Part shown: positions 1-64,000 of the stretch, piece by piece
Layout of the letters: the number at the start of each line of letters is the position of its first letter
Numbering within the stretch: the stretch's first letter is position 1
Source of the DNA: Rhodopseudomonas palustris
GTDB lineage: Bacteria > Pseudomonadota > Alphaproteobacteria > Rhizobiales > Xanthobacteraceae
Assembly (NCBI RefSeq): GCF_013415845.1
Contig: NZ_CP058907.1
Location: 3,720,001 to 3,784,000, forward strand
DNA length: 64,000 bases
Reading direction: 5' to 3'
Made by a program: the position numbers and the translations under genes
Notes under the pieces: generated by a model
What the model was told of the DNA's origin: nothing
The model's database searches: none
The model's input: the letters and a program-made list of their open reading frames with translations, nothing else

Positions 1-29
1 CCAACAGCGTGGCTGGCATTGCTCGGGAT

Positions 30-143
30 TCAGTGCCGCGAGGCAAGTGCCGCGGCGATACGGCCCTGGATGACGACGCCGAGCCAAATCACCAAGGTCG
101 ACAGCCCGGCCGCGGCCACTACCAGTAAGTCGGTCTCGCTCAT
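30..143 (-). CDS. small single-pass membrane protein (37 aa)
   Basis: The 37-residue product begins MSETDLLVVAAAGLSTLV and is almost entirely one hydrophobic helix, followed by a short basic tail (residues 29-37). The start was chosen because GGAGG lies 8 bases upstream; a longer reading from 224 adds an arginine-rich segment with no ribosome site. I do not recognise a family. Its size, the single transmembrane helix and a good ribosome binding site argue for a real small membrane protein, but function is unknown. Confidence 0.5.
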   Translation of the reverse strand: MSETDLLVVAAAGLSTLVIWLGVVIQGRIAAALASRH

Positions 144-300
144 CGGATCAGTCCTCCGCAAGGACGGTCGCGGCAGCCCGGTAATAGCTACCGCCTCGGC
201 GGCGTCGCATCCGCGGCGCCGCAACTTGCGCGATTATTGCTGCACGGCGCGGGCCGGCTTTGATGCCGGTCAACCGCGGCGGCGGCAGGCATTCCAGCGC

Positions 301-408
301 TCACAGCCACCGCACCAGGACGGTGAGATTGACCGCACAGGCCCCCAGCAATGCCAGGGTGAGGCCGAACGGAGCGCTATCGATGCGGGTTTTCAGGATC
401 GTCGTCAT
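301..408 (-). CDS. small single-pass membrane protein (35 aa)
   Basis: Reading from the ATG at 408 gives 35 residues: a short basic head (MTTILKTRIDSAPFG) and then one hydrophobic helix ending VRWL. An in-frame ATG at 426 would add six residues; neither start has a strong ribosome site. A TTAA-N7-TAAA motif lies about 57-72 bases upstream of 426. The protein follows the same plan as the neighbouring 37-residue product, but I know no family and the call rests on composition only. Confidence 0.35.
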   Translation of the reverse strand: MTTILKTRIDSAPFGLTLALLGACAVNLTVLVRWL

Positions 409-482
409 GTTGGAACCCGATGTCATGACCGGACCATCGGGTGATTCTAGCCGTGGAGTCCCAAGCGATATTTTTCGCCGGA

Positions 483-497
483 TTTAACCCTCGTTAA
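483..497. promoter_or_regulatory. CtrA-like motif (7 of 8 match)
   Basis: The bases read TTTA-N7-TTAA, one mismatch from the alphaproteobacterial CtrA consensus TTAA-N7-TTAA. It sits upstream of the small membrane protein at 301-408. Single near-matches occur by chance, so weight comes only from the recurrence described in the findings. Confidence 0.3.
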
Positions 498-609
498 CCT
501 TCGATTCCCGACTCCCGGCCCGCTTCCGGCTGGCGCAAAAAAGCCGACGCTGAGGCCGGCCTTGAAGCTACGATTCGTGAGGCGGGAGAGGGACTTGGCC
601 GGTCCCCGA

Positions 610-1332
610 TCAGTATTTGGCAACCGCCGGACCACCCCAGCCAAAGCGGTAATTGATACCGGCCTTGACGGTGTGTTCGTCGTTGCGGAACGAGGTGCCG
701 ACCACGTCCGCCGGACCGCCGGTGAAGGTGGTGTCGCCGAACTTGTAGTACTGGTACTCGACCTTGGCCGACCAGCTCGGCGCGAACATGTATTCGAGGC
801 CGGCGCCGACCGTGTAGCCGTCGTTGCGGCTGCCGCTGGTGGTGTAGCCGGACGGCACGCCGCCGAGCGACGCGACGCTGAGATCGCTGTCGCGCCAGGC
901 GTAACCGCCCTTGGCGTAAACCAGCGTCGGCCCCCAGGCGTAGCCGAGTCGGCCAGTGACCGACCCGAGGCCCCGGGTATCTTCGGTCGCGGTGCTGCCG
1001 CCGGGGAAGATCACGCCGGTGTTGTTCGACGACATCCAACTATACTGGGCTTCGATACCGATCACCCAGTTGGTGGCGAACTGATAGTCCGCGCCGCCCT
1101 GGACACCGCCGAAGAAGCGGCCGGAGTTGCCGGTGATGTTGTTATCGCCGGCCCAGGCGCCACCGACGTGGCCGCCGACATAGAAGCCGGTCCAGTTGTA
1201 AACCACCTCGGGCGCCGTGTAGGCGGGCGCGGCCTTGGTGTAGGGGCGCGGCGGCAGGTCGGCCGCGAAGGCGGGAGCGGAGAGCGCGATCACCGCCGCT
1301 GCGCCGAGCAGAGTGTTCTTCATCGTCTTCAT
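610..1332 (-). CDS. outer membrane beta-barrel protein, Omp25/Omp31-RopB type
   Basis: This 240-residue protein has a clear Sec signal peptide ending APAFAADLP, then a tyrosine- and proline-rich linker and NWTGFYVGGHVGGAWAG, the signature opening of the rhizobial/Brucella Omp25-Omp31 family. Glycine-rich alternating strands follow and it ends GINYRFGWGG(P)AVAKY, giving a small eight-stranded barrel of usual length for the family. The start at 1332 has GAGGGA at the right spacing; the same frame stays open far upstream but that part overlaps the lipoprotein gene and is not coding. Members are abundant structural outer membrane proteins; no channel substrate can be deduced. Confidence 0.9.
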   Translation of the reverse strand: MKTMKNTLLGAAAVIALSAPAFAADLPPRPYTKAAPAYTAPEVVYNWTGFYVGGHVGGAWAGDNNITGNSGRFFGGVQGGADYQFATNWVIGIEAQYSWMSSNNTGVIFPGGSTATEDTRGLGSVTGRLGYAWGPTLVYAKGGYAWRDSDLSVASLGGVPSGYTTSGSRNDGYTVGAGLEYMFAPSWSAKVEYQYYKFGDTTFTGGPADVVGTSFRNDEHTVKAGINYRFGWGGPAVAKY

Positions 1333-1511
1333 CGTCGTCCCTCTTTCGATGCGTTCCGATGTGCTCAAAACAGCATGGCAATCGTTTGGTTGCCCGATGG
1401 CGACGGCGTAGCAATCATTCAGCAGGACTGTGACGACGCCGCAACACTCGGGAACCCGTCCCTGCCAGGCCGGCATCAGATTAGTCGCGGCAGATTGCGA
1501 TCCGGTCGGGA

Positions 1512-1931
1512 TCAGCGCGACAATTTTTCCAGCTCGGGAAACGGCGCATAAACGACGCCGGTGCACAGCTCGCCGGCGTGCGGCGCGACGCGGTCGAGCC
1601 GGCCGTCGACATGGACGATCGCCATGTCCTGCAGCGTGCCGCCGCGCGGGGTGAAGCGCAGGCACGACACCCAGCGCACCCGGCCGTCGACCGGGCGCTG
1701 CACCGGCTCGGCCATCGCGGCATCGCGCAGGCCCGACGGGTTGTTGAGATAGGTGCGCAGGAAGGCCGGGATCTCGCTGCGATAGTTCACCGGAAACGGC
1801 TGCGGCGGATCGGTATCGAACGACATCGAGCCGCCGATCGCGCAGGCGCCGAGCAGCGCCGCGAGCGGCAGCGTCAAGGCGGCGCGCAGCGGGCGCAGTG
1901 AGGTCGGCAATGGGATCGCGGGACGGCGCAT
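1512..1931 (-). CDS. hypothetical lipoprotein
   Basis: A 139-residue protein with a basic N-terminus, a hydrophobic stretch and the lipobox LLGAC, so lipid attachment at Cys30 is expected. The mature part has no domain I recognise; it contains a compact RWVSCLRFTP...GGTLQDMAIVHVDGRLD region that looks like a small beta-rich fold, with two further cysteines. It is transcribed in the same direction as the outer membrane protein downstream, with 179 bases between, so it probably has its own transcript. Confidence 0.7.
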   Translation of the reverse strand: MRRPAIPLPTSLRPLRAALTLPLAALLGACAIGGSMSFDTDPPQPFPVNYRSEIPAFLRTYLNNPSGLRDAAMAEPVQRPVDGRVRWVSCLRFTPRGGTLQDMAIVHVDGRLDRVAPHAGELCTGVVYAPFPELEKLSR

Positions 1932-2023
1932 GCCTCATGCAATAGCGCGCCGGGCGGCGAAATCAATCGCCCGCCGTGCCGCGAGGGGAAGCGCGGCGCG
2001 GCGGGCGTTGGGACGGCTGAAGA

Positions 2024-2320
2024 TCAGCCGCGCTTCGGCGCGATGTGGCGGATCGACGCCTTGGACAGATGCTGCTTGGCGACCGGCTGCTTCATCGCCT
2101 GGTGCTTGGCGTGATGCTTGGAGGCGTGGTGCTTGCCGACGTGGCGCTGGGCGTGATGCTTGCCGGCCTGCTTCTGCACCGGAGCGGCCTGCGCGGTCTT
2201 GCCGGCCGGCGCGGTCTGGGTGGTGGCCGGCGCGGCCGGGGTCTTGTCGGCCGAGGCGGCGAGCGCCGGGGCGGCCAGCATCGAAACGGCAACGAGCGCG
2301 GCGGACAGGGTCTTGATCAT
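2024..2320 (-). CDS. secreted histidine/lysine-rich small protein
   Basis: The 98-residue product has a Sec signal peptide (MIKTLSAALVAVSMLAAPALAASA), an Ala/Thr/Pro/Gln spacer, and then a tail of repeated basic units such as GKHHAQRH, GKHHASKHH and AKHQAMK (residues 54-85). Nine or more histidines in about 30 residues suggest metal or polyanion binding in the periplasm, but this is inference from composition. Similar KHHA-rich secreted proteins are common in Bradyrhizobium relatives. The ribosome site upstream of 2320 is GGAG. Confidence 0.7.
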   Translation of the reverse strand: MIKTLSAALVAVSMLAAPALAASADKTPAAPATTQTAPAGKTAQAAPVQKQAGKHHAQRHVGKHHASKHHAKHQAMKQPVAKQHLSKASIRHIAPKRG

Positions 2321-2626
2321 GGTGGGTCTCCTTCAAGAGGCGGTTCGAAATTCGCTTGATCCGAACGCGGGGCCGGAGCGGCCGGGTGCTCGATCACGGT
2401 GCCAACCCTAGATCCGCGGCACTGAACCGCACCTGACGGCCGCCGATGGCTTCCGTTCATCAGCATGAATTGTTGGTCATGCACGCTGGCACCGCGCTGG
2501 CGCCACCGGCCTCCTCGCCTGCTCGCCTCGACACCCCTCGGCAGGTCGTATAGACCGGCGACGGTGAGAGGCGGCCGGCACCATGATCGCCTGTCAGCTG
2601 ACCGCCGCCGTCAGAGGCCGCTTTCG
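2321..2626. other. intergenic region, divergent promoters expected
   Basis: No convincing gene is seen. The region must carry the promoters of the histidine-rich protein (leftward) and NAD kinase (rightward). The NAD kinase frame stays open from 2465 but that part lacks a ribosome site and family similarity. Confidence 0.4.
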
Positions 2627-3451
2627 ATGAGCACGTTCGCGCGGCAAGGCCGCGACCCTTCGCCCCGCCCCGCATCGCCGCGCATCGCGACCGACCGCAT
2701 CGCCTTCGTCGCCTCCACCAGCGCCGAGGCGCAGGCCGCGATGGCACAGCTGGTGCAGCTCTACGGCAATGCCGAGCCGCACGAGGCCGATGTCGTGGTC
2801 GCGCTCGGGGGCGACGGCCTGATGCTGCAGACGCTGCATCAGCAGATGCACAGCGGCAAGCCGATCTACGGCATGCATCGCGGCACCGTCGGCTTCCTGA
2901 TGAACGAGTATTCGACGGTCGATCTGCGCGCCCGCCTCGCCGCCGCGCGCGAGACCGTGATCCATCCGCTATTGATGCGCGCCACCGACATCTACGGCGA
3001 GGTGCACATCCATCACGCCATCAACGAGGTCTCGCTGTTTCGCCAGAGCCATCAGGCCGCGCGGCTGCGGATCTCGATCGACGAGCGCGAGCGGATGAGC
3101 GAGCTGGTCGCCGACGGCATCATGGTCGCGACCCCGGCGGGCTCCACCGCCTACAATCTGTCGGCGCAGGGACCGATCTTGCCGATCAATGCCCAGCTGC
3201 TGGCGCTGACCCCGATCTCGGCGTTCCGCCCGCGCCGCTGGCGCGGCGCGCTGCTGCCCGACACCGCCTACGTGGTGATCGACGCGCTCGAAGTCGACAA
3301 GCGCCCGGTCGCCGCCGTCGCCGACCACGACGAAGCCCGCGACGTCCGCCGCGTCGAAGTGATTTCCGACAAGACCATCGCGATGCGGATGCTGTTCGAT
3401 CCGGGCCACAGCCTGGAAGAGCGGATTCTGAGCGAGCAGTTTGGGTACTAA
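2627..3451 (+). CDS. nadK: NAD kinase
   Basis: This 274-residue protein phosphorylates NAD to NADP in the cytosol. It carries the family hallmarks: [13 protein letters not shown] (GGDG nucleotide motif, about residues 60-70), the [13 protein letters not shown] loop, INEVSLFR, and the [17 protein letters not shown] segment that binds NAD. The C-terminal part [18 protein letters not shown] is typical of alphaproteobacterial members. The ATG at 2627 was chosen because AGAGG lies nine bases upstream and the protein then begins close to DRIAFVAS, the usual first strand. It stands alone. Confidence 0.93.
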
Positions 3452-3513
3452 GCCCGCCGGCTCGCTACTTGCGCGCAGCCTGAGGTGACTACCCGCCTTA
3501 CACCTCTGTCGAG

Positions 3514-3549
3514 ATTCCGGGTTCGCGAGCGTTGCTCGCGCCCCGGAAT
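3514..3549. repeat. REP-like palindrome, GC-rich family
   Basis: An inverted repeat framed by ATTCCGG and CCGGAAT with an inner GCGAGC/GCTCGC arm. The same unit recurs at 4505-4540, 17875-17914 and 17949-17989, in both orientations, always between genes. It resembles dispersed intergenic REP elements. Confidence 0.7.
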
Positions 3550-3621
3550 GACGTGGGGAGAGGCCGCGCGGTGCAACTCCTGTTGCCGTCCCTGAATAGT
3601 TGCGGGTCTAGCCGCATCCCG

Positions 3622-4326
3622 TTACACCGCCCGCGTCAGGCCGCCGTCCACCCGGATGTTCTGCCCGGTGATGTAGGCGGCGCCGTCGGAGGCGAGGAAG
3701 GCGATGGTGGCGGCGATTTCGGCGCTGGTGCCGTAGCGCTTCATCGGCACCGTGTCGCGGCGCTGTTCGGTGGCCGGCAGGCTGTCGATCCAGCCGGGCA
3801 GCACGTTGTTCATCCGGACGTTGTCGGCGGCGTAGTGGTCGGCGAAGATCTTGGTGTAGGCGGCGAGCCCGGCCCGCGCCACCGCCGAGGTCGGAAACAT
3901 CGCGCTCGGCTCGAACGCCCAGGCGGTCGAGATGTTGATGATGGCGCCGGCCTTCTGCTGCAGCATGATCGGCGCCACCAGCCGCGTCGCGCGGACAACG
4001 TTGAGGAAATAGACGTCGAGCCCCTGATGCCACTGCTCGTCGGTGATCTCGAGGATCGGCGCGCGCGGGCCGTGGCCGGCGCTGTTGACCAGCACATCGA
4101 TGCGGCCCCACTGCGCCATCGCCTGATCGACCAGGCGCCTCAGATCGTCGTTCGACTGGTTCGATCCGGTGACGCCGAAGCCGCCGAGCTCGCGCGCCAG
4201 CGCTTCACCCTTGCCAGACGACGACAGCACCGCGACGCGGAAGCCGTCCGCGGCCAGCCGGCGCGCCGCCGCAGCTCCCATGCCGCTACCGCCCGCGGTG
4301 ATCAGGGCTACTTTGTCGACTGCCAT
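3622..4326 (-). CDS. SDR-family protein lacking the YxxxK catalytic pair
   Basis: The 234-residue product is a Rossmann-fold short-chain dehydrogenase/reductase: GGSGMG cofactor loop near residue 12, NSAG at 81-84, the INIST strand with Ser133, and the C-terminal GQNIRVDGGLT. The canonical Tyr and Lys are missing: aligned to the usual YxxxK-AGL segment, residues 147-151 read S-A-V-A-R followed by AGLAAYTK. It may use a different mechanism or be a binding protein. The start at 4326 has GGAGG six bases upstream; a longer frame to 4431 has no support. It is not in an operon, and the substrate is unknown. Confidence 0.8.
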   Translation of the reverse strand: MAVDKVALITAGGSGMGAAAARRLAADGFRVAVLSSSGKGEALARELGGFGVTGSNQSNDDLRRLVDQAMAQWGRIDVLVNSAGHGPRAPILEITDEQWHQGLDVYFLNVVRATRLVAPIMLQQKAGAIINISTAWAFEPSAMFPTSAVARAGLAAYTKIFADHYAADNVRMNNVLPGWIDSLPATEQRRDTVPMKRYGTSAEIAATIAFLASDGAAYITGQNIRVDGGLTRAV

Positions 4327-4504
4327 GCTTTGCCTCCGTCTGCTGCTCCAGCGGGCCGGCACCGGTCTGCCCCGCGCGTGATAGCAGCAACGGCACGCCG
4401 CGCGAACGACTCTGCGCCGTGGCGCGATCACAAAGCAATCAGAGACGGAGGATGTGGGATTTATGATGCGACGGGGCGCATGGTCATGCCGTGCGCGACA
4501 AGAG

Positions 4505-4540
4505 ATTCCGGGTTCGCGCGCTTTGCGCGCGCCCCGGAAT
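4505..4540. repeat. REP-like palindrome
   Basis: Second copy of the ATTCCGG...CCGGAAT inverted repeat, with GCGCGC inner arms instead of GCGAGC, lying behind the 58-residue membrane protein gene. Confidence 0.7.
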
Positions 4541-4589
4541 GACTTGGGGAGAGGTTGTCCGCGCCGCGCGAAAAACGCAGGTCGGGCGA

Positions 4590-4766
4590 TCAGCCCTTCT
4601 TGCTGCGCACCGGCACCGGTTGCGGGACGAGCTCGGTCAGGGTGGTCAGGGCGGAGACGGTGCTACGCAGACGGTTGATGCGGCGGGTGTAGTTGAACAT
4701 CAGTCCGGCGAGGAACGCGCTGCAGATCAGCGTGAACACTGCGAACGCTACGACGTCGTCACCCAT
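4590..4766 (-). CDS. small membrane protein (58 aa)
   Basis: The product begins MGDDVVAFAVFTLICSAFLAGL, one transmembrane helix with the short N-terminus probably outside, followed by a basic, threonine-rich cytoplasmic tail ending PVRSKKG. A good ribosome site (AAGGGACG) precedes the ATG at 4766. No family is recognised; the regular composition and the ribosome site make it a credible gene. Confidence 0.55.
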   Translation of the reverse strand: MGDDVVAFAVFTLICSAFLAGLMFNYTRRINRLRSTVSALTTLTELVPQPVPVRSKKG

Positions 4767-5129
4767 GGTCGTCCCTTTCCTTGATGAGCACGGCCGCTGG
4801 CAGACGGGCCGCGTGGCGCGCAGGCCGGCTGGGACAGCCGGCTGCGTCGCTGCATGAACGATACATGATGCTAGGCGCCGGAATCATAATCATGAATGAC
4901 CGGGAACAACCGATCGCCGCTTCGATGCGTCTGTCGTGTGCGATGGATAATCGCTGATTAAGCGATCTGTTGTGCAGTGCAGCGCAACGAGGGAGCACAC
5001 GTCAAGCGTGACGCACTGCTAGGCGGCGCGAGCGACGTGCGCTGCGGCGACCTCTATCAGCAAGCGGGATGTCGGGGAGCGATCGTGCCGCGGACGGTCC
5101 GGCCGGTGCGGGGCGTGATCGCATCGAAG
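4767..5129. other. intergenic region without recognisable gene
   Basis: The region carries the upstream part of the 58-residue membrane protein gene. The A+T-richer part around 4855-4960 could hold its promoter, but no clear -35/-10 pair stands out. Confidence 0.35.
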
Positions 5130-5315
5130 CTACTCGTGATAGAACGGCCCGTGCGGCTCGGTCAGCGAGTGGTCCCACGGCATCGCGCGGTGGGTCACCG
5201 CCTCGCAGGTCGTGCATTTGTATTCCCGCACCTGATAGCCCTGCACCAGCGGCCGATTGCCGATCAGCTCCAGCGGAAGGTTGCAGGTCGGGCAATGCGG
5301 GGTGGTCGTGGTCAT
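5130..5315 (-). CDS. small zinc-ribbon protein
   Basis: A 61-residue protein with two CxxC knuckles, CPTC near residue 8 and CTTC near residue 36, separated by about 25 residues: the layout of a zinc ribbon. The rest is soluble and ends DHSLTEPHGPFYHE. The ATG at 5315 was preferred over one three codons upstream because GGATGG stands five bases before it. Zinc binding is inferred from the cysteine pattern; the role is unknown, with nucleic acid or protein contact most likely. Confidence 0.65.
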   Translation of the reverse strand: MTTTTPHCPTCNLPLELIGNRPLVQGYQVREYKCTTCEAVTHRAMPWDHSLTEPHGPFYHE

Positions 5316-5496
5316 GCGCGCCATCCGAATCAGTACAGTCCCTAGTCGGCACGATTTCGGGTTCCACCGCCACTGCGATCTCGCAGCGCCGGATTCGCCA
5401 AAGGTGCGATATCCGGTCGCAGCCGAAAGTCGCCCCCTCGCCGGCGGCCTGCCCGCCCGGGGCCCTCAACCCTTCCTTAACGACGCGCCGCTATCG

Positions 5497-5511
5497 TTAA
5501 CGCAACGTTTA
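5497..5511 (+). promoter_or_regulatory. CtrA-like motif (7 of 8 match)
   Basis: TTAA-N7-TTTA, ending 28 bases before the start codon of the response regulator gene, within the range where CtrA-controlled promoters lie. Confidence 0.4.
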
Positions 5512-5539
5512 TCGGCGCACAGCGCTCCCGGGCCGGGCC

Positions 5540-6085
5540 ATGTATCGGATCGACTTCAACAAGCTGCGCTTCCTGATTTGCGACGACAATCCGCACATGC
5601 GGCGCATCCTGCGCACGCTGCTGCACTCGTTCGGCACCCGCGAAGTCTATGAGGCCGAAGACGGCGCCACCGCGCTGGAAATGTACAGCCACTATTCGCC
5701 CGACATCCTGATCACCGATTGGGAGATGCCGATCTTCGACGGGCTGGAGCTGGCGCAGATGATCCGGCAGCCGGAGGCCAAGGGCAATCCGTATGCGCCG
5801 ATCATCATGCTGACCGCGCATTCGGAAAAGCGCCGCGTCACGCTGGCGCGCGATGCCGGCGTCACCGAATTCCTCGCCAAGCCGATCTCGTCGAAGGGGC
5901 TGTATCAGCGCATCCTCAACGTGGTGGCGAGCCCGCGCCCGTTCATCCGCACCCGCAATTACTTCGGCCCCGACCGCCGCCGCAACACCACCGCCGGCTA
6001 TATCGGCCCGGAGCGGCGCCACGGCGGCGAAGCGGACATCATCCAGCAGCCGTCGCTGCTCGATAAGGCCCGGGTCAACACCTAG
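5540..6085 (+). CDS. response regulator, CheY-like receiver with basic tail
   Basis: Residues 8-125 form a receiver domain with the acidic pair D15-D16, phosphorylation site D60 in LITDWEMP, T92 and K114 (FLAKPIS). There is no DNA-binding output domain; residues 130-181 form a basic, low-complexity tail (FGPDRRRN, IGPERRHGG). It is followed 17 bases later by an Hpt-domain protein, so the two probably form one phosphorelay module. A CtrA-like motif precedes it. Receiver-only proteins of this kind signal by protein contact, for example to motility or general stress partners; the partner here is not visible. Confidence 0.88.
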   Translation: MYRIDFNKLRFLICDDNPHMRRILRTLLHSFGTREVYEAEDGATALEMYSHYSPDILITDWEMPIFDGLELAQMIRQPEAKGNPYAPIIMLTAHSEKRRVTLARDAGVTEFLAKPISSKGLYQRILNVVASPRPFIRTRNYFGPDRRRNTTAGYIGPERRHGGEADIIQQPSLLDKARVNT

Positions 6086-6102
6086 CAGGCGTTTCGACAG
6101 CC

Positions 6103-6693
6103 ATGAGCAAGCCACGCCCCGGCGACATTCAGGTCGCGACCTTCCCGACCCATCAGGTGATCACCCAGGCCAACCCGCTGCGCCGCGCGATGCGGCGGCT
6201 GGCCGAGGACGCCCCAGCGGAGACCGCCGACGATCCGGTGGCACGCGCCGAAGCCGCGCTGGCGTCGCTGTCCGGCGAGTTCGGCGACTGGATGGCCGAG
6301 GAATGCCAGCGGCTCGCCGCCGCCCATGCCGATCTGGTGCGTGACGGCGTCACCAAGGACAGCCGCGCCGCACTGTTTCGCGCCGCCCACGACATCAAGG
6401 GCGACGCCGCCACCTTCGGCTTTCCGGCCGCGGCCGCGACCGCCGCCAGCCTGTGCCGGATCATCGAGCACGCGCCCGATCTCGCCAAAGTCCCGGCCGA
6501 ACTGATCGCCAACCACGTCGCCGCGATCCAGGCGATCGTTCGCGAAGGCGCCGGCGGCCAGAAGTCCGAAGTGCAACGCGCGCTGAACCGCAAGCTGCGC
6601 GGCGTCGCCGACGATTACCTCGCCGCCGTCAACCGCGATCGCCCCGAACACCTCGAAGCCATCTTCGCCCCGAGCATCGCACCGGACGAGTAA
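6103..6693 (+). CDS. histidine phosphotransfer (Hpt) domain protein
   Basis: The 196-residue protein has a variable first 45 residues and then a helical Hpt bundle with the phosphorylated histidine in FRAAHDIKGDAATFGF (H96). It lies directly after the receiver protein, so phosphate transfer between the two is the natural reading. No kinase is encoded nearby, meaning the donor must be elsewhere. The ATG at 6103 follows the upstream stop closely, consistent with one transcript. Confidence 0.85.
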   Translation: MSKPRPGDIQVATFPTHQVITQANPLRRAMRRLAEDAPAETADDPVARAEAALASLSGEFGDWMAEECQRLAAAHADLVRDGVTKDSRAALFRAAHDIKGDAATFGFPAAAATAASLCRIIEHAPDLAKVPAELIANHVAAIQAIVREGAGGQKSEVQRALNRKLRGVADDYLAAVNRDRPEHLEAIFAPSIAPDE

Positions 6694-6697
6694 TGGT

Positions 6698-6740
6698 TTG
6701 TCATTCCGGGGCGCCGCGCAGCGCTTCCCGCGCGGCAAAC
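6698..6740. repeat. partial REP-like unit
   Basis: This segment begins with the same GTCATTCCGGGGCG half seen in the complete copies but the second half has diverged to GCGCTTCCCGCGCGG. It is a degenerate or differently ended member of the family. Confidence 0.4.
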
Positions 6741-6802
6741 CCGTCGCGTCTGAGCCTCCGCACCTCGTCGACCAGCTATCTGGCATCGCTTATCAACATG
6801 TC

Positions 6803-6915
6803 GTCCCCGCGTAGGCGGGGACCCATACGCCGCAGCATCTCGATTGAAGCCCTGCGTCAGCCACCTTCCCTCACTTGCGAAGCCAGGGGATATGGATCCC
6901 CGCCTGCGCGGGGAT
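6803..6915. repeat. paired GTCCCCGC / ATCCCCGC hairpins (BIME-like)
   Basis: Two perfect 8-bp hairpins with 4-base loops, GTCCCCGC-GTAG-GCGGGGAC at 6803-6822 and ATCCCCGC-CTGC-GCGGGGAT at 6896-6915, are spaced by about 73 bases. This is a second repeat family, distinct from the ATTCCGG units, lying between the convergent Hpt and DUF2336 genes where it may also limit read-through. Confidence 0.65.
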
Positions 6916-6981
6916 GACTCGAGGCGGAGTGGTTCAGCGCTAACTATGTTGGTGCGTGTAGCAATGCGACAGGGATTGGAC

Positions 6982-8151
6982 CTACGCCGCGACCGGCGCG
7001 TAGCGCCAGCTGGCTTCTTCGGCGATCACTTCGTCGCGCAGCGCGGCGGCTTCTTCGCGGGCGAATTCGGTGGCGAAGCGGCGCAGCAGGATCAACAGCG
7101 GACCGGCCGCATCCGGATCGGTCTCGCACTGGGTCAACACCCGCTCGACCATGCGGCGGCGGAGCCGTGCGGCGCTGGATTCATTGGCGACGAAGCCGAT
7201 CTCACGCTCGGCGGCGAGCGCGGCGCGGAACGCCGGGAAGACGGTTTCCGGCAGCCCGGCGCGGCCGAGCAGCGCATTGAGCGAAGCGCGGCCGCCGTCG
7301 GCGAGCAGCGCCGCGACCCGCGCCGGCGCAGTGCCGGAGAGCTCGGCGAGCGCGTGTTCGACCAGCAGGAGATTGCCGGATAGCAGCGCGCGCAGGATCA
7401 GTCCCGCGGTCAGCGTGCGGGTCTCGCACAGATGCCGCATCAACGCCGCCATGTCGGCGCCGCGGGCGCGCGCCGCGATCGCGATGGTGGAGCGATCCAT
7501 CGCCTCGCCGGTTGCGCGCGCGGCGCGGTCGGCGCTGAGCCAGCCGCGCGCCACCACGAATTGCTGCAAGGTGTCGGACAGCTTCGCCACCAGCGCCAGC
7601 CGCGTCGCCGCCGGCAGATCGGGCAGCGCCAGCATCGACTCGCGGATCGCGGCGAGATGGCCGTGGCGCTCGACGATGCGGTCCCAGGAGAACGGCGCCA
7701 GTTCGGCGTGCGGGTTTTCGATCAGCTCCAGCGCTGCGGCGGGTGAGCCGACCTCGGCGATCGCCGCGCACACCGCGGCGGGCAGTTGGAAACGCCGCGC
7801 CACCGCGCATTGCACGGCGTTGTCACCGGTGGCGACGATGTCGACCAGATCGGCATCGAGCAAGAGCGGCGAGAATTCCAGCACCGGCAGCGCCACCGAG
7901 GCCTGATCGGAAGCGAGTGCGCGCACGATCGTCGGCGGGGCGTCGGGATGGGATGCGAACACTTCGGCGATCGCCTGCCGCACCTGGGCAGCGGGATCAT
8001 CCAGCATCAGCAGCAGCGCGCCTTCGGCGGCGATGCGGTCGTCGATCGTGAGATCGGAAATCAACCAGGCGCGGGCGAGAGCGCGGGTGGCTTCGGCACG
8101 TTCGCCGGCCGGTGCGTGACGGATCCAACTGATGAACTGCCGAACAATCAT
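6982..8151 (-). CDS. DUF2336 family protein
   Basis: The 389-residue, alanine-rich, all-helical protein matches the alphaproteobacterial DUF2336 family: HEAT-like repeats from about residue 20 (DDRIAAEGALLLMLDDPAAQVRQAIAEVFA) and a conserved ending with ETDPDAAGPLLILLRR. No membrane segment or catalytic motif is seen. Family members in Caulobacter-type bacteria are linked to cell-cycle or stress signalling. Here it lies opposite a receiver/Hpt pair, and two CtrA-like motifs precede it. Confidence 0.8.
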   Translation of the reverse strand: MIVRQFISWIRHAPAGERAEATRALARAWLISDLTIDDRIAAEGALLLMLDDPAAQVRQAIAEVFASHPDAPPTIVRALASDQASVALPVLEFSPLLLDADLVDIVATGDNAVQCAVARRFQLPAAVCAAIAEVGSPAAALELIENPHAELAPFSWDRIVERHGHLAAIRESMLALPDLPAATRLALVAKLSDTLQQFVVARGWLSADRAARATGEAMDRSTIAIAARARGADMAALMRHLCETRTLTAGLILRALLSGNLLLVEHALAELSGTAPARVAALLADGGRASLNALLGRAGLPETVFPAFRAALAAEREIGFVANESSAARLRRRMVERVLTQCETDPDAAGPLLILLRRFATEFAREEAAALRDEVIAEEASWRYAPVAA

Positions 8152-8597
8152 GACACTTCCGGCCGACGCAACTTCACCTCACGCCTGTTCGGCGCCTCTC
8201 ATAAACGATCAATAAACCATGCCCCTTAACAAAGGGTTCACCATAACCGGCTGAGTTCGTTGACGTTTCGTTAAGGCTCCACGGGCGGGGCGGAAACTCG
8301 CCCAGCCACAGCCGTCCGCGTGCCACCACGAACTTGCCGCCGCTCCGCGAACGAATAGCTCCGCACGCGATGTCTCGTCGTCTCCGAGATCGGGACGCTG
8401 CACCTTGCGAAGCCGCGGAAGGCGCCAGACTGCCCACAATCTCGACAGTGTATGATTACAGATTGATCGCCCGTCCCGCCGATTTGAATATGCAGATTTG
8501 CACATTGCGTTGCACAATTCGTCATTTTCATCCCGCCGCCGTCAGCGATGATGAGCGAACTAACTAACGACTTCGACCTGATCAGCAGGAGAGCGCC
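8152..8597. other. divergent intergenic region with TTGCAC repeats
   Basis: No gene is convincing here. At 8498-8503 and 8510-8515 the hexamer TTGCAC is repeated in direct orientation (12-base period), and a third TGCA lies at 8491. These sit about 85-100 bases before the ABC permease start and could be regulator contacts. They do not fit the sigma-54 -24/-12 spacing. Confidence 0.4.
8226..8274 (-). promoter_or_regulatory. two CtrA-like motifs upstream of DUF2336 gene
   Basis: TTAA-N7-TTCA at 8226-8240 and TTGA-N7-TTAA at 8260-8274; each has one mismatch to TTAA-N7-TTAA. They lie 75-125 bases upstream of the DUF2336 start codon. Confidence 0.4.
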
Positions 8598-9383
8598 GTG
8601 CAAACAGCCATCTCGAAAGCCACCACAGCAAGGCTGCGACGCGCGACCGAACTTGCTGTCGGCCCGCTGCTGCTGTTCGGCGTCTGGTGGCTCGCCGCGC
8701 GTGGCGGCTGGGTCAACAAGGATCTGCTGCCCTCCCCGGTCGACACCCTTCGCGACACCGCTGCTGCGATCTGGTCCGGCAGCATGACCAAGGATTTCTG
8801 GCACACCATGGTCCGCGTAGCTTACTCGATCGCGATTGCGATCGTCGCGGGCGTTCCGGTCGGCATCGTGCTCGGTGCCAAGGCGGCGGTGTATCGCTCG
8901 GTCGAGTTCATCGTCGACTTCTTCCGCTCGACGCCGGCGACCGCGATGTTTCCGCTGTTTCTGCTGCTGTTCGGGCTCGGCGATCTCGCCAAGATCGCAG
9001 TGGCGGCATTCGCGGCGTGGCTGGTGATCGTTTTCAACGTCGCCTACGGCGTGATGAATGCGCGGCAGACCCGCATCCTCGCCGCGCGGTCGATGGGCGC
9101 GTCCTCGCTGCGCATCTTCCGCGACGTCATCTTCTTCGAGACCCTGCCGCAGACCTTCATCGGACTCCGCACGGCGGTGTCGCTGGCGCTGGTGGTGATC
9201 ATCGTCGCCGAGATGTTCATCGGCGCCACCGACGGCATGGGCCACCGCATCATCGATGCGCAGATCTCCTACTCGCTCACCGACATGTACGGCTCGATCC
9301 TGATCGCCGGTGCGATGGGCTACGGCCTCAATCTGATCCTGCTGTTTATCGAGCGCTCGATCATCCACTGGTCGGGCAAATGA
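8598..9383 (+). CDS. ABC transporter permease, SsuC/TauC/NrtB type
   Basis: The 261-residue inner membrane protein has five to six hydrophobic segments and the permease loop that docks on the ATPase (AARSMGASSLRIFRDVIFFETLP, near residue 155-178). It belongs to the nitrate/sulfonate/taurine import permease family of about 250-270 residues. GTG at 8598 was chosen because AGGAGAG stands in front. It heads a tight operon with the binding protein (35 bases later) and ATPase, then the double nitrilase, so the imported molecule is probably a nitrile, amide or related nitrogen compound; this is inference from context. Confidence 0.88.
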   Translation: MQTAISKATTARLRRATELAVGPLLLFGVWWLAARGGWVNKDLLPSPVDTLRDTAAAIWSGSMTKDFWHTMVRVAYSIAIAIVAGVPVGIVLGAKAAVYRSVEFIVDFFRSTPATAMFPLFLLLFGLGDLAKIAVAAFAAWLVIVFNVAYGVMNARQTRILAARSMGASSLRIFRDVIFFETLPQTFIGLRTAVSLALVVIIVAEMFIGATDGMGHRIIDAQISYSLTDMYGSILIAGAMGYGLNLILLFIERSIIHWSGK

Positions 9384-9418
9384 TCCGCACCGCTGCCCTC
9401 GTTCACAAGGAGACGACG

Positions 9419-10411
9419 ATGTCCAAATCACTTCTGCTGGCCGCCACGCTCACGGCTGCGCTCTCCACCATCGGCGGCGCGCAGGCGGCCTGCGACAAGA
9501 TGGACAAGGTCACTGCGGCCTGGCTGCCGATCATGCAGACCACCGCTTACTACGTCGCGCTCGATCAGAAGCTGTTCGAGAAGGCCTGCATCGAGATCGA
9601 CTCCGCCAAGATGGAATCGCCGAACCAGATCATCGACGCGCTGATCGCCGGCCGCGCCGATTTCGGCCCGCCCGGCGCTGCCGCCGGCATCGCGATGATC
9701 GCGGAGTCAAAGTTTCCCGGCAAGCTGAAGGTCTTCGGGCTGCAGGGCGGCGGCATCAAGGTCGACCGCATCAATGACGGGCTGATCGTCAAGCCGGACA
9801 GCACCATCAAGAGCTTCGCCGATCTCAAAGGCAAGACGCTCGGCCACGTGCCCGGCATCCAGTGGCGGACGATCTCCCGCCATATGGTGAAGGCGGCGGG
9901 CCTCGATCCCGACAAGGACGTCAAGCTGGTCGACCTCGCGGTCGCGATGCAGGTGCCGGCGGTGGTCGGCGGCACGGCCGACGCCACGCTGTCGCTGGAG
10001 CCGGTCGGCTCGATCGCGGTCGCCTCCGGCAAGGCCAAGCGCGCGATGACCAATCCGGTCGCCAGCGTGATCGCCGATCCGTTCTACTCCGGCGCCTCGG
10101 TGATGACGACCAAGTTCATGACCGAGCGCCCCGACGTCGCCCGCCGCGTCGTTGCGGTGATCGATCAGGCCACCGACCTCGTCAACGCCGACTTCAACAA
10201 ATACAAGGCGGTGCTGCCGGCCTACACGCCGATCAAGGCCGATCAGCTCGATCTGGTGGCGCAGCCTTACTTGCGCGGCTTCAAGGATCTCAACGACACC
10301 GACGTCAAATCCTATCAGGCGCTGGTCGACGTATTCGTTGCCGAAGGCGTGGTGCCGGGGCCGATCAACGTTCGCGAGAAGCTGCTGACCAAGGCGGATC
10401 TCGGCGAATGA
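9419..10411 (+). CDS. ABC transporter substrate-binding protein, NMT1/TauA type
   Basis: The 330-residue protein has a signal peptide ending GGAQAACD and then the NitT/TauT binding-protein pattern: TAAWLPIMQTTAYYVALDQKLF at the first lobe, a PNQIIDALIAGRADFG segment that lines the binding cleft, and ADLKGKTLGHVPG beginning the second lobe. It captures the substrate in the periplasm for the permease encoded just upstream. AAGGAG precedes ATG 9419. The stop overlaps the ATPase start by ATGA, indicating translational coupling. The ligand cannot be read from the sequence. Confidence 0.88.
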   Translation: MSKSLLLAATLTAALSTIGGAQAACDKMDKVTAAWLPIMQTTAYYVALDQKLFEKACIEIDSAKMESPNQIIDALIAGRADFGPPGAAAGIAMIAESKFPGKLKVFGLQGGGIKVDRINDGLIVKPDSTIKSFADLKGKTLGHVPGIQWRTISRHMVKAAGLDPDKDVKLVDLAVAMQVPAVVGGTADATLSLEPVGSIAVASGKAKRAMTNPVASVIADPFYSGASVMTTKFMTERPDVARRVVAVIDQATDLVNADFNKYKAVLPAYTPIKADQLDLVAQPYLRGFKDLNDTDVKSYQALVDVFVAEGVVPGPINVREKLLTKADLGE

Positions 10412-11244
10412 GCCCGAGCAGCATCCACCAATTGCGGCCGGAGCCGATGACCGAGACTGCCCCTACGCCCCCCGCCGCGAAGCCCGGTCGGCAGGCGAAG
10501 ATGACGATCCGCGGCCTGCGCAAGACGTTCAACGACGCCGTCATCTACGACGGCTTCGACCTGGACTTGCCGCTCGGCCAGTTCATCTCGGTGTTCGGTC
10601 CGAACGGCTGCGGCAAGAGCACGCTGATCAACATGATCTCGGGCTTGATGCCGATGGACGCCGGCGAGGTGCTGTATGACGGCCAGCGCATCAGCGAGAC
10701 GCGAATCTCCTACGTGTTCCAGAACTATCGCGAGGCGCTGTTTCCCTGGCTGAAGGCGATCGACAACATCCACTACCCACTCAAGGTGATGGGCGTACCG
10801 CGCGCCGAGCGCAAGCGGCGGATCGAGAAGCTGCTGGCCGAGTTCGAGATCCGCATCGATCTCAATGCCTATCCCTACACGCTGTCGGGCGGGCAGCAGC
10901 AGACGGTGTCGATCCTGCGCGCATTGGTGACCGAGCCGGAGGTGTTGTTTCTCGACGAACCGTTCTCGGCGCTCGACTACGAGATGACGATGTCGATGCG
11001 CGAGCAGCTGCAGAAGATCTTCATGAAGACGAAGACCACCATGCTGCTGGTGTCGCACGACCTCGACGAGGCGATCGAGCAGGCCGACAAGCTGGTGCTG
11101 CTGACGCGGCGCCCGACCAAGGTCGCCGAAATCGTCGAGATCGGTCTGCCGTGGCCGCGCGACCGCGCCGTCACCACAGGCGATGCGTTCATGACGCTCA
11201 AGCGTCACTGCCTCGATCGCTTCTGGCAGGAAGTAAAGAAATGA
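10408..11244 (+). CDS. ABC transporter ATP-binding protein
   Basis: The 278-residue nucleotide-binding subunit has every key motif: Walker A GPNGCGKST (64-72), Q-loop YVFQNYREALFPW (102-114), signature LSGGQQQ (159-165), Walker B VLFLDEPFSALD with catalytic E184, and H-loop SHDLDEA (H217). It powers the importer made with the two genes upstream. ATG 10408 overlaps the preceding stop; an alternative ATG at 10447 with GGAG before it would remove 13 residues that are not part of the domain. Confidence 0.92.
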   Translation: MSPSSIHQLRPEPMTETAPTPPAAKPGRQAKMTIRGLRKTFNDAVIYDGFDLDLPLGQFISVFGPNGCGKSTLINMISGLMPMDAGEVLYDGQRISETRISYVFQNYREALFPWLKAIDNIHYPLKVMGVPRAERKRRIEKLLAEFEIRIDLNAYPYTLSGGQQQTVSILRALVTEPEVLFLDEPFSALDYEMTMSMREQLQKIFMKTKTTMLLVSHDLDEAIEQADKLVLLTRRPTKVAEIVEIGLPWPRDRAVTTGDAFMTLKRHCLDRFWQEVKK

Positions 11245-11304
11245 CGGGCGCCGGCTGAGCCGGGCCTGAAAGATCCGAACCACCCCTACAATCTGGAGAC
11301 TGAC

Positions 11305-12978
11305 ATGACGAAGCGCCGGTTTCGCGCCGCTGCGGTGCAGACACTCGCCAAGTTGGGCGATTTCGACTTCAACATCGCGCTAGCGACGGCTTACGTCGAG
11401 GACGCCGTCCGCCAGGGTGCCGAACTGATCGTGTTCCCGGAATGCATGGACACCGGCTATCTGTTCGACTCGCCCGAGCACTGCCGCGAACTGGCCGAGA
11501 CGCTGACCGAAGGTCCGTTCGTCAAGGCGCTGGCGGCGCTGAGCCGCAAGCACGGCGTCTATATCGCCAGCGGCATCACCGAATGGGATCCGGCCAAAGA
11601 GAAGATCTTCAACACCGGCATCATGTTCGACCGCAAGGGCGAAGTTGCGTGCCACTATCACAAGCAATTCCTCGCCACCCACGATCAGAACTGGTTCGCG
11701 TTCGGCGAGCGTGGTTGCCCGGTGGTCGATACCGATCTCGGCAAGATCGGCCTCCTGATCTGCTTCGACGGCCGCATCCCCGAGATCTTCCGCGCCATGA
11801 CGATGCAGGGCGCCGAGGTGATCGTCGACATGGCGAACTTCTTTGCGATGGACCAGGCCGACATGTGGGGCCCGGCGCGCTCTTATGAAAACGGCGTCTG
11901 GCTGGTGGCCGCCACCAAGGCCGGTTACGAGCGCTCGATCTACTATCCGGGCGGCAGCATGATCGTCGATCCGAAGGGGCGCGTGCTGTCGAAGGTGCCT
12001 TACGACACCCACGGGATGTCGATAGCCACCATCGACCTCGACGCCGCAGCAGACAAATCGATCTACACCGCCAACGACAAGATCGCCGACCGCCGTCCCG
12101 AGACCTACGGCATCATGGCGTTGCCCTATGAAGAGACGCCGGTCTATGGCGTCGCCGATCGCCCGCTGATCCCGTCGAAATCGGTGACCAAGGTGGCGGC
12201 GGTGCAGATGCACGTGACGCCCGAGTGCAGCGTCGCGGAGGTGCTCGACATGGTCGACCACACCGCCAAGCTCGGTGCCAAGGTCATCACCCTGCCCGAA
12301 TACGCGTTCAGTGCGCAGTACATCCTGACGCCCGCGGAAGCGGCTGCGGCCGCCGATCAGGCCGCGGCGAACCTTGCCGCGGTGGCAAAGATCAGCGCGC
12401 GCTACGGCTGCCTGATCGCCGCGCCGATCGTCGAGCGCGCCGCTGCGGGGCTCTATGTGACCACCGTGCTGATCGGTCCCGACGGCAAGGAGATCGGCCG
12501 CTATCGCAAGACACATCTCACCGCCGAGGAGCGCAAATGGGCCGTCGCCGGCTTCGACTATCCGGTGTTCGACACGCCGTTCGGCCGTATCGGCGTGATG
12601 TCGGGCTATGACGCGGTGTTTCCGGAAACCTCGCGCTGCCTCGCGATCGGCGCGGCCGACATCATCCTGTGGCCGGCGGCGCTGCGCGAGCCGTTCGAAC
12701 GCGAACTGCTCGCTGTGCCGCGCGCCGAGGACAATCGGGTCGCGGTCGTGCTCGCCAACCGGGTCGACAGCCCCTACCCCGGCGGCAGCATGGTGATCCC
12801 GCCGACCGGCTTCCCGCAGTGGGACATCAACATCGCGGCGCCGCGCGTCATGAAGCTCGGCGCGGTGATGCCGAAGCACATCGATATCGCGGTGTGCCGG
12901 CAGAAGATGATGATCCCGAAGGTCGACATGTTTGCAAACCGGCTGGTGGAGACGTACGCTCCCATCGTCGCGGCGTAG
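11305..12978 (+). CDS. tandem nitrilase-superfamily protein, second domain without nucleophile
   Basis: Two complete carbon-nitrogen hydrolase domains are fused. Domain 1 (residues 5-265) has the triad E46 (VFPECMDTG), K120 (YHKQF) and C153 (LICFDGRIPE). Domain 2 (about 296-540) keeps E332 (TLPEYAFS) and K402 (YRKTHL), but the nucleophile position in GVMSGYDAVFPE is G434, codon GGC at 12604-12606, so it should be inactive. The 557 residues equal two usual nitrilases. The gene follows the ABC importer by 60 bases and precedes a LysR regulator, suggesting hydrolysis of an imported nitrile, amide or N-carbamoyl compound. Domain 2 may serve oligomerisation or substrate control. Confidence 0.9.
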   Translation: MTKRRFRAAAVQTLAKLGDFDFNIALATAYVEDAVRQGAELIVFPECMDTGYLFDSPEHCRELAETLTEGPFVKALAALSRKHGVYIASGITEWDPAKEKIFNTGIMFDRKGEVACHYHKQFLATHDQNWFAFGERGCPVVDTDLGKIGLLICFDGRIPEIFRAMTMQGAEVIVDMANFFAMDQADMWGPARSYENGVWLVAATKAGYERSIYYPGGSMIVDPKGRVLSKVPYDTHGMSIATIDLDAAADKSIYTANDKIADRRPETYGIMALPYEETPVYGVADRPLIPSKSVTKVAAVQMHVTPECSVAEVLDMVDHTAKLGAKVITLPEYAFSAQYILTPAEAAAAADQAAANLAAVAKISARYGCLIAAPIVERAAAGLYVTTVLIGPDGKEIGRYRKTHLTAEERKWAVAGFDYPVFDTPFGRIGVMSGYDAVFPETSRCLAIGAADIILWPAALREPFERELLAVPRAEDNRVAVVLANRVDSPYPGGSMVIPPTGFPQWDINIAAPRVMKLGAVMPKHIDIAVCRQKMMIPKVDMFANRLVETYAPIVAA

Positions 12979-13056
12979 TCCCGTTCGGTGGCTGTCCGGA
13001 CACAAACGGAAGGCCGGCGCATCGGCGCCGGCCGTGCCGGGGAGACGGCTGCGGGC

Positions 13057-14004
13057 GTGGCGAAGACTCAGCGCACCATCAGGTACGACTGGAACGACGT
13101 CGTCTATTTCCTCGAAGTGGCGCGGCAGCGCAGTCTGGTTCGCGCCGCCGCCAAGCTGAAGGTCGACCACACCACCGTCAGCCGCCGCGTCCGCGAGCTG
13201 GAGCGCAGCCTGAACTCGACGCTGTTCAAACGCAGCAAGTCGGGCTTCACGCTGACCGAGATCGGCATGCGGCTGCTGCAATATGCCGAGGGCATGGAAA
13301 GCCAGGCGAACTCGATCGTCGAGGCGATCGGGACCGATACGGCCGATGCCGGCGGTGCGGTGCGGATCGCTGCGATGGAAGGGATCGGCAGCTTTTATCT
13401 CACGCGCTGCATCGCCGACTTCAACCGGATCTACCCGTCGATCCAGATCGAACTGATCACCGACACGCGGCTGCTCGACCTCAGCCGGCGCGAAGCGGAT
13501 ATCTTCGTCAGCTTCTTCCGGCCGCACGGAAAGCGACTGTCGATCAAGAAGGTCGGGGAATTCCGGATCTCGCTGTACGCGACGGATGCGTATTTCGGAG
13601 GCCGGAGCCCGCCGACGACGGTGAAGGATCTGGAAACCCACGCCTTCATCGATTTCATCGAGGACTACATCTACAGCAAGGAAAACCGCTGGCTGTCCGA
13701 CGTACTGCGGCCGCCGCACACGATCTTCCGCAGCACCAGCCTGGTGGCGCAGTCGATCGCCGTGTCGGCCGGCCAAGGGATCGCGATGCTGCCGTCCTAC
13801 GTGGCGTCCGGCAATGCCGAGCTATTTCCGGTGATGCCCGAACTGTTCACCACGCGCGACATCTGGCTGTCGGTCCACGAAGATCTGCTTCACGTCGCGC
13901 GGATCAAGGCGGTCACGACGTTTCTGGAAAAGCGAATCGAGGCCGACAAGGCGTTCCTCAACTCGGTGCAAAATCAGCGCGGTCGCCGCAAGCGGAGTGG
14001 CTGA
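13057..14004 (+). CDS. LysR-family transcriptional regulator
   Basis: The protein has the N-terminal winged helix-turn-helix of LysR proteins (VVYFLEVARQRSLVRAAAKL...HTTVSRRVRELERSL) and a periplasmic-binding-protein-like effector domain from about residue 95. Length from GTG 13057 is 315 residues, typical of the family; the frame stays open to another GTG at 12988, which is the main start uncertainty. It lies 78 bases behind the nitrilase in the same direction, so it probably controls the importer/nitrilase unit, perhaps sensing the substrate or product. The helix-turn-helix variant HTTVSRR is like that of the GcvA-type subgroup. Confidence 0.87.
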   Translation: MAKTQRTIRYDWNDVVYFLEVARQRSLVRAAAKLKVDHTTVSRRVRELERSLNSTLFKRSKSGFTLTEIGMRLLQYAEGMESQANSIVEAIGTDTADAGGAVRIAAMEGIGSFYLTRCIADFNRIYPSIQIELITDTRLLDLSRREADIFVSFFRPHGKRLSIKKVGEFRISLYATDAYFGGRSPPTTVKDLETHAFIDFIEDYIYSKENRWLSDVLRPPHTIFRSTSLVAQSIAVSAGQGIAMLPSYVASGNAELFPVMPELFTTRDIWLSVHEDLLHVARIKAVTTFLEKRIEADKAFLNSVQNQRGRRKRSG

Positions 14005-14011
14005 ACTAAGC

Positions 14012-15052
14012 TCAGCTCGCGAACGTGCCGTTGCGGTCGCTGAACAGATCGAGCGGAGTCGGCGTGCGGACTTCGGGAGTGCGCGGCAGGTCCGGCAGCG
14101 CGGTCTGGGACGGAATCGGCGTCTGTGACGGCATGGCCGTTTGCGACGGCGAGGTCCACAGCGATTGCACCGCAGGGGATATCGGCTCGGCGCGGTCGCC
14201 GCCCAGGAACAGCGAACGGAACATCGGTTCGTTGCCGCGCTGCGACGTCGCGGTGCGCGTTGCGTCGCTGCCTTGCGCGGGGGTGACGTTGCGCACGTCC
14301 GGGAAGCTCGCCAGATACGCGGCGTTGTCGACCGGCACTTGCGGTGCGGCCGAAGCCAGCGTCACCGGCAGGCCGGCGACCGAGGCGATCGCGCTCTGCG
14401 TTGCAGGTGCATTGGCGGCTGCCTCGTAGCGCGTCGCGAGATTGGAATACACCTCGGAGACGCTGCGGGCGTTGCCGGAGCGATCGTAGAAGATCGACTG
14501 ATTGGCCGCCGCCGCCGAGGGAAACAGCGCGGCGCCGGCGACATTCGGCGTGTCGCTCGCAGCGTTGATCAGCTTGGCGGCGCCGGCTACGCCCATGAAG
14601 TGCGCCATGTACAGTTCGGCATCCGACGGGCGGCGGCCGATCTCGCCGGTGAGCTTGAAACTGTTCGACTGCGTCAGCACCCCGGCCATCGCCGAGGACA
14701 CCACCGGATCGTTGCGCAGATTCATGATCGCGGCGCGCGCCGACGGATCGCTGACCGAATAGCTGCCCGAAGCCGAGCGGGTGATGGAATCGGCATATTG
14801 GCCATAGCCGAGCTGCGCGCCGGCTTCCTTCACGGTGCCGAGCCAAGTCTGCTCGATGAACTGGAACAGACCCTGCGCCGACGAGGTGGTGGCCTGGGCG
14901 GTCGGGTTGAAGTCCGACTCCATCTTGGCGGTGGCGAGCAGATACTGGAAGCTGGTGCCGGTGGCGCCGGCGGCCTGCTTGATCGCGCCGGCGACCTTGG
15001 TCCGCGCCGGATCGACGATCATCACCGCCGGATTTGAAATCTCGACCGCCAT
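14012..15052 (-). CDS. lytic transglycosylase (SLT fold) with Pro/Ser/Gln-rich tail
   Basis: Residues 25-140 form a lysozyme-like domain: LLATAKMESDFNPTAQATTSSAQGLFQFIEQTW, where E45 in KMESDFNP is the general acid and the GLFQF motif follows. The protein would cut peptidoglycan glycan strands. No classical signal peptide is visible; rhizobial relatives of this type are associated with flagellar or secretion assembly and use other routes. Residues 300-325 contain short PSQT repeats. The divergent partner at 15249 and a perfect CtrA-type motif between them suggest shared control. Confidence 0.82.
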   Translation of the reverse strand: MAVEISNPAVMIVDPARTKVAGAIKQAAGATGTSFQYLLATAKMESDFNPTAQATTSSAQGLFQFIEQTWLGTVKEAGAQLGYGQYADSITRSASGSYSVSDPSARAAIMNLRNDPVVSSAMAGVLTQSNSFKLTGEIGRRPSDAELYMAHFMGVAGAAKLINAASDTPNVAGAALFPSAAAANQSIFYDRSGNARSVSEVYSNLATRYEAAANAPATQSAIASVAGLPVTLASAAPQVPVDNAAYLASFPDVRNVTPAQGSDATRTATSQRGNEPMFRSLFLGGDRAEPISPAVQSLWTSPSQTAMPSQTPIPSQTALPDLPRTPEVRTPTPLDLFSDRNGTFAS

Positions 15053-15113
15053 AGCCCCTGCCCGCTCTCCGCTGCGAGCGCCCTTCCGCCACGTTGACCC
15101 TGCGGGATTATGG

Positions 15114-15128
15114 TTAACGCAGTGTTAA
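15114..15128. promoter_or_regulatory. perfect CtrA consensus TTAA-N7-TTAA
   Basis: Both half sites match exactly (TTAA at 15114-15117 and 15125-15128, seven bases between). It lies between the divergent lytic transglycosylase (start 15052) and the unknown gene at 15249. Confidence 0.5.
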
Positions 15129-15248
15129 CGACCGAGACCCGATACAGCTTTGGCGGGCGTTTTGACACCCGCTTAACCCAAAGATGGCTAGACTCACGCC
15201 AGTCCGCTCGGAGTTTGACCGGGGGCGCAGAGTCATCGGGAGAAAGCC

Positions 15249-15956
15249 ATGACCGCGATCACCAACTCCACCACCGCTGGGACCTCGGCCTTTTTGGCGA
15301 GCCAGGCGCAGGCCGGCGCGATCCCATCCGCCGCCGCATCGACGACATCGCAGTCGGCTACCACCGCGGCCACGGGTGCGGTCGACACCGTCACGCTGTC
15401 CGATCGCGCCCAAGCGATCCTCGACAAGGCCAAGGCCGACAAGGCCGCCACCGCCAAGCTCGCGTTGTCGTTCGACGAGATGCTGCAGCAGCGCACCGAT
15501 GCCTTGACCGCCAAGCTCACTGACGCGTTCAAGAAAATGAACGTCAATCTCGACGATGCCGTCAGGCTGCAGGTCGACAAGTTCGGCAACGTCACTGCCG
15601 AAGGGCCCTGGAAAGCGAAGATCGAGAAGTACTTCGCCGACAATCCTGACGTCGCCAAGGAGCTGAAGGAAATCTCCGGCCTGAACGCACTGAAGGCGGC
15701 GAACGCCGCGCTCGAGCTCTACAATAAGGAAAAGGGCTCCAGCGCCCAGGGCAGCAAGCAGCAGCAAAGCGCCTGGAGCAACTACAACATCCGCTCGATG
15801 AACATTCAGACGCTGTCGGGCGTGATCAGCCTGAAGGATGGCCAATTGCGCTCGGCCGCGCTGGACTACATCGACAGCATCGCCGACCCGACCGGCGCGA
15901 AGGCCGGTCCAGACCTGGTGCAGCAGCAGCGCGAGGTCGCCAGCCGGCTGGCCTGA
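15249..15956 (+). CDS. hypothetical protein with Ser/Thr/Ala-rich head
   Basis: The 235-residue product is of unknown function. The first 45 residues are low complexity (Ser/Thr/Ala), followed by VDTVTLSDRAQAILDKAKAD, a motif style found near the N-termini of flagellar regulatory and export-linked proteins in rhizobia. The middle (residues 70-165) is lysine-rich and helical, with repeated KL/AL heptads that could form a coiled coil. No signal peptide or membrane helix is seen. It is divergent from a lytic transglycosylase and shares a CtrA-type motif; a motility link is inference only. Confidence 0.75.
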   Translation: MTAITNSTTAGTSAFLASQAQAGAIPSAAASTTSQSATTAATGAVDTVTLSDRAQAILDKAKADKAATAKLALSFDEMLQQRTDALTAKLTDAFKKMNVNLDDAVRLQVDKFGNVTAEGPWKAKIEKYFADNPDVAKELKEISGLNALKAANAALELYNKEKGSSAQGSKQQQSAWSNYNIRSMNIQTLSGVISLKDGQLRSAALDYIDSIADPTGAKAGPDLVQQQREVASRLA

Positions 15957-15965
15957 TCCGCGACG

Positions 15966-16421
15966 CTATTTGCCGTAGACCTTGTCCGGGTCGAACTTGC
16001 GCTCGGAGTCAGTCTCGATCAGCACCGGCGCGCCGTCGCCGCCGCGGTCGATGCGACGGTAGAAGCAGGAGTGGCGGCCGGTGTGGCAGGCGGCGCCACC
16101 GGTCTGGTCGACCTTGATCCACACCGCGTCCTGATCGCAGTCGACCCGCATCTCCAGCACCTTCTGGATGTGGCCGGAGGTCTCGCCCTTCTTCCACAGC
16201 CGCTTGCGCGAGCGGCTGTAGTACCAGGCCTCGCCGGTCTGGATGGTGCGGTCGAGCGCTTCGTCGTTCATGAACGCGACCATCAGCACGTCGCCGGTCC
16301 GCGCGTCGGTGGCGACGACGGTGACGAGCCCGTGCGCATCGAATTTCGGGCGCAGCACAACGCCTTCCTCGATGTCGTCGGGTGCAACGGGTGAAGAAGC
16401 TGAACGCGATTCGCTGGACAC
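15966..16421 (-). CDS. hisI: phosphoribosyl-AMP cyclohydrolase
   Basis: This enzyme performs the third step of histidine synthesis, opening the adenine ring of PR-AMP. The 151-residue sequence has the expected order: MVAFMNDEALDRTIQTGEAWYYSRSR, KGETSGHIQ, the metal-binding DCDQDAVW and the ACHTGRHSCFYR zinc motif. It is a stand-alone HisI without HisE, as usual in alphaproteobacteria. GTG 16421 was chosen because AAGG stands in front and the following SSESRSASS head is a normal short extension; the open frame to 16505 overlaps folE. folE lies 28 bases upstream on the same strand, so the two are probably cotranscribed. Confidence 0.93.
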   Translation of the reverse strand: MSSESRSASSPVAPDDIEEGVVLRPKFDAHGLVTVVATDARTGDVLMVAFMNDEALDRTIQTGEAWYYSRSRKRLWKKGETSGHIQKVLEMRVDCDQDAVWIKVDQTGGAACHTGRHSCFYRRIDRGGDGAPVLIETDSERKFDPDKVYGK

Positions 16422-16449
16422 GATTGAATTGCCTTGCCGGACTCGGGCG

Positions 16450-17139
16450 TTAGCCGCGGTCCCTGACCATCGACATGAACCGTGCCTGCTCCGCCGGATT
16501 GTCACGGAACACGCCGGTGTAGCGGCTGGTGAAGGTGGTGGCGCCCTTCTTGGCGATGCCGCGCACCGACATGCAGGTGTGCTCGGCTTCGAGCAGCACC
16601 GCGACGCCGCGCGGTTTCAGCACCTCGTCGATCGCGGCGGCGATCTGCGCGGTGAGATGCTCCTGAGTCTGCAGCCGGCGGGCGAAGATGTCGACCAGCC
16701 GCGCCAGCTTCGACAGCCCGACCACGCGCTCCACCGGCGTATAGGCGATGTGCGCCTTGCCGTAGAACGGCATCACGTGGTGCTCGCAATGCGAGGTGAA
16801 GCTGATGTTGCGGACCAGGACGAAATCGTCATAGCCGGCGGTTTCGCCGAAGGTGCGCTCCAGCACTTCCTTCGGGCACTGGTGATAGCCCTGGAACAGC
16901 TCGTCATAGGCTTCGACCACCCGGCGCGGCGTATCGATCAGCCCCTCGCGCTCGGTGTTCTCGCCGATATAGGACAGCAGCGTCTTCACCGCGGCCTCAG
17001 CCTCAGCGCGCGACGGGCGCGGCTGATCGGGCTGCACCGCGACTTCGAGGAACTCGGACGGTTCGAGCTCGGCGGGCTGGAATTCGGGGCGGCCTTCGGC
17101 CGGATTGGTGCCGCGGATCGGCTTGATTTTGGCGTCCAT
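16450..17139 (-). CDS. folE: GTP cyclohydrolase I
   Basis: The enzyme makes dihydroneopterin triphosphate from GTP, the first step of folate synthesis. The 229-residue protein shows the whole T-fold signature: [19 protein letters not shown], the zinc ligands in [38 protein letters not shown] and [22 protein letters not shown] 17139 follows GGAGAAG at ideal spacing; a longer frame to 17181 lacks this. The first 50 residues are a variable extension. It lies just upstream of hisI, a pairing common in this bacterial group. Confidence 0.95.
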
Positions 17140-17301
17140 CTTCTCTCCGTTCGACCGGCCTTGTTGGGCCGGATGTGTCACCGGGCAGACGGGCGGACAA
17201 CAGCCGGTCGTCTTGATCCCTTCGGCGAGCCCGGCCGGCCAAGTGTTTGACCGATTTCGGCTCGCAGCCTCCGCGCAGCGCAGTCAGCCGCACGGCGAGG
17301 C

Positions 17302-17330
17302 TTCATTTCGAAAGCCACGCTTCCTATATA
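17302..17330 (+). promoter_or_regulatory. candidate sigma-70 type promoter of NifU-like gene
   Basis: TTCATT at 17302-17307 and TATATA at 17325-17330 are separated by 17 bases, about 75 bases before the NifU-like start codon. The -35 element is weak. Confidence 0.4.
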
Positions 17331-17406
17331 AGACGGCAAGCCGGAACCGCCAAGGTCGCCGCCTCCGGGCGACCGGCGTGTGGAGCGCCGGCACGGAATT
17401 CGCGGC

Positions 17407-17859
17407 ATGCTCAACGACGTCTACAATAAGCGCATCATCGAACTGGCCGGCAATATTCCGCGGATCGGACGGCTGGAGCATCCCGACGCCAGCGCCACCG
17501 CGCATTCCAAACTGTGCGGCTCGACGGTGACGATCGACCTCAAGATGGACGGCGACACCGTCACCGACTTCGCCCACATCGTCAAAGCCTGCGCGCTCGG
17601 CCAGGCCTCGTCGTCGATCATGGCGAGCCACGTGGTCGGCTCGACCGCCAGCGAACTCAAAGCGTTGCGCGAGACCGTGCGCAAGATGCTGAAAGAGAAC
17701 GGCGCCCCGCCCGACGGCAAATGGGCCGACATCGCGATGCTCGAGCCGGTCCGCGACTACAAGGCCCGCCACGCCTCGACGCTGCTGACCTTCGACGCGG
17801 TGGTCGACGCCATCGGGCAGATCGAAGCGCAAAACGACGGCGCCAAGGCGACAGCGTAA
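17407..17859 (+). CDS. NifU/IscU-like iron-sulfur scaffold protein, atypical
   Basis: A 150-residue NifU_N-type protein. Two of the three scaffold cysteines are present, in HSKLCGSTV (near residue 37) and VKACALGQASSSIM (near residue 61). The third, normally in an R-x-x-C segment, is replaced: the matching stretch reads YKARHASTLL. This pattern is common to a rhizobial subfamily, so it may bind a metal or cluster differently. It stands alone, divergent from folE, without isc or suf genes nearby. Start 17407 is preferred over an upstream in-frame codon because the protein then begins MLNDVYNKRIIELA, as in IscU proteins. Confidence 0.82.
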   Translation: MLNDVYNKRIIELAGNIPRIGRLEHPDASATAHSKLCGSTVTIDLKMDGDTVTDFAHIVKACALGQASSSIMASHVVGSTASELKALRETVRKMLKENGAPPDGKWADIAMLEPVRDYKARHASTLLTFDAVVDAIGQIEAQNDGAKATA

Positions 17860-17874
17860 ACACTCCCCCCCGAG

Positions 17875-17914
17875 TCATTCCGGGGCGCGAGCGCAGCTCG
17901 CGAACCCGGAATCT
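17875..17914. repeat. REP-like palindrome (reverse orientation)
   Basis: GTCATTCCGG...CCGGAAT unit in the opposite orientation to those at 3514 and 17949. It lies just after the NifU-like gene and about 35 bases before the next copy, forming a head-to-head pair. Confidence 0.7.
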
Positions 17915-17948
17915 CGACGTTGTGAAAAACAACGCACAATAATCTCGG

Positions 17949-17989
17949 GATTCCGGGTTCGCTCGCTGTCGCGAGCGCCCCGGAATGAC
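17949..17989. repeat. REP-like palindrome (forward orientation)
   Basis: ATTCCGGG...CCCCGGAATGAC unit with GCTCGC/GCGAGC inner arms. Together with the copy at 17875 it forms a large inverted pair between convergent genes. Confidence 0.7.
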
Positions 17990-18010
17990 GACCGGGTCGT
18001 GTCGGCGGGA

Positions 18011-18901
18011 TCAGTGCCCCGGCTGCGCCGCGGCGGTGCCGCCGGTCGGAAGCGCCTCGGCGGTCTTGGTGGCGGCTGCCGGCTGCTGGGTGAAGCGGTC
18101 CTGCACCGGCTTCGGCTCGGCCGACGCCACGGTCTTGGCCGGTGCGCTGCCGAGGCCGGGCAGCAGATCGGCGATCGCCTGGGTGGTGATCAGATTGGTG
18201 TCGCGCAGCTCGGTTCGCGACAGCTCGTGCAGGTCTTCCCACGGCGGCACGCTGAGGGCGAGCGACAACAGATCGCCGGTGCCGCCCATCTCGAAGGTGA
18301 ACTTCGCCAGCCGGCCGATGTCGCGCTCGACGATCGACATGTCCTGCGCGCTGTAGCTGGCGGCGCGGGCATCCTCGGCGCGGTCGCCCATCCAGATCTG
18401 GTGAACCCGCACGTGAGCCCCTTCCGGCACATAGCGGGAATTGCCGGCGAGCAGCAGGAACACGCACATCGATTCGCAGTAGGCACCGGGCTCGATCCGG
18501 GCGCGGCTGCCGAGCGGCGACGCCGACGGCACGCTGGTGCCGACCGTGGTGGCCAGCCCGAGCTTGCGCCAGCGACGGCCGAGCGTGATCGCGTCGTTGA
18601 CCGAGCCACCGCTGGAATCCAGCACCACGGTGGCGCCGCCGAGCTTGCGATCGCGGGCGAAGTCCTCGAAATCCTTTGGCGTGTCGGTGGTGACGATGCC
18701 GACGGCGCTGATCCAACCACCGCAATCCGGATCACAGGCGACCCAGCCAAACTTCATCGGCTGCCGCCGCGCCTCGAGACTGCCGGCGCCGGCCGTGACA
18801 GGAATACTGCTGTCGGCCGCGAACCCGAGTAGAACGATGCCGAGCGCTGCCACCCGCCCCAGCGCCCCACCGTTCAGACAAGAGAGAACCGCGCGTCCCA
18901 A
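18011..18901 (-). CDS. periplasmic ClpP/crotonase-like protein
   Basis: The 296-residue protein has a signal-anchor-like N-terminus (hydrophobic residues 15-37). The core resembles the predicted periplasmic ClpP-like family: ATVVLDSSGGSVNDAITLGRRWRKLG, followed by EPGAYCESMCVFLLLAGNSRYVPEGAHVRVHQIW, where the serine between the cysteines occupies the nucleophile position of the ClpP fold and VHQ holds the histidine. The C-terminal 60 residues are Ala/Pro/Thr-rich and probably disordered. It might be a protease or a non-catalytic relative. It has no operon partner. Confidence 0.7.
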   Translation of the reverse strand: MGRAVLSCLNGGALGRVAALGIVLLGFAADSSIPVTAGAGSLEARRQPMKFGWVACDPDCGGWISAVGIVTTDTPKDFEDFARDRKLGGATVVLDSSGGSVNDAITLGRRWRKLGLATTVGTSVPSASPLGSRARIEPGAYCESMCVFLLLAGNSRYVPEGAHVRVHQIWMGDRAEDARAASYSAQDMSIVERDIGRLAKFTFEMGGTGDLLSLALSVPPWEDLHELSRTELRDTNLITTQAIADLLPGLGSAPAKTVASAEPKPVQDRFTQQPAAATKTAEALPTGGTAAAQPGH

Positions 18902-19141
18902 CCTGGCTTCCTTCGCTCCGGCAGCAACTGCGTCACAAGTTCCAAGGCGAATCTGTCACGTCTCTGTTACTTAACCGTTGTGAAAAAGCTAACTTTGATC
19001 AACCGCAAACACCACCCCGTTTTGCTGCGACGCGCTCAACAGCGCGCGAGTTTCGGGTGAAGTGTTGCGCAAATGTCGGCGCGTCGCGGTTCCCAGCAAC
19101 GGAACCGTGCAAACCACCGCTCACCGAAACGGCATCTGCTC

Positions 19142-19531
19142 ATGCAACTACCAAGTCGCGGAACTGATTGGATCGCACCGGTGCTGCGGCTGCCGCGCAA
19201 CGCCGGCCGCGGACTGATCTGGCTGTATCGCCACACGCTGTCACCGCTGGTCGGCTACAACTGCCGGCACTATCCGACCTGTTCGATGTACGGGGACGAA
19301 GCGATCAGCAGGTACGGACTATGGGCGGGCGGCTGGATGACGCTGGCGCGGCTGTTGCGCTGCCAGCCATGGGGCACGTCCGGCATCGACCTGGTTCCGC
19401 AAACTGTCCCGAGCCGCGCGCGCTGGTATCTGCCCTGGCGCTACGCCCGCTGGCGCGGCGTCAATGCGCCGCCGCCCGATGTCGCCGAGCCGTGCGGCTG
19501 CGGCTCACATTCACAGCTTACGCCGCACTGA
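19142..19531 (+). CDS. yidD: membrane protein insertion efficiency factor YidD
   Basis: YidD is a small membrane-associated protein that helps YidC-dependent insertion. The 129 residues contain the conserved block LIWLYRHTLSPLVGYNCRH, PTCSMYGDEAISRYG and LLRCQPWG...GIDLVP, including the three invariant cysteines. ATG 19142 was used; the frame extends to 19073 but the added part is basic and unlike the family. In most bacteria yidD sits between rnpA and yidC; here it is isolated. It ends 14 bases inside the convergent DUF3750 gene. Confidence 0.9.
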   Translation: MQLPSRGTDWIAPVLRLPRNAGRGLIWLYRHTLSPLVGYNCRHYPTCSMYGDEAISRYGLWAGGWMTLARLLRCQPWGTSGIDLVPQTVPSRARWYLPWRYARWRGVNAPPPDVAEPCGCGSHSQLTPH

Positions 19532-20291
19532 CGCCGATGCGGCCGAGGCCCGGGAGCTTGATCGCCGGCCGGCGCAGGTCGACGCCGATGACTGCGCCGA
19601 GCACGTTGAGTTCGAGGCCTTCGATCCAGCCGAGCGTCAGGCCGAGATAACCGCCGAGCGTGGCGCGCACGCCGGTGCCCGACGGCGTCCAGGCAATCCA
19701 ATCATTGTCCCACGGATAGTCCTTGCCGATCGCGGTCGGCGGCAGCGTGGTGCGCAGTTCCGGCACCGCCGCCAGCACGGCCGCCACGAAAGTGTTGGAG
19801 TTCGGCCCCGGCCAGGCGCGATAGTCGCCGTAAGCGGCGAGCCTGTAGCCTTTCACCGCGGCCTCGATCTTCGGGATCATCACCGCCGCCGCTTCACCGT
19901 CGGCCGCCGCGATCAGTTGCGGTTCGTCGCCGAACCAGCGACCGTCGGCGACGAAGCCGTTGACGCGGATCGGCGCACCCCAGGCGGTGTAGTCGTAACG
20001 GGTGTAGCGCGAGGCGTTCGCCGGCTTGACCACGATCCAGCTGTGCACGGCGAAGATGCCGCGCCAGCGCACCGTGCGCGCGGCGAACACCCGCACCAAC
20101 GCATCCGGATGCTGCGCGGCCGGCGGCAACAGCCCGGCGCTGGAACGGTCGGCGCTCTGCCAATCGACACTGCGATCGCCCAGCCAATATTTTCCGGCCG
20201 ACACGGCGATCGGCACGATCAGCAACAACAACAGGATCAGCACGAAACGTCTCACGTGGGGATGGTCGATGCGGAGGAGGATGCTGGGCAT
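19518..20291 (-). CDS. DUF3750 family protein
   Basis: A 257-residue protein with one N-terminal transmembrane helix (FVLILLLLLIVPIAVSAG) and a soluble domain containing VRWRGIFAVHSWIVVKPANA and GPNSNTFVAAVLAAVPEL, features of DUF3750. The HSWI histidine and the PNSNTF Asn/Thr block give the domain a papain/NlpC-like look, but catalysis is not shown. ATG 20291 has GGGAGG eight bases upstream. It is convergent with yidD and overlaps it by 14 bases, and is 82 bases downstream of the ArsB-like transporter gene. Confidence 0.8.
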   Translation of the reverse strand: MPSILLRIDHPHVRRFVLILLLLLIVPIAVSAGKYWLGDRSVDWQSADRSSAGLLPPAAQHPDALVRVFAARTVRWRGIFAVHSWIVVKPANASRYTRYDYTAWGAPIRVNGFVADGRWFGDEPQLIAAADGEAAAVMIPKIEAAVKGYRLAAYGDYRAWPGPNSNTFVAAVLAAVPELRTTLPPTAIGKDYPWDNDWIAWTPSGTGVRATLGGYLGLTLGWIEGLELNVLGAVIGVDLRRPAIKLPGLGRIGVSAA

Positions 20292-20373
20292 ATAGACCGC
20301 CTCCCTGCCCTCGCCAGAACCGATCACGCGCTCGTGCAGGAACGGCACGTTGTTAGCAAGCGTCGCGCGACGA

Positions 20374-21639
20374 TCACCACACGGCTGCTGCGAGCGCCGC
20401 GATCAGTGCCGGCGGCGTCACTACGAGACCGAGCTTGAGGAACCGCCAGGCCGTGACTTCGATCTGGTTCCGGCGCAGCACCACCAGCCACAGGATGGTG
20501 GCGAGCGAACCGGTGACCGAGAAATTCGGCCCCAGATCGACGCCGATCAGCAGCGCAGCGATGGTCTCGCGCGGCAGGTGATTGTCGGCGGCGACCGAGC
20601 CCGCGACGAGGCCGACCGGCAGGTTGTTGCCGATGTTGCAGGCGATCGCGGTGACGATGCCGGCCGCCCACGAGCCGAGCCGCGGCGCATCGGCCACCGC
20701 CTCGCGCAGCAGGCCGCCGAGCGCGCCGATCACGCCGGTACGGCTCAGCGCTTCGACCATCACGAACAGGCCCGCAACCAGCGGCACCACGCTCCACGAC
20801 ACGCCCTTCAGCACAGGAACCGGCGACTGCCGGGCGATCGCCAGCACCACCGCGGTGGTGACGAGGCCGCACACGAAGGTCGGCAGGCCGAGCGCGACAT
20901 TGAGCGCCGAAGCCGTCAGCAGCACGATTGCGATCGCGGCGATGCCAACCGCGGCGAGTTTGCCGCCGCGCGACAGATGCGGCGTCTCGACGCGTGTCTC
21001 GATCGTCTGCCCGGCGAGCGAACGGCGCAGCGCCAGACGCAGCACCAGATAGGTCGCAACGATCGCCGCCAGCGACGGCAGGGTGAATTGCTGCAGCCAG
21101 CCGCCGAGATGCGGCATGTGCTCGCCGAACACCACGAGATTGGCCGGGTTGGAAATCGGCAGCACGAAGCTCGCCGCATTGGCGATGAATGCGCAGACGA
21201 ACAAATACGGCAGCGGTGCAGCGCCCGCCGCGCGCGTCGCCGCATAGACCGCCGGCGTCAGCACGATGGCGGTGGCGTCGTTCGACAGCAGCACGGTGAC
21301 CAGCACGCCGACCGCATACACCAGCAGGAACAAGCGCTGCGGCGAACCGCGCGCGTGCTCGACGGCATAAGCCGCAAGATAATCGAACAGCCCTTCGCGC
21401 TGTGCCAGCTCGGCGATCAGCATCATGCCGATCAGGAACAGATACACATCGACGCCGTTGCGCACGCCCGCGAGTGCGTCCTGCCACGACAGCAGACCGA
21501 GCGCCACCAACGCCACCGCGCCCGCTACCGCCCACACCGCTTCCGGCCAACGCATCGGACGAATGATCACCCCGGCGGTAGCGAGCGCGACGATACTCCA
21601 GGTCAGAACAGGATCGTGGGACAGCATGGAACTTGGCAT
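20374..21639 (-). CDS. ArsB/NhaD-type ion transporter
   Basis: The 421-residue inner membrane protein has ten to twelve hydrophobic helices and the ArsB-superfamily landmarks: RNGVDVYLFLIGMMLIAELAQREG, LLSNDATAIVLTPAVYAA and ANAASFVLPISNPANLVVFG in the first half, and IACNIGNNLPVGLVAGS and GVDLGPNFSVTGSLATILW in the second half. These duplicated N-rich loops form the transport site. Arsenite/antimonite efflux is the usual role, but no arsR, arsC or arsA is nearby, so another anion or Na+/H+ exchange remains possible. Confidence 0.82.
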   Translation of the reverse strand: MPSSMLSHDPVLTWSIVALATAGVIIRPMRWPEAVWAVAGAVALVALGLLSWQDALAGVRNGVDVYLFLIGMMLIAELAQREGLFDYLAAYAVEHARGSPQRLFLLVYAVGVLVTVLLSNDATAIVLTPAVYAATRAAGAAPLPYLFVCAFIANAASFVLPISNPANLVVFGEHMPHLGGWLQQFTLPSLAAIVATYLVLRLALRRSLAGQTIETRVETPHLSRGGKLAAVGIAAIAIVLLTASALNVALGLPTFVCGLVTTAVVLAIARQSPVPVLKGVSWSVVPLVAGLFVMVEALSRTGVIGALGGLLREAVADAPRLGSWAAGIVTAIACNIGNNLPVGLVAGSVAADNHLPRETIAALLIGVDLGPNFSVTGSLATILWLVVLRRNQIEVTAWRFLKLGLVVTPPALIAALAAAVW

Positions 21640-21754
21640 AGCGACGTGAGGGGGCAGGTCTGTGTAAACGGAACTAACCGATAGGCGAAGATCCGCGTAT
21701 TGTCTCTATCGGTACAGTTGCAGCCGCTGCACGCGGCGCGCGACAATATAGTCC

Positions 21755-21781
21755 TTGTACGAACCAGGCATATGCTATACA
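21755..21781 (+). promoter_or_regulatory. candidate promoter of cold shock gene
   Basis: TTGTAC at 21755-21760 and TATACA at 21776-21781 are 15 bases apart. A start near 21788 would give a leader of about 118 bases before the cold shock protein, as is typical for cspA-type mRNAs whose leader folds with temperature. Confidence 0.4.
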
Positions 21782-21905
21782 GTCGGGACATTCGATTAGC
21801 CGCTGTGCCTTTCTGAATGCGCCCGCGGGCTCCTTCCCAAAGTCATCGATTAGTTGAAACGCAGCATGCCATGTTGGCGTGGGCGATATGCTTTGGAGAA
21901 CGGAA

Positions 21906-22115
21906 ATGACGACAGGAACCGTGAAGTGGTTCAACGGCCAAAAGGGTTTTGGCTTCATCGCACCGAGCGACGGCGGCAACGACGTGTTTGTGCACATCAG
22001 CGCGGTTGAACGCGCCGGCCTGACCGGCCTCGCCGAAGGCCAAAAGGTCTCGTTCGAGGTCAAGACCGACAAGATGCGCGGCAAGAGCAGCGCCGAAAAT
22101 CTCGCGCTGGCTTGA
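21906..22115 (+). CDS. cspA: cold shock protein, CspA family
   Basis: The 69-residue single-domain protein has the OB-fold RNA-binding motifs [15 protein letters not shown] and [10 protein letters not shown]. It binds single-stranded RNA and DNA and acts as an RNA chaperone. ATG 21906 follows GGAGAACGG; an in-frame start at 21879 would add nine residues not found in the family. The long leader suggests post-transcriptional control. Which Csp paralogue this is cannot be told from the sequence alone. Confidence 0.93.
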
Positions 22116-22215
22116 TCCAGCGTCTCCGTTTCACGGATGTACTGAAACGGCAGATGGGCCCGTTCGATCTTAGCGATCGAGCGGGTTTTGCCGCGCGTCC
22201 AGAAACGAGGCGGAT

Positions 22216-22464
22216 ATGAGCGATAAGAAGACAACGACACCCTCCCCAACCAGTATCGAACGGGCGCGCCGCAAGCTGGTCGAACAGCAGGAAGGCGCGC
22301 AGCGGATGGTCGAGGTCGAACGCGAAGGCGTCGCGCTCCGCAAGAACATGGAGCGGCTGCGCGCATTGCGGCTTGCCCGCGAGGCCGAAGAGGCCGCGGC
22401 GGCTTTGGCCGCACCACCGGCAGCGCCGAAGAAGCGGACCCGCAAGACGACGTCCTTAACCTGA
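22216..22464 (+). CDS. small coiled-coil protein
   Basis: An 82-residue, strongly charged helical protein (residues 14-65 run as heptads with ERARRKLVEQQ, MERLRALRLAREAEE), ending in an Ala/Pro and then Lys/Arg-rich tail. It is probably cytoplasmic and possibly nucleic-acid binding. No family is recognised. It follows cspA by 100 bases in the same direction and precedes another small gene by 43 bases. Confidence 0.6.
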   Translation: MSDKKTTTPSPTSIERARRKLVEQQEGAQRMVEVEREGVALRKNMERLRALRLAREAEEAAAALAAPPAAPKKRTRKTTSLT

Positions 22465-22507
22465 AGCGTGCGGAGCGCTGCCTGCGCGGTCCCGGCTGGA
22501 GACGACG

Positions 22508-22705
22508 ATGGCGACCGCCGACGATTTCAAACTGATCCGCGACATTCACAGCACCGGCGGGCGCCGCCAGGTTTTCGGCTCGCGCGAGCAGAAGCCATTC
22601 GAAGACCTCGTCGACCTCGGCTGGCTGAAACGCTCGTCGGTCGATTCCCGGGCCACGCACTATCAGATCACCGAGCGCGGCACCTCCGCTGCGCTCAGAA
22701 GCTGA
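22508..22705 (+). CDS. small winged-helix-like protein
   Basis: The 65-residue product (MATADDFKLIRDIHSTG...) ends with DLGWLKRSSVDSRATHYQITERGTSAA, which looks like the wing of a winged helix: a small HTH with a Y-x-I-T-x-x-G turn. It may be a DNA-binding protein or only share the fold. GGAGACGACG precedes the ATG. Its last 11 bases overlap the convergent lipoprotein gene. Confidence 0.6.
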   Translation: MATADDFKLIRDIHSTGGRRQVFGSREQKPFEDLVDLGWLKRSSVDSRATHYQITERGTSAALRS

Positions 22706-23117
22706 CGCAGCTCGGCCGCACCGACACCATCACCGCCTGTTGCTTGAAGCGCAGTTTGTAGGCTTCGGCGATATCGGTCAGCGCCGCGCGCTTGGCCGGA
22801 TCCTCGGCGAACACCAGCGTCACCAGCTTGGCCTTTTCGCGGACGACGTGGCCGCGTTGGCTGTCACGCCACTGCCCGACGCTGTCCACCACCGTCAGCC
22901 CATCCGGAAACCGCGGGGTAATTTCTTCGGCGGTGAACCGCTTGAACTCCGCATCGCTGACGCCCAGCCAGTCGCCGATATTGCGGCCGAACGCCAGCTC
23001 CGCATTCAGCATCGGCTGCGACGGCGGCAAACACATCGTCGCCGGCAGGCTGGCGCAGCCGACGAGCGTCGCCGCGGCCCCGCAGGCGATCAACAGCCGC
23101 ATCATTGCTTTCCACAT
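22695..23117 (-). CDS. DUF3574 lipoprotein
   Basis: The 140-residue protein has a signal peptide with lipobox LVGC (Cys21) and the DUF3574 pattern: AELAFGRNIGD, VSDAEFKRFTAEEITPRFPDGLTV, and GQWRDSQRGHVVREKAKLVTLVF. These are small periplasmic lipoproteins of unknown function. It lies 4 bases downstream of the TetR gene stop on the same strand, so the two are probably cotranscribed. Confidence 0.82.
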   Translation of the reverse strand: MWKAMMRLLIACGAAATLVGCASLPATMCLPPSQPMLNAELAFGRNIGDWLGVSDAEFKRFTAEEITPRFPDGLTVVDSVGQWRDSQRGHVVREKAKLVTLVFAEDPAKRAALTDIAEAYKLRFKQQAVMVSVRPSCVSF

Positions 23118-23121
23118 CGCC

Positions 23122-23754
23122 TCAACCCCGTCGCAGCGTCTTCAGATAAGCGCATAGCATGTCGGCAACCGCGTCCGCATAGGCCGCGATCTCGGCGGCC
23201 GCGCGCGGACGACTGGAGAAATCCTTGCCGAGCGCCGCAATCGTGCGGCTGATCAGCTCCGCCGCCCGCACGCGCGCCGCCTCGGAACTCTGCGGCGCCG
23301 CCTCGCGCAGAAACGCCGCCATGGTGCCGTCGATCGCCTTGCGCGCGGCGCGAGCCTCCGGCGCGTCTCGATACAGCGGCGCGGCGTCATCGAGCGCGCC
23401 ACGGACTTCGGCCTCGTCGCACTCGGATTGGATAAAGGCATGTACCAAGCGGCGCAGCCGCTGCGGTGGCGGATCGCGGCGATCCTCGAGAATGTCGCGC
23501 AGCATCTCGAAAGTCTGCCGCCACTCGTCGCTCTGCAGCCGGAACAGGATCGCGGCCTTGTTGGGGAAGTACTGATACAGCGAGCCGACACTGACGCCGG
23601 CCTTGTCGGCGACCCGCGCCGTGGTGAAGCGCTGTGCGCCCTCCTTCGCCAAAACCTGAACAGCCGCCTCCAGAATGGCCGCGACCAGCTCGGTGGAGCG
23701 CGCCTGTTGCGGCTGTTTTCGCGAGGAAATTGAGCCACTTCGGCGGTCGGTCAT
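23122..23754 (-). CDS. TetR-family repressor
   Basis: The 210-residue regulator has a TetR_N helix-turn-helix, TTARVADKAGVSVGSLYQYFPNKAAIL, after the basic head (SRKQPQQARSTELVAAILEAA), and an all-helical ligand domain with several cysteine and arginine residues. ATG 23754 follows GAGGCG; the frame remains open for another 217 codons upstream but that is antisense to the O-methyltransferase. It is divergent from the O-methyltransferase, with a strong palindrome between them, so autoregulation plus control of the methyltransferase is likely. Confidence 0.9.
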   Translation of the reverse strand: MTDRRSGSISSRKQPQQARSTELVAAILEAAVQVLAKEGAQRFTTARVADKAGVSVGSLYQYFPNKAAILFRLQSDEWRQTFEMLRDILEDRRDPPPQRLRRLVHAFIQSECDEAEVRGALDDAAPLYRDAPEARAARKAIDGTMAAFLREAAPQSSEAARVRAAELISRTIAALGKDFSSRPRAAAEIAAYADAVADMLCAYLKTLRRG

Positions 23755-23780
23755 GGTCGCCTCGGGAAATGCGATTAGCG

Positions 23781-23802
23781 AATGCGAGTATTTATTCGTA
23801 TT
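23781..23802. promoter_or_regulatory. probable TetR operator
   Basis: An inverted repeat with arms AATGCGAGTA and TATTCGTATT (8 of 10 pairs) and a two-base centre. It lies 27 bases from the TetR start and 49 bases from the O-methyltransferase start, where bound repressor would block both promoters. Confidence 0.6.
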
Positions 23803-23850
23803 TCTGAGGACGCGCAACACTGCGCTGATCACTCCCTTTTGGAGTTCGCA

Positions 23851-24501
23851 ATGACCACCCTGACCACCTCTCCGCTGGCCCCGCTGCTGACGCGGCTGTT
23901 CGCTGAAGCCGACGCCGCGCAGCCGCAGCTCGACCAGCTCGGACCCGACACGGTGCGGCTGATGCGCAGCAAGACCGACTACGCGACGCTGTACGGTCGG
24001 CTGAAAGACTACGCCCTCGCCGTGTCGCCCGAGACCGGCGCGCTGCTCTACATGCTGGCGAGAGGCTGCCGCGCCCGGACCATCATCGAGTTCGGCACCT
24101 CGTTCGGGATTTCGATGCTGCATCTGGCCGCAGCGCTGCGCGACAATGGCGGTGGCCGGCTGATCACCACCGAGTTCGAGCACGCCAAGCTGGTCCGCGC
24201 CGAGGCCAATCTCGAAGCCGGCGACCTTGTCGATCTGGTCGAATTCCGCGAAGGCGATGCGCTGCAGACGCTCAGCAAAGACCTGCCCGATCGCATCGAC
24301 CTCGTGCTGCTCGACGGCGCCAAGGCGCTGTATGCCGACGTTCTCGACCGGCTCGAAAGTCGGCTTTCGCCCGGCGCGCTGATCGTCGCCGACAACGCTG
24401 ATCACTGCCCGGACTATCTCGCTCGGATGCGCGATCCGGCGCAGGGCTATCTGTCGGTGCCGTTCGCCGGCGATGTCGAGCTGTCGATGCGGCTCGGCTG
24501 A
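23851..24501 (+). CDS. O-methyltransferase, SAM-dependent
   Basis: The 216-residue enzyme belongs to the Methyltransf_3/24 type (catechol- or caffeoyl-CoA-like). It has the SAM motif TIIEFGTSFGISMLHLAAAL, ITTEFEHAKLVRAEANLEAG with the acidic ribose contact, DLVLLDGAKALYADVLDRL (the DxxK-like metal region) and ALIVADNADHCPDYLARMR. It probably methylates a hydroxyl on a small phenolic or related compound. A TetR repressor is divergent, so induction by such a compound is plausible. ATG 23851 follows TTGGAG. Confidence 0.85.
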   Translation: MTTLTTSPLAPLLTRLFAEADAAQPQLDQLGPDTVRLMRSKTDYATLYGRLKDYALAVSPETGALLYMLARGCRARTIIEFGTSFGISMLHLAAALRDNGGGRLITTEFEHAKLVRAEANLEAGDLVDLVEFREGDALQTLSKDLPDRIDLVLLDGAKALYADVLDRLESRLSPGALIVADNADHCPDYLARMRDPAQGYLSVPFAGDVELSMRLG

Positions 24502-24645
24502 TTATTTCGCCGGGGCGCGCGCTCCGTGGTCTGCCGCCGGCATCGCCGGCCGTAAGCGTTCAACGTCAATCAACGCACGTCCCGATCCATCGCGATCGGC
24601 GTGCGCTGATGACGCCGCCGATCGCGGATCAGCCTGGAGAGTCCC

Positions 24646-24927
24646 ATGGCCGTCCGTTCGATCGACGCCCCGCCCGCCTCTGCGCTGCCGCTGCACCGGA
24701 AGCTGGCGCTGCACACCTGCCTCGTCTTCACTGCGATCGCTGTGCTGATCCCGCCGCACGCCTCGCCTACCCACGCGCCGGTGCTGATCGGCGCGCGCCT
24801 GCTGCTGGGCGTGATCAGCTATGTGAGACGACGGAGCGCGGCGCGCTGCGGCTGCGGCGCGTTCAAGCGTTGCGGTCGCGGGTCGCGACCACCACCATGC
24901 ACAGCGCAAGGGTCAGCACAGCAGTAG
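24646..24927 (+). CDS. possible small membrane protein
   Basis: The 93-residue reading has GGAGAG before its ATG and two hydrophobic stretches (LHTCLVFTAIAVLIPP and PVLIGARLLLGVISYV), then a basic, cysteine-containing tail. The last 65 bases overlap the 3-prime end of the convergent MFS gene. Composition of the first 60 residues looks real; the tail does not. It may be a short gene with a misplaced end or a non-coding frame. Confidence 0.35.
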   Translation: MAVRSIDAPPASALPLHRKLALHTCLVFTAIAVLIPPHASPTHAPVLIGARLLLGVISYVRRRSAARCGCGAFKRCGRGSRPPPCTAQGSAQQ

Positions 24928-26014
24928 AGACGTAGCCGTTGACGTGCAGCAACCCGGCGGCGAACAGCGTGCCACCGAGCGCCGAGCCGATCGCCTGGCC
25001 GACATACAGCACCGAGGTATTGAGCGACACCGTTGCGCCGGCGAGCATCGGATCGGCCGTGACCAGCCGGACCTGCTGCATCGAGTTCGACGCCGCAAAG
25101 CCGAGCCCCCACACCGCCACCGCCGCCGCCATCACTGCGAAGTGCCCGGCCGCGAAGGTCCACCCGGCTATGCCGGCCAGCATCAGCGCGGTGAACAGCG
25201 CCGAGGTGCGGTACGCACCCCAGCCGTCGACGATGCGGCTGGCGATCACGTTGCCGACGAAGCCGCAGACACCGTAGATCGCGAACACCAAAGCGATCTC
25301 GCGCGGCCCGGCGCCGGTCAGCCCGGTGAGCAGCGGCCCGAAGAAGGTGAACACCACGAACTGCCCGGAGGTCTGCAGCGACGACACCCCGAGCAGCGTC
25401 AGGATGCGCCGGTTGCGCCCCACGGCGGCCCAGGTGCGCAGGCTCACCGGCGCCGCTGTCAAGCCGCCCGGCAGCCGTAGCCACAGCAGGATGAAGCTGA
25501 TCAGGCCGATGCAGCCCACCGTCAGATAGGCACCGCGCCAGCCGGCATGATCGGCCGCGAAAGTCACCAGCGGCACGCCGAGCGCCACCGCAAGCGACCA
25601 GCCGAGGAACACATAGGCCATCGTGCCGCCGCGCTTCTCGGCCGGCACGATCAGCGCCACCGCGCCGGCGGCCTGCGGCGTGTACAGCGCGCCGACCGAC
25701 AGCATCGCCAGCCGCAGCACCAGCAGCACCGCATAGTTCGGCGCAAAGGCGGAGGCGAGATTGCCGAGCGCCAGCACCGCGAGCGTCGTCGTCAGCAGCA
25801 GCCGGCGATCGATCCGGCTGGTCAGCCACGCGGTGAGCGGCGATCCGATGCACAGCACGATCGCCCCGAAGGTGATCAGGAGCCCGGCGTCGCGGATCGT
25901 CACCCCGAGCCCGGCCGCCAGATCCGGCAACATGCCGGCCGGTGCCAGAACCGAGGTTCCGGTGACGAAATTGCCGAGCATCAGCGCGGTGGGGGCGAAC
26001 GAGCGGGACACCAC
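24863..26014 (-). CDS. MFS transporter, drug/sugar efflux type
   Basis: The 383-residue inner membrane protein has twelve hydrophobic segments and MFS loop motifs: [22 protein letters not shown] between helices 2 and 3, and [16 protein letters not shown] at helix 6. It resembles the arabinose-efflux/AraJ type DHA exporters. The start is GTG 26014, without a good ribosome site; ATG at residue 12 (MLGNFVTG) is a possible alternative and is closer to the usual family start. The substrate is unknown; no regulator is adjacent. Confidence 0.85.
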
Positions 26015-26120
26015 GGAAGGCTAGCAGGACTTCCATGCAAGTGCATTAAAATTCTGCGGGACCGGTCATGCGCCGCGACACCAGCAGGCGAAATGCGCGA
26101 CGCCGCAGGGCCCGGGTTCC

Positions 26121-26148
26121 TTGAATCGTCCGATTCCCCTGCTATACA
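26121..26148 (+). promoter_or_regulatory. candidate promoter of thrS
   Basis: TTGAAT at 26121-26126 and TATACA at 26143-26148 with 16 bases between; a transcript from about 26155 would have a leader of around 50 bases before ATG 26204. Confidence 0.5.
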
Positions 26149-26203
26149 GCCCCTTTCCGCTTACCTGCGCTCGTACGCAGGAGTGAGCCAGAGGAGCCTT
26201 CCG

Positions 26204-28267
26204 ATGAACGATAAAACTTCGGGCGACAAGCCTTCCGCGTCCACCTCCGGCTTCCAATACACGCTCTCCAACCTCAAGCCGGTAGCCCCCATGGACCAGA
26301 TCACCATCACCTTCCCCGACGGCAAGACCCGCGAATATCCCCGCGGCACCACCGGGCTCGACATCGCCAAGGGCATCTCGCCCTCACTCGCCAAGCGCAC
26401 CGTCGTGATGGCGCTGAACGGCACGCTGACCGACCTCGCCGATCCGATCGACGACAATGCTTCGATCGACTTCGTCGCCCGTGACGATGCGCGCGCGCTG
26501 GAATTGATCCGGCACGACTGCGCCCACGTGCTCGCCGAAGCGGTGCAGAGCCTGTGGCCGGGCACCCAGGTGACCATCGGCCCGACCATCGAAAACGGCT
26601 TCTACTACGACTTCTTCCGCAACGAGCCGTTCACGCCGGAAGACTTCGCCGCGATCGAGAAGAAGATGCGCGAGATCATCGCGCGCGACAAACCGTTCAC
26701 CAAAGAAGTCTGGACCCGCGACGAAGCCAAGAAGGTGTTCGCCGACAACGGCGAAGCGTTCAAGGTCGAGCTGGTCGACGCCATTCCGGAAGACCAGACC
26801 ATCAAGATCTACAAGCAGGGCGAGTGGTTCGATCTGTGCCGCGGCCCGCACATGACTTCGACCGGCAAGATCGGCACCGCCTTCAAGCTGATGAAGGTGG
26901 CCGGCGCATATTGGCGCGGCGACAGCAACAACCCGATGCTGACCCGCATCTACGGCACCGCCTTCGCCAAGCAGGAAGACCTCGACGCCTACCTGCATCA
27001 GATCGAGGAAGCCGAGAAGCGCGACCACCGCAAGCTCGGCCGTGAACTCGACCTGTTCCACTTCCAGGAAGAAGGTCCGGGCGTGGTGTTCTGGCACGCC
27101 AAGGGCTGGAGCCTGTTCCAGTCGCTGGTCGGCTATATGCGCCGCCGCCTCGCCGGCGACTACGACGAGGTCAACGCGCCGCAGATCCTCGACAAGGTGC
27201 TGTGGGAGACCTCAGGCCACTGGGAGTGGTACCGCGAGAACATGTTCGCGGCGCAGTCCGCCGGGGACGACGCCGAGGACAAGCGCTGGTTCGCGCTGAA
27301 GCCGATGAACTGCCCGGGCCACGTGCAGATCTTCAAGCACGGACTGAAGAGCTACCGAGACCTGCCGCTGCGGCTCGCCGAGTTCGGCGTGGTGCATCGC
27401 TACGAGCCGTCGGGCGCCATGCACGGCCTGATGCGGGTGCGCGGCTTCACCCAGGACGACGCGCACGTGTTCTGCACCGAGGCGCAGCTCGCCGAGGAAT
27501 GCATCAAGATCAACGACCTGATCCTGTCGACCTACTCCGACTTCGGCTTCGAAGGCGAACTGACGGTGAAGCTGTCGACCCGGCCGGAAAAGCGCGTCGG
27601 CACCGACGAGATGTGGGATCACGCCGAGCGCGTGATGGCCACGGTGCTCTCCGAGATCAAGGCCAAGGGCGGCAACCGCATCAAGACCGAGATCAACCCG
27701 GGCGAAGGCGCGTTCTACGGGCCGAAGTTCGAATACGTGCTGCGCGACGCGATCGGCCGCGACTGGCAGTGCGGCACCACGCAGGTCGACTTCAACCTGC
27801 CGGAGCGGTTCGGCGCGTTCTACATCGACGCCGACGGCGCCAAGAAGGCACCGGTGATGGTGCATCGCGCGATCTGCGGCTCGATGGAGCGTTTCACCGG
27901 CATCCTGATCGAGCACTACGCCGGCAACTTCCCGCTGTGGCTGGCGCCGGTGCAGGTCGTCGTCACGACGATTACGTCGGAAGGCGACGACTACGCCAAG
28001 AAGGTGCTGGCGGCGCTGCGCAAGGCCGGCCTGCGCGCCGACATCGATCTGCGCAACGAGAAGATCAACTTCAAGGTGCGCGAGCATTCGCTCGCCAAGG
28101 TCCCGGCCCTGCTGGTGGTCGGCAAGAAGGAAGCCGAGAGCCACTCAGTCTCCGTCCGCCGCCTCGGCAGCGACGGCCAGAAGGTGATGCCCACCGACGA
28201 AGCCATCGCCGCGCTGGTGGACGAAGCGACCCCGCCGGACGTGAAGCGGATGCGCGGAGCGGCCTAA
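26204..28267 (+). CDS. thrS: threonine--tRNA ligase
   Basis: The full-length enzyme charges tRNA-Thr. It has an N-terminal TGS domain ([18 protein letters not shown]), the editing domain with [10 protein letters not shown] and CRGPHM, and the class II core: [15 protein letters not shown] (zinc cysteine), motif 2 [26 protein letters not shown] and motif 3 around [21 protein letters not shown]; the anticodon-binding domain follows. ATG 26204 has GAGGAG in front, giving 687 residues; ATG 26291 would start at MDQITITF and give 658, which is nearer the usual length but has no ribosome site. The first 29 residues would be an unusual leader. Confidence 0.96.
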
Positions 28268-28397
28268 CCACCGTCGGCCAGCGGCGAGTGTCGTGCCTGG
28301 AAGGCCAGATACTCGCCGGTGTGCTGATGGAAGGGGTTGAGCTCTGACGCTGTTGCAGAGTTCAGCTCAAAGACCTGGAGACGAATCCTTCCACGTT

Positions 28398-28430
28398 ATG
28401 CCCGGGCTGGTCCCGGGCATTCCCGTTTTT
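28398..28430 (+). terminator. hairpin behind thrS, possible terminator
   Basis: A perfect nine-base stem (ATGCCCGGG/CCCGGGCAT) with a five-base loop, followed by TCCCGTTTTT. It lies 130 bases after thrS; the T run is offset by five bases, so it might be a repeat element acting as a terminator. Confidence 0.5.
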
Positions 28431-28549
28431 GGCGGACCATGCAGCAATGACATAGATGACCGGGACTAACCCCGGCCATGAAAAGTCAGTAAGCGAACCC
28501 GTGCCCAACTAAGCGGTCGCCGGCCTTGCCAAGATTGGTGCACGCGCGC

Positions 28550-29128
28550 TTACGCGCTGCGGTCGAGCCCGGGGGATTGGGTGGTGCCCTTCTGCATGGC
28601 GGCGATTGCGGCATCGAGTTCGGCGCGGCTGTACTGCGGCGCGGTGCCGGACCGCGGCGTCCATTCGCTTTGCGCCTTGGCGGTGTCCGCGATCTCGACC
28701 TTGCCGCCGAGCAGCTTGGCATAGGTCTCGGCCCGCCACTGCGCCAGCGCTGGGCCGACCAGCGGCGGCTCTTCGATGCCGCTGACGACGCCTGCGGCGG
28801 CGTTGCTCATTTCGGCGAGACCGCCATTGTACAGCGTCGCCACCACCTGATTGCCGACCTTGACGGTGGCATAGACATCGTTGGGCTCGTTGTCGGAGCC
28901 GCCCTGCGGCGCGGTCTCCTTCTGCTGTAGCCAGACGCGGGCGATCTCGTCGACCTCGGCGGACGTCACTTTGCGCACCGCTTCCGGATGGGCCTTCATC
29001 AAGTCTTCGAACCTGTACACGTCACCTTCGAAGCGGAGGCCGTTCTTGTCGGTGGACTTGTCCGAATCCGCCTTCGTCACATGCACGTACGGCGTCAGCA
29101 CATGGCCTTGTCGGTCGGTGATGTTCAT
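28550..29128 (-). CDS. hypothetical protein
   Basis: The 192-residue soluble protein begins MNITDRQGHVLTPYVHVTKADSD and contains KNGLRFEGDVYRFEDLMKAHPEAVRKV and a YATVKVGNQVVATLYNGGLAEM strand pair. There is no signal peptide or transmembrane helix. I do not recognise the family. The start at 29128 has GGAG and GGGGGCGC upstream and was preferred to 29185. It is divergent from the nitroreductase with 280 bases between, in which nothing else is seen. Confidence 0.7.
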   Translation of the reverse strand: MNITDRQGHVLTPYVHVTKADSDKSTDKNGLRFEGDVYRFEDLMKAHPEAVRKVTSAEVDEIARVWLQQKETAPQGGSDNEPNDVYATVKVGNQVVATLYNGGLAEMSNAAAGVVSGIEEPPLVGPALAQWRAETYAKLLGGKVEIADTAKAQSEWTPRSGTAPQYSRAELDAAIAAMQKGTTQSPGLDRSA

Positions 29129-29410
29129 GATGCGCCCCCACTCCAAATTCGTCCGAGTGATCGGATTGCAAACTTCGCGCCACAAAGAAGTCTTGTCCGA
29201 TCAACACGATCGGGTGGCGCGCCGTGCGAGCATCGCGGCGAGAATTGCCGGTGGCGGCAAGCTTTTCCTATGGCGAAGCGCGATGGTCGAGCGCGCCGGA
29301 TTGGTATGGTTCTGATCGAACCTTGCGCGGACATGCGATAGATTGCCGGCCGACGCGCGCGCCTTGCGGATCACGCCTGCAAGCGGCGCTGGACCTGATG
29401 GAGAAGAGCC

Positions 29411-29974
29411 ATTTCCGACCCTATCGAATTCTTCAAGACCCGCCGCTCGGTAAAGCCGCGCGAGATGACCGGGCCCGGCCCGACGCCGGACGAGCTGGAG
29501 ACCATCCTGACGATCGGCGCGCGCGTGCCGGATCACGGCAAGATCGCGCCGTGGCGGTTCATCGTGTTCGAAGGCGACGCGCGCGCCCGCGCCGGCGACG
29601 TGATCGGTGCGGTGTTCGCCCGCAAACACCCCGAAGCGACCGCCGAGCAGATCGCCGCCGAAAAGGCGCGGCTGTCCGAAGCGCCGCTGGTGATCGCGGT
29701 GGTGTCGTCACCGAAGCCGCATCCCAAGGTGCCGGTGTGGGAGCAGGAATTGTCGGCCGGCGCGAGCTGCATGAACATCGTCTCCGCCGCCACTGCGCTC
29801 GGCTACGGCGCCAACTGGTTGACCGGCTGGATCGCGTTCGATCCCGAAGTGCTGAGCGGCCTCGGCCTGCGCGGCGACGAGAAGCTCGCCGGCTTCATCC
29901 ATATCGGCACGCGGTCCAAGGAGATCGAAGACCGGCCCCGCCCGGAACTGAACGCGATCGTAACGCGGTTCTAA
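29411..29974 (+). CDS. nitroreductase (YdjA-like), apparent ATT start
   Basis: The FMN-dependent oxidoreductase family is recognised by FFKTRRSVKPRE (FMN phosphate contact), GARVPDHGKIAPWRFIVFEG and SCMNIVSAATALGYGANWLTGW, as in YdjA. The usual N-terminal helix SDPIEFFKTRRSVKP lies upstream of the first ATG (29465); an in-frame TGA at 29396 leaves no ATG, GTG or TTG before it, but an ATT at 29411 has GGAGAAG seven bases ahead. I therefore call a 187-residue protein starting at ATT; the alternative is a truncated protein from 29465 lacking the FMN-binding arginines, or a recent ATG to ATT mutation. Confidence 0.8.
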   Translation: MSDPIEFFKTRRSVKPREMTGPGPTPDELETILTIGARVPDHGKIAPWRFIVFEGDARARAGDVIGAVFARKHPEATAEQIAAEKARLSEAPLVIAVVSSPKPHPKVPVWEQELSAGASCMNIVSAATALGYGANWLTGWIAFDPEVLSGLGLRGDEKLAGFIHIGTRSKEIEDRPRPELNAIVTRF

Positions 29975-30025
29975 GGGCGCCCCGAGCTATCCGGCTGCGG
30001 CCCGCGCGCCGCAGCCGCCCGCGCG

Positions 30026-31900
30026 CTAGGCGCGGCCGACTGGGAACACCCGGCCTTCGAACACCGTGCCCCAGATCGGCACGTCCTTCAGCTGTTCCGG
30101 CGGCACCGCGTACGGGTCCTGCTCGAGCACGGTGAAGTTCGCGATCTTGCCCGGCGCGATGCTGCCGAGCTGATCCTCGTGGCGCCAGGAATACGCCGCC
30201 TCGATCGTGACCGCGCGCAGCGCCGCATCGACGGAGACCCGCTGCTCGGGACCGGCGACGCGCCCCGACAGCGTGAGCCGGTTGACGCCGCACCACGCCA
30301 GATACAACGGCGCACTCGGCGCCATCGGCAGATCGGAATGGTACGACAGCGGTACGCCCTGATCGAGCACCGACTTGGCGCGCACCATCGCGTCCGCCCG
30401 CTCCGGCCCCAACCCCACCGCGCTGTATTTATCCGCAAAGCCGGTCGTGTAGTACGGATTGGCGCTGACCAGGGCGCCGAGCCGCTTGATCCGCCCCACC
30501 TGATCCTCGGTCGAATTGGCGAAATGCACGATCACGCTGCGATGATCGGCGCGCGGATGTTCGGCGTTCAGCTTCTCCAGAATGTCGAGCAGCTTCTCCA
30601 GCCCGAGATCGCCGTTGACGTGAGTGTGGATCTGGTAGCCGGCATTCCAGAACAGCCGGGCGCGGCGCTCCAGCTCGTCCGGCGGAATGATCCACTCGCC
30701 CTGATGACCGTCGAGATAGCCGTCCTTCATCTGCATCAGTTGCGAGATGATAGCGCCGTCCGCGAACAGCTTGATCTGGCCGGGGAAGAACATCAGCTTG
30801 CGGCCGGGCGCCTCCGGCGCCACCGCGATCTGCTGTTCCACCGCATCGAGCGCACCATCGAGCCCCACCCGGTCGACGATGCCGCGGCCGTCGGCGATGA
30901 ACGTCGCATACATCGGCGTCTCGGGCGCACCGAGGATCTGCTCGTACAGCTTCCACATGTCCGGCGTGTACAGCGCGCCCGGCTCCATATAGGCGGTGAC
31001 GCCGTTGGCGTGCAGATAGCTCACCATCTGCTTCAGCCCGAAGGCCAGCCGCTCCGGCGTCGCCAGCACCTTGAGCATCGGCGTCATCATCAAATTGAGG
31101 CCGCCCTCCCAGAAATGCCCCTCGCGCCAGTTCGACTGCTCGCTCGCCTGCCCCTGGTTCTGCGTCATGGCTTCGGTGATGCCGAGCGCCGCCAGCGCCG
31201 GGGTGTTCAGATAGAATTCGTGGCAGGAGCGATGCCACACTGCAATCGGCCGGGTCGGATTGATGGCGTCGAGCGCAGCGCGGTCGAGCTTGCCGTGCCA
31301 TAGCGCGTGATAGCCCCAGGTCAGCAGCCAGGCATCGGGCTTGTCGAGCTTGGCATCGGCCGCCTTCAGCCGCGCTTGGTATGCGTCGGCGCTGCCGGCC
31401 GCCTTGTGGGTGCCGCCCGGCAGCACCCAATCCTCCGGCGCGATCACCTCGACCGCCAGGGTCAGCGCGCCGAGCACCGGATGCAGATGCTGATCGATCA
31501 GCCCCGGCATCACGATCTTGCTCGCAAAGGTCTCGTCCAAGGTGAACGGCCGACTGCCGACCGCCATCTTGACCTCGGCGAGTGAGCCGGCCGCGACGAT
31601 GCGCTTGCCGGCAACAGCGACCGCGGTCGCCTCCGGCGCGCCGCGCTCCATCGTGATGAACTTTTTGGCGGTAAAGATCGTCACCGGCGGCGCTGCGCCG
31701 GCGGCCTGATCACCACCGAGCGCGCTCGCCAGCCGCGCGTTGATACCACCATCGGCCTTCGCCGATTTGGATACCACCGCTTCGGCCACAAACGGCACGC
31801 CCGCGCTGAGCGCGACCGCGCCTTTCAGTACCTTGCGTCGCGACGGCAGCGACAGCGAGCGAAACGCAGACTGGAATCCAGGATTGCAGGCAATGCACAT
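30026..31900 (-). CDS. Tat-exported amidohydrolase (YtcJ-like metal-dependent hydrolase)
   Basis: The 624-residue protein begins with a twin-arginine signal (SRRKVLKGAVALSAGVPF, Arg21-Arg22), so it should be exported folded. The amidohydrolase-3 barrel shows the metal ligands in LIDQHLHPVLGA (H138, H140), the YQIHTHVNGD histidine, SVIVHFANS and the YHSDLPMAP aspartate. Related enzymes cleave cyclic or linear amides and N-carbamoyl groups, but the substrate is unknown. The N-terminus MCIACNPGF before the Tat motif is unusually cysteine-rich. It stands 94 bases upstream of the GGDEF-EAL gene end and may be separate. Confidence 0.88.
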   Translation of the reverse strand: MCIACNPGFQSAFRSLSLPSRRKVLKGAVALSAGVPFVAEAVVSKSAKADGGINARLASALGGDQAAGAAPPVTIFTAKKFITMERGAPEATAVAVAGKRIVAAGSLAEVKMAVGSRPFTLDETFASKIVMPGLIDQHLHPVLGALTLAVEVIAPEDWVLPGGTHKAAGSADAYQARLKAADAKLDKPDAWLLTWGYHALWHGKLDRAALDAINPTRPIAVWHRSCHEFYLNTPALAALGITEAMTQNQGQASEQSNWREGHFWEGGLNLMMTPMLKVLATPERLAFGLKQMVSYLHANGVTAYMEPGALYTPDMWKLYEQILGAPETPMYATFIADGRGIVDRVGLDGALDAVEQQIAVAPEAPGRKLMFFPGQIKLFADGAIISQLMQMKDGYLDGHQGEWIIPPDELERRARLFWNAGYQIHTHVNGDLGLEKLLDILEKLNAEHPRADHRSVIVHFANSTEDQVGRIKRLGALVSANPYYTTGFADKYSAVGLGPERADAMVRAKSVLDQGVPLSYHSDLPMAPSAPLYLAWCGVNRLTLSGRVAGPEQRVSVDAALRAVTIEAAYSWRHEDQLGSIAPGKIANFTVLEQDPYAVPPEQLKDVPIWGTVFEGRVFPVGRA

Positions 31901-31994
31901 CGCGCGTGCTCCAGGACCGACATTGTTAGTTGTCCTGCAAACAGCTTAGCACACGAGTCGCGAACTCAGCGCCCCGAACCTTGGTCGCGCCTGG

Positions 31995-34469
31995 TCACGC
32001 CGCCTGTGAGGCTTGTCGTCCGAACCGCATCAACAGCCCGCAAATCTCCGAGGCCGGTCGCGCCGCGCTGAACAGGAATCCCTGCACCTCATGACAGCCT
32101 TCGGCGCGCAGCACGTCGAGCTGTTCGACGCTCTCGACGCCTTCGGCCAGTGTGGTGATGTCGAGGCTGCGGCCGAGCCCGGCGATCGCCCGCACGATCG
32201 CGAGGCAGTCCGGCCGCTGGGTCAGATCCTTCACGAACGAGCGGTCGATCTTGATCTTGTCGAACGGGAAACTGCGCAGATAGCTGAGCGAGGAGTATCC
32301 GGTGCCGAAATCGTCCATCGAGATCCGCACCCCGAGGCTGCGGAGCTGATGTAGCGTGGCAAGGTTGGCTTCGCTGTCGGCGAGAAACAGCGACTCGGTG
32401 ATTTCGAGTTCGAGCCGGTGCGGCACGAGGCTCGATTGCGCCAGCGCCGAGATCACCACCTGCACCAGATTGCGGCTGCGGAATTGCACCGGCGACAGAT
32501 TGACCGCGACCTTGACGTCGGACGGCCACGATGCGGCCTCCAGGCACGCCTGCCGCAACACCCATTCGCCGAGGCCGACGATCAGGCCGATATCCTCGGC
32601 CACCGGAATGAAGTCGGACGGCGAGATCATGCCGCGCTCGGGATGGCGCCAGCGCAGCAGCGTCTCGAAGCCGCCGATCCGGTCTTCGGCGAGGTCGATC
32701 AGCGGCTGATAATGCAGCTCGAATTCGCCGCGCGCGAACGCCTGCCGCAGGTCGAGCTCCATGTCGCGGCGGATCTGCGCCTGGCGGTCCATCTCCTTCT
32801 CGAAGAAATGGTGGCAGCCGCCGCCCGCCGCCTTGGCGCGGTACAGCGCCATGTCGGCGTTGCGCGACAGTGCCTCGCATTCGTCGCCGTCGGATGGGGC
32901 CAGCGCGATACCGATCGAGGCGCCGATCACCACTTCGAGCCCATCCATGTCGTAGGGCGCGCTCAGGATTTCGATCAGCCGTGCCGCAAAGCTGCTGGCC
33001 TCGTTCGGGGTGGCCAGCGAGGTCAGCACGATCGCGAATTCGTCGCCGCCGAGCCGCGCTACAAGATCACCGTCGCCGATCTGCTGCCGCAGCCGCTCGG
33101 CGACGCATTGCAGCAGCCGGTCGCCCATCGGATGGCCGAACGAGTCGTTGACGTTCTTGAACAGGTCGAGGTCGACGCACATCACCGCCACCATGGTGCC
33201 GCTACCGCGGGCCTGCGCCAGCGCCTGCTCCAGCCGCTGCTGATACAGCGCGCGGTTCGGCAGATTGGTGAGCCCGTCGTGATGCGCCATATGGGCGATC
33301 TTGGCTTCGGCCTTGCGGCGCTCGGTGATGTCGACCACCGCGACCAGGAAGCCGTCGCGGCCGTCGAACAGCACGCGACGGCCGAAGGTCAGCACGTGGA
33401 TCTCGGAGCCGTCGGCTTTGATGTGACGCCAATTGCCTTCCGACTGATAGCTGTCGCGCATCTCCAGCAGCGTCTGGCCGTGCGCGATCCACTCTTCGCG
33501 CGGCCAGATCTCGCGCAGCGACATCCGCAAGAACCGTTCCCGCGGATAGCCGTAATGCGCCACCGCGGCATCGTTGACGCTGAGGAATTCGAAGCTCTGG
33601 GCGTCGAACACCCACATCGGCATCGGATTGCCGTCGAACAGCAGGCGGAACGACTCCTCGCGCTTCTTCAGCGAGGTGACGTCGGAGATGGTCACCGACA
33701 CCACGTCGCCGAACGCGGTGGCGCTGACGCTGAGATTGCGGTCGCCGCTGTCGACCGCAAAGGTGACGCTGGCATCGGAATCGACAAGTTCGATCAATCG
33801 CCCGGCGACGTCGGCGCTGCACAGCAGATGATGTCCGGCCGACAGCCGGCTCCAGCGCAGCTCGGACACCGGGTGCCGCAGCAACTGCGAGGCGCCGTGG
33901 TTGACGTGCACGATCTGAAAATCGAACGGCCGGCGGTCGGGGCCGCGGATCGCCGTCAGCGCGACGATGCCGTCGTCGGTCGATGAGAAGATCGCGTCGA
34001 GCAGGTTGTAGCGCTGCGCCTCTTCATTGACATAGACGCCGACCAGCGTACCGCCCCAGCGCGAGGCGGTTGGCAGCGCCAGCAGCGTGTAGCGCTGCAC
34101 GATGCCGTCGCGCACGCAATGCGCGGTGCCGAGATGCGGCCGCTTGTTCTGCAGTGCGCCCGAGGCGGCTTGTGCCAGCGCGGTGCCGCAGTCCGGCGAC
34201 AGCGCGTCGAGCGGAATGTCCCAGCGCTCGTCGCAGAGCCATTGCTGGGCATACCTGCCGGTGCGCGACACTTCCGGCGTCTCGCCGTCGATCTCTAGCA
34301 GCACCAGATGATCGGCGAGCCGCCCGAGGCTGCCGAGCATCACCTCTTCGTAGCTCGGCAGCGACTGTCCCGGCTGAATCGCCGCGTACCACTTGCGCTG
34401 GAGCACGGTTAAGTCGGCAGCAAGCTGATTGGTCGAATTTTCGGAAACTTGAGTGACGGCAGCCGACAC
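31995..34469 (-). CDS. PAS-GGDEF-EAL cyclic-di-GMP protein
   Basis: The 824-residue protein has a regulatory N-terminus (residues 1-150, PAS-like), PAS domains at about 155-265 and 272-388 (the second with RHIKADGSEIHVLTFGRR), GGDEF at 474-478 and an EAL-type domain from 570. In the latter the motif is FETLLRW (E602-T603-L604), with the catalytic glutamate kept. The inhibitory I-site RxxD is absent five residues before GGDEF. It could synthesise or break c-di-GMP; both halves look intact. No transmembrane helix is seen, so it senses a cytosolic signal. Confidence 0.93.
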   Translation of the reverse strand: MSAAVTQVSENSTNQLAADLTVLQRKWYAAIQPGQSLPSYEEVMLGSLGRLADHLVLLEIDGETPEVSRTGRYAQQWLCDERWDIPLDALSPDCGTALAQAASGALQNKRPHLGTAHCVRDGIVQRYTLLALPTASRWGGTLVGVYVNEEAQRYNLLDAIFSSTDDGIVALTAIRGPDRRPFDFQIVHVNHGASQLLRHPVSELRWSRLSAGHHLLCSADVAGRLIELVDSDASVTFAVDSGDRNLSVSATAFGDVVSVTISDVTSLKKREESFRLLFDGNPMPMWVFDAQSFEFLSVNDAAVAHYGYPRERFLRMSLREIWPREEWIAHGQTLLEMRDSYQSEGNWRHIKADGSEIHVLTFGRRVLFDGRDGFLVAVVDITERRKAEAKIAHMAHHDGLTNLPNRALYQQRLEQALAQARGSGTMVAVMCVDLDLFKNVNDSFGHPMGDRLLQCVAERLRQQIGDGDLVARLGGDEFAIVLTSLATPNEASSFAARLIEILSAPYDMDGLEVVIGASIGIALAPSDGDECEALSRNADMALYRAKAAGGGCHHFFEKEMDRQAQIRRDMELDLRQAFARGEFELHYQPLIDLAEDRIGGFETLLRWRHPERGMISPSDFIPVAEDIGLIVGLGEWVLRQACLEAASWPSDVKVAVNLSPVQFRSRNLVQVVISALAQSSLVPHRLELEITESLFLADSEANLATLHQLRSLGVRISMDDFGTGYSSLSYLRSFPFDKIKIDRSFVKDLTQRPDCLAIVRAIAGLGRSLDITTLAEGVESVEQLDVLRAEGCHEVQGFLFSAARPASEICGLLMRFGRQASQAA

Positions 34470-34518
34470 GAGAAGCGCCCCGCGGATGAGAACTGCGGTG
34501 CAGTCGAACTATTCCCGA

Positions 34519-34533
34519 TTAAGACGATGTAAA
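34519..34533 (-). promoter_or_regulatory. CtrA-like motif upstream of GGDEF-EAL gene
   Basis: TTAA-N7-TAAA (7 of 8), 50-65 bases upstream of the start codon at 34469. Confidence 0.35.
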
Positions 34534-34679
34534 CGTAGCGCTCTGCAGCGCACAAACACTTGAATATGAAGCTTTTAAGTCGCCCGATGGTTATTTCGCG
34601 TTCACCATTGTGACAGCGCGTGCACGGCCGCCGCGAACGACGAAATCCATCGCCTTACGCGTGCATCCGGCGAGAGGTA

Positions 34680-35753
34680 TCAGCGCGCCAGCACTTCAAC
34701 TTCGCCGTCGACGCCGTTGACCACGTTGAAGCCGCGCTCGAACACCTTGCCTTCGTTCTTGGCGATGGCGCGGTACTCGCCTTCCGACAGCACCACGCGC
34801 GGGAAAGCGCCGATCGATTCCTTGATCACGTCGCCGCCCGGCGTCAGCACCGACCAGGACGTATTGGCAAGCGCTTCGCCGCCTTTCTCGCTGACCAGCT
34901 TCAAGGTAATCACCGCCGCGCGATGCGTGATGGTGACGTCGGTGAGCTTGCCGGCCTGGACGCGGATGTCGGAGCGCACCACCGAGTTGGCGTCGCCGTA
35001 ATTGGAAACGATGTAATAGGTGCCTTCCGGCACCAGCGCGACGTCACCGGCCGCGACGCTCGGCAGCAGCGGCGCGCGCTGCGCGTTGTCGAACTGGCTG
35101 CCCTTGTAGATCGTGAACGAGATCTGGTTGGAAGGAATTCGCGAGCTGCCGACCTTGCCTTCGATCCGCAGGCCGCCGGCCGGCAACACGAAGTTCTCGC
35201 GTTCGGCATCGGACTTCACGGTCACTGGCCGGACCGCGCTGACCAGACCCAGCGCCACGTGCACCACGTAGTTGCCCGGCGGCAGCGGAATGTTCGGCGT
35301 CGCGCCGTGGTCCTCGCGGACCAACTTGATGGCGCCGCTCTCGTCGGGCTTGTCGGAGTACACCCGCCACACCAGGCCGCTGTTGATCACCGGCTGGTCT
35401 TTGCCGTAGCGCGCGGCCAGCGCCAACATGCCCTGCGGCGGAGCCGGCGCAGCCGCCTGTGGCAATGGCGACATCATCGGCGGCGTCACCGCGGCGACCG
35501 GCGGCTGGGTCAGTGCATCGGGCAGATTCGGGGCAGCGGCGGCGCCGGACTGCGGCGCCAGACTGATCGCACCTCCGGCCGGCGGCTCCGGCACCGAAGC
35601 CGGCGGCACCGGCGGCGGCCGATCGCTGAACAATTGCGCGGCGGCGGGCTGAGTGAGCGCCAGCGCGCACACCACAACCAGCGCCGCACGAGCGGCCCCC
35701 CACGGCCGGCTCCCGACGATGTTACCCCTGAAAATCATCATGATGGTTTTCAC
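34680..35753 (-). CDS. secreted proline-rich hypothetical protein
   Basis: A 357-residue protein with a signal peptide (hydrophobic residues 22-38 ending PAAAQLF), a long Pro/Ala-rich linker (residues 45-108) and a C-terminal part made of repeated beta-rich units: GNYVVHVALGLVSAVRPVTV, EGTYYIVSNYGDANSVVRSDI and EGEYRAIAKNEGKVFERGFNV each look like a carboxypeptidase-regulatory or Ig-like strand set. Function is unknown, perhaps surface or cell-wall binding. The start is uncertain: GTG 35753 or the ATGs at residues 5 and 6; a 15-base palindrome covers this point. Confidence 0.75.
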   Translation of the reverse strand: MKTIMMIFRGNIVGSRPWGAARAALVVVCALALTQPAAAQLFSDRPPPVPPASVPEPPAGGAISLAPQSGAAAAPNLPDALTQPPVAAVTPPMMSPLPQAAAPAPPQGMLALAARYGKDQPVINSGLVWRVYSDKPDESGAIKLVREDHGATPNIPLPPGNYVVHVALGLVSAVRPVTVKSDAERENFVLPAGGLRIEGKVGSSRIPSNQISFTIYKGSQFDNAQRAPLLPSVAAGDVALVPEGTYYIVSNYGDANSVVRSDIRVQAGKLTDVTITHRAAVITLKLVSEKGGEALANTSWSVLTPGGDVIKESIGAFPRVVLSEGEYRAIAKNEGKVFERGFNVVNGVDGEVEVLAR

Positions 35754-35760
35754 TGAAAAC
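35746..35760. promoter_or_regulatory. palindrome at the start of the secreted protein gene
   Basis: GTTTTCA-C-TGAAAAC, a perfect 7-base inverted repeat with one central base, overlapping the GTG at 35753. If translation really begins at the ATG four codons in, this would be a normally placed operator. Confidence 0.35.
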
Positions 35761-35970
35761 GCGGCAAATTCAAGCCGGTCCCATACGGGGCCGAGCAGCC
35801 GAAACCCCAGCGGTATGGGCGTGCTGTTCGTGATTGCGTCACGATTTTCCCCTAGTCCCGGCCGCCCAAGGCATTAATCATGCATTTGAGGCGATGTGGC
35901 ACGATCCGGAAACGCGAGTCGAGACCGGGTCGGTCGCAGCTGCTGTGGCTGACGAGTTGAGGAGACCACC

Positions 35971-37002
35971 GTGCTGGAGAATCTGATCGGACGCGGGCAA
36001 GCGCACCCGCCGGCAGCGGACAAGGTCGGCCTCGACACCATTCGCCGGCCGGTGATCGGCTTGGCGCTCGGCGGCGGCGCGGCGCGCGGCTTTGCGCATA
36101 TCGGTATCCTGCGCACCCTGCTGGCGCACGGCATTACGCCCGACGTGGTGGTCGGCACCTCGATCGGCGCCGTGGTCGGCGGAGCCTATGTGTCCGGTCA
36201 TCTCGACACCCTGGAAGAATGGGCGCGGCGACTGCAGCCCCGCAACATCTTCGGCTATCTGGATATTCGGCTCAATGGTTCCGGCCTGATCGGCGGCAGC
36301 AAACTCGCCGCGCAGCTCGACGCCACGCTGGGCCAAATCCTGATCCAGGATCTCACCCAAAAATTCGCCAGCGTCGCCACCGAGGTGGCGACCGGCCACG
36401 AGATCTGGCTGACCCATGGACGGATCGTCGACGCGGTCCGCGCCTCCTACGCCCTGCCCGGCATCTTCTCGCCGGTGCTGATCGGCGACCGCTGGCTGGT
36501 CGACGGCGCGCTGGTCAATCCGGTGCCGGTGTCGGCCGCGCGGGCGCTCGGCGCCGAGATCGTGATCGCCGCCAACGTCTCCAGCGACGTGTTCGGCCAC
36601 GGCACCACGATCTTCTCGCATGGCAGCGCCGCTGCGGCGGCAATGGAACCCGAAGCCGAGGAACCGCCGGCGCAGAAGCGCGGCTTCACGCGGTTCTTCT
36701 CGCCTGAGAGATTCGTCAAACAGGAGCTGTTCGGCAGCCCGGAACGCCCCGGCATCTCCAAGGTGATGACCGACGCCTTCAACATCATGCAGGACCGCAT
36801 CACCCGGGCGCGGCTCGCCGGCGATCCCCCCGACCTGCTGATTTCGCCGCGGGTCGGCCGGATCGGCTGGTTCGACTTCCACCGCGCCGACGAGATCATC
36901 GCCCACGGCGCCCGCGCCGCGGAGCGCGCGATCGACTCGATCCGCGAAGCGATCGAAGAAGTCGCGCCGCAGCCCAAGGCGACGGTTCCGGTCGAGACCT
37001 GA
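35971..37002 (+). CDS. patatin-like phospholipase, RssA type
   Basis: The 343-residue protein has the patatin core: glycine-rich ALGGGAARGFAHIG (oxyanion hole), the nucleophile motif GTSIGAVVGG and the Asp of the dyad in VDGALVNPVPV. The insert at residues 215-250 (EPEAEEPPAQKRGF) is charged and probably exposed. It is expected to hydrolyse acyl esters of lipids on the cytoplasmic side. GTG 35971 follows GGAG at good spacing. It is convergent with the iron-uptake operon. Confidence 0.9.
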   Translation: MLENLIGRGQAHPPAADKVGLDTIRRPVIGLALGGGAARGFAHIGILRTLLAHGITPDVVVGTSIGAVVGGAYVSGHLDTLEEWARRLQPRNIFGYLDIRLNGSGLIGGSKLAAQLDATLGQILIQDLTQKFASVATEVATGHEIWLTHGRIVDAVRASYALPGIFSPVLIGDRWLVDGALVNPVPVSAARALGAEIVIAANVSSDVFGHGTTIFSHGSAAAAAMEPEAEEPPAQKRGFTRFFSPERFVKQELFGSPERPGISKVMTDAFNIMQDRITRARLAGDPPDLLISPRVGRIGWFDFHRADEIIAHGARAAERAIDSIREAIEEVAPQPKATVPVET

Positions 37003-37021
37003 AAACCATCTCAAGCCGGGA

Positions 37022-37237
37022 TCATCGGTGACGGTCGCTTGAAGCCTCCGCCGCCGCCAATGGTCCGCGACGCATCCGCGCCAAGCCAACTGCGATCGTC
37101 ACCAGCGGCACGGCCAGCGCGCCCCAACTCAAGGTCCGCCAGACGCCGCCCTCGCCGATCAGCGCGGCCAGCAATCCGAATACAGTCGCAGCGGCCAGCA
37201 CGATCGGCCACAGCCATTGCCGTCGCAATGCGCTCAT
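37022..37237 (-). CDS. small membrane protein in the iron-uptake operon (71 aa)
   Basis: The protein has two hydrophobic helices (WLWPIVLAAATVFGLLAALI and LSWGALAVPLVTIAVGLARM). ATG 37237 overlaps the PepSY gene stop by ATGA, so it is translationally coupled and last in the operon with the TonB receptor. Similar two-helix proteins follow PepSY genes in other alphaproteobacterial iron operons; function is not established. Confidence 0.75.
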   Translation of the reverse strand: MSALRRQWLWPIVLAAATVFGLLAALIGEGGVWRTLSWGALAVPLVTIAVGLARMRRGPLAAAEASSDRHR

Positions 37238-38349
37238 GACGCGGGGCTCCCGGCTTCCGCATCGGCGCCGCGCTGCGGGCGCTTCGCCCACCACAGATAC
37301 AGGCCGCTGATCAAAACGACGATCGTCGCGATGTCGAGCAGCGCCCAGATGATCTTCAGCGGCAGCCCGCCATAGTCACCGAAATGCAGCGGCTGCGACA
37401 TGAACAGCGCGGTCGCGTACCACGGCATGTCGCGCACCGAGACCACCTGCCCGGTCGACGCATCGGCGAGCGCCGGTTTGAGGATGCGACTGGTGATCGG
37501 CGTATTGCCGGTGAGAAAGATCGCGACGTGCGACGGGGTCGCGAACGGGGTGCCGGGAAATGCCACCGTCATCACGTTCATCCCCGGCACCGCGGCGCGA
37601 ACGTCACGCAGGACAGCGTCGGTCGAAGCACGCTGTCCCTCGATCTCAGCCGGCTTCGCCTGCGCTGCCATCTCGACCAGTTGATTGGCCTGCCAGGCGA
37701 GTTCGATCGGCGCTGCCAGCGTATTGATGACACCGGTGAAGCTGACGACACCAAACCAAGCCAGCGTCACGATGCCGAGTAGATTGTGCAGGTCGAGCCA
37801 AGTGCGCCAGCGGCTGCCGTCGGTCCGCACCACGCCGAACGCAAGCCGCCGCGTGAACGGACCGTACAGCACCACGCCCGACACGATCGCGACGACCAGA
37901 AGAAGTCCCATGAAGCCAAGAAACAGCGTCCCCGGCACGCCCCCGAAAAGGTCGAGATGCAGCCGCGTCATCACATAGAGGAAGCCCTCGTTCGGCTGCG
38001 GGATCTCGATCTGCAGCCCGGTGCGGGTGTCGAACACCTGATAGTGAAACGAGGCCGGGTCGGCCGTCATCGAGGCTGCGGTCGGCACCTTCAGGATCGG
38101 ATGCTCCCGATCGTAGAACAGATACGGCACCACCTCACCCGGCCGCGCCGCGAGAACGCGCGCGATCATCGAGTCCACCGATGCACTGCCCGGCGGCGCG
38201 GTCGTCGCTGCCAGCTTCAGGTCGGGACCAAGCTCGTCCTTGAAAATCAGCGGCAGGCCGGTGAGGCAAAGCAGCAGTGCGAACAGCGTGCAGATCAGGC
38301 TGCTCCAGCGATGCAGCCACACCCAGGCTCGAACGACGCGCCGCGTCAT
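37234..38349 (-). CDS. PepSY-associated membrane protein (siderophore reductase type)
   Basis: The 371-residue protein has the four-helix PepSY_TM layout: helix with HRWSSLICTLFALLLCLTGLPL, a periplasmic domain, LHLDLFGGVPGTLFLGFMGLLLV, TWLDLHNLLGIVTLAWF and a last helix near LDIATIVVLISGLYLWW. The paired histidines (HRW, HLDL, DLHN, LHFGDYGG) are candidate haem or metal ligands; family members such as FhuF-linked or FegB-type proteins reduce or release iron from siderophores at the inner membrane. It lies 28 bases after the TonB receptor gene. Confidence 0.85.
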   Translation of the reverse strand: MTRRVVRAWVWLHRWSSLICTLFALLLCLTGLPLIFKDELGPDLKLAATTAPPGSASVDSMIARVLAARPGEVVPYLFYDREHPILKVPTAASMTADPASFHYQVFDTRTGLQIEIPQPNEGFLYVMTRLHLDLFGGVPGTLFLGFMGLLLVVAIVSGVVLYGPFTRRLAFGVVRTDGSRWRTWLDLHNLLGIVTLAWFGVVSFTGVINTLAAPIELAWQANQLVEMAAQAKPAEIEGQRASTDAVLRDVRAAVPGMNVMTVAFPGTPFATPSHVAIFLTGNTPITSRILKPALADASTGQVVSVRDMPWYATALFMSQPLHFGDYGGLPLKIIWALLDIATIVVLISGLYLWWAKRPQRGADAEAGSPAS

Positions 38350-38377
38350 CGGCGGCGCGCCTTTCTGTCGTCGATCC

Positions 38378-40639
38378 TCACCACCGGTACTTGATCCCCG
38401 CCAACACCGTGCGGCGATTGCCGAACTGGCAGTAGAACCCCGACGAGCAGCTCGAATAGTATTCCTTGTCGAACAGATTGTTAACGTTGAGCGTCAGGGT
38501 CGTGCCCTTCAGGCTCGGCGCCACATTCGCGAGATCGTATTTCAACGCCGCATCGACCACCGTGTAGGCCGGCGTGCGCAGCGTGTTGGCATCGTCGCCG
38601 TAGCTGGCGCCGACATGGCGGATGCCGCCACCGAATGTCAGGCCGGTGACCGGGCCGGACTGGAACGTGTAATTCGCCCACATCGAGCCAAAGAAGTCCG
38701 GAACGGCCTGCGGTCGGTTACCTACGAGCAGGGCATTCGACGATCGCGCCACCCTTGTGTCGAGGAACGTCAACGCGCCGATCAGCTCAAGGCCGTCGGT
38801 GACATTGCCGCGCGCTTCCAATTCGACCCCCTTGGACCGGACCTCGCCCTGCTGCACGTTGAAGCCCGGCACCGATGACGGGCTCAGCACATTCTGCTGG
38901 CGGATGTCGAACACCGACGCGGTGAACAGCATCGGCAGAAAGGTCGGCTGATACTTGATGCCGCCTTCGTATTGCTCGGCCGTGGTCGGGATGAAGGGCT
39001 GCCCGTCGACGCCGACGCCGGTGACCGGCTCGAACGACGTCGAATAGCTGACATAAGGTGCAATGCCGCTGTCGAACAGATACAGCAGGCCGGCCCGATA
39101 GGTCGTCTTGTCGTCCGACTGATTGGAGCGCGAGCCGGCGAGCCGGCTGTCGGTGCTCTGCTCGGCCCAATCGTGGCGAACGCCGAGTGTCGCACGCCAT
39201 CCGCCCAGGCTGAGCTGATCCTGCGCATACAGTCCGGTCTGCGACAGCTTCTGGCCGTTGTCGATCAGCGAGGCGAGCGAGCCGACTGGCTGATTATACA
39301 CCGGGTTGACGACGTTGAGGGCGGTCGCGGCACCGAGCTGGTAGGTCCAATTGCTGAGCGTGTTCTGATAATCGACGCCGGTGATGATCTTGTGCTGTAG
39401 CGCGCCGGTGGCGAAATCAAACTGGACGCGGTTGTCGGTCGACAGCCCGCCGACGTCTTCGATCGAGCGCAATGCCCAGCGCGGGATCGTGCCGGTGGCG
39501 GTGAGCGGCGCGTTCATTTGCAGCGACTTGAAGTCGACGTCGACGTGCGAATAGCGCAAGCTCGATTTGACGCTGACGACCTCGTTGAGCCGTTTGTCGA
39601 ACTGATAGCCGATGCCGTACTGCTCGCGCTCGAACGAGTCGAAGCCGGGATCGCCGACATTGAGCTTGGAGTTCAGGTACGGCCGGTACTGCAGCGGCGC
39701 CAGCGAAGTCGGATACAGCGAGTTGAAATAGCCGCCCTTCGGGTCCTTTTGGTAGTAGCTCTGAACGGTGAAGCGCGTGTCTGCATCCGGCGCCCAGGTC
39801 AAAGCCGGCGCAACGGCGAAGCGCTGCTCGTCGACATTGTCGTAGCGCGTGCCGGAGGTGCGGCCGATCGCACTCAGACTGTAGAGCCAATGGCCGTCCT
39901 TATCGAGCGCGCCCTGGCTGGTGACGCCGGACTGAAAGCGGCCATAGCTGCCGCCTTCGACGCGAACTTCATTGTAGGGCACTGCGCTCGGCATCCGGCT
40001 GATCTGATTGACCAGGCCGCCCGGGCTGGTCTGCCCATACAGCACCGCCGAGGGCCCTTTCAGCACCTCGACGCGGTCGAGCAGATACGGATCGATTGCG
40101 GTGTTGGCGAAGGCCTGGCCGCGCGGCAGCTTCAGCCCGTCGAGGAAGCTGACATAGTTGGTCGCGGTACCAAAAGCACCGAAGCCGCGGATGAACACGC
40201 TGTCGAAGCGCGAATTGGTGTCGGCGTCCGACAGCACACCGGCGCTATAGCGCAGCGCATTGGCAACGGTCTGAACGTTCTGATCGTCCATCTGGCGCCG
40301 GGTGACAGTCGAAATTGACTGCGGCGTTTCCAGCACCGGGGTGTCGGTCTTGGTCGCCGTTGCGGACGTACGGACGACGTAGCGATCCGAGGTGTTGCTG
40401 GCGTTGACCGGGCGCGCCGGTGGCGTCGCCTGTTCGCGCACCGGGGTCCGTGCCGGCGCGGCGCGCTGAGCTGCGGGAGCCGGCTGCGCACGGCGCACTG
40501 CGCGCCGCTCGGCGGGCTGCACGGTGACCGGCGGCAGCGCCACTGACGGTTCGCTCACGCTCTGCGCCAGCGCTTCGGGGCCGCCACTCAGCGACAGCGC
40601 AATCGCAACGCCGACGACAATCTTGTTCTCGCTTCCCAT
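38378..40639 (-). CDS. TonB-dependent siderophore receptor
   Basis: The 753-residue outer membrane receptor has a signal peptide (to EALAQS), a TonB-box-like segment LPPVTVQP, an Ala/Pro/Arg-rich linker, then the plug domain (ETPQSISTVTRRQMDDQNVQTVANALRYSAGV; IRGFGAFG; VEVLKGPSAVLYGQTSPGGLVNQ) and the 22-strand barrel (LFDSGIAPYVSYSTSFEPV, ending GIKYRW). It is of the FhuA/FoxA ferric-siderophore type without an extra signalling domain. ATG 40639 has GGGGA upstream. It heads the operon with the PepSY and small membrane genes; a TetR regulator is divergent. Confidence 0.93.
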   Translation of the reverse strand: MGSENKIVVGVAIALSLSGGPEALAQSVSEPSVALPPVTVQPAERRAVRRAQPAPAAQRAAPARTPVREQATPPARPVNASNTSDRYVVRTSATATKTDTPVLETPQSISTVTRRQMDDQNVQTVANALRYSAGVLSDADTNSRFDSVFIRGFGAFGTATNYVSFLDGLKLPRGQAFANTAIDPYLLDRVEVLKGPSAVLYGQTSPGGLVNQISRMPSAVPYNEVRVEGGSYGRFQSGVTSQGALDKDGHWLYSLSAIGRTSGTRYDNVDEQRFAVAPALTWAPDADTRFTVQSYYQKDPKGGYFNSLYPTSLAPLQYRPYLNSKLNVGDPGFDSFEREQYGIGYQFDKRLNEVVSVKSSLRYSHVDVDFKSLQMNAPLTATGTIPRWALRSIEDVGGLSTDNRVQFDFATGALQHKIITGVDYQNTLSNWTYQLGAATALNVVNPVYNQPVGSLASLIDNGQKLSQTGLYAQDQLSLGGWRATLGVRHDWAEQSTDSRLAGSRSNQSDDKTTYRAGLLYLFDSGIAPYVSYSTSFEPVTGVGVDGQPFIPTTAEQYEGGIKYQPTFLPMLFTASVFDIRQQNVLSPSSVPGFNVQQGEVRSKGVELEARGNVTDGLELIGALTFLDTRVARSSNALLVGNRPQAVPDFFGSMWANYTFQSGPVTGLTFGGGIRHVGASYGDDANTLRTPAYTVVDAALKYDLANVAPSLKGTTLTLNVNNLFDKEYYSSCSSGFYCQFGNRRTVLAGIKYRW

Positions 40640-40690
40640 CCGATATCCCCCAGCTACCTCGTTCCGAGGCGGGCGGGAAATAAACGGGAC

Positions 40691-40706
40691 GGGACCGTCC
40701 TGTCCA
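40691..40706. promoter_or_regulatory. palindromic operator between TonB receptor and TetR genes
   Basis: GGGACCGTCCTGTCCA, which matches 14 of 16 bases with the perfect palindrome at 43311-43326. It overlaps a GGACGG-GA-CCGTCC inverted repeat (40687-40700) and sits 52 bases from the receptor start and 83 from the TetR start. Confidence 0.6.
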
Positions 40707-40788
40707 GACAGATTGCCAAGCGATTGCAAATCTGGGATTGGAATTGCTCGAAACAGTTGCGTCGCCGAGGCGACGATCAAGGACCTGC

Positions 40789-41424
40789 ATGCCGACTCTA
40801 ACCACCGCTTCCAAAGGCGGACGTCCGCGCAAAAGCGATGTCGAGGCGAAGTCGCTTCACATCATCGAGACGGCATCGCGACTGTTCGCGCAGCAGGGAT
40901 TCGCTGCGACCTCGGTCGAGCAGGTTGTGGCCGCATGCGGCGTCGGCAAGGACACCGTGTATCGACGCTTCCCATCGAAGCTGGCGTTGTTCGAAGGGGT
41001 GGTCGAGCATGCGCGGGTGCAGACGCTGGCGCACTTCCAGACCACGATGGCGAGCCAGACGGGGGATGCGCTGACGCAGCTTCGCGCGGCGGCACGCTGG
41101 CTCCTTGCCGTCAACGTCGATCCGACGCTGATCGCTTTCAAGCGCATCGCTTTCAGCGAGGCGATCGTGGTCGGTCAGGCCGTTGCCAGCCGGACCGACG
41201 ATCCGATCATGGACCGGTTGCTGTCGCTGATCAGCGAGGCGCAGAAGGCCGGCGCCCTCGCCCGCGGCGATGCGCGCTTTCTCGCGAGCCAGCTTCTCAA
41301 CAGCATCGCGATGGGGCCGATGATCGAGGCGATGCTGGGCGGGACGACCTATGCGTCCACCCGCGCCCAGAACGCTTATTTCGACAAGGCCTGGGCGCTG
41401 TTTCTCGACGGCGCCGGCGCCTGA
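40789..41424 (+). CDS. TetR-family regulator
   Basis: The 211-residue protein has the TetR helix-turn-helix TSVEQVVAACGVGKDTVYRRFPSKLALF after a basic head (GGRPRKSD). The C-terminal half is helical, of TetR_C type, with a cysteine-free pocket. Being divergent from the TonB receptor, it likely controls that operon through the palindrome at 40691. ATG 40789 gives the best fit to the family start. Iron or siderophore-linked signals would be expected, but no ligand can be read. Confidence 0.87.
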   Translation: MPTLTTASKGGRPRKSDVEAKSLHIIETASRLFAQQGFAATSVEQVVAACGVGKDTVYRRFPSKLALFEGVVEHARVQTLAHFQTTMASQTGDALTQLRAAARWLLAVNVDPTLIAFKRIAFSEAIVVGQAVASRTDDPIMDRLLSLISEAQKAGALARGDARFLASQLLNSIAMGPMIEAMLGGTTYASTRAQNAYFDKAWALFLDGAGA

Positions 41425-41445
41425 TCGTCGGTTCGGCCGCCAGCC

Positions 41446-41874
41446 TCAGGCCGACTTGATGTAGTCGTGCAGCGCCTGCTGCTCGTGCTCGTATTCGGAC
41501 AGCCGCGATTTGACGATGTCGCCGATCGAGATCAGGCCGACGACGCGGTCGTGCTCCATCACCGGCAAATGCCGGAATTTGCCGGCGGTCATCCGCTCCA
41601 TGATCTCGCCGACGGTGTCGTCCTGGCGGCAGGTGAACACGTCGCGCGTCATCACCGCGCCGATCGGCTCATCCAGCGCAGCCGGGCCGCGGTCGGCGAG
41701 TACGCGAACGACGTCGCGCTCCGACAGGATGCCTTCGAGCCGCGTGCCGTGCATCACCAGCACTGCACCGATCCGGCGCTCGGCCAGCGTCTTCACCGCG
41801 GACGCGAGCCGCGCCTCGGCTTCGACGGTGTGGATGTAACGGCCTTTGGTTTCCAGAATCGCACGCACGGTCAT
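41446..41874 (-). CDS. CBS-domain protein
   Basis: The 142-residue protein is a tandem pair of CBS motifs (residues 8-62 and 75-130): RIGAVLVMHGTRLEGILSERDVVRVLADRG and KFRHLPVMEHDRVVGLISIGDIV. It binds an adenosyl ligand such as AMP or ATP; proteins of this short form sense energy status. ATG 41874 follows GGGAGGCGACC. Its stop is 22 bases from the convergent TetR stop. Confidence 0.92.
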   Translation of the reverse strand: MTVRAILETKGRYIHTVEAEARLASAVKTLAERRIGAVLVMHGTRLEGILSERDVVRVLADRGPAALDEPIGAVMTRDVFTCRQDDTVGEIMERMTAGKFRHLPVMEHDRVVGLISIGDIVKSRLSEYEHEQQALHDYIKSA

Positions 41875-41936
41875 GGTCGCCTCCCATAACGCCGCCTGCC
41901 GAGCCCTGCGGCTGTTGTTGTGACACTTGCAGCGGA

Positions 41937-42044
41937 TCAGTCACGGCGATGCGTGGAATGGACGCTCGACAGAATCGGCGGGCACAGCGCGGCGCCGATT
42001 CCCATTCCCAGCCCGGCGCATATCAGCGCCAGGTGCGATGACAC
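41937..42044 (-). CDS. possible small membrane protein (35 aa)
   Basis: From GTG 42044 the frame reads SSHLALICAGLGMGIGAALCPP... then a histidine- and arginine-containing tail, one hydrophobic helix. No ribosome site is visible and the frame is open further upstream. The helix is credible as a small protein between the CBS and rhomboid genes, but the evidence is weak. Confidence 0.25.
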   Translation of the reverse strand: MSSHLALICAGLGMGIGAALCPPILSSVHSTHRRD

Positions 42045-42111
42045 CGCAACATTGCGGCGATTCAGCGATATATGCAAATAGCTCGCAACTGCGAAGGGCT
42101 GCTGCGGTGCG

Positions 42112-42882
42112 TCAGGCGCGCGCGTCAGGGACCCGCGGCACTGGATCGAACAACGAGAACAGCAGCAGCCCTGCAAAGAAGCCGCCGATATGCGCCTGCC
42201 AGGCGACACTGGCGCCCTCATTGCCGATCGCAATCGAACCGATCCCGAAGATGATGTTGATGCCGAACCAGATACCGAGGAACGCCAGTACCCGCGGATC
42301 GCGCAGCGCCCTCAGCAGCGGCTGCGCAGGCACCTTCGCGGCAGCATCCGCGTCTCCGCGGCGCAGCGACAGGAAACTGCCGCGGACGAAGGCGAAGCGG
42401 ATCGCCGCCGCCATCGCACCAGACACCGAGGCCGACGCGCCGATCATCGGGGCAACGTCGTTGGAATGGGTGAGCAGATGCGCGAACGCGCCGGCCGCCG
42501 CCGTCACCGCCATGAACACGAAGAACCGCAGGCTGCCGAACCGCCGCGCCAGCGCGCTGCCGAACGGCAGCAGCCACAGCACGTTGAACACGATGTGGCT
42601 GAGATTGGCGTGGAGCAGCGAATAGGTGACGAAGGTCCAGATCTTCGCCCCGGTGCCGCCGGGGAACGGCGAGTCGAGCAGCGTCTGCTCGTAGCGCATC
42701 GGGATGAAGCCGAACATCTCGATGGTCCAGTACTCGAACTCCGGCGAGAGCAGCGTGCGCAGATGGATCACCGCCAGCAGCGCAACATAGGCCGTCACCG
42801 CCCCGGGCAGCGTCAGAATCGGCTCGCGCTGCGGCTGCGGCGGCTCCGGCGGCAACGACGACGATACGAGCGGAGAATCCAA
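42112..42882 (-). CDS. rhomboid family serine protease
   Basis: The 256-residue membrane protease has six to seven helices with the L1-H motif SLLHANLSHIVFN (H91, H96, N100), the nucleophile in MIGASASVSGAM (S150) and the partner His in VAWQAHIGGFFAG (H231). It should cleave transmembrane substrates within the inner membrane. The length and an extended N-terminal Pro-rich head (PPEPPQPQ) are usual for rhizobial members. Its substrate is not known. Confidence 0.9.
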   Translation of the reverse strand: MDSPLVSSSLPPEPPQPQREPILTLPGAVTAYVALLAVIHLRTLLSPEFEYWTIEMFGFIPMRYEQTLLDSPFPGGTGAKIWTFVTYSLLHANLSHIVFNVLWLLPFGSALARRFGSLRFFVFMAVTAAAGAFAHLLTHSNDVAPMIGASASVSGAMAAAIRFAFVRGSFLSLRRGDADAAAKVPAQPLLRALRDPRVLAFLGIWFGINIIFGIGSIAIGNEGASVAWQAHIGGFFAGLLLFSLFDPVPRVPDARA

Positions 42883-43004
42883 CGGCTTGCGACCTGCTGC
42901 GAGCGGCTCGGGGAGCGATCCGCACCCTTAGAGCATTTTCCGGCAAAGTGGAATTCGGGCGACGGCGACGGGCCTCTTCGGCTCGCGGGCCCCAGAACGG
43001 AAAA

Positions 43005-43029
43005 GGGAGGGCCCTGAGAAAGCCCTCCC
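43005..43029 (-). terminator. minus-strand intrinsic terminator with no gene above it
   Basis: GGGAGGGC and GCCCTCCC form an eight-base stem with a nine-base loop; on the minus strand it is followed by TTTTCC. No minus-strand gene ends just upstream, so it may end a small RNA or limit antisense read-through toward the rhomboid gene. Confidence 0.45.
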
Positions 43030-43193
43030 CCGGTCCGTGCCGGCTGCGTTCGCATCAGGAGAGCCCGCTTCTCCGATCCGTCGGCCGGCCTGTTTTTCAG
43101 CCACCCTGTATCTGACCAACGCGGGCGGTCTGGAGTCGCCAACGTTGGAATGCCGATACGGTAGCGGTGGTTCCCGCGCGCGCAACGCCATAG

Positions 43194-43208
43194 TTAATTT
43201 AACCTTAA
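43194..43208. promoter_or_regulatory. perfect CtrA consensus TTAA-N7-TTAA
   Basis: Half sites at 43194-43197 and 43205-43208. It lies about 160 bases before the PAS_5 gene. Confidence 0.5.
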
Positions 43209-43310
43209 CGACGCAAAGCCGGGTATGACCGCCCCATTCGCGCCGGCCGGCATGGACGCTGCATCGGGCCTCCTGCACAACACTCTGGGAACGTCGCACC
43301 AGGCGATTTC

Positions 43311-43326
43311 GGGACAGTCCTGTCCC
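43311..43326. promoter_or_regulatory. perfect 16-bp palindrome GGGACAG-TC-CTGTCCC
   Basis: Seven-base arms with a two-base centre, 41 bases before the PAS_5 start codon. It differs at two bases from the site in the TonB/TetR promoter region (40691-40706). Confidence 0.6.
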
Positions 43327-43366
43327 AATGCCGTCCGGCCGCGACGACCGCGAACCAAGGTCGTCC

Positions 43367-43936
43367 ATGAAGCATCCGTCGAGCCAGGCGTTCTTCGCCT
43401 ATTGGGACAAGCAACGCGACGGCGCCCCTGCCCCGGATCGCAGCGCGATCGAGCCGGATGCGTTGCGCAGCCTGCTCGGGGACATGTTCGTGGTGTCGTG
43501 CGACGCGCCCGGATACCCGTTCCGGTTCGCCGGTACCCGGCTGAACGCCCTGCTCGGGCGTGACCTCAAGGGCGAGAAGCTGACCAACCAGTTCATGCTG
43601 GAGCAGCGGCGCTCGATCGAGCAGGTGCTGGATATCGTATCAGGGGATACCGTCGCGGTGGTCGCCGGTATCCTCGCCACCACCACGAATGCGACGCCGG
43701 TCACGCTGGAGCTGCTGCTCCTCCCATTCGCCCAACGCCCCCACACGCCCCTCAGCACCACCGGCCTTCTGACCCCGCTCGGCAGCCGAGTCATCGGGCC
43801 GCTGATGAGCCTGCGGCTCACCTCATGGCGAACGGTCGGCCAACAGCCGCGCCGCTTCCCGCCACGCAAGCTGCGGAAGTTCCAGGTGATCCGGGGACTG
43901 ACGGTCTACGAGGGCAGCCGCGGAGACTCGGCGTAG
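43367..43936 (+). CDS. PAS_5 family protein
   Basis: The 189-residue protein matches the alphaproteobacterial PAS_5 family: SSQAFFAYWDKQRDG, EPDALRSLLGDMFVVS, YPFRFAGTRLNALLGRDLKGE and LLPFAQRPHTPLS...GLLTPLGS. These are single PAS-fold proteins of unknown signal, often linked to motility or c-di-GMP circuits. ATG 43367 follows AAGG and was preferred over 43328, which would place the palindrome against the start. Its last 31 bases overlap the convergent Crp-type gene. Confidence 0.85.
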   Translation: MKHPSSQAFFAYWDKQRDGAPAPDRSAIEPDALRSLLGDMFVVSCDAPGYPFRFAGTRLNALLGRDLKGEKLTNQFMLEQRRSIEQVLDIVSGDTVAVVAGILATTTNATPVTLELLLLPFAQRPHTPLSTTGLLTPLGSRVIGPLMSLRLTSWRTVGQQPRRFPPRKLRKFQVIRGLTVYEGSRGDSA

Positions 43937-44670
43937 TCCGACGCGAGCCGCGGGATCGCCACGACCGGCTGACGCTCAACCGCAGTTGCGGCAAAGCCGC
44001 CGCGATCGGTCTTGTAGCAGGCGCAGGCGCGGAGCATCAGGCCGTCGACATCGGTGATCGCCAGGCGGCCGCGGCTATAGCGGATCAGTCCCTGCTGCTG
44101 CAGGGCGTGAGCGATCAGCGAAATCGTGTTGCGCTTGACGCCGAGCATCTGCGCCATCAGATCCTGACCGAGTTGCATGCAGTCGCTGCCGGCCATATCG
44201 CGCGATTGCAGCAGGCGGCGGCACAGCCGCGCTTCGGCGGAGTGCGCGGCGTTGCAAGCTGCGACGCGTTCGGCCCTGACCGCGCGGATCCACTGATAGC
44301 GCAGCAGCTGATTGCGCAACGTCGCGCTGTGGTCGACGGCGTAGCGGAAGTGCATCACCTCGATTGCAGATGCCGTCGTCGGATAGCGAACCACGGCGCC
44401 GGCAGCGGCGACCGTCTCATGCGCCGCTTCTGCACCGACAGCGCCATCCCGGCCAATTGCCGCCAGTTCGATCGCCTCATCCTTGCCGAGGCCGATCACG
44501 CTGGAGATGATGCCGCCGTGAGGGAAAATCGCCTGTTCGAGCGGTGCCCCCGCCTCGACCAGAACCTGACCGAACTTCAAGTCGATCGTGCGCAGATGCG
44601 GCCGCAGCAGTTCAAAGTCTGCCGCAGGCAAAGCCGCAAGCAGGTCGTTGGCTGATTGACTGCCGGCCAT
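43906..44670 (-). CDS. Crp/Fnr-family regulator
   Basis: The 254-residue protein has a cyclic-nucleotide-binding-like beta roll (residues 20-125, FGQVLVEAGAPLEQAIFPHGGIIS) and a C-terminal winged helix where LGQDLMAQMLGVKRNTISLIAHALQQQGLIRYSRGRLAI is the recognition region. The phosphate-binding cassette residues of true cAMP receptors are not evident, nor is an FNR-type cysteine cluster. Such proteins in rhizobia regulate stress or metabolism. ATG 44670 has GGAG close by. It overlaps the PAS_5 gene by 31 bases. Confidence 0.88.
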   Translation of the reverse strand: MAGSQSANDLLAALPAADFELLRPHLRTIDLKFGQVLVEAGAPLEQAIFPHGGIISSVIGLGKDEAIELAAIGRDGAVGAEAAHETVAAAGAVVRYPTTASAIEVMHFRYAVDHSATLRNQLLRYQWIRAVRAERVAACNAAHSAEARLCRRLLQSRDMAGSDCMQLGQDLMAQMLGVKRNTISLIAHALQQQGLIRYSRGRLAITDVDGLMLRACACYKTDRGGFAATAVERQPVVAIPRLASDYAESPRLPS

Positions 44671-45109
44671 GGCTCCGCCCCGCAAATTGGCGCGGCATAG
44701 CGCACTTGGCTACGCCCCGGCCCCTTTAAATAAGCCGCTGCAATTACGGCTCCCCGGGAACTTTAATCCTTCGCCCTCCGCGCAAAGTCCACTTCGTACG
44801 ACTACGCGGCAGGCAAGCGCCTGACGACGAAAACAGGATCGAACAACATGGTTCCCAGCACGGTCCGCGCATCGTCAAGCACAGCCATCGACCTCGCCCG
44901 CCCGGCCTTCAGGTGGATGCGAGTTGTTACTTGCACGATCTTGCAAAGCGATCTTCCGGTCGCATCACATCGCAGTCGCTGCGGTCCACAACTCAATTTG
45001 GTTCTTGAAGAGTTGGCACAACCGAAGACGGCAATCTGCTAACGAGCCGTTAACCGTGCCGGTCGTAGGCTGAAAGCTACGGCAGCGCACCGGCCAGCGG
45101 AATCCAGTT
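44671..45109. other. intergenic region with promoter elements only
   Basis: This 439-base stretch between divergent Crp-type and PilZ genes shows no convincing frame. It contains a GGAAC element at 44757, but no matching CGTT at EcfG spacing, and the CtrA-like motif listed at 45039. Confidence 0.4.
45039..45053 (+). promoter_or_regulatory. CtrA-like motif upstream of PilZ gene
   Basis: CTAA-N7-TTAA (7 of 8), 57-71 bases before the PilZ start. Confidence 0.4.
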
Positions 45110-45721
45110 TTGTTGTTGCAGAACCCCAAAAGCCAGCCGGCGACCCTTGAGCGTCGTCGTTTTCAGCGGGTGAAAGTTCACCTGCTCGGACGCTACATGT
45201 TGCCGGATCGCCGCGAATTTCCCTGCCAGGTGATCAACATGTCGCCCGGCGGCTTGGCGCTGCTGGCGCCGGGGATCGGCAACGTCGGGGATCGTGTGAT
45301 CGCCTATCTCGACCATGTCGGCCGCGTCGAGGGCAAGATTACTCGTATCATCGACAATGGCTTTGCGATGACTGTGGCGGCAACGCCGCGCAAGCGCGAC
45401 AAGCTCGCGGCCCAGCTCACCTGGCTCGCCAATCGCGACATCCTCAATCTGCCGGAAGATCGCCGCCACGACCGTATCGTGCCGCGCAACCCGATCGCTG
45501 TGCTGACGCTCGACGACGGCAGCCGCATGAGCTGCCGCATCATCGACATGTCACGCTCCGGCGCTGCGATCGCCGCGGAGCAGCGCCCGCCGCTGAACGC
45601 TCAGGTGCTACTTGGCCGCGTCGCCTCCCGCGTCGTCCGCCACCTCGACGATGGCTTCGCGCTGGAGTTCGTGCACGAGCAGCTCGAAGAAACGCTCGAA
45701 GACAGCGTTACCGCGCGGTGA
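45110..45721 (+). CDS. double PilZ-domain protein
   Basis: The 203-residue protein has two PilZ units. The first (residues 14-100) begins ERRRFQRVKVHLLGRYML and has CQVINMSPGGLALLAP; the second (115-195) has EDRRHDRIVPRNPIAVLTLDDG and CRIIDMSRSGAAI. The R-x3-R and D/N-x-S-x-x-G elements are those that bind c-di-GMP, clearer in the second. It is a probable effector, perhaps acting on motility or surface polysaccharide. The start is one of three consecutive TTG codons (45110, 45113, 45116). The LapG-like protease gene follows 331 bases later. Confidence 0.88.
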   Translation: MLLQNPKSQPATLERRRFQRVKVHLLGRYMLPDRREFPCQVINMSPGGLALLAPGIGNVGDRVIAYLDHVGRVEGKITRIIDNGFAMTVAATPRKRDKLAAQLTWLANRDILNLPEDRRHDRIVPRNPIAVLTLDDGSRMSCRIIDMSRSGAAIAAEQRPPLNAQVLLGRVASRVVRHLDDGFALEFVHEQLEETLEDSVTAR

Positions 45722-46052
45722 ACAGAACGCAGCGATCCACAGCCGCGTAGCACCTCACTTTCCCGACGTTTGCCACCTCTTCTCGCCTCAACATCACTCG
45801 GAGTAGGACGCTCCGGGCGGTTAACGCGCGTCGCACAACGACGCGAAACTGCGCGTGCTGCAGCGATGCACGCGTTAATAGCTCAAATTTGAATCAATTG
45901 CCGATATCTCGAATTTTGCGCAAATTCGATTCAAGTATAGATCGAATGCACTGACAGTTTTACTTGCATTCGTCTCGATTTTACTTCGACGACTTAGCGG
46001 CCCTGCAAAGCGTTTGTGCAAATGATGGTCCCAACAAGAAACGGGGGCCACA
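45722..46052. other. A+T-rich regulatory region before the LapG-like gene
   Basis: The stretch 45880-45985 is much richer in A+T than its surroundings. It holds the palindrome at 45910-45928, an inverted TTGAATC/GATTCAA pair and a TATAG box near 45936. No gene is seen. Confidence 0.5.
45910..45928. promoter_or_regulatory. palindrome CGAATTT-TGCGC-AAATTCG
   Basis: Perfect seven-base arms around a five-base centre, within the A+T-rich promoter region, 125-143 bases before the LapG-like start. It is a probable binding site for a dimeric regulator. Confidence 0.5.
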
Positions 46053-46673
46053 ATGTCGGGCAACAGGGGATTTCGGGGGCTTGCGGTGATTGCCGCCGTC
46101 GTCGCACTGACCGCGACGGCGCAAGCCGAAGACAGGGTTCGCTACGCCAGCGTCGGCGACGAGACGCGTGCACCGATCGGCTGGATCGAGTTCTGCTCGG
46201 ACAATCCGGTGGAATGCCGCGGCAGCCGCAGCCAGGCACGGGACATCGTGCTGACGCAGACTGCTTGGCAGGATCTACTGAAAGTCAATCGCTGGGTCAA
46301 CGACACCATCAAGCCGCTGACCGACATGGACCACTGGGGCGTGATCGAAAAGTGGTCACTGCCGAGCGACGGTTACGGCGATTGTGAAGACTACGTACTG
46401 CTGAAGCGCAAGATGCTGATCGACGCCGGCTGGCCGCGCGAAGCGCTGCTGATCACCGTGGTCCGCGACAAGAAGAACGAAGGTCACGCGGTGCTGACGG
46501 TGAAGACCGACAAGGGCGAGTTCATCCTCGACAACCAGAACGAGGAAGTCGTCGCCTGGACCGAGACTGGCTACCGCTTCGTCAAGCGACAGTCGCAGAG
46601 CGATCCCAATGCCTGGGTCGCACTCGGCGATGGTCGCCCGGCAATCGCAACCGCCAGCGCCAAGCAGCGCTGA
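46053..46673 (+). CDS. LapG-like periplasmic cysteine protease (transglutaminase-like, C93)
   Basis: The 206-residue protein has a signal peptide (to TAQAED) and the bacterial transglutaminase-like cysteine protease fold, with Cys111 in DGYGDCEDYVLLK, His145 in EGHAVLTV and Asp160 in FILDNQ. LapG proteins cut the N-terminus of giant adhesins under c-di-GMP control through LapD. A PilZ gene lies upstream, but no lapD or adhesin gene is in the window; some relatives instead stand alone in rhizobia. A strong terminator follows, and the decayed element is inserted there. Confidence 0.88.
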   Translation: MSGNRGFRGLAVIAAVVALTATAQAEDRVRYASVGDETRAPIGWIEFCSDNPVECRGSRSQARDIVLTQTAWQDLLKVNRWVNDTIKPLTDMDHWGVIEKWSLPSDGYGDCEDYVLLKRKMLIDAGWPREALLITVVRDKKNEGHAVLTVKTDKGEFILDNQNEEVVAWTETGYRFVKRQSQSDPNAWVALGDGRPAIATASAKQR

Positions 46674-46745
46674 GCCTCAGACGCCCATAGGAGAAACGCG
46701 ACCCGGTCGAATCCCCACCCCTCCCCGTCCCAGACCGGATCGTGC

Positions 46746-46785
46746 GCGGCCAGCCTTCCCCCAAAGGCTGGCCGCACCCCGTTTT
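46746..46785 (+). terminator. intrinsic terminator of LapG-like gene
   Basis: A perfect twelve-base stem (GCGGCCAGCCTT / AAGGCTGGCCGC) with a six-base loop, followed by ACCCCGTTTT, 72 bases after the stop codon. Its right arm is the start of the left direct repeat. Confidence 0.8.
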
Positions 46786-46790
46786 GGTGC
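46758..46790. repeat. left direct repeat (attL-like)
   Basis: A 33-base segment beginning CCCCCAAAGGCTGGCCGC and ending CGTTTTGGTGC. It matches 52921-52952 with one single-base gap and two substitutions. It includes the right arm of the LapG-like gene terminator. Confidence 0.7.
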
Positions 46791-48597
46791 CTTGACAGTG
46801 CTGATTCTATTGGGCTTTCGAGATACCGACATGTCGCTATCGTGCAGAACCTATCGCGAGCCGCGCGGGTCGAGGCGTGGAAAATCCGTAGAATTTGTTC
46901 GTGCTCGGTCCCATGCGAGCCAGAACACGCACCACGTCACACGCGCGAAATCCGTCTATCCAACTTTGCTAACGGGCCCGGTCAATGCCGATGATCCCTC
47001 TGGAGACTTACGACACTCCATGTCGCTTGACCAAGTCCTAAGTCTAGCCTTGCTAGCTGAAATTCCGTCGACCACGACTGAATATGATGTAGCCCTCTCG
47101 GATCGTATTATCTTGATCGGATGGGTGTAGACTTGGAACGGATAGTTCGTGAGTTTCGGCTCTGCGCCGCCGAGATTTCGATCGGCTCGGCCGGTCGCCT
47201 AACGCCGCCAAGGTCTCACGCGAGACTTCTCGTGGCCGCCGCCCGCTCACATATGAATTTATCAATCCAAACGGAATGCGATAGGCAAGTGCAATCATCC
47301 AGACAATGACTTAGCCTAATAGCTTAAGTAATTCATTGACCAAGCATACTGGCGAACGCACATCTCTGCGGTATCAGTCCGATAGAGACTTCGCGTTTGC
47401 CAGATCGGCACCTATGAAAGGCTATGAGATGGCCGCTCACCGTTTCTGCCGTCGTCCAGATGGAACGGCTAGGCTCGCCGAGCCGCCCTTCTGCTGATGC
47501 TCGCCATGCAAGGCGCTAGCGCACTTGTGGTCATGAGCGCGAGACCCTGTTCGCACTTCGGCGCATCGATCCAGTAAACAATTGTTACCGCGTCATAGGG
47601 CTCGGCATCGATATTGGATCGACTGGACGGCAGTTGCGCCGAGCAACACTGACGGAGTTCAAGACCGCCTGAAGCTCTACAGCGAAGATCCGCACGCGTC
47701 ATCGCAACGATCAACAACAACCTGCCACCATGGAAGGATCGAAGTCCGTGTCCGTGCGTGCGCCCGGCGGCGCTGGCTGGGCTCCCCCGCCTGTTCGCCG
47801 TCGGCGGGCGCTGACGATGACCGGGAGTACGGCGTTCCACGATTCGGTCGAATTGCGAAAATGGTAACGCTCGGGACGCAGCGCGAAGCAAGACACTACA
47901 TTGTCGCTCTGCCCACAGCCACTCCGGGCCGACGATCTTCGCGGATCGGTTTGCTGCTGACGCTGTCGCGAAACCGACTACCTCCGGCGCCACGGCTGGC
48001 CAAACGCAGACGCCCGCGGGACGAAGCAGGCCGCAAACACAATCAGCGGCATGCAATCCAATCTAAACCAACAAGAATTCCACAAACGTGTACACTCTAA
48101 CTTGAGCAATCGTACGCGCCTCTTGTGGGCGCAGTAGCTAGGACCATGCAAGACGCCAGGCAGATAAGCACGATCGGCATCTTCATGGCACGGACGTGTG
48201 GTGATGTGCCTCAATTTCATTTCGAACGCTACGTTAGGCGGATTAGCCGCCGCACGAAGAAGCGCGGATCTACTTGCGACAATCTGCGCTATCCATACAA
48301 AACTCGCCGCAATATTCGATCGAAACCACATTATATGGATTGATTCACTTCCTCCATCATGGGCACAAATCGAATAATAGCCCGCATCGTCAACGTATTC
48401 ACACTGATGGCGCCCGCAGAGAACCGATGGATGCTCCACTCGGGCCCTTGCGTAAACCGGTCGACTTGGGCAGCGGGGCGGTAACGGTCACGTCTGCCTA
48501 TCAAGAAAGTTGTCGAGCTTCGCTACCGATTACCAATCTGCGGACAGTATTTAGACACTAATTTAGCGCTGACAAACAGCCGATTCATCTCAAGGTC
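46791..48597. other. non-coding or unrecognisable part of the element
   Basis: About 1.8 kb without a frame that I can support. Open frames such as 47469-48056 (minus) have poor composition, no ribosome site and no motif. The A+T content is clearly above that of the core DNA. Treat it as eroded foreign sequence. Confidence 0.5.
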
Positions 48598-48883
48598 TCA
48601 CTCTGGCACGACCCAGCCGCCTTGCCCCGGTCCCAAAGGGTGAGAAATCCAATCGCTATGCCGAACAGCCGCGCCAATCACCGACGGGACCTTGCCGAGC
48701 AGTCGCGACGCAAGGATGAACGAAATGCTGCATTTCGGCGGCTCTATACCCTGCGGGATGCACGCTCCCGACACACCAGGGTTTCCGGCCGGGCATGGGC
48801 GATGCGCTGATCGGTGCGATCGACCAGGAACGTACGTTGCACATCCGTTAGGCGGTCGAGAAAGCGGACCGGCCATTGCATTT
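48598..48883 (-). pseudogene. fragmented small gene of the element
   Basis: An ATG after GAGGAA starts MQWPVRFLDRLTDVQR... and runs to a stop near 48747; another frame then reads on (PPKCSISFILASRLLGKVPSV). The two parts look like one frameshifted gene just after the secreted protein. The family is not recognised. Confidence 0.35.
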
Positions 48884-48889
48884 CCTCTA

Positions 48890-49168
48890 TTACTTGCTGC
48901 CCCGGCCGCACAGCCGCTTGCCGGCGGCGTTGATCAGATCGAGACGCAGCTTGGTATCCCGCCTGTCGTCGCGCGACCACCGTAATGACCCGCCCTGGCG
49001 GTTCATAACGTCGCACAAGCCAACGGTGGATCTCGCCGGCCGCGTCGTCTCGCAAGTCAGCTCGACATACCCGAAGGTGGCCCCGCGGCATTTGATAGCT
49101 GCGGCGTCAGTTGGCACGGCCGGGACTGGCCCGGCCAATGCCAGTGCCGCGAGGATCGCGGATCGCAT
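48890..49168 (-). CDS. small secreted protein of the phage lysis module
   Basis: The 92-residue product has a signal peptide (MRSAILAALALAGPVPAVPT) and a mature part with three to four cysteines (IKCRGATFGYVELTCETT, GLCDVMN, KRLCGRG). Its start overlaps the preceding gene stop (TGATG). The position behind holin- and lysin-like remnants is where spanin or lysis accessory genes lie, but the sequence gives no firm family. It is apparently intact. Confidence 0.5.
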   Translation of the reverse strand: MRSAILAALALAGPVPAVPTDAAAIKCRGATFGYVELTCETTRPARSTVGLCDVMNRQGGSLRWSRDDRRDTKLRLDLINAAGKRLCGRGSK

Positions 49169-49353
49169 CAGTCCCTCCGAAATTCCGTGTCCAGGCCATC
49201 GTCACTGCCCGGGCGCGCGGTCTGCCGCTCCCGTGCCTCCGCCACGGCGGCGAAGAGCTGAACACCCATCAGCTTCAGCCCGTCCGCCACCGCCTGGCCG
49301 TGGCCCTGCTCGTGTGCCACGTCCGCGTCCGCAGAAGCCTTGTACCGCGACAC
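49168..49353 (-). CDS. small protein of the phage lysis module
   Basis: The 61-residue reading from GTG 49353 (SRYKASADADVAHEQGHGQAVADGLKLMG...) is soluble and helical and is coupled to the next gene. It may be an intact small gene or the C-terminal part of the frameshifted gene just upstream. No family is recognised. Confidence 0.4.
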   Translation of the reverse strand: MSRYKASADADVAHEQGHGQAVADGLKLMGVQLFAAVAEARERQTARPGSDDGLDTEFRRD

Positions 49354-49354
49354 T

Positions 49355-49524
49355 AGGTCGATCAGGACTTGTTGCCGCCGGTGATGTCCAGTCGCTACCG
49401 AATAGCAAGCCGATGCCGGTGACGATCACGGCGGCGGCGGCGAACAGTTCGTTGCAGCGAAGCTACCAACCGACACACCGGTGAGCAGGTGACCGGCGGC
49501 GAGGGGCGTCCAGTTCGAAGACAT
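49355..49524 (-). pseudogene. holin-like membrane protein remnant
   Basis: ATG 49524 has GGGAG upstream and reads MSSNWTPLAAGHLLTGVSVG before shifting; in the next frame a hydrophobic stretch LFAAAAVIVTGIGLLFG follows. This gives a short protein with one or two helices split by a frameshift near 49445. The holin role is inferred from size, hydrophobicity and position next to the lysin. Confidence 0.45.
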
Positions 49525-49585
49525 TATTCGCTCCCTCGGTTGAGGTACGCGCCATCGATCGCCTGCGGCGCGCGGCGGGATCAGG

Positions 49586-50011
49586 TCAGGCTTCGGTGCT
49601 CAAGACTCGCGCATCGCTACGGACGAGTGGCGTCGAGGCAAATCCAATCTTAAGCAGCAGCACTTCCTTCGGCCACCAGAAGCCTTGATCGAGCCGGCAT
49701 GCGGGAACGGCGGGATGGACGCCTTGTCGCCTTGGTTGCCGCCGGGACTATGATGTTGCCGTGCAGGTCACGTCCGACGATGCAGACGATGTGACTACCG
49801 CGCGGACGGTTCACCGAAGGCCAGCGAAGTCAAGGGTCAGCGTCTCGGAGCCCTTCAGTACGACCTTGGTCAGGATGTGGTTGGCGAACAGCGCGCACCA
49901 GGCGATGGAATCGTTCTGGTAGGTCTTGGCCATGTCGCCGCCATCCGCGCGCGCCCATTCCGGAATCTGCGGATTGTCGGTGGCGCCGGGCGCCTCCTGT
50001 ACGTTGATGAG
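49586..50011 (-). pseudogene. CHAP/TIGR02594-type phage lysin remnant
   Basis: Three frames carry successive parts of one protein: PGATDNPQIPEWARADGGD and NDSIAWCALFANHIL (nucleophile Cys), then RGSHIVCIVGRDLHGNIIV (His), then GGNQGDKASIPPFPHAG (Asn) and GFWWPKEVL, ending at 49586. This order is the TIGR02594/CHAP peptidoglycan peptidase used by tailed phages and related elements. At least three frameshifts and a stop at 49811 break it. The first residues before 50011 are missing. Confidence 0.75.
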
Positions 50012-50374
50012 CTAGATCCCGCCCCTCTAGCTACAGAGCAGCCCTTGGAAGCTTGCTGCACGCTTCCAGGCCAGTCTCTGGCACGTTCGATCGCGGTTGC
50101 GGTGACCGTCACCACCTCGCCATCACCGAGAGCCCAGCGTGCCACTGGAGCATCTCCACGGCCGAATCGGTGGCCGAGCAGAAGTAACCGATCCGGCAGC
50201 GCGAGCTGCAGGACTTTGACGACTGATACGCTTGCGTCCCATGCGCAAGGGACCGCGAGCCGCCACGAGGGAGGGATGGTCATGGGATGGTCTCCAAAGG
50301 TTGGACGAAGGTCCCGGAAGTGCTAGTATTGCGCCGAAACTCGACGCCTTTGGTCAGGCCATGGAGCAACCAAA

Positions 50375-51043
50375 TTGATCGCCTCGAACGACGACGCTGA
50401 ACTCACTGCAATCCGAGAGCAATGCTCGAAAACCGGAAATTTTTCTTGGACGTCGCGCAAATATCAAGACGACATCCTGAGGTTCATTCGCAGCAATAGC
50501 CAATCCGGCAACTGCGTCATTGAAGTCGGGTGCTACAAAGGAGGACTAACGGCGCTTCTCGCAGCAACGTGCAGGAATCTGAACCTGCGCCTCTATTCGA
50601 TGGACATTTCTGCCGACGCAGTTTCGACTACGAAGACCCTGCTGAAGAATTTGAACCTGACAAAACATGCGGCAGTTGAGCAATCGACGTTCCCCGAGTT
50701 TGTGAGCAAGACTTCCTTCTTTCGTCGCTTCTCAGGTCGCGCGATCCTCTGCATCCTGGATGGTGATCATTCCTACAATGCCGTGTTGGCTGACATCAAA
50801 GCTGCGGAAGCTCTACGTTCACAACCGTATGCCCTCGCCTTCCATGATTACAGTCTTCGGCATCCAACAACCGATGAGCGCGTTAGAGACGCGATCGACG
50901 ACCATTTCGGAGCCTCGAAAACGCGAACTCTGATCGGCCAAGAGATGAATGGAGTTGGCCACGCGACCAAGGCTGCGCCGCAGGAAGACGGTCATTGGTG
51001 GGGCGTTCCCGGTTCAGAAGGCGCAATTCTGACGTTGCGCTGA
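50375..51043 (+). CDS. SAM-dependent methyltransferase (Methyltransf_24 type)
   Basis: The 222-residue enzyme has the SAM motif CVIEVGCYKGGLTALLAAT, the acidic strand LRLYSMDISADAV and AILCILDGDHSYNAVLADIKAAE with the DGDHxY signature of the TylF/Methyltransf_24 group, often acting on sugars or surface polymers. It is the only long intact gene in the decayed element, with lower GC than the core. The start is TTG 50375, seven bases after a GGAG; no ATG fits because an upstream ATG meets a stop. It is probably cargo acquired with the element. Confidence 0.8.
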   Translation: MIASNDDAELTAIREQCSKTGNFSWTSRKYQDDILRFIRSNSQSGNCVIEVGCYKGGLTALLAATCRNLNLRLYSMDISADAVSTTKTLLKNLNLTKHAAVEQSTFPEFVSKTSFFRRFSGRAILCILDGDHSYNAVLADIKAAEALRSQPYALAFHDYSLRHPTTDERVRDAIDDHFGASKTRTLIGQEMNGVGHATKAAPQEDGHWWGVPGSEGAILTLR

Positions 51044-51443
51044 CCCACGGCCGCGAAACGCTCAGGCGCGGTCTTTGTCACGCTTGCGCCTATGTTCAAT
51101 GGACCGCCCGCCGCTACGGGGGAGACGATAGTCATGGTGGCAGCCCTTTTTGTCTATTGGATGGACCGCGGCGGACGCACGAGTCGATTGAAGCCGCAAC
51201 GGCGCCGTCGTAACGGTCTCAGTTTTAAAGAATTTGAGGAGACAAACTTTCATGGCGTATAGCGAACCGCCCCGTAAGCTAGGCTCTACCGCGCAAACTC
51301 AACATCGAGACCGTCATTTTTGCAACGCTAGATGCCCGTTCCGCCCTTCGTTCGTCGGCAAACAGCGATCGATCGCTCGATCCGGCTAGTGACGACAATG
51401 ACGATGGAGCTATTCGAATCCATCCTACAGCAGGTCGCGGCAT

Positions 51444-51976
51444 GGCCGGAAGCCGGGCGTCATCTATCTGAACATGGACGACGAATCGACGATGGGCAAG
51501 CAGCCCGCGAAGCGTCTTGCGTTGATCAAGAACTACGGATTGGCTCATCTGTTCTACATCTAGACAAATTGCGAACTGATGAACAAACACAAGACCGGCG
51601 CGATCTTTGATAACGCGATTGGAAGCATGTTCTACGCGCGCGACGGCGCGACGAAGGAAGTCTACGAAGCCAGCCGAGTCCAATGCCACTCAAGACGCTG
51701 CCCCGGCTACGCGACAAGGCAAAATCACCGAAGAAAATCGCGCGTAAATACGTTCGAAATCCCGACAATGCCCAGGAAGTCCAAACCTACTTCGGCATCG
51801 TCTCCGACGACACAGTTTCGATTGATTGGACCAACAACAGCCTAGCCAAGTCTGGATGGGTATTTACCACACAGAGCGAGGCAAATCAGTTAGCCGCAAA
51901 GTCGATGGCTGCCCGTCCTCAAGAGCATGCTGGTAGTTCATTCATAAAAGTCGGATCGCCAGCCTGTTTAGATTAA
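51444..51976 (+). pseudogene. unassigned coding fragments of the element
   Basis: Several short frames have protein-like composition: VIYLNMDDESTMGKQPAK to a stop at 51561, MNKHKTGAIFDNAIGSM near 51579, and a 97-codon frame 51683-51976 (DNAQEVQTYFGIVSDD...). They may be parts of one or two broken genes. I cannot assign a function. Confidence 0.3.
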
Positions 51977-52152
51977 GCCTTGGCTCATGACGGACTGAAC
52001 ACAGACTTGATTACTGTCGCCCGACGCACATCAAATGGACGTAGCTTGGGTCGACACAGCGCCCCTAACGAAGGTGGCGGCGGCAACCTGGATGGAATCA
52101 TGCCGCCATTGGTCACTTCGATAAAATTGATCTTCTCAGCTGCTCGAACCTC

Positions 52153-52528
52153 CTACATACTCAAGCAAGCATAGTGGGATGATGCGAAGGGCGTCGAAAA
52201 CGTAATATTGTAGATGCCAGCGGAGGATCGCCCGACGCCGCTGACATTATAGGAAAGGTTCGCGCCCCCTGATCCGCTGAGCTCAACCGCGGTCACTATC
52301 ATGATCGCGCTGGCTGGCAGGGCTGATTGTTTTGTTGTCGAAGATCCCGCCTGCTGGTCTGATTTGCTGCGAGGTCAGCCCGATCGTGACGGTGCCGGCC
52401 GACGTGATCGGATTGGTGCCTGAAACTGTGATGCCGGAACCGGCGTCAAACCGACGCTTGTCACCTAACACGATCGCCGCCGCCACACTCGGTCGTGCTG
52501 ATCTCGCGCCAGCACGACGCAATGCCAT
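52153..52528 (-). pseudogene. phage tail-fibre remnant
   Basis: The frame from 52528 contains AGSGITVSGTNPITSAGTV, a repeat common in phage tail fibres. After a frameshift near 52290 the other frame gives NLSYNVSGVGRSSAGIYNI and TFSTPFASSHYACLSM, the usual tip-domain ending, with a stop at 52153. It is broken by at least one frameshift and lacks its N-terminal part. Confidence 0.65.
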
Positions 52529-52569
52529 CGTATCGATCCGGGCACCGTGAAGCTAAGCTGGATCAATGC

Positions 52570-52900
52570 CGGGAAGTGCACACCTTCGCAGACGGCGCGA
52601 CCGCCGGCAAGGCCTTCCCTTTCGGTCGCGGCAGCGTCCTCAAAGACCGCCTAATCTCGGCCACAACGGCAGCCACGGGTCGACTTCCATACCTTCTGCC
52701 ACACGTGGACAACCTGGGTACAACGCTATGGCCGCGCTGACCTGCAGGGCTTGGTTGCTACCGGGCATTGGCGTGATCCGCACTTACCCGCCCGCTACGC
52801 TTACGCGGCAGGCATGCGAGAAATGGATCCGAGTCGACGCCTGCCGAGGCCACATGGCAAGACCTTGGACAGCCGACCTGATCACCTTTCAAGCCGTTGA
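52570..52900 (+). pseudogene. tyrosine recombinase (integrase) C-terminal remnant
   Basis: In the second half (52679-52900) the frame reads VDFHTFCHTWTTWVQRYG, LQGLVATGHWRDP and PARYAYAA, the HxxC-H-x-W and tyrosine boxes of a rhizobial phage-type integrase; the nucleophile Tyr would be at 52796. The preceding frame 52570-52678 carries FADGATAGKAFPFGRGSVL, shifted by one. It ends 21 bases before the right repeat, the usual place of an int gene. The N-terminal half is missing. Confidence 0.6.
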
Positions 52901-52920
52901 TACTGCTTGCTGCCGTCTCG

Positions 52921-52952
52921 CCCCCAAGGCTGGCCGCCCCCCGTTTTGGGGC
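52921..52952. repeat. right direct repeat (attR-like)
   Basis: A 32-base copy of 46758-46790. The left stem arm of the terminator is not present beside this copy, so only the first copy makes a hairpin. Confidence 0.7.
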
Positions 52953-52975
52953 GATCCTCTTCGGGAATGGGATGA

Positions 52976-53563
52976 TCAGGGCTCGTCGAGCACGCGTAGC
53001 ATCGCCTCCTTGGTGCGATTCTTCAGCATTTCGAGCTTGGCCTTGACGTCATTAAGCGCCTCGGCGTCGAAGTCGCTGAAGATATACGCGTGCAAGGCCT
53101 CCCAGCGCGGCGACAGACGGTCGATCTTGGTGCGCGCTTCATCGGACAGCGACATCAGCACCACGCGAGCATCTTCCGTCGAAGGCACCCGATTGAGCAG
53201 CCCCATCCGCTCCAGGATCTTGGTTTGGGTTGTCACAAAGGTCGAGACGGCGTGGATCTTGTGTGACACGTCGCCTACGGAAACGCCATTTCCCTGGTCC
53301 AGATCAGCGATGGCCATCAGAATCAGCCATTGCGATCCGCTGATCCCGAATAGCTTGGCCCAGGCGCGGCGCATGTCCTCAAGATTGTTGCTGATCGAGA
53401 CGAAATCCCAAATCACCTGATGCGACAGGCCGAAATCGCGATGCGCATACGCCTCTGAAACACTGGGCGGTTCCTCGGCCCGCTCCGCCTGCAGCGGCTG
53501 GCTCACCAACGACGGCCGCGTAACGGCTTCGTCGTGATGCTGCTCCCTAGTCCGATGCGGCAT
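52976..53563 (-). CDS. MarR-family regulator
   Basis: The 195-residue protein has a winged helix-turn-helix (VGDVSHKIHAVSTFVTTQTKILERMGLLNRVPSTEDARVV) between helical dimerisation parts and an extended N-terminus. Its closest pattern is that of MarR proteins sensing aromatic acids in Rhodopseudomonas, but no target gene is adjacent. ATG 53563 follows GGAGGGCG. It lies just outside the right end of the decayed element and is divergent from the porin gene. Confidence 0.87.
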   Translation of the reverse strand: MPHRTREQHHDEAVTRPSLVSQPLQAERAEEPPSVSEAYAHRDFGLSHQVIWDFVSISNNLEDMRRAWAKLFGISGSQWLILMAIADLDQGNGVSVGDVSHKIHAVSTFVTTQTKILERMGLLNRVPSTEDARVVLMSLSDEARTKIDRLSPRWEALHAYIFSDFDAEALNDVKAKLEMLKNRTKEAMLRVLDEP

Positions 53564-54086
53564 CCCACGCCCTCCGAATCATCCCTGAAACGTCTTTTGT
53601 TGTTTGTCGACTCGGACGAACCCGAAATCGCGGCGCAGCCGTGATTGCGGTATGTACCCAAACTTGAGCTGAGACCAAAGGCGCCAATTTCCGCCCCAGT
53701 CGTACGTTTGTTCGCCGTCCCCACCTCTAGCGGCAGCTGCGAGGGCCTGAAAACAAAGTCGTTTCAAGCCTCTCGCGACTGACGGTCGAGCACGGCGCCG
53801 GCAGCAACCAAGTCCGGAACGCGGAATTTGGACGTGACAGAATCGTGACACCCTGTTGCTTCAATACCACAGTTTTGTCCGATGACATCGCGTTCCGTTG
53901 TTCGATCCTTCCGTTAGCTATTTTTGTTATGTATCTAGTTCCCTGACGGAGGGGGGCAACCTCGAAGTCGTCCCGGCTCAAACTGCTCAAGCCCCCGGGT
54001 AACGAGCAGTCGGGTTCACGGGCGGGCCGATACCGGCGCAAAGCACCGGTCGGCATGCCCTTCGAAGGCAAACTTGGAGGTTTACG
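53564..54086. other. long leader/promoter region of the porin gene
   Basis: 523 bases between divergent MarR and porin genes have no supported frame. An A+T-rich patch around 53917-53940 is the likeliest promoter site, leaving a leader of about 140 bases before the porin. TGGAGG lies just before its ATG. Confidence 0.45.
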
Positions 54087-55577
54087 ATGAATTTTGCGAA
54101 GAGCCTTATGCTCGGTGGTGCGGCGCTCCTGGTCGCCACCGCTGGTGCGCAGGCGGCCGATCTTCCGCTGAAGGCCAAGGCGGTCGAATACGTGAAGGTC
54201 TGCTCGCTGTACGGCGCCGGCTTCTACTACATCCCGGGCACCGACACCTGCATCAAGCTCGGCGGCTACATCCGCGCCGAGTACGCGTTCAACGCTGGCG
54301 GCATGACGGAAACCCCGTCGTGGAACGGCAACCCCGGTCAGGGCAACCGGCTTGCCAACAACACCATCTATCGTTCGCGCGCCGACCTGAACATCGACAC
54401 CCGCACCGCGACCGAATACGGCGTGGTTCGCACCTATTTTGACTCGGTGTTCACTTGGACCACCGGCAGCGACACCGTCGCCAACGGTAGCCTCGGCGTG
54501 TACTTCGCGTTCGTGCAGTTCGCCGGCTTCACCTTCGGTAAGGCGGTCTCGCAGTTCTCGACCCCGTGGCACGGTTCGCCGGGTAACATCGGCTCGAACC
54601 TGCTCGGCGGCGACGACACCTCGACCGGCGTCAATCAGGTCAGCTACACTGCCGAATTCGGCAACGGCGTGTCGGCCTCGATCAGCCTCGAAGACCAGTC
54701 GGGCTACCGCTGGGCGCAGGGCCCGTCGAGCTCGACCATCACCGTGCTGAACGTGACCCCGGGCCTCGGCTCGGCGGCCAACTGGTTGAGCGGCTTCGCC
54801 AGCGGCGCGACCAACTACACCGCCGGCACCAGCATTCCGGACATCGTCGGCAAGGTTCGCGTCGACCAGGCTTGGGGTCTCTTCCAGGTGTCGGCGGCGG
54901 CGCATCAGATCCGCGCCAGCTACTACGATCCGACCAACGAAACCTCCGGCCATCCGAGCGACAAGTGGGGCTACGCGGTTCTCGCCGCCCTGTCGCTCAA
55001 GAACCTGCCGACCGGCCCGGGCGACTCGATCAACCTCGACGCGACCTATGCTGATGGTGCTATCCGCTACGTGATCGGCGGCACCAGCCCGAACTACTTC
55101 TCGATCTTCGGCAACAACGCCGATGGCGCTGCCTATCAGACCCTGGGCCTCGGTACGGCTGTCGACGGCGTGTTCGTCAACGGTGGCGGCATCGAGACCA
55201 CCAAGGCCTGGGGTATCCGTGGTGCCTTCAACCACAACTGGAACCCGAATTGGGCGACCTCGATCTTCGGTTCGTACTCGTCGGTCGACTACGGCAGCAC
55301 CGGTGGCGCTCTGTACACCGCAGCTCTGTTCAATCGCGTTGGCGGTAACTTCACCGGCACTCCGAACTTCAACATCGCTCAGATCGGTACCCGCACCTCG
55401 TGGACCCCGGTCAAGAACCTGACGTTCTCGGGCGAAGTGATGTGGACCCGTCTCGACCAGAACTACACCGGCTTCACCGGTTCGGTTTCGCCGGGCGGCA
55501 CCAAGCCGACTGCGGTGTACCAGTTCAAGGATCAGGACACTGTGGTGGGCGCGGTTCGCGTCCAGCGCACCTTCTAA
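54087..55577 (+). CDS. major porin, Porin_2 family
   Basis: The 496-residue outer membrane channel protein has a signal peptide (MNFAKSLMLGGAALLVATAGAQAADLP), the characteristic KAVEYVKVCSLYGAGFYYIPGTDTCIKLGGYIRAEY block with a disulfide pair, and a long sixteen-strand barrel ending in the final Phe (VQRTF) needed for assembly. It is the standard rhizobial porin for diffusion of small solutes. Codon use is strongly biased toward C/G-ended codons, as in highly expressed genes. A strong terminator follows at 55611. Confidence 0.95.
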   Translation: MNFAKSLMLGGAALLVATAGAQAADLPLKAKAVEYVKVCSLYGAGFYYIPGTDTCIKLGGYIRAEYAFNAGGMTETPSWNGNPGQGNRLANNTIYRSRADLNIDTRTATEYGVVRTYFDSVFTWTTGSDTVANGSLGVYFAFVQFAGFTFGKAVSQFSTPWHGSPGNIGSNLLGGDDTSTGVNQVSYTAEFGNGVSASISLEDQSGYRWAQGPSSSTITVLNVTPGLGSAANWLSGFASGATNYTAGTSIPDIVGKVRVDQAWGLFQVSAAAHQIRASYYDPTNETSGHPSDKWGYAVLAALSLKNLPTGPGDSINLDATYADGAIRYVIGGTSPNYFSIFGNNADGAAYQTLGLGTAVDGVFVNGGGIETTKAWGIRGAFNHNWNPNWATSIFGSYSSVDYGSTGGALYTAALFNRVGGNFTGTPNFNIAQIGTRTSWTPVKNLTFSGEVMWTRLDQNYTGFTGSVSPGGTKPTAVYQFKDQDTVVGAVRVQRTF

Positions 55578-55610
55578 GCTAACACGAAAGGAACTTGTAA
55601 ACCTCCAAGG

Positions 55611-55646
55611 AACCTCCGGCGATGCCCCGCCGGAGGTTTTCCTTTT
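55611..55646 (+). terminator. intrinsic terminator of the porin gene
   Basis: A ten-base perfect stem (AACCTCCGGC / GCCGGAGGTT), eight-base loop, then TTCCTTTTTT, 34 bases after the stop codon. Confidence 0.9.
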
Positions 55647-55798
55647 TTGGAGGCTTCAGTTCCAGCGCGTCGAGTTAGCTCCGTGTTGGGACAGCCTCAT
55701 CAAGTCATATACTTTGTCCGCGGGCGAATCCCGGACGCCGCCCCTTTGTCTTCCGGAACGTTTTCTCGCCTTGGAACTTGACGTCGCGGAGACACGCG

Positions 55799-55990
55799 AT
55801 GCGCAAGCTGATCGGCTTTGACGACGACGCACTCGACAAGCTGACACAGCTCGGCCGCGATCGAATGGCGACGCGACAAGAGCACGCTGATGAGGCGTTC
55901 GCCGATCTGCTGAAGAAACACCGCGTGCCGACCGACTTGAGGGACGCGCTGCGCAAGAGCACAGCGCCGGCCTTGTATCGCAAACGCTGA
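55799..55990 (+). CDS. small hypothetical protein (63 aa)
   Basis: The product begins MRKLIGFDDDALDKLTQLGRDRMAT and ends APALYRKR; it is charged and helical, with an RxxATRQEHADEAFADLL heptad stretch. CGGAG precedes ATG 55799. No family is recognised with certainty; similar proteins occur beside Rmf/CrpP-like genes in Bradyrhizobium. It is directly followed, 10 bases later, by the Rmf/CrpP-like gene, so the two probably share an mRNA. Confidence 0.65.
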   Translation: MRKLIGFDDDALDKLTQLGRDRMATRQEHADEAFADLLKKHRVPTDLRDALRKSTAPALYRKR

Positions 55991-56000
55991 GGAGCAGCCG

Positions 56001-56180
56001 ATGTCAGCCGAGATGTCAGCCGACCCGGGTCCGTTTACGTTGGGGAAAGGCGCCGCACGCCAGAACCTTCCCGCGGAAGCAAATCCGTATCACGAGGGCA
56101 GTGAAGAATATGCGCTCTGGGCGGCCGGTCATGAGCGCATCGCGACCGCGATCGAAGCGAGCGAATCCGAAGGAACGTGA
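56001..56180 (+). CDS. Rmf/CrpP-like small protein (59 aa)
   Basis: The 59 residues contain FTLGKGAARQNLPAEANPYHEGSEEYALWAAG, the G-x3-A, NPY and G-S-x3-x-W-x-x-G layout of the ribosome modulation factor / CrpP fold. The last part is slightly longer and acidic. It may hibernate ribosomes or have another small-protein role. GGAGCAGCCG precedes ATG 56001; a second in-frame ATG follows four codons on. Confidence 0.6.
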   Translation: MSAEMSADPGPFTLGKGAARQNLPAEANPYHEGSEEYALWAAGHERIATAIEASESEGT

Positions 56181-56209
56181 CGAAGCCAGCGGCGACGCCG
56201 CCGCTCCGC

Positions 56210-56740
56210 TCACCCGATCTTTTTAAGCCCCTTGGCGTAGCGCTGGCCGTTGGCGACGTAGAAGCCGGCACCCGCCAGCATCGCCTGGACCTGTTCGGGG
56301 GTGAGCGTCCGCGCGACCTTGGCCGGCGCTCCAAGGATCAGGGAGTTCTCTGGGAAAGACTTGCCTTCGGTGACTACGGCACCTGCCCCAACCACGCAGC
56401 CACGCGCCAGCTTGGCGCCATTCATTACGATCGCACCCATCCCGATCAGGACGCTGTCGTCGATGGTGCAGCCGTGCAGGATGACGTTGTGGCCGATGGT
56501 GCAGCCCTTGCCGACCCTGAGCGGAAAGCCCGGATCGGTGTGGCAGGTAGTGCCATCCTGAATGTTGGAGCCCTCGCCGATCTCGATCCATTCGTTGTCG
56601 CCGCGCAGAACGGCACCGAACCAGACCGAGACCGAACTACCGAGGCGAACCTTGCCGACCACCGACGCGCTGTCAGCGATGAAGCAATTTCCATCTGCCG
56701 GAAGATCCGGCCGGTGGCCGTCGAGTTCGTAGATCGCCAT
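56210..56740 (-). CDS. gamma-class carbonic anhydrase-like hexapeptide protein
   Basis: The 176-residue left-handed beta-helix protein has the three metal histidines, H67 in DGTTCHTDPG, H84 and H89 in TIGHNVILHG, and the conserved RGDNEWIEIG opening of the gamma-CA/YrdA family. It may hydrate CO2 or act on an acyl-CoA (PaaY-like). The C-terminal 40 residues form a helix. It is not in an operon. Confidence 0.9.
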   Translation of the reverse strand: MAIYELDGHRPDLPADGNCFIADSASVVGKVRLGSSVSVWFGAVLRGDNEWIEIGEGSNIQDGTTCHTDPGFPLRVGKGCTIGHNVILHGCTIDDSVLIGMGAIVMNGAKLARGCVVGAGAVVTEGKSFPENSLILGAPAKVARTLTPEQVQAMLAGAGFYVANGQRYAKGLKKIG

Positions 56741-56799
56741 CGCTGTCTCCTGTCACCTCCCACGTCATGACAATGCAGCAGCGGCGACGCAATGCTTTT

Positions 56800-57132
56800 T
56801 CAGGCAAACACACCGAGGGCCTGCAACGCCATCAGAACCACGGTTCCAGACATGAGACTCCAGAACCCCGCCAGCAGAGTTGCCAGCATCACGAATTGCG
56901 CGCGACGGAGATCAGAAGTGCGCGGCCCGGTCAACGTGTTGCGCATGATGATGAAGGGCGCTGCGAACATCAGAAATGGGAGCGCCGCAAAACTGTGCGG
57001 CGCGACGCCCTGCTGCAGCAGGCCGAAGCCGGCTGGGCGCTGCGCCATCGCCTGGTAGGCGCTGCTCAAGGCGCCAGCAACAGCAAAGCCGATCAAAAGC
57101 GAGAATAGATTGTTGAGCGCGTCGGGCGACAT
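56800..57132 (-). CDS. membrane protein with three to four helices
   Basis: The 110-residue protein from ATG 57132 (MSPDALNNLFSLLIGFAVAG...) has helices near residues 10-30, 50-70 and 85-107, with a central LPFLMFAAPFIIMRNTL. GGAAGC precedes the start; the longer frame to 57174 is less likely. It is conserved in rhizobial genomes as a small membrane protein of unknown role. A perfect CtrA-type motif lies 70-84 bases upstream. Confidence 0.75.
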   Translation of the reverse strand: MSPDALNNLFSLLIGFAVAGALSSAYQAMAQRPAGFGLLQQGVAPHSFAALPFLMFAAPFIIMRNTLTGPRTSDLRRAQFVMLATLLAGFWSLMSGTVVLMALQALGVFA

Positions 57133-57201
57133 CGGCAGCTTCCAGCTCGATGGGTCAGGCTGAAGGTGTCGCAAAAATCGACGACGGCCGCCACGACAGC
57201 C

Positions 57202-57216
57202 TTAAAAAAGGGTTAA
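57202..57216. promoter_or_regulatory. perfect CtrA consensus TTAA-N7-TTAA
   Basis: Half sites at 57202-57205 and 57213-57216, between the divergent membrane protein (start 57132) and the gene at 57299. Confidence 0.5.
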
Positions 57217-57298
57217 CGCATCGAAGAAGAATTACTCCCGTGCGTCGCACAATCCGGTTCGGCCCCGATTCGCCACGTGCCATAGTCCGAGCTGATTC

Positions 57299-58030
57299 GT
57301 GGTGTCGGATATCTACGTTGTCATGACTTTGGTATCGTCGCTTCCGGGCCGTCCGCGCGTCTCACGCGCCCGGCGCAGCCATTCCCGCGTCCCGCTGATG
57401 ATAGGCGGCGCGATAAGCGCGGCCTCGATTGCGGCCGTTGCCTACCTGCTGTGGCCGACTTGGCATGTGCAGACGGTGGGTGATCCGGATCGCACCCCGG
57501 TGACGATTGGCGACACCCTGTTCAATGTGCCGACCAAGGCATTTCGGGTGAAGTATCAGCGCCGTTCCGGGCCGCAGGAGCGCGTGGACCTCGCCTTCCT
57601 GTATCCGTCACTGCTGCCGCCGGAGCGCGCTACGCACAAGACGGCAGAGGAAATCGCAGAGTTTCAGCCGATTGATCGGCTCTTCGTCTCGATCGCTACA
57701 CATCAAGACACTCTGGCTCCAGAGACGCGGCTGCGCACGATCTATCCGCGCTACCTGGCTCCAGTCGCCCCGCAAACGGCGGACGGGCTTACCCTCCGCC
57801 CCTTCCTCGAAGGCTCACCATACGCCAACGAGGATCTGTTCACGGCGGAGCAACCGGAGCTATCGGCGCGCTGCACGCGTGATCGGCAAACGCCGGGAAT
57901 GTGCCTTAGCGAAATGCGGATCGAAGGCGCCGACCTCACCTTCAGGTTTCCGCGCCAGTGGCTGACGCAGTGGCAGAGCGTCGCGGGTGCGATTGCGCGG
58001 CTGGCCGCGCAGTTGCACGTGCGGGGCTGA
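57299..58030 (+). CDS. hypothetical protein with one N-terminal membrane helix
   Basis: The 243-residue product has a basic N-terminus, one helix (GGAISAASIAAVAYLLWP) and a periplasmic domain with TPVTIGDTLFNVPTKAFRVKYQRRSGPQERVDLAFLYPSL. It looks like a rhizobial membrane-anchored protein of unknown function. The start may be GTG 57299, GTG 57302 or ATG 57323; the last fits best with a short N-terminus. Confidence 0.65.
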   Translation: MVSDIYVVMTLVSSLPGRPRVSRARRSHSRVPLMIGGAISAASIAAVAYLLWPTWHVQTVGDPDRTPVTIGDTLFNVPTKAFRVKYQRRSGPQERVDLAFLYPSLLPPERATHKTAEEIAEFQPIDRLFVSIATHQDTLAPETRLRTIYPRYLAPVAPQTADGLTLRPFLEGSPYANEDLFTAEQPELSARCTRDRQTPGMCLSEMRIEGADLTFRFPRQWLTQWQSVAGAIARLAAQLHVRG

Positions 58031-58046
58031 TGGGCCGAGAACGGCC

Positions 58047-58277
58047 TTACTCGACGTCGGCCAGGTCGTCTTCCAGGATCGCCATCTGGAACTGGAACGA
58101 GCGATCGTCGTCCTCGTCGTCGACGAACAGCACGCCGATGAACTCCTCGCCGATATAGACTTCGGCAGAATCTTCCTTCTTCGGCCGCGGCACCACGCGG
58201 ATTTTCGGATTGCCGAACACCCGCTTGAGATAGGCATCGAGCTTTCTGACTTCCTGAACGTCCACGGTGATCTCCAA
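58047..58277 (-). CDS. DUF3126 family protein
   Basis: The 76-residue protein begins MEITVDVQEVRKLDAYLKRVFGNPKIRVVPRPKK and ends with an acidic FQFQMAILEDDLADVE: the complete DUF3126 pattern found throughout alphaproteobacteria. Function unknown; it is probably cytosolic. It is in the same direction as cysE, 156 bases downstream of it, and often co-occurs with cysE in this group. Confidence 0.88.
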   Translation of the reverse strand: MEITVDVQEVRKLDAYLKRVFGNPKIRVVPRPKKEDSAEVYIGEEFIGVLFVDDEDDDRSFQFQMAILEDDLADVE

Positions 58278-58433
58278 TTCAAATGGGCGATGGCTGGCGC
58301 AGCGCCGATGGCATTGATGTCGTCGCGCGATCGGCCATGGCCGGGGTCGCCGTCAGTACTTTCTCACGGCCGCTGCCGCAACCCCTCGTCGCGAGTTGCG
58401 AACCGCAATCGAGGCCGACCACAATTCGGCCGA

Positions 58434-59261
58434 TTAGAGCCCAATCGCGTTGATCATCTGATCCATGGTGCGTGACGGCTCGGCGCAGCCGGCCTCACCG
58501 ACCACCTTGGCCGGCACACCGGCGACGGTCATATTGTGCGGCACCGACTTCAGCACCACCGACCCCGCAGCAATGCGCGCGCAGTGCCCGACTTCGATGT
58601 TGCCGAGAATCTTTGCGCCGGCGCCGATCATGACGCCGCGCCTGATCTTCGGATGGCGATCCTCGTGCTCCTTGCCGGTACCACCGAGCGTTACGCCGTG
58701 CAGGATCGAAACGTCGTCGTCGATCACCGCGGTCTCGCCGACCACCAGGCCGGTGGCATGATCGAGGAAGATGCCGCGTCCGATCTTTGCCGCTGGATTG
58801 ATGTCGGTCTGAAACACCGCCGATGCGCGGCTCTGCAGATAGAGCGCGAAATCCTTGCGGCCCTTGCCGAACAGCCAATGCGCCAGACGATGCGTCTGAA
58901 TGGCGTGGAAACCCTTGTAGTACAGCAGCGGATCGATGAAGCGCGAGGTCGCCGGATCGCGATCAAACACCGCCACCATATCGGCGCGAAACGCGTTGCC
59001 GATATCAGGTTGATCGCGCAGGGCGTCTTCGTACGTCTGGCGGATCAGATCGCCGGACAGCGCCGCATGATCGAGCCGCTCCGCCACACGATGCACCACC
59101 GCGTCTTCCAGACGATCGTGATGCAGCACGCTCGCAAAGATGAAGGATGCCAGCTCGGGCTCGCGCCGAACGATGTCTTCGGCTTCGTTCCGCACCCGCT
59201 CCCAGATCGGATCGAGCGCCGTCACGTTCGCACTCTGCGGATTGATCTGATGCATCACCAT
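58434..59261 (-). CDS. cysE: serine O-acetyltransferase
   Basis: The enzyme makes O-acetylserine for cysteine synthesis. The 275-residue protein has the N-terminal helical domain (DPIWERVRNEAEDIVRREPELASFI; LSGDLIRQTYEDAL) and the left-handed beta-helix with the active site DINPAAKIGRGIFLDHATGLVVGETAVI, the HGVTLGGTGKEHEDRHPKI loop and GAGAKILGNIEVG. The C-terminal tail ends in Leu after AIG, like the tails that bind CysK. ATG 59261 follows GAGAG and gives the usual length; upstream codons to 59354 are not family-like. Confidence 0.95.
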   Translation of the reverse strand: MVMHQINPQSANVTALDPIWERVRNEAEDIVRREPELASFIFASVLHHDRLEDAVVHRVAERLDHAALSGDLIRQTYEDALRDQPDIGNAFRADMVAVFDRDPATSRFIDPLLYYKGFHAIQTHRLAHWLFGKGRKDFALYLQSRASAVFQTDINPAAKIGRGIFLDHATGLVVGETAVIDDDVSILHGVTLGGTGKEHEDRHPKIRRGVMIGAGAKILGNIEVGHCARIAAGSVVLKSVPHNMTVAGVPAKVVGEAGCAEPSRTMDQMINAIGL

Positions 59262-59481
59262 GCCGGCTCTCTCGATCGGGTCGCTCAAAACACTATACCA
59301 CGTCAGCCGCGGCGCTGTCGCGGCGCCTGACGTGGGCGCCGCGGCACTTTCCAAGACTCGTTAAACCCTTGAAGCCAGCCGATATTCCGAGAGCTCGGCG
59401 CCACGGTCGCGCGCCCCTCACCTTTTCAAGGTGGGCGGCATCGGCGACGGAATCAAGGCCGGACAGAGGTGAGGCACCCGC

Positions 59482-60237
59482 TCACGGTCGCCGCGCCAGG
59501 AAATCTACCACCCCTTCCTTATAGACCCGGTCGCCGACGGCACGCATGTGATCGCGCCTCGGGATATCCAGCACCTGCGAGCCCGGAATGATGTCGCCGA
59601 GTTCGTGTGCCGAGCCGGCAACGTCATCGTCGGTGCCGACCGCGATCAGCACCGGGACGGCAATCTGCGCGGCATCCTCGCGGCTCATCAATCCGCGCGA
59701 TCCGCGCATACAGGCGGCAAGCGCTTTGCGATCGGAGCGGGTCTGATCCGCGAAGGCGCGAAAGGTGCGACCAACCGGATCGGTGACATCGTCGAGCACG
59801 TCCGCCTCGAGCGCGCGCGCGACGTTTTCACCGGGACGTCCTTCGTTGCTGAGGAGCCCCATGCCGAGACCGCCGAGCACGACCGAGCGGACCCGCTGCT
59901 CCTGCCTCCGCGCGAGATTGGCGCCGATCCGCGCGCCCATCGAATAGCCCATGACGTCGGCGCGCGCGATGCCGAGATGATCCATCAGCGCCACCGCGTC
60001 GGAGGCCATCGCCTCGAGCGTGTAGTCGTTCGGATCGTACAGCTTGCTGGACTCGCCGTGGCCGCGATTGTCGATCGCGATGACCCTGCGTCCGGCGCGC
60101 TTCAATTCCGACAGCCAGGACGGATACACCCAGTTGACGTTCTTGTTCGAAGCGAAACCGTGAATGAGCAAAATGGGCTCGCCCTCGCCTTCGTCGAGGT
60201 AAGCGATCTTGACTCCGGCGTGATCAAAGCTCGGCAT
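59482..60237 (-). CDS. alpha/beta hydrolase
   Basis: The 251-residue enzyme has the hydrolase fold with nucleophile S99 in MGYSMGARIG, the oxyanion region ILLIHGFASNK, D203-205 in AVGTDDDVAG and H230 in PRRDHMRAVGD. This is close to the 3-oxoadipate-enol-lactonase/haloperoxidase group, but the substrate is unknown. It stands alone in the same direction as cysE. Confidence 0.87.
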   Translation of the reverse strand: MPSFDHAGVKIAYLDEGEGEPILLIHGFASNKNVNWVYPSWLSELKRAGRRVIAIDNRGHGESSKLYDPNDYTLEAMASDAVALMDHLGIARADVMGYSMGARIGANLARRQEQRVRSVVLGGLGMGLLSNEGRPGENVARALEADVLDDVTDPVGRTFRAFADQTRSDRKALAACMRGSRGLMSREDAAQIAVPVLIAVGTDDDVAGSAHELGDIIPGSQVLDIPRRDHMRAVGDRVYKEGVVDFLARRP

Positions 60238-60406
60238 CAGGTATCCGTCGTTGATGATGGGAATGAGCGTGGAGGGTTACTTCGTCAGGCCCGGAGGGCG
60301 GGCGCAGCCGAGCCACACGATCCGTCGCGTCGGCGAACGAGCATGCCCGCGATCCGCGCAATCGTAACGAACAGGATCGAACTTTATCATTCTTGCACCG
60401 CTCGCA

Positions 60407-61555
60407 CTATGCCTCGGCTGCGGCAGATGCCGCGCCGATGGGCGGCTGCGGCTGTTTCGTCGCGGCGAGCGCGCGTTTGGCCGCCTTGCGTTTACGGCGA
60501 TCGAGCCAGCGCTGCGTCAACCGTTCGGTGCCGGACTTCAGCGAGGTGACGAAGCCGATCAACATCAGCAGCGCGCTGAAAATCCACGATGCGAAATTCC
60601 AAGCACCGGTCGTGAGCAACAGAGCTCCACGCCCCAACAACTTGATGATCGCCCGGGTCTGACCGCCCTTGGCTTCGGCGAGTTTCGCGGCACGCGCCAC
60701 ATCCTTCGGATTTTCGGCAACCTTGAGCGCATCGAACGCGCCGCGGGTACCCGCCTTGTCGCCGATCTTGCCGACATCCTTGGCGAACCGCATCAGACCG
60801 CCGGCTTTCTCAGTGCGGACCGCAGCCTTCACGGCATCCAGCGTTTGCGCGGGGCGAAGCAACGAAGCGTCGGCGACGGCACGTTGCAACGCCGGCGCAT
60901 CGACGACCTCGCGGGCCGAACGACCCGCCCATTTCGCGAGGCCCTCGCTGATACGTCCGACCTTGCGCGCATCCTTCACCAGTGTCAGCCCGGCCCGCGC
61001 TGGCGCCGCCGCACCGACGCTGACGTAGGTCGCGGCGGTCACTGCGATGCCCGCGGCCGCGAGCCCAAGCACCAGATGATCGGCCGCCTCCCCAGTCGCC
61101 AGATGTTTGCCCTCGCGGATCACGTCGCGGATATCGCCGAACACGAACAGATCGCCCGTGATCGTGCCGGACAGACCTGCGAGATCGTCGGCCTGGCCGG
61201 TGACGAGACCGGTCGCGAACCGTGTCGCCACCTGCGCAGGGGCCCGATCCGCAGCGACCGCATCATCGACGCGCCGTGCCAGTTCGTCAGGCAACGCGAC
61301 CCGATGCGCGCTGGCCAGTTCGACCAGGCTGCGCGCGAGATCAGCATCACCTGCCGCGAGTGCAGCCTCGATCTGTCGCGGGATCATGCCCTGATCTCGC
61401 CGCAAAGCCTCCGCGATCTGCAGATCCGACAAGGTCGCCGGATCATCCTGCGCAGCGATCAGTTTGGCACTGTACTGGGCGTGCGGCCATGCGGCGACCA
61501 GCGCCACAGCGCTGATTGCAAGGCAGAACTTCGCCACGCCGAGTTGTAGCCGCAT
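60407..61555 (-). CDS. hypothetical membrane protein
   Basis: The 382-residue protein has a helix at 8-24, a helical extracytoplasmic part (LSDLQIAEALRRDQGMIPRQIEAALAAGDADLARSL), helices at about 150-165, and a C-terminal pair (LLGRGALLLTTGAWNFASWIFSALLMLIGF), then a very basic tail. No domain is recognised; related proteins occur in Rhodopseudomonas and Bradyrhizobium. ATG 61555 follows GAGG; the frame to 61636 is longer but less likely. Confidence 0.75.
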   Translation of the reverse strand: MRLQLGVAKFCLAISAVALVAAWPHAQYSAKLIAAQDDPATLSDLQIAEALRRDQGMIPRQIEAALAAGDADLARSLVELASAHRVALPDELARRVDDAVAADRAPAQVATRFATGLVTGQADDLAGLSGTITGDLFVFGDIRDVIREGKHLATGEAADHLVLGLAAAGIAVTAATYVSVGAAAPARAGLTLVKDARKVGRISEGLAKWAGRSAREVVDAPALQRAVADASLLRPAQTLDAVKAAVRTEKAGGLMRFAKDVGKIGDKAGTRGAFDALKVAENPKDVARAAKLAEAKGGQTRAIIKLLGRGALLLTTGAWNFASWIFSALLMLIGFVTSLKSGTERLTQRWLDRRKRKAAKRALAATKQPQPPIGAASAAAEA

Positions 61556-61760
61556 CCGGTCCTCGTGTTTCTCCCTAGGAGATGGTGCGTCATCACTTCG
61601 ACACAACCGATCAGACGAAAGGAGGGCTTCTCCCACACCACGGGATTGTGTCGAATTTCACCGGGCAATCTCTATCCGGCCGCTCTAGGAATCAGGCAGC
61701 GGCGCCGGTATGGTGCGCTGCACTGTTAGTTGCCCTCCGCTGTCAGCAAAGGTGAGCTGA

Positions 61761-62006
61761 ATGTCCGACCACGTGGTTCCCCACTTCCAGAACGATGCCG
61801 GCGTTGCGACGATCGAAATCGGTTCGCGGGAATTTATGTGCGTCGGCGCCGCCCCTCCGTTCGATCATCCGCACGTGTTTCTCGACCTCGGTAACGACAA
61901 CGAGATCATCTGCCCATATTGCTCGACGCTGTATCGCTACGCGGCCGATCTGAAGCCGGGCGAAGCCCGTCCGCCGGAATGCGTGCTGAAGGACAAGGTC
62001 GCCTGA
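61761..62006 (+). CDS. zinc-finger protein, NDUFS6/zf-CHCC type
   Basis: The 81-residue protein has the zf-CHCC pattern C27 (FMCVGAAPP), H36 (FDHPHVFLD), C51 and C54 (IICPYCSTLYRY). Such proteins are related to the NDUFS6 subunit of complex I and common in alphaproteobacteria. It is followed 18 bases later by the FAD monooxygenase gene, probably cotranscribed. Confidence 0.87.
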   Translation: MSDHVVPHFQNDAGVATIEIGSREFMCVGAAPPFDHPHVFLDLGNDNEIICPYCSTLYRYAADLKPGEARPPECVLKDKVA

Positions 62007-62024
62007 TCGGACGCTGACCGCAAC

Positions 62025-63218
62025 GTGGCGGTCTCCCGAACCATTATCGTCGCGGGAGCCGGAATTGGCGGCCTGACCGCCGCATTGGCGCTGGCCGCCA
62101 AAGGGTTCCGAGTCATCGTACTGGAGCGCACCGAGCGCCTCGACGAAGTCGGCGCCGGTCTGCAGCTCTCTCCCAACGCCTCCCGAATTCTGGTCGAGCT
62201 CGGCCTGCAGCCGCGGCTGGATGCTTGCGCGGTGGTGCCCGACGCTGTCACCGCGATCAACGCCCGCTCGGGCCGGGCCATCGTCCGGATGCCGATCGGC
62301 GACGTCGCCGTCCGCAATGGCGCGCCCTACTGGGTGGTGCATCGCGCCGACCTGCAGGCCGCGCTGGCCGCCAAGGTCGCCGCCCACCCCTCGATCGACC
62401 TCCGGCTCGGCTGCGCGGTCGAAGACGTTGCCCCCCACGCCAACGGCGTCACCGTGTCGGCGGGCGGCGGGCAGGAACCGGGGCTGGCGCTGATCGGTGC
62501 CGACGGCATCTGGTCGGCCGTGCGCGGCGTCGCCTTTCCCAAGACCCAGCCGCTGTTCTCGGGCCTGATCGCCTGGCGCGGCACGATTCCGGCCGAGGCG
62601 ATGCCGGATGGGGAGAGGCTGCGCGGAGTGCAGCTTTGGCTGGGGCCGGAGGCGCATCTGGTGGTGTATCCGATCTCTAGTGGGCGCCGGATCAACCTGG
62701 TGGCGGTGGTCAACGGCTCGTGGAACCAGCGCGGCTGGAGCGCGCGCGGCGAGCCGACTGAGATTGTCGCGCGTTTCGCCCATTGGGCGGGGGCAGCCCG
62801 GGCCCTGATCGGAACCGTCGAAAACTGGACGCGCTGGGCGCTGTTCGCGATGCCGGACGGCGGGGTGTGGAACCAGGGCCCGATCGCCATGCTGGGCGAC
62901 GCCTCCCACGGCATGCTGCCATTCGCCGCCCAGGGCGCCGGCATGGCGATCGAGGACGCCGCCGTACTGGCCGCCGGCCTTGCCGCCAGCCATGGCGAGG
63001 GCCGCGGCGGCACCGCGGCCGAGGTCGCCGCGACGCTGCAGCGCTACGCGGCGCTGCGCCGGCCCCGGGTCAGGCGGGTGCAGCAGCTCGCCCGGCAGAA
63101 CGGGGTGATCTATCACCTGCCCGGCGCTGCGGCGCTCGCCCGCGATGTCGCGATGCGGGCGCTCGGCCCGGACCGGCTGCTGGCGCGGCAGAGCTGGATC
63201 TACGACTGGCGCCCCTGA
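62025..63218 (+). CDS. FAD-dependent monooxygenase
   Basis: The 397-residue aromatic-ring hydroxylase-type flavoprotein has the dinucleotide fold IIVAGAGIGGLTAALALAAKG, the second FAD motif VLERTERLDEVGAGLQLSPNA, VHRADLQAALAAKV, GADGIWSAVR and the PFAAQGAGMAIEDA segment (GD-motif LGDASHGMLP). It is close to salicylate/6-hydroxynicotinate hydroxylases, but the substrate is not determined. GTG 62025 gives the full fold. The gene lies just after the zinc-finger gene. Confidence 0.92.
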   Translation: MAVSRTIIVAGAGIGGLTAALALAAKGFRVIVLERTERLDEVGAGLQLSPNASRILVELGLQPRLDACAVVPDAVTAINARSGRAIVRMPIGDVAVRNGAPYWVVHRADLQAALAAKVAAHPSIDLRLGCAVEDVAPHANGVTVSAGGGQEPGLALIGADGIWSAVRGVAFPKTQPLFSGLIAWRGTIPAEAMPDGERLRGVQLWLGPEAHLVVYPISSGRRINLVAVVNGSWNQRGWSARGEPTEIVARFAHWAGAARALIGTVENWTRWALFAMPDGGVWNQGPIAMLGDASHGMLPFAAQGAGMAIEDAAVLAAGLAASHGEGRGGTAAEVAATLQRYAALRRPRVRRVQQLARQNGVIYHLPGAAALARDVAMRALGPDRLLARQSWIYDWRP

Positions 63219-63258
63219 GGGCGCTCCCACGAAACGGCCAAGCCCGCCTGCGCGCCCC

Positions 63259-63663
63259 TCAGCGCGCGCCGCGTCCCGCCCGCTTCTGGGGAGCCGACGC
63301 AGCCGGCGGCGGCTCCGGCGTTGGGGTGCAGCGGTTCTCCCGCCAGGTCTGCTCGGCGAGCCGGGATTGCGCCTTCACGTTGATGTAGTCGTTGCGGTAG
63401 GCGATCTCGGACACCACCGGCCCGGCCACTCCGGTCTGCGCCTTGCGCATCAGGCCGTCGAGCTTGGCGAGCCGCTCATCGAGCGACTTGCGCTCCGCCT
63501 CGAGCTGCTTGCAATCGTACAGCTCGTATTTGGCCGGATCGACGAACGCCTGTGACAGCGCGCTGTCGCCCATCCCGGCGCAACCGGACAGGCCCAGGGC
63601 AGCGATCGTAATGGCGGCAGCGGCGCGGGCTGCGGTGAAGGCGGACGAGCGTTGCGATGTCAT
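63259..63663 (-). CDS. hypothetical lipoprotein
   Basis: The 134-residue protein has a signal peptide with lipobox ALGLSGC and a helical mature part (DCKQLEAERKSLDERLAKLDGLMRKAQ) with an inner disulfide-capable pair and a C-terminal Pro-rich, basic tail. No family assigned. ATG 63663 was used; a TTG at 63702 would add 13 residues. Confidence 0.75.
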   Translation of the reverse strand: MTSQRSSAFTAARAAAAITIAALGLSGCAGMGDSALSQAFVDPAKYELYDCKQLEAERKSLDERLAKLDGLMRKAQTGVAGPVVSEIAYRNDYINVKAQSRLAEQTWRENRCTPTPEPPPAASAPQKRAGRGAR

Positions 63664-63825
63664 GGTGACGGGCTGTGTGAACCAGGTTGAGGTTTCGGTC
63701 AAATCAGGCTGTGATGACCGCAGTGTGGCCGGCGGTGGCGTCCCGCAACCCTCGTTTGTTTCGACGCGTTGTCTTCACGCGAACCGGTATCCCCTTCGCT
63801 CGAAACCGCCAACAGGACGCGACCG

Positions 63826-64000
63826 ATGCAGAAGATCCTCCTCCCCTATGACGGCTCCGCCAATGCCGGCCGCGCGCTGGATTGGGTGATCGCCCTCGCC
63901 CACGACAACGTGCCGATCGAGCTGGTGCTGGTGTACGCCCATCCCGAGCCGGCGCTGTATGGCGAGATCGCAGTGTACGTCTCCAAGGAGAAGATGGATG
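63826..64000 (+). CDS. universal stress protein, UspA family (cut by window end)
   Basis: The visible 58 residues begin MQKILLPYDGSANAGRALDWVIALAHDNVPIELVLVYAHPEP, the first strand and nucleotide-contacting loop of the UspA fold (L-P-x-D-G-S), with the PALYGEI segment typical of the one-domain bacterial form. The rest of the gene lies beyond the window. The upstream 160 bases show no clear regulator site. Confidence 0.85.
   Translation, partial: MQKILLPYDGSANAGRALDWVIALAHDNVPIELVLVYAHPEPALYGEIAVYVSKEKMD

Follow-up and report, generated by a model that had tools for sequence, protein, structure and literature searches.

Prophages and genomic islands in tRNA genes are described as bringing the 3′ part of the gene with them and restoring it (PMC12884075, PMC2647930; Islander, PMC4383910). 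Phage attachment in sRNA genes is already known as well. The Salmonella phage PhiW104 is reported to attach within the final 23 bp of an sRNA gene at the ryeA/ryeB locus, at a site that is also internal to an RNA of the opposite strand, and lysogeny is reported to alter the expression of both RNAs (PMC7380047). Reports on pneumococcal phages place their integration at the csRNA genes ccnC and ccnB and at ffs (PMC9764711, PMC8637289). The locus described here adds a well-documented RNA-terminator site to the few sRNA genes in which phages are known to integrate; the terminator is a predicted phage site much as tRNA genes are sites for many phages.

The window analyzed, a stretch of 64,000 nucleotides from Rhodopseudomonas palustris, contains a LapG-like gene (BTLCP, Pfam PF06035, E 1.4e-69; 46053..46673, + strand), found in 16/16 genomes of the genus, and a MarR-family regulator assigned by Pfam (52976..53563, − strand), which lies near the LapG-like gene in 15/16 genomes. 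Sequence comparison revealed two direct repeats on the + strand between these genes, a left one consisting of loop, right hairpin arm and T's (attL core, 46759..46790) and a right one (attR core, 52921..52952). The original prediction had described repeats of 33 and 32 bases with two substitutions and one gap; the pair itself stands, but the alignment is gapless, with 29/32 identical positions and a start-to-start distance of 6162. No other 32-mer in the window agrees at more than 21/32 positions. With up to 3 mismatches allowed, the 26-base repeat core occurs at two places only in the 5.32-Mb genome, both at the block ends, which rules out a dispersed terminator repeat; the 12-base right arm alone occurs six times, three of them at this locus.

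As had been predicted, the left repeat supplies the right arm of an otherwise perfect terminator hairpin (46746..46775, + strand), whose two arms of 12 bases each match exactly (left 46746–46757, right 46764–46775; 11/11 pairs in the arm-pair count) and which folds with −31.3 kcal/mol (z −4.2). The right copy is without a left arm and folds no better than shuffled sequences (z −0.4). The T-tract at the window locus is weak (CCCCGTTTT).

The covariance model and covariation place this terminator in a predicted conserved RNA of the LapG-like 3′ UTR (46695..46789, + strand). It consists of two hairpins directly 3′ of the gene, with strong covariation: hairpin 1 (46697–46744), which has a C-rich loop and covaries separately, and the terminator hairpin. 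The 47 loci gave 46 distinct sequences; with 11 near-copies dropped, 35 of these make up the underlying alignment, and its long unpaired loop does not vary in any of them. Covariance model R1 scored the window RNA at 107.3 bits, with the window itself among the 35 sequences from which the model was built. Under strict filters (E 1e-4), an order-wide search found the RNA once per genome in 52/249 genomes, and wherever checked a BTLCP gene lay directly upstream (32/32 and 20/20). A pattern search gave at least 81/296 genomes, with more than one copy in four of them (G085, G094, G242, G067); this count is a lower bound because the pattern overlooks the copies present in the window, G011, G014 and G143.

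Rfam 15 yielded no family for the RNA in the 17 loci scanned (16 of the 20 order-level loci and L090), so that our data point to a conserved RNA without an entry there. Matches to mir-5681 and sR44 fell far below the cut-offs of these families. BjrC68 (RF02353), which is also small, has two hairpins and comes from the same group of bacteria, was rejected as well; it gave a weak match in 1/17 loci (31.4 bits; cut-off 39) and none at the window locus, and BjrC68 itself lies at 300426 in this genome. The alpha-r14 or cuckoo RNAs (NfeR1) share an unpaired C-rich motif that is strongly conserved and might base-pair with ribosome-binding sites; they are defined, however, by three hairpins, each with CCUCCUCCC (as given in PMC10746234), whereas the RNA here has two, with CCCCACCCCUCCCCGUCCCA and UCCCCCA, and we rejected this identity. 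The Bradyrhizobium sRNA BjsR1 is reported to be Northern-validated and conserved in Bradyrhizobium and Rhodopseudomonas (PMC5082802); it could be the same RNA as the one here. In the literature searched, which included few subscription papers, we found neither a phage site at the BTLCP 3′ UTR nor an RNA family there.

Related strains show the site in its empty form. In the closest relative, G005, and in G006 and G015 the LapG-like/MarR junction is uninterrupted (145 bp between the genes in G005, 145–149 bp over the three) and holds a single terminator copy, as the original prediction anticipated. When the two flanks in the window are joined they reproduce the G005 junction, apart from a variable stretch of ∼30 bases immediately to the right of the hairpin. 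The block was absent from all 15 other genomes of the genus that were searched; short pieces of its interior match elsewhere in three of them (G013, G001 and G012). Two further strains, G011 and G014, carry inserts of 2.8 and 3.3 kb with integrase sequence between two core copies, and the inserts at the site differ from strain to strain; many chance pieces are among the matches listed by the six-frame comparison of inserts.

The GC content between the repeats is 58.1%, compared with 65.5% in the rest of the window, and the longest stop-free stretch is 238 codons, compared with 358–928 in ten tiles of equal size, two of which overlap the block; the lower GC and sparse gene content noted originally are thus borne out. 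The element left end (46791..46900, no strand assigned) recurs in G004 and G014 and has a tblastx match to L136. At the other end lies the remnant of a tyrosine integrase (52561..52873, + strand), comprising the C-terminal part in more than one frame. This remnant, also foreseen originally, was confirmed by comparison with relatives and adjoins the right repeat; Pfam did not recognize the window's own integrase fragments. A sequence between the two, TTGATACTGCTTGC (52897..52910, + strand), resembles TTGATATTGCT at the end of related elements and is a possible integrase binding site. A decayed endolysin-like gene (49586..50285, − strand) has 70% identical DNA in G013, where the counterpart ORF matches endolysin families. 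This supports the predicted lysin remnant; as to phage structural genes, the block shows this remnant only. The predicted tail fibre and holin remnants were not confirmed, as Pfam and PHROGs searches with 10 inner fragments each gave nothing better than E 0.02. An intact methyltransferase ORF (Methyltransf_24, Pfam E 2.3e-10, with homologues; 50375..51043, + strand) is probably cargo; a 99% identical methyltransferase occurs in another genome. Searches of the block against phages by blastn produced no match at E 0.01; up to E 10, 257 records matched in short pieces, the best at E 0.1. The plasmid search gave a single match (3%), in an integrase gene carried by a Bradyrhizobium elkanii plasmid.

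Judged by where their core copies lie, intact relatives use the same terminator as their site. Among them is a 63.1-kb prophage of Rhodoplanes elegans, situated between core copies right behind the RNA and encoding portal, capsid, tape measure and tail tip. In Rhodoplanes elegans and in G085 the integrase beside the att site is intact; in the window it is decayed. All four sites could be read for one phage group: attB (G167, a relative in the same genus group), attP (L149), and attL and attR (G085, on separate contigs, with attL at a contig end). They have 22 bases in common, and the flanks are exchanged as a single crossover predicts. The left arm is missing in 17/20 element-side copies, from which we infer that integration rebuilds the terminator from the host left arm and the element right arm. 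This half-terminator design is not universal, since 3/20 copies (G014, Rhodoplanes elegans and L159) keep 9–10 of the 11 left-arm pairs.

The core was present at 21/85 related integrase loci, in 15 of them 35–78 bases after the integrase match; the att patterns were composed after examples had been seen, that for L155/L156 specifically for those two loci. In a tree of 66 of the 85 loci (excluding sequences with stops, of <240 aa or in identical rows, along with the distant L147 and L148), the terminator-site integrases fall on one side of a 100/100 branch and their tRNA-adjoining relatives on the other, with class S including by hand L160, whose core is 487 bases away, and L128, L136, L138 and L142, whose att copies are elsewhere in the locus. 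Close relatives adjoin tRNA-Val(CAC) and tRNA-Thr(GGT). The tRNA pattern used was nine bases long, and ARAGORN identified a whole tRNA in 5/16 integrase loci tried. Rooting with an outgroup made the terminator side one group with support 0.839, compared with 0.327 for the tRNA side, and did not settle which target is older. The short integrase piece of the window prefers the terminator side modestly (76.6 vs 63.5 bits). Phage integrases of this clade recur at the site and form a set whose attachment site can be predicted in Rhodopseudomonas, Bradyrhizobium and Rhodoplanes.

Collectively, the direct repeats, the unique core, the empty sites and the integrase remnant beside attR, the layout shared with related elements (integrase, then att core), and the four att sites together with the integrase clade argue that the block is very probably what remains of a temperate phage, or of an element derived from one, inserted by a tyrosine integrase into the terminator hairpin of the conserved RNA. 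The locus thus has end repeats, an empty counterpart in relatives and an integrase beside the att site, as expected of tyrosine-integrase elements, and its attB lies in the 3′ end of a conserved RNA, as in phage sites in sRNA genes. The element's own site would carry the loop, right arm and T-tract of the RNA terminator. After crossover, presumably near the loop, by an integrase taken to have been active, the host left arm would pair with the element right arm, so that attL would keep a terminator hairpin; the right half originally present in the host would pass to attR. The RNA is likewise presumed to be made and to end at the terminator.

Since the flanking genes are convergent, each might simply possess its own terminator of the same type, with no element inserted at all. 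We reject this arrangement as extremely improbable: the right copy has no left arm and folds no better than shuffled sequences, relatives have one copy and empty sites, the genome shows no dispersed copies of the sequence, and an integrase remnant adjoins the right copy. Considerably more weight is due to a composite block, in which more than one element arrived in turn, or foreign DNA recombined into place, with just one of the components accounting for the outer repeats, but we still consider it unlikely. The left end and the integrase remnant fit the element family while the interior matches unrelated places in three genomes, and different strains carry different inserts; the core, however, occurs as a single pair of copies, and the mixed content needs no second insertion because phages are mosaics anyway. 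Insertion by site-specific recombination into the terminator, as first proposed, remains the preferred account on the strength of the repeats, the empty sites and the integrase remnant.

That account would be unaffected if the conserved structure served the LapG-like gene only as a terminator or mRNA-stability element and had no separate role as an RNA, a reading to which we give a little less than even weight. Its invariable position directly behind the BTLCP gene, where checked, favors such a role. A plain terminator, however, needs neither a long loop invariant in all 35 sequences nor a first hairpin that covaries apart from it.

In most copies a simple rule emerges: host left arm plus phage right arm equals an intact terminator. 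More tentatively, the terminator hairpin of this order-wide RNA family may serve phages as a dedicated attachment site, with one clade of integrases using the stem with its seven-base loop (TCCCCCA) as the sister clade uses a tRNA anticodon arm; lysogeny might then replace the RNA 3′ end and retune termination, and hence the LapG-like protease gene or targets of the RNA. Terminator-site integrases are close sisters of those at tRNA sites, so that close homologues could serve to test how integrases change their targets.

Compared with the systems described, PhiW104 is similar in attaching in the 3′ end of an RNA gene; the bacterial class and the RNA differ, and at the PhiW104 locus an opposite-strand RNA is also reported. 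As with the pneumococcal phages in published accounts (PMC9764711, PMC8637289), integration in the window would leave a hybrid RNA gene at each of attL and attR, and the host promoter would keep the 5′ part of the RNA. At ccnC, however, integration is reported to occur within the RNA and to give an altered product, whereas here the terminator hairpin forms the core and the upstream RNA would be unchanged. With the tRNA-site elements, as reported, it shares the 3′ part carried by the element, the restoration of the interrupted feature and a similar layout; the feature restored there is a tRNA and here a terminator, and the integrases belong to separate clades.

The 6.2-kb block between the LapG-like (BTLCP, PF06035) gene and the MarR-family gene of the window (G000:C1:3720001-3784000, part of a 5.32-Mb genome) is bracketed by genuine direct repeats, as the original prediction held: the copies at 46759-46790 and 52921-52952 are identical at 29 of 32 positions. 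Its caveat, that the repeat might be a dispersed terminator, found no support, as a scan of the 5.32-Mb genome at three or fewer mismatches yielded no third copy of the 26-base core. The left repeat does form the right arm (46764-46775) of a strong terminator hairpin; the right repeat lacks a left arm, and its folding is no stronger than that of shuffled sequences. Low GC content and a paucity of genes were borne out by composition and open-frame measures. Of the phage remnants proposed inside the block, the integrase, which adjoins the right repeat, and the lysin were upheld; Pfam and PHROGs searches of the inner fragments did not confirm the tail fibre or the holin. Pfam did not recognise the window's integrase fragments and PHROGs gave a best E of only 0.015, and their assignment as an integrase remnant is based on comparison with relatives. 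Within the otherwise decayed block, a methyltransferase gene (50375-51043) is intact. A 99% identical protein is found on a 5,744,041-bp contig, which may mean that another strain has the block in common.

The LapG-like gene is present in all 16 genus genomes. The MarR gene is close by in 15 of them; a different frame comes next in G013. Uninterrupted junctions, anticipated for related strains, were found. G005 encodes a LapG-like protein 100% identical to that of the window; there the two matches are 145 bp apart with a single terminator, and the gaps in G006 and G015 are 149 and 147 bp. The window's joined flanks match the G005 junction, apart from a variable stretch of ∼30 bases immediately right of the hairpin. 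Inserts between two core copies occupy the site in G011 (R. pentothenatexigens JA575; 2.8 kb) and G014 (Rhodopseudomonas sp. AAP120; 3.3 kb), and G004 retains the left repeat together with an integrase remnant and has its left end in common with the window element; a search there for the right repeat found none. Counting the window, four of 16 genus genomes thus carry such an insert or its remnant. The gap contains unrelated frames in several others. In their small elements, G011 and G014 have in common a gene of ∼440 residues (locus L062, 2339-3685; locus L069, 2975-4297), with relatives partly named ImmA/IrrE family, beside a ∼183-residue gene without a Pfam match. After the hairpin (46776-46790), the window, G004, G005 and G011 read CACCCCGTT, most relatives CAACTTTTT. 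The first variant, present also at the empty site of G005, may, speculatively, be a scar of past occupation.

At E 1e-20, the G014 integrase piece has relatives in 13 of the 296 genomes of the family, and a wider search with an alignment of two intact integrases returned 24 loci from named genomes and a further 61 from IMG/VR contigs. In Rhodoplanes elegans DSM 11907 the predicted conserved RNA that contains the terminator (described below) is followed by an element with a repeat period of 63,106 bp, four of whose ten scanned proteins gave matches named portal, capsid, tape measure and tail tip. Core copies at 7951, 8178 (after an N gap), 71284 and ∼134390 read as two tandem element copies, either a real double lysogen or an effect of assembly; on scaffold NZ_NHSK01000074 (loci L128/L138) these are nearly identical, with 2 differences in 13,716 bases compared. 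In a second phage group, attB (G167), attP (L149, L150) and attL and attR (G085) all share CTCCCCCAAGGCTGGCCGCACC, and its flanks are exchanged among them as a single crossover predicts, with attL and attR on separate contigs and attB taken from a relative.

A crossover near the loop would yield an attL composed of the host left arm, the element right arm and the element T's, and an attR composed of the element flank and the host right half. In 17 of 20 element-side copies, no more than 8 of the 11 pairs of the left arm are possible (reference: 11/11 in both the window's attL and an empty site), and we therefore conclude that the element supplies the right half. The exceptions are G014, R. elegans and locus L159, in which the element also brings 9-10 of the 11 pairs. 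Judging from this anatomy, the host RNA would retain its terminator hairpin after integration, as tRNA-site elements restore their tRNA.

Classification of the DNA following the 85 integrase matches gave a terminator core in 21, a related hairpin in 2, a tRNA T-loop in 35, neither in 9 and fewer than 120 bases in 18. Elsewhere in 2.0 million bases, on both strands, the core pattern occurred nine times, eight being att copies at the same elements and one a chance match. A maximum-likelihood tree of 66 integrase rows is split by a 100/100 branch into 24 rows (14 terminator, 1 related hairpin, 9 short) and 42 rows (28 tRNA, 7 neither, 7 short). The window's piece scores 76.6 bits against its best terminator-side match versus 63.5 on the tRNA side. 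ARAGORN named tRNA-Val(CAC) or tRNA-Thr(GGT) in 5 of 16 tRNA-side loci. Many of the tRNA matches listed extend from the anticodon arm to the CCA end, a span that corresponds to the loop and right arm of the terminator elements. The arginine of the integrase HxxR motif is the second catalytic arginine. Cysteine replaces it (as in HTFCHT and similar forms) in the remnant in the window (52679-52690) and in 14 of 85 related loci on both tree sides (for example L126, L143, L152, L153, L181 and L207), 13 of the 85 having no match to the motif pattern.

Directly before the terminator lies a 22-base C-rich stretch, identical in 16/16 genus genomes and present in 88 of 296 family genomes, once in each save G088 (two copies); the reversed sequence gave zero matches. 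It sits in the loop of a first predicted hairpin, which is followed by a second, the terminator, with a stem sequence that varies between genera. A MAFFT alignment of 35 sequences has 96.6% of its cells paired, with both-side changes at 9 of 23 pairs, seven of them in the terminator; one hairpin 1 pair is unpaired in 25 of the 35, and RNAalifold returned the same structure minus that pair. For 31 sequences fitted to a covariance model, a fit that favours the structure, the values were 97.9% and 19 of 22 pairs; sliding the partners gave at most 10, and 0/500 shuffles scored as high. The model for this structure (46695-46789 in the window) found one full-length match per genome in 52 of 249 order genomes, 44 of them outside the family. 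All 20 of these 44 that were fetched (L211-L230) are immediately 3' of a BTLCP gene, and such a gene is also directly upstream in 32/32 RNA-bearing loci checked. The structure is absent from Rfam 15, no family of which exceeded its cut-off at the loci scanned; BjsR1 of Bradyrhizobium lies outside this comparison. BjrC68 matched one scanned locus weakly and was rejected as the identity of the RNA, BjrC68 itself being another locus. With its C-rich loop the RNA may pair with ribosome-binding sites, which are G-rich, and the predicted RNA merits study apart from the phage question. In another genus, locus L235 (G242:C20:417300-421800) carries a 2.3-kb insert between two terminator-hairpin copies; the insert contains an open frame of 706 codons and gave no match to integrases.

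Literature searches turned up no report of an RNA behind BTLCP genes, of the half-terminator design or of this integrase clade. Phage sites in sRNA genes are already known: PhiW104 attaches at the ryeB sRNA (PMC7380047) and pneumococcal phages attach at csRNA genes and ffs (PMC9764711, PMC8637289). The BTLCP terminator site is a variant of that kind.
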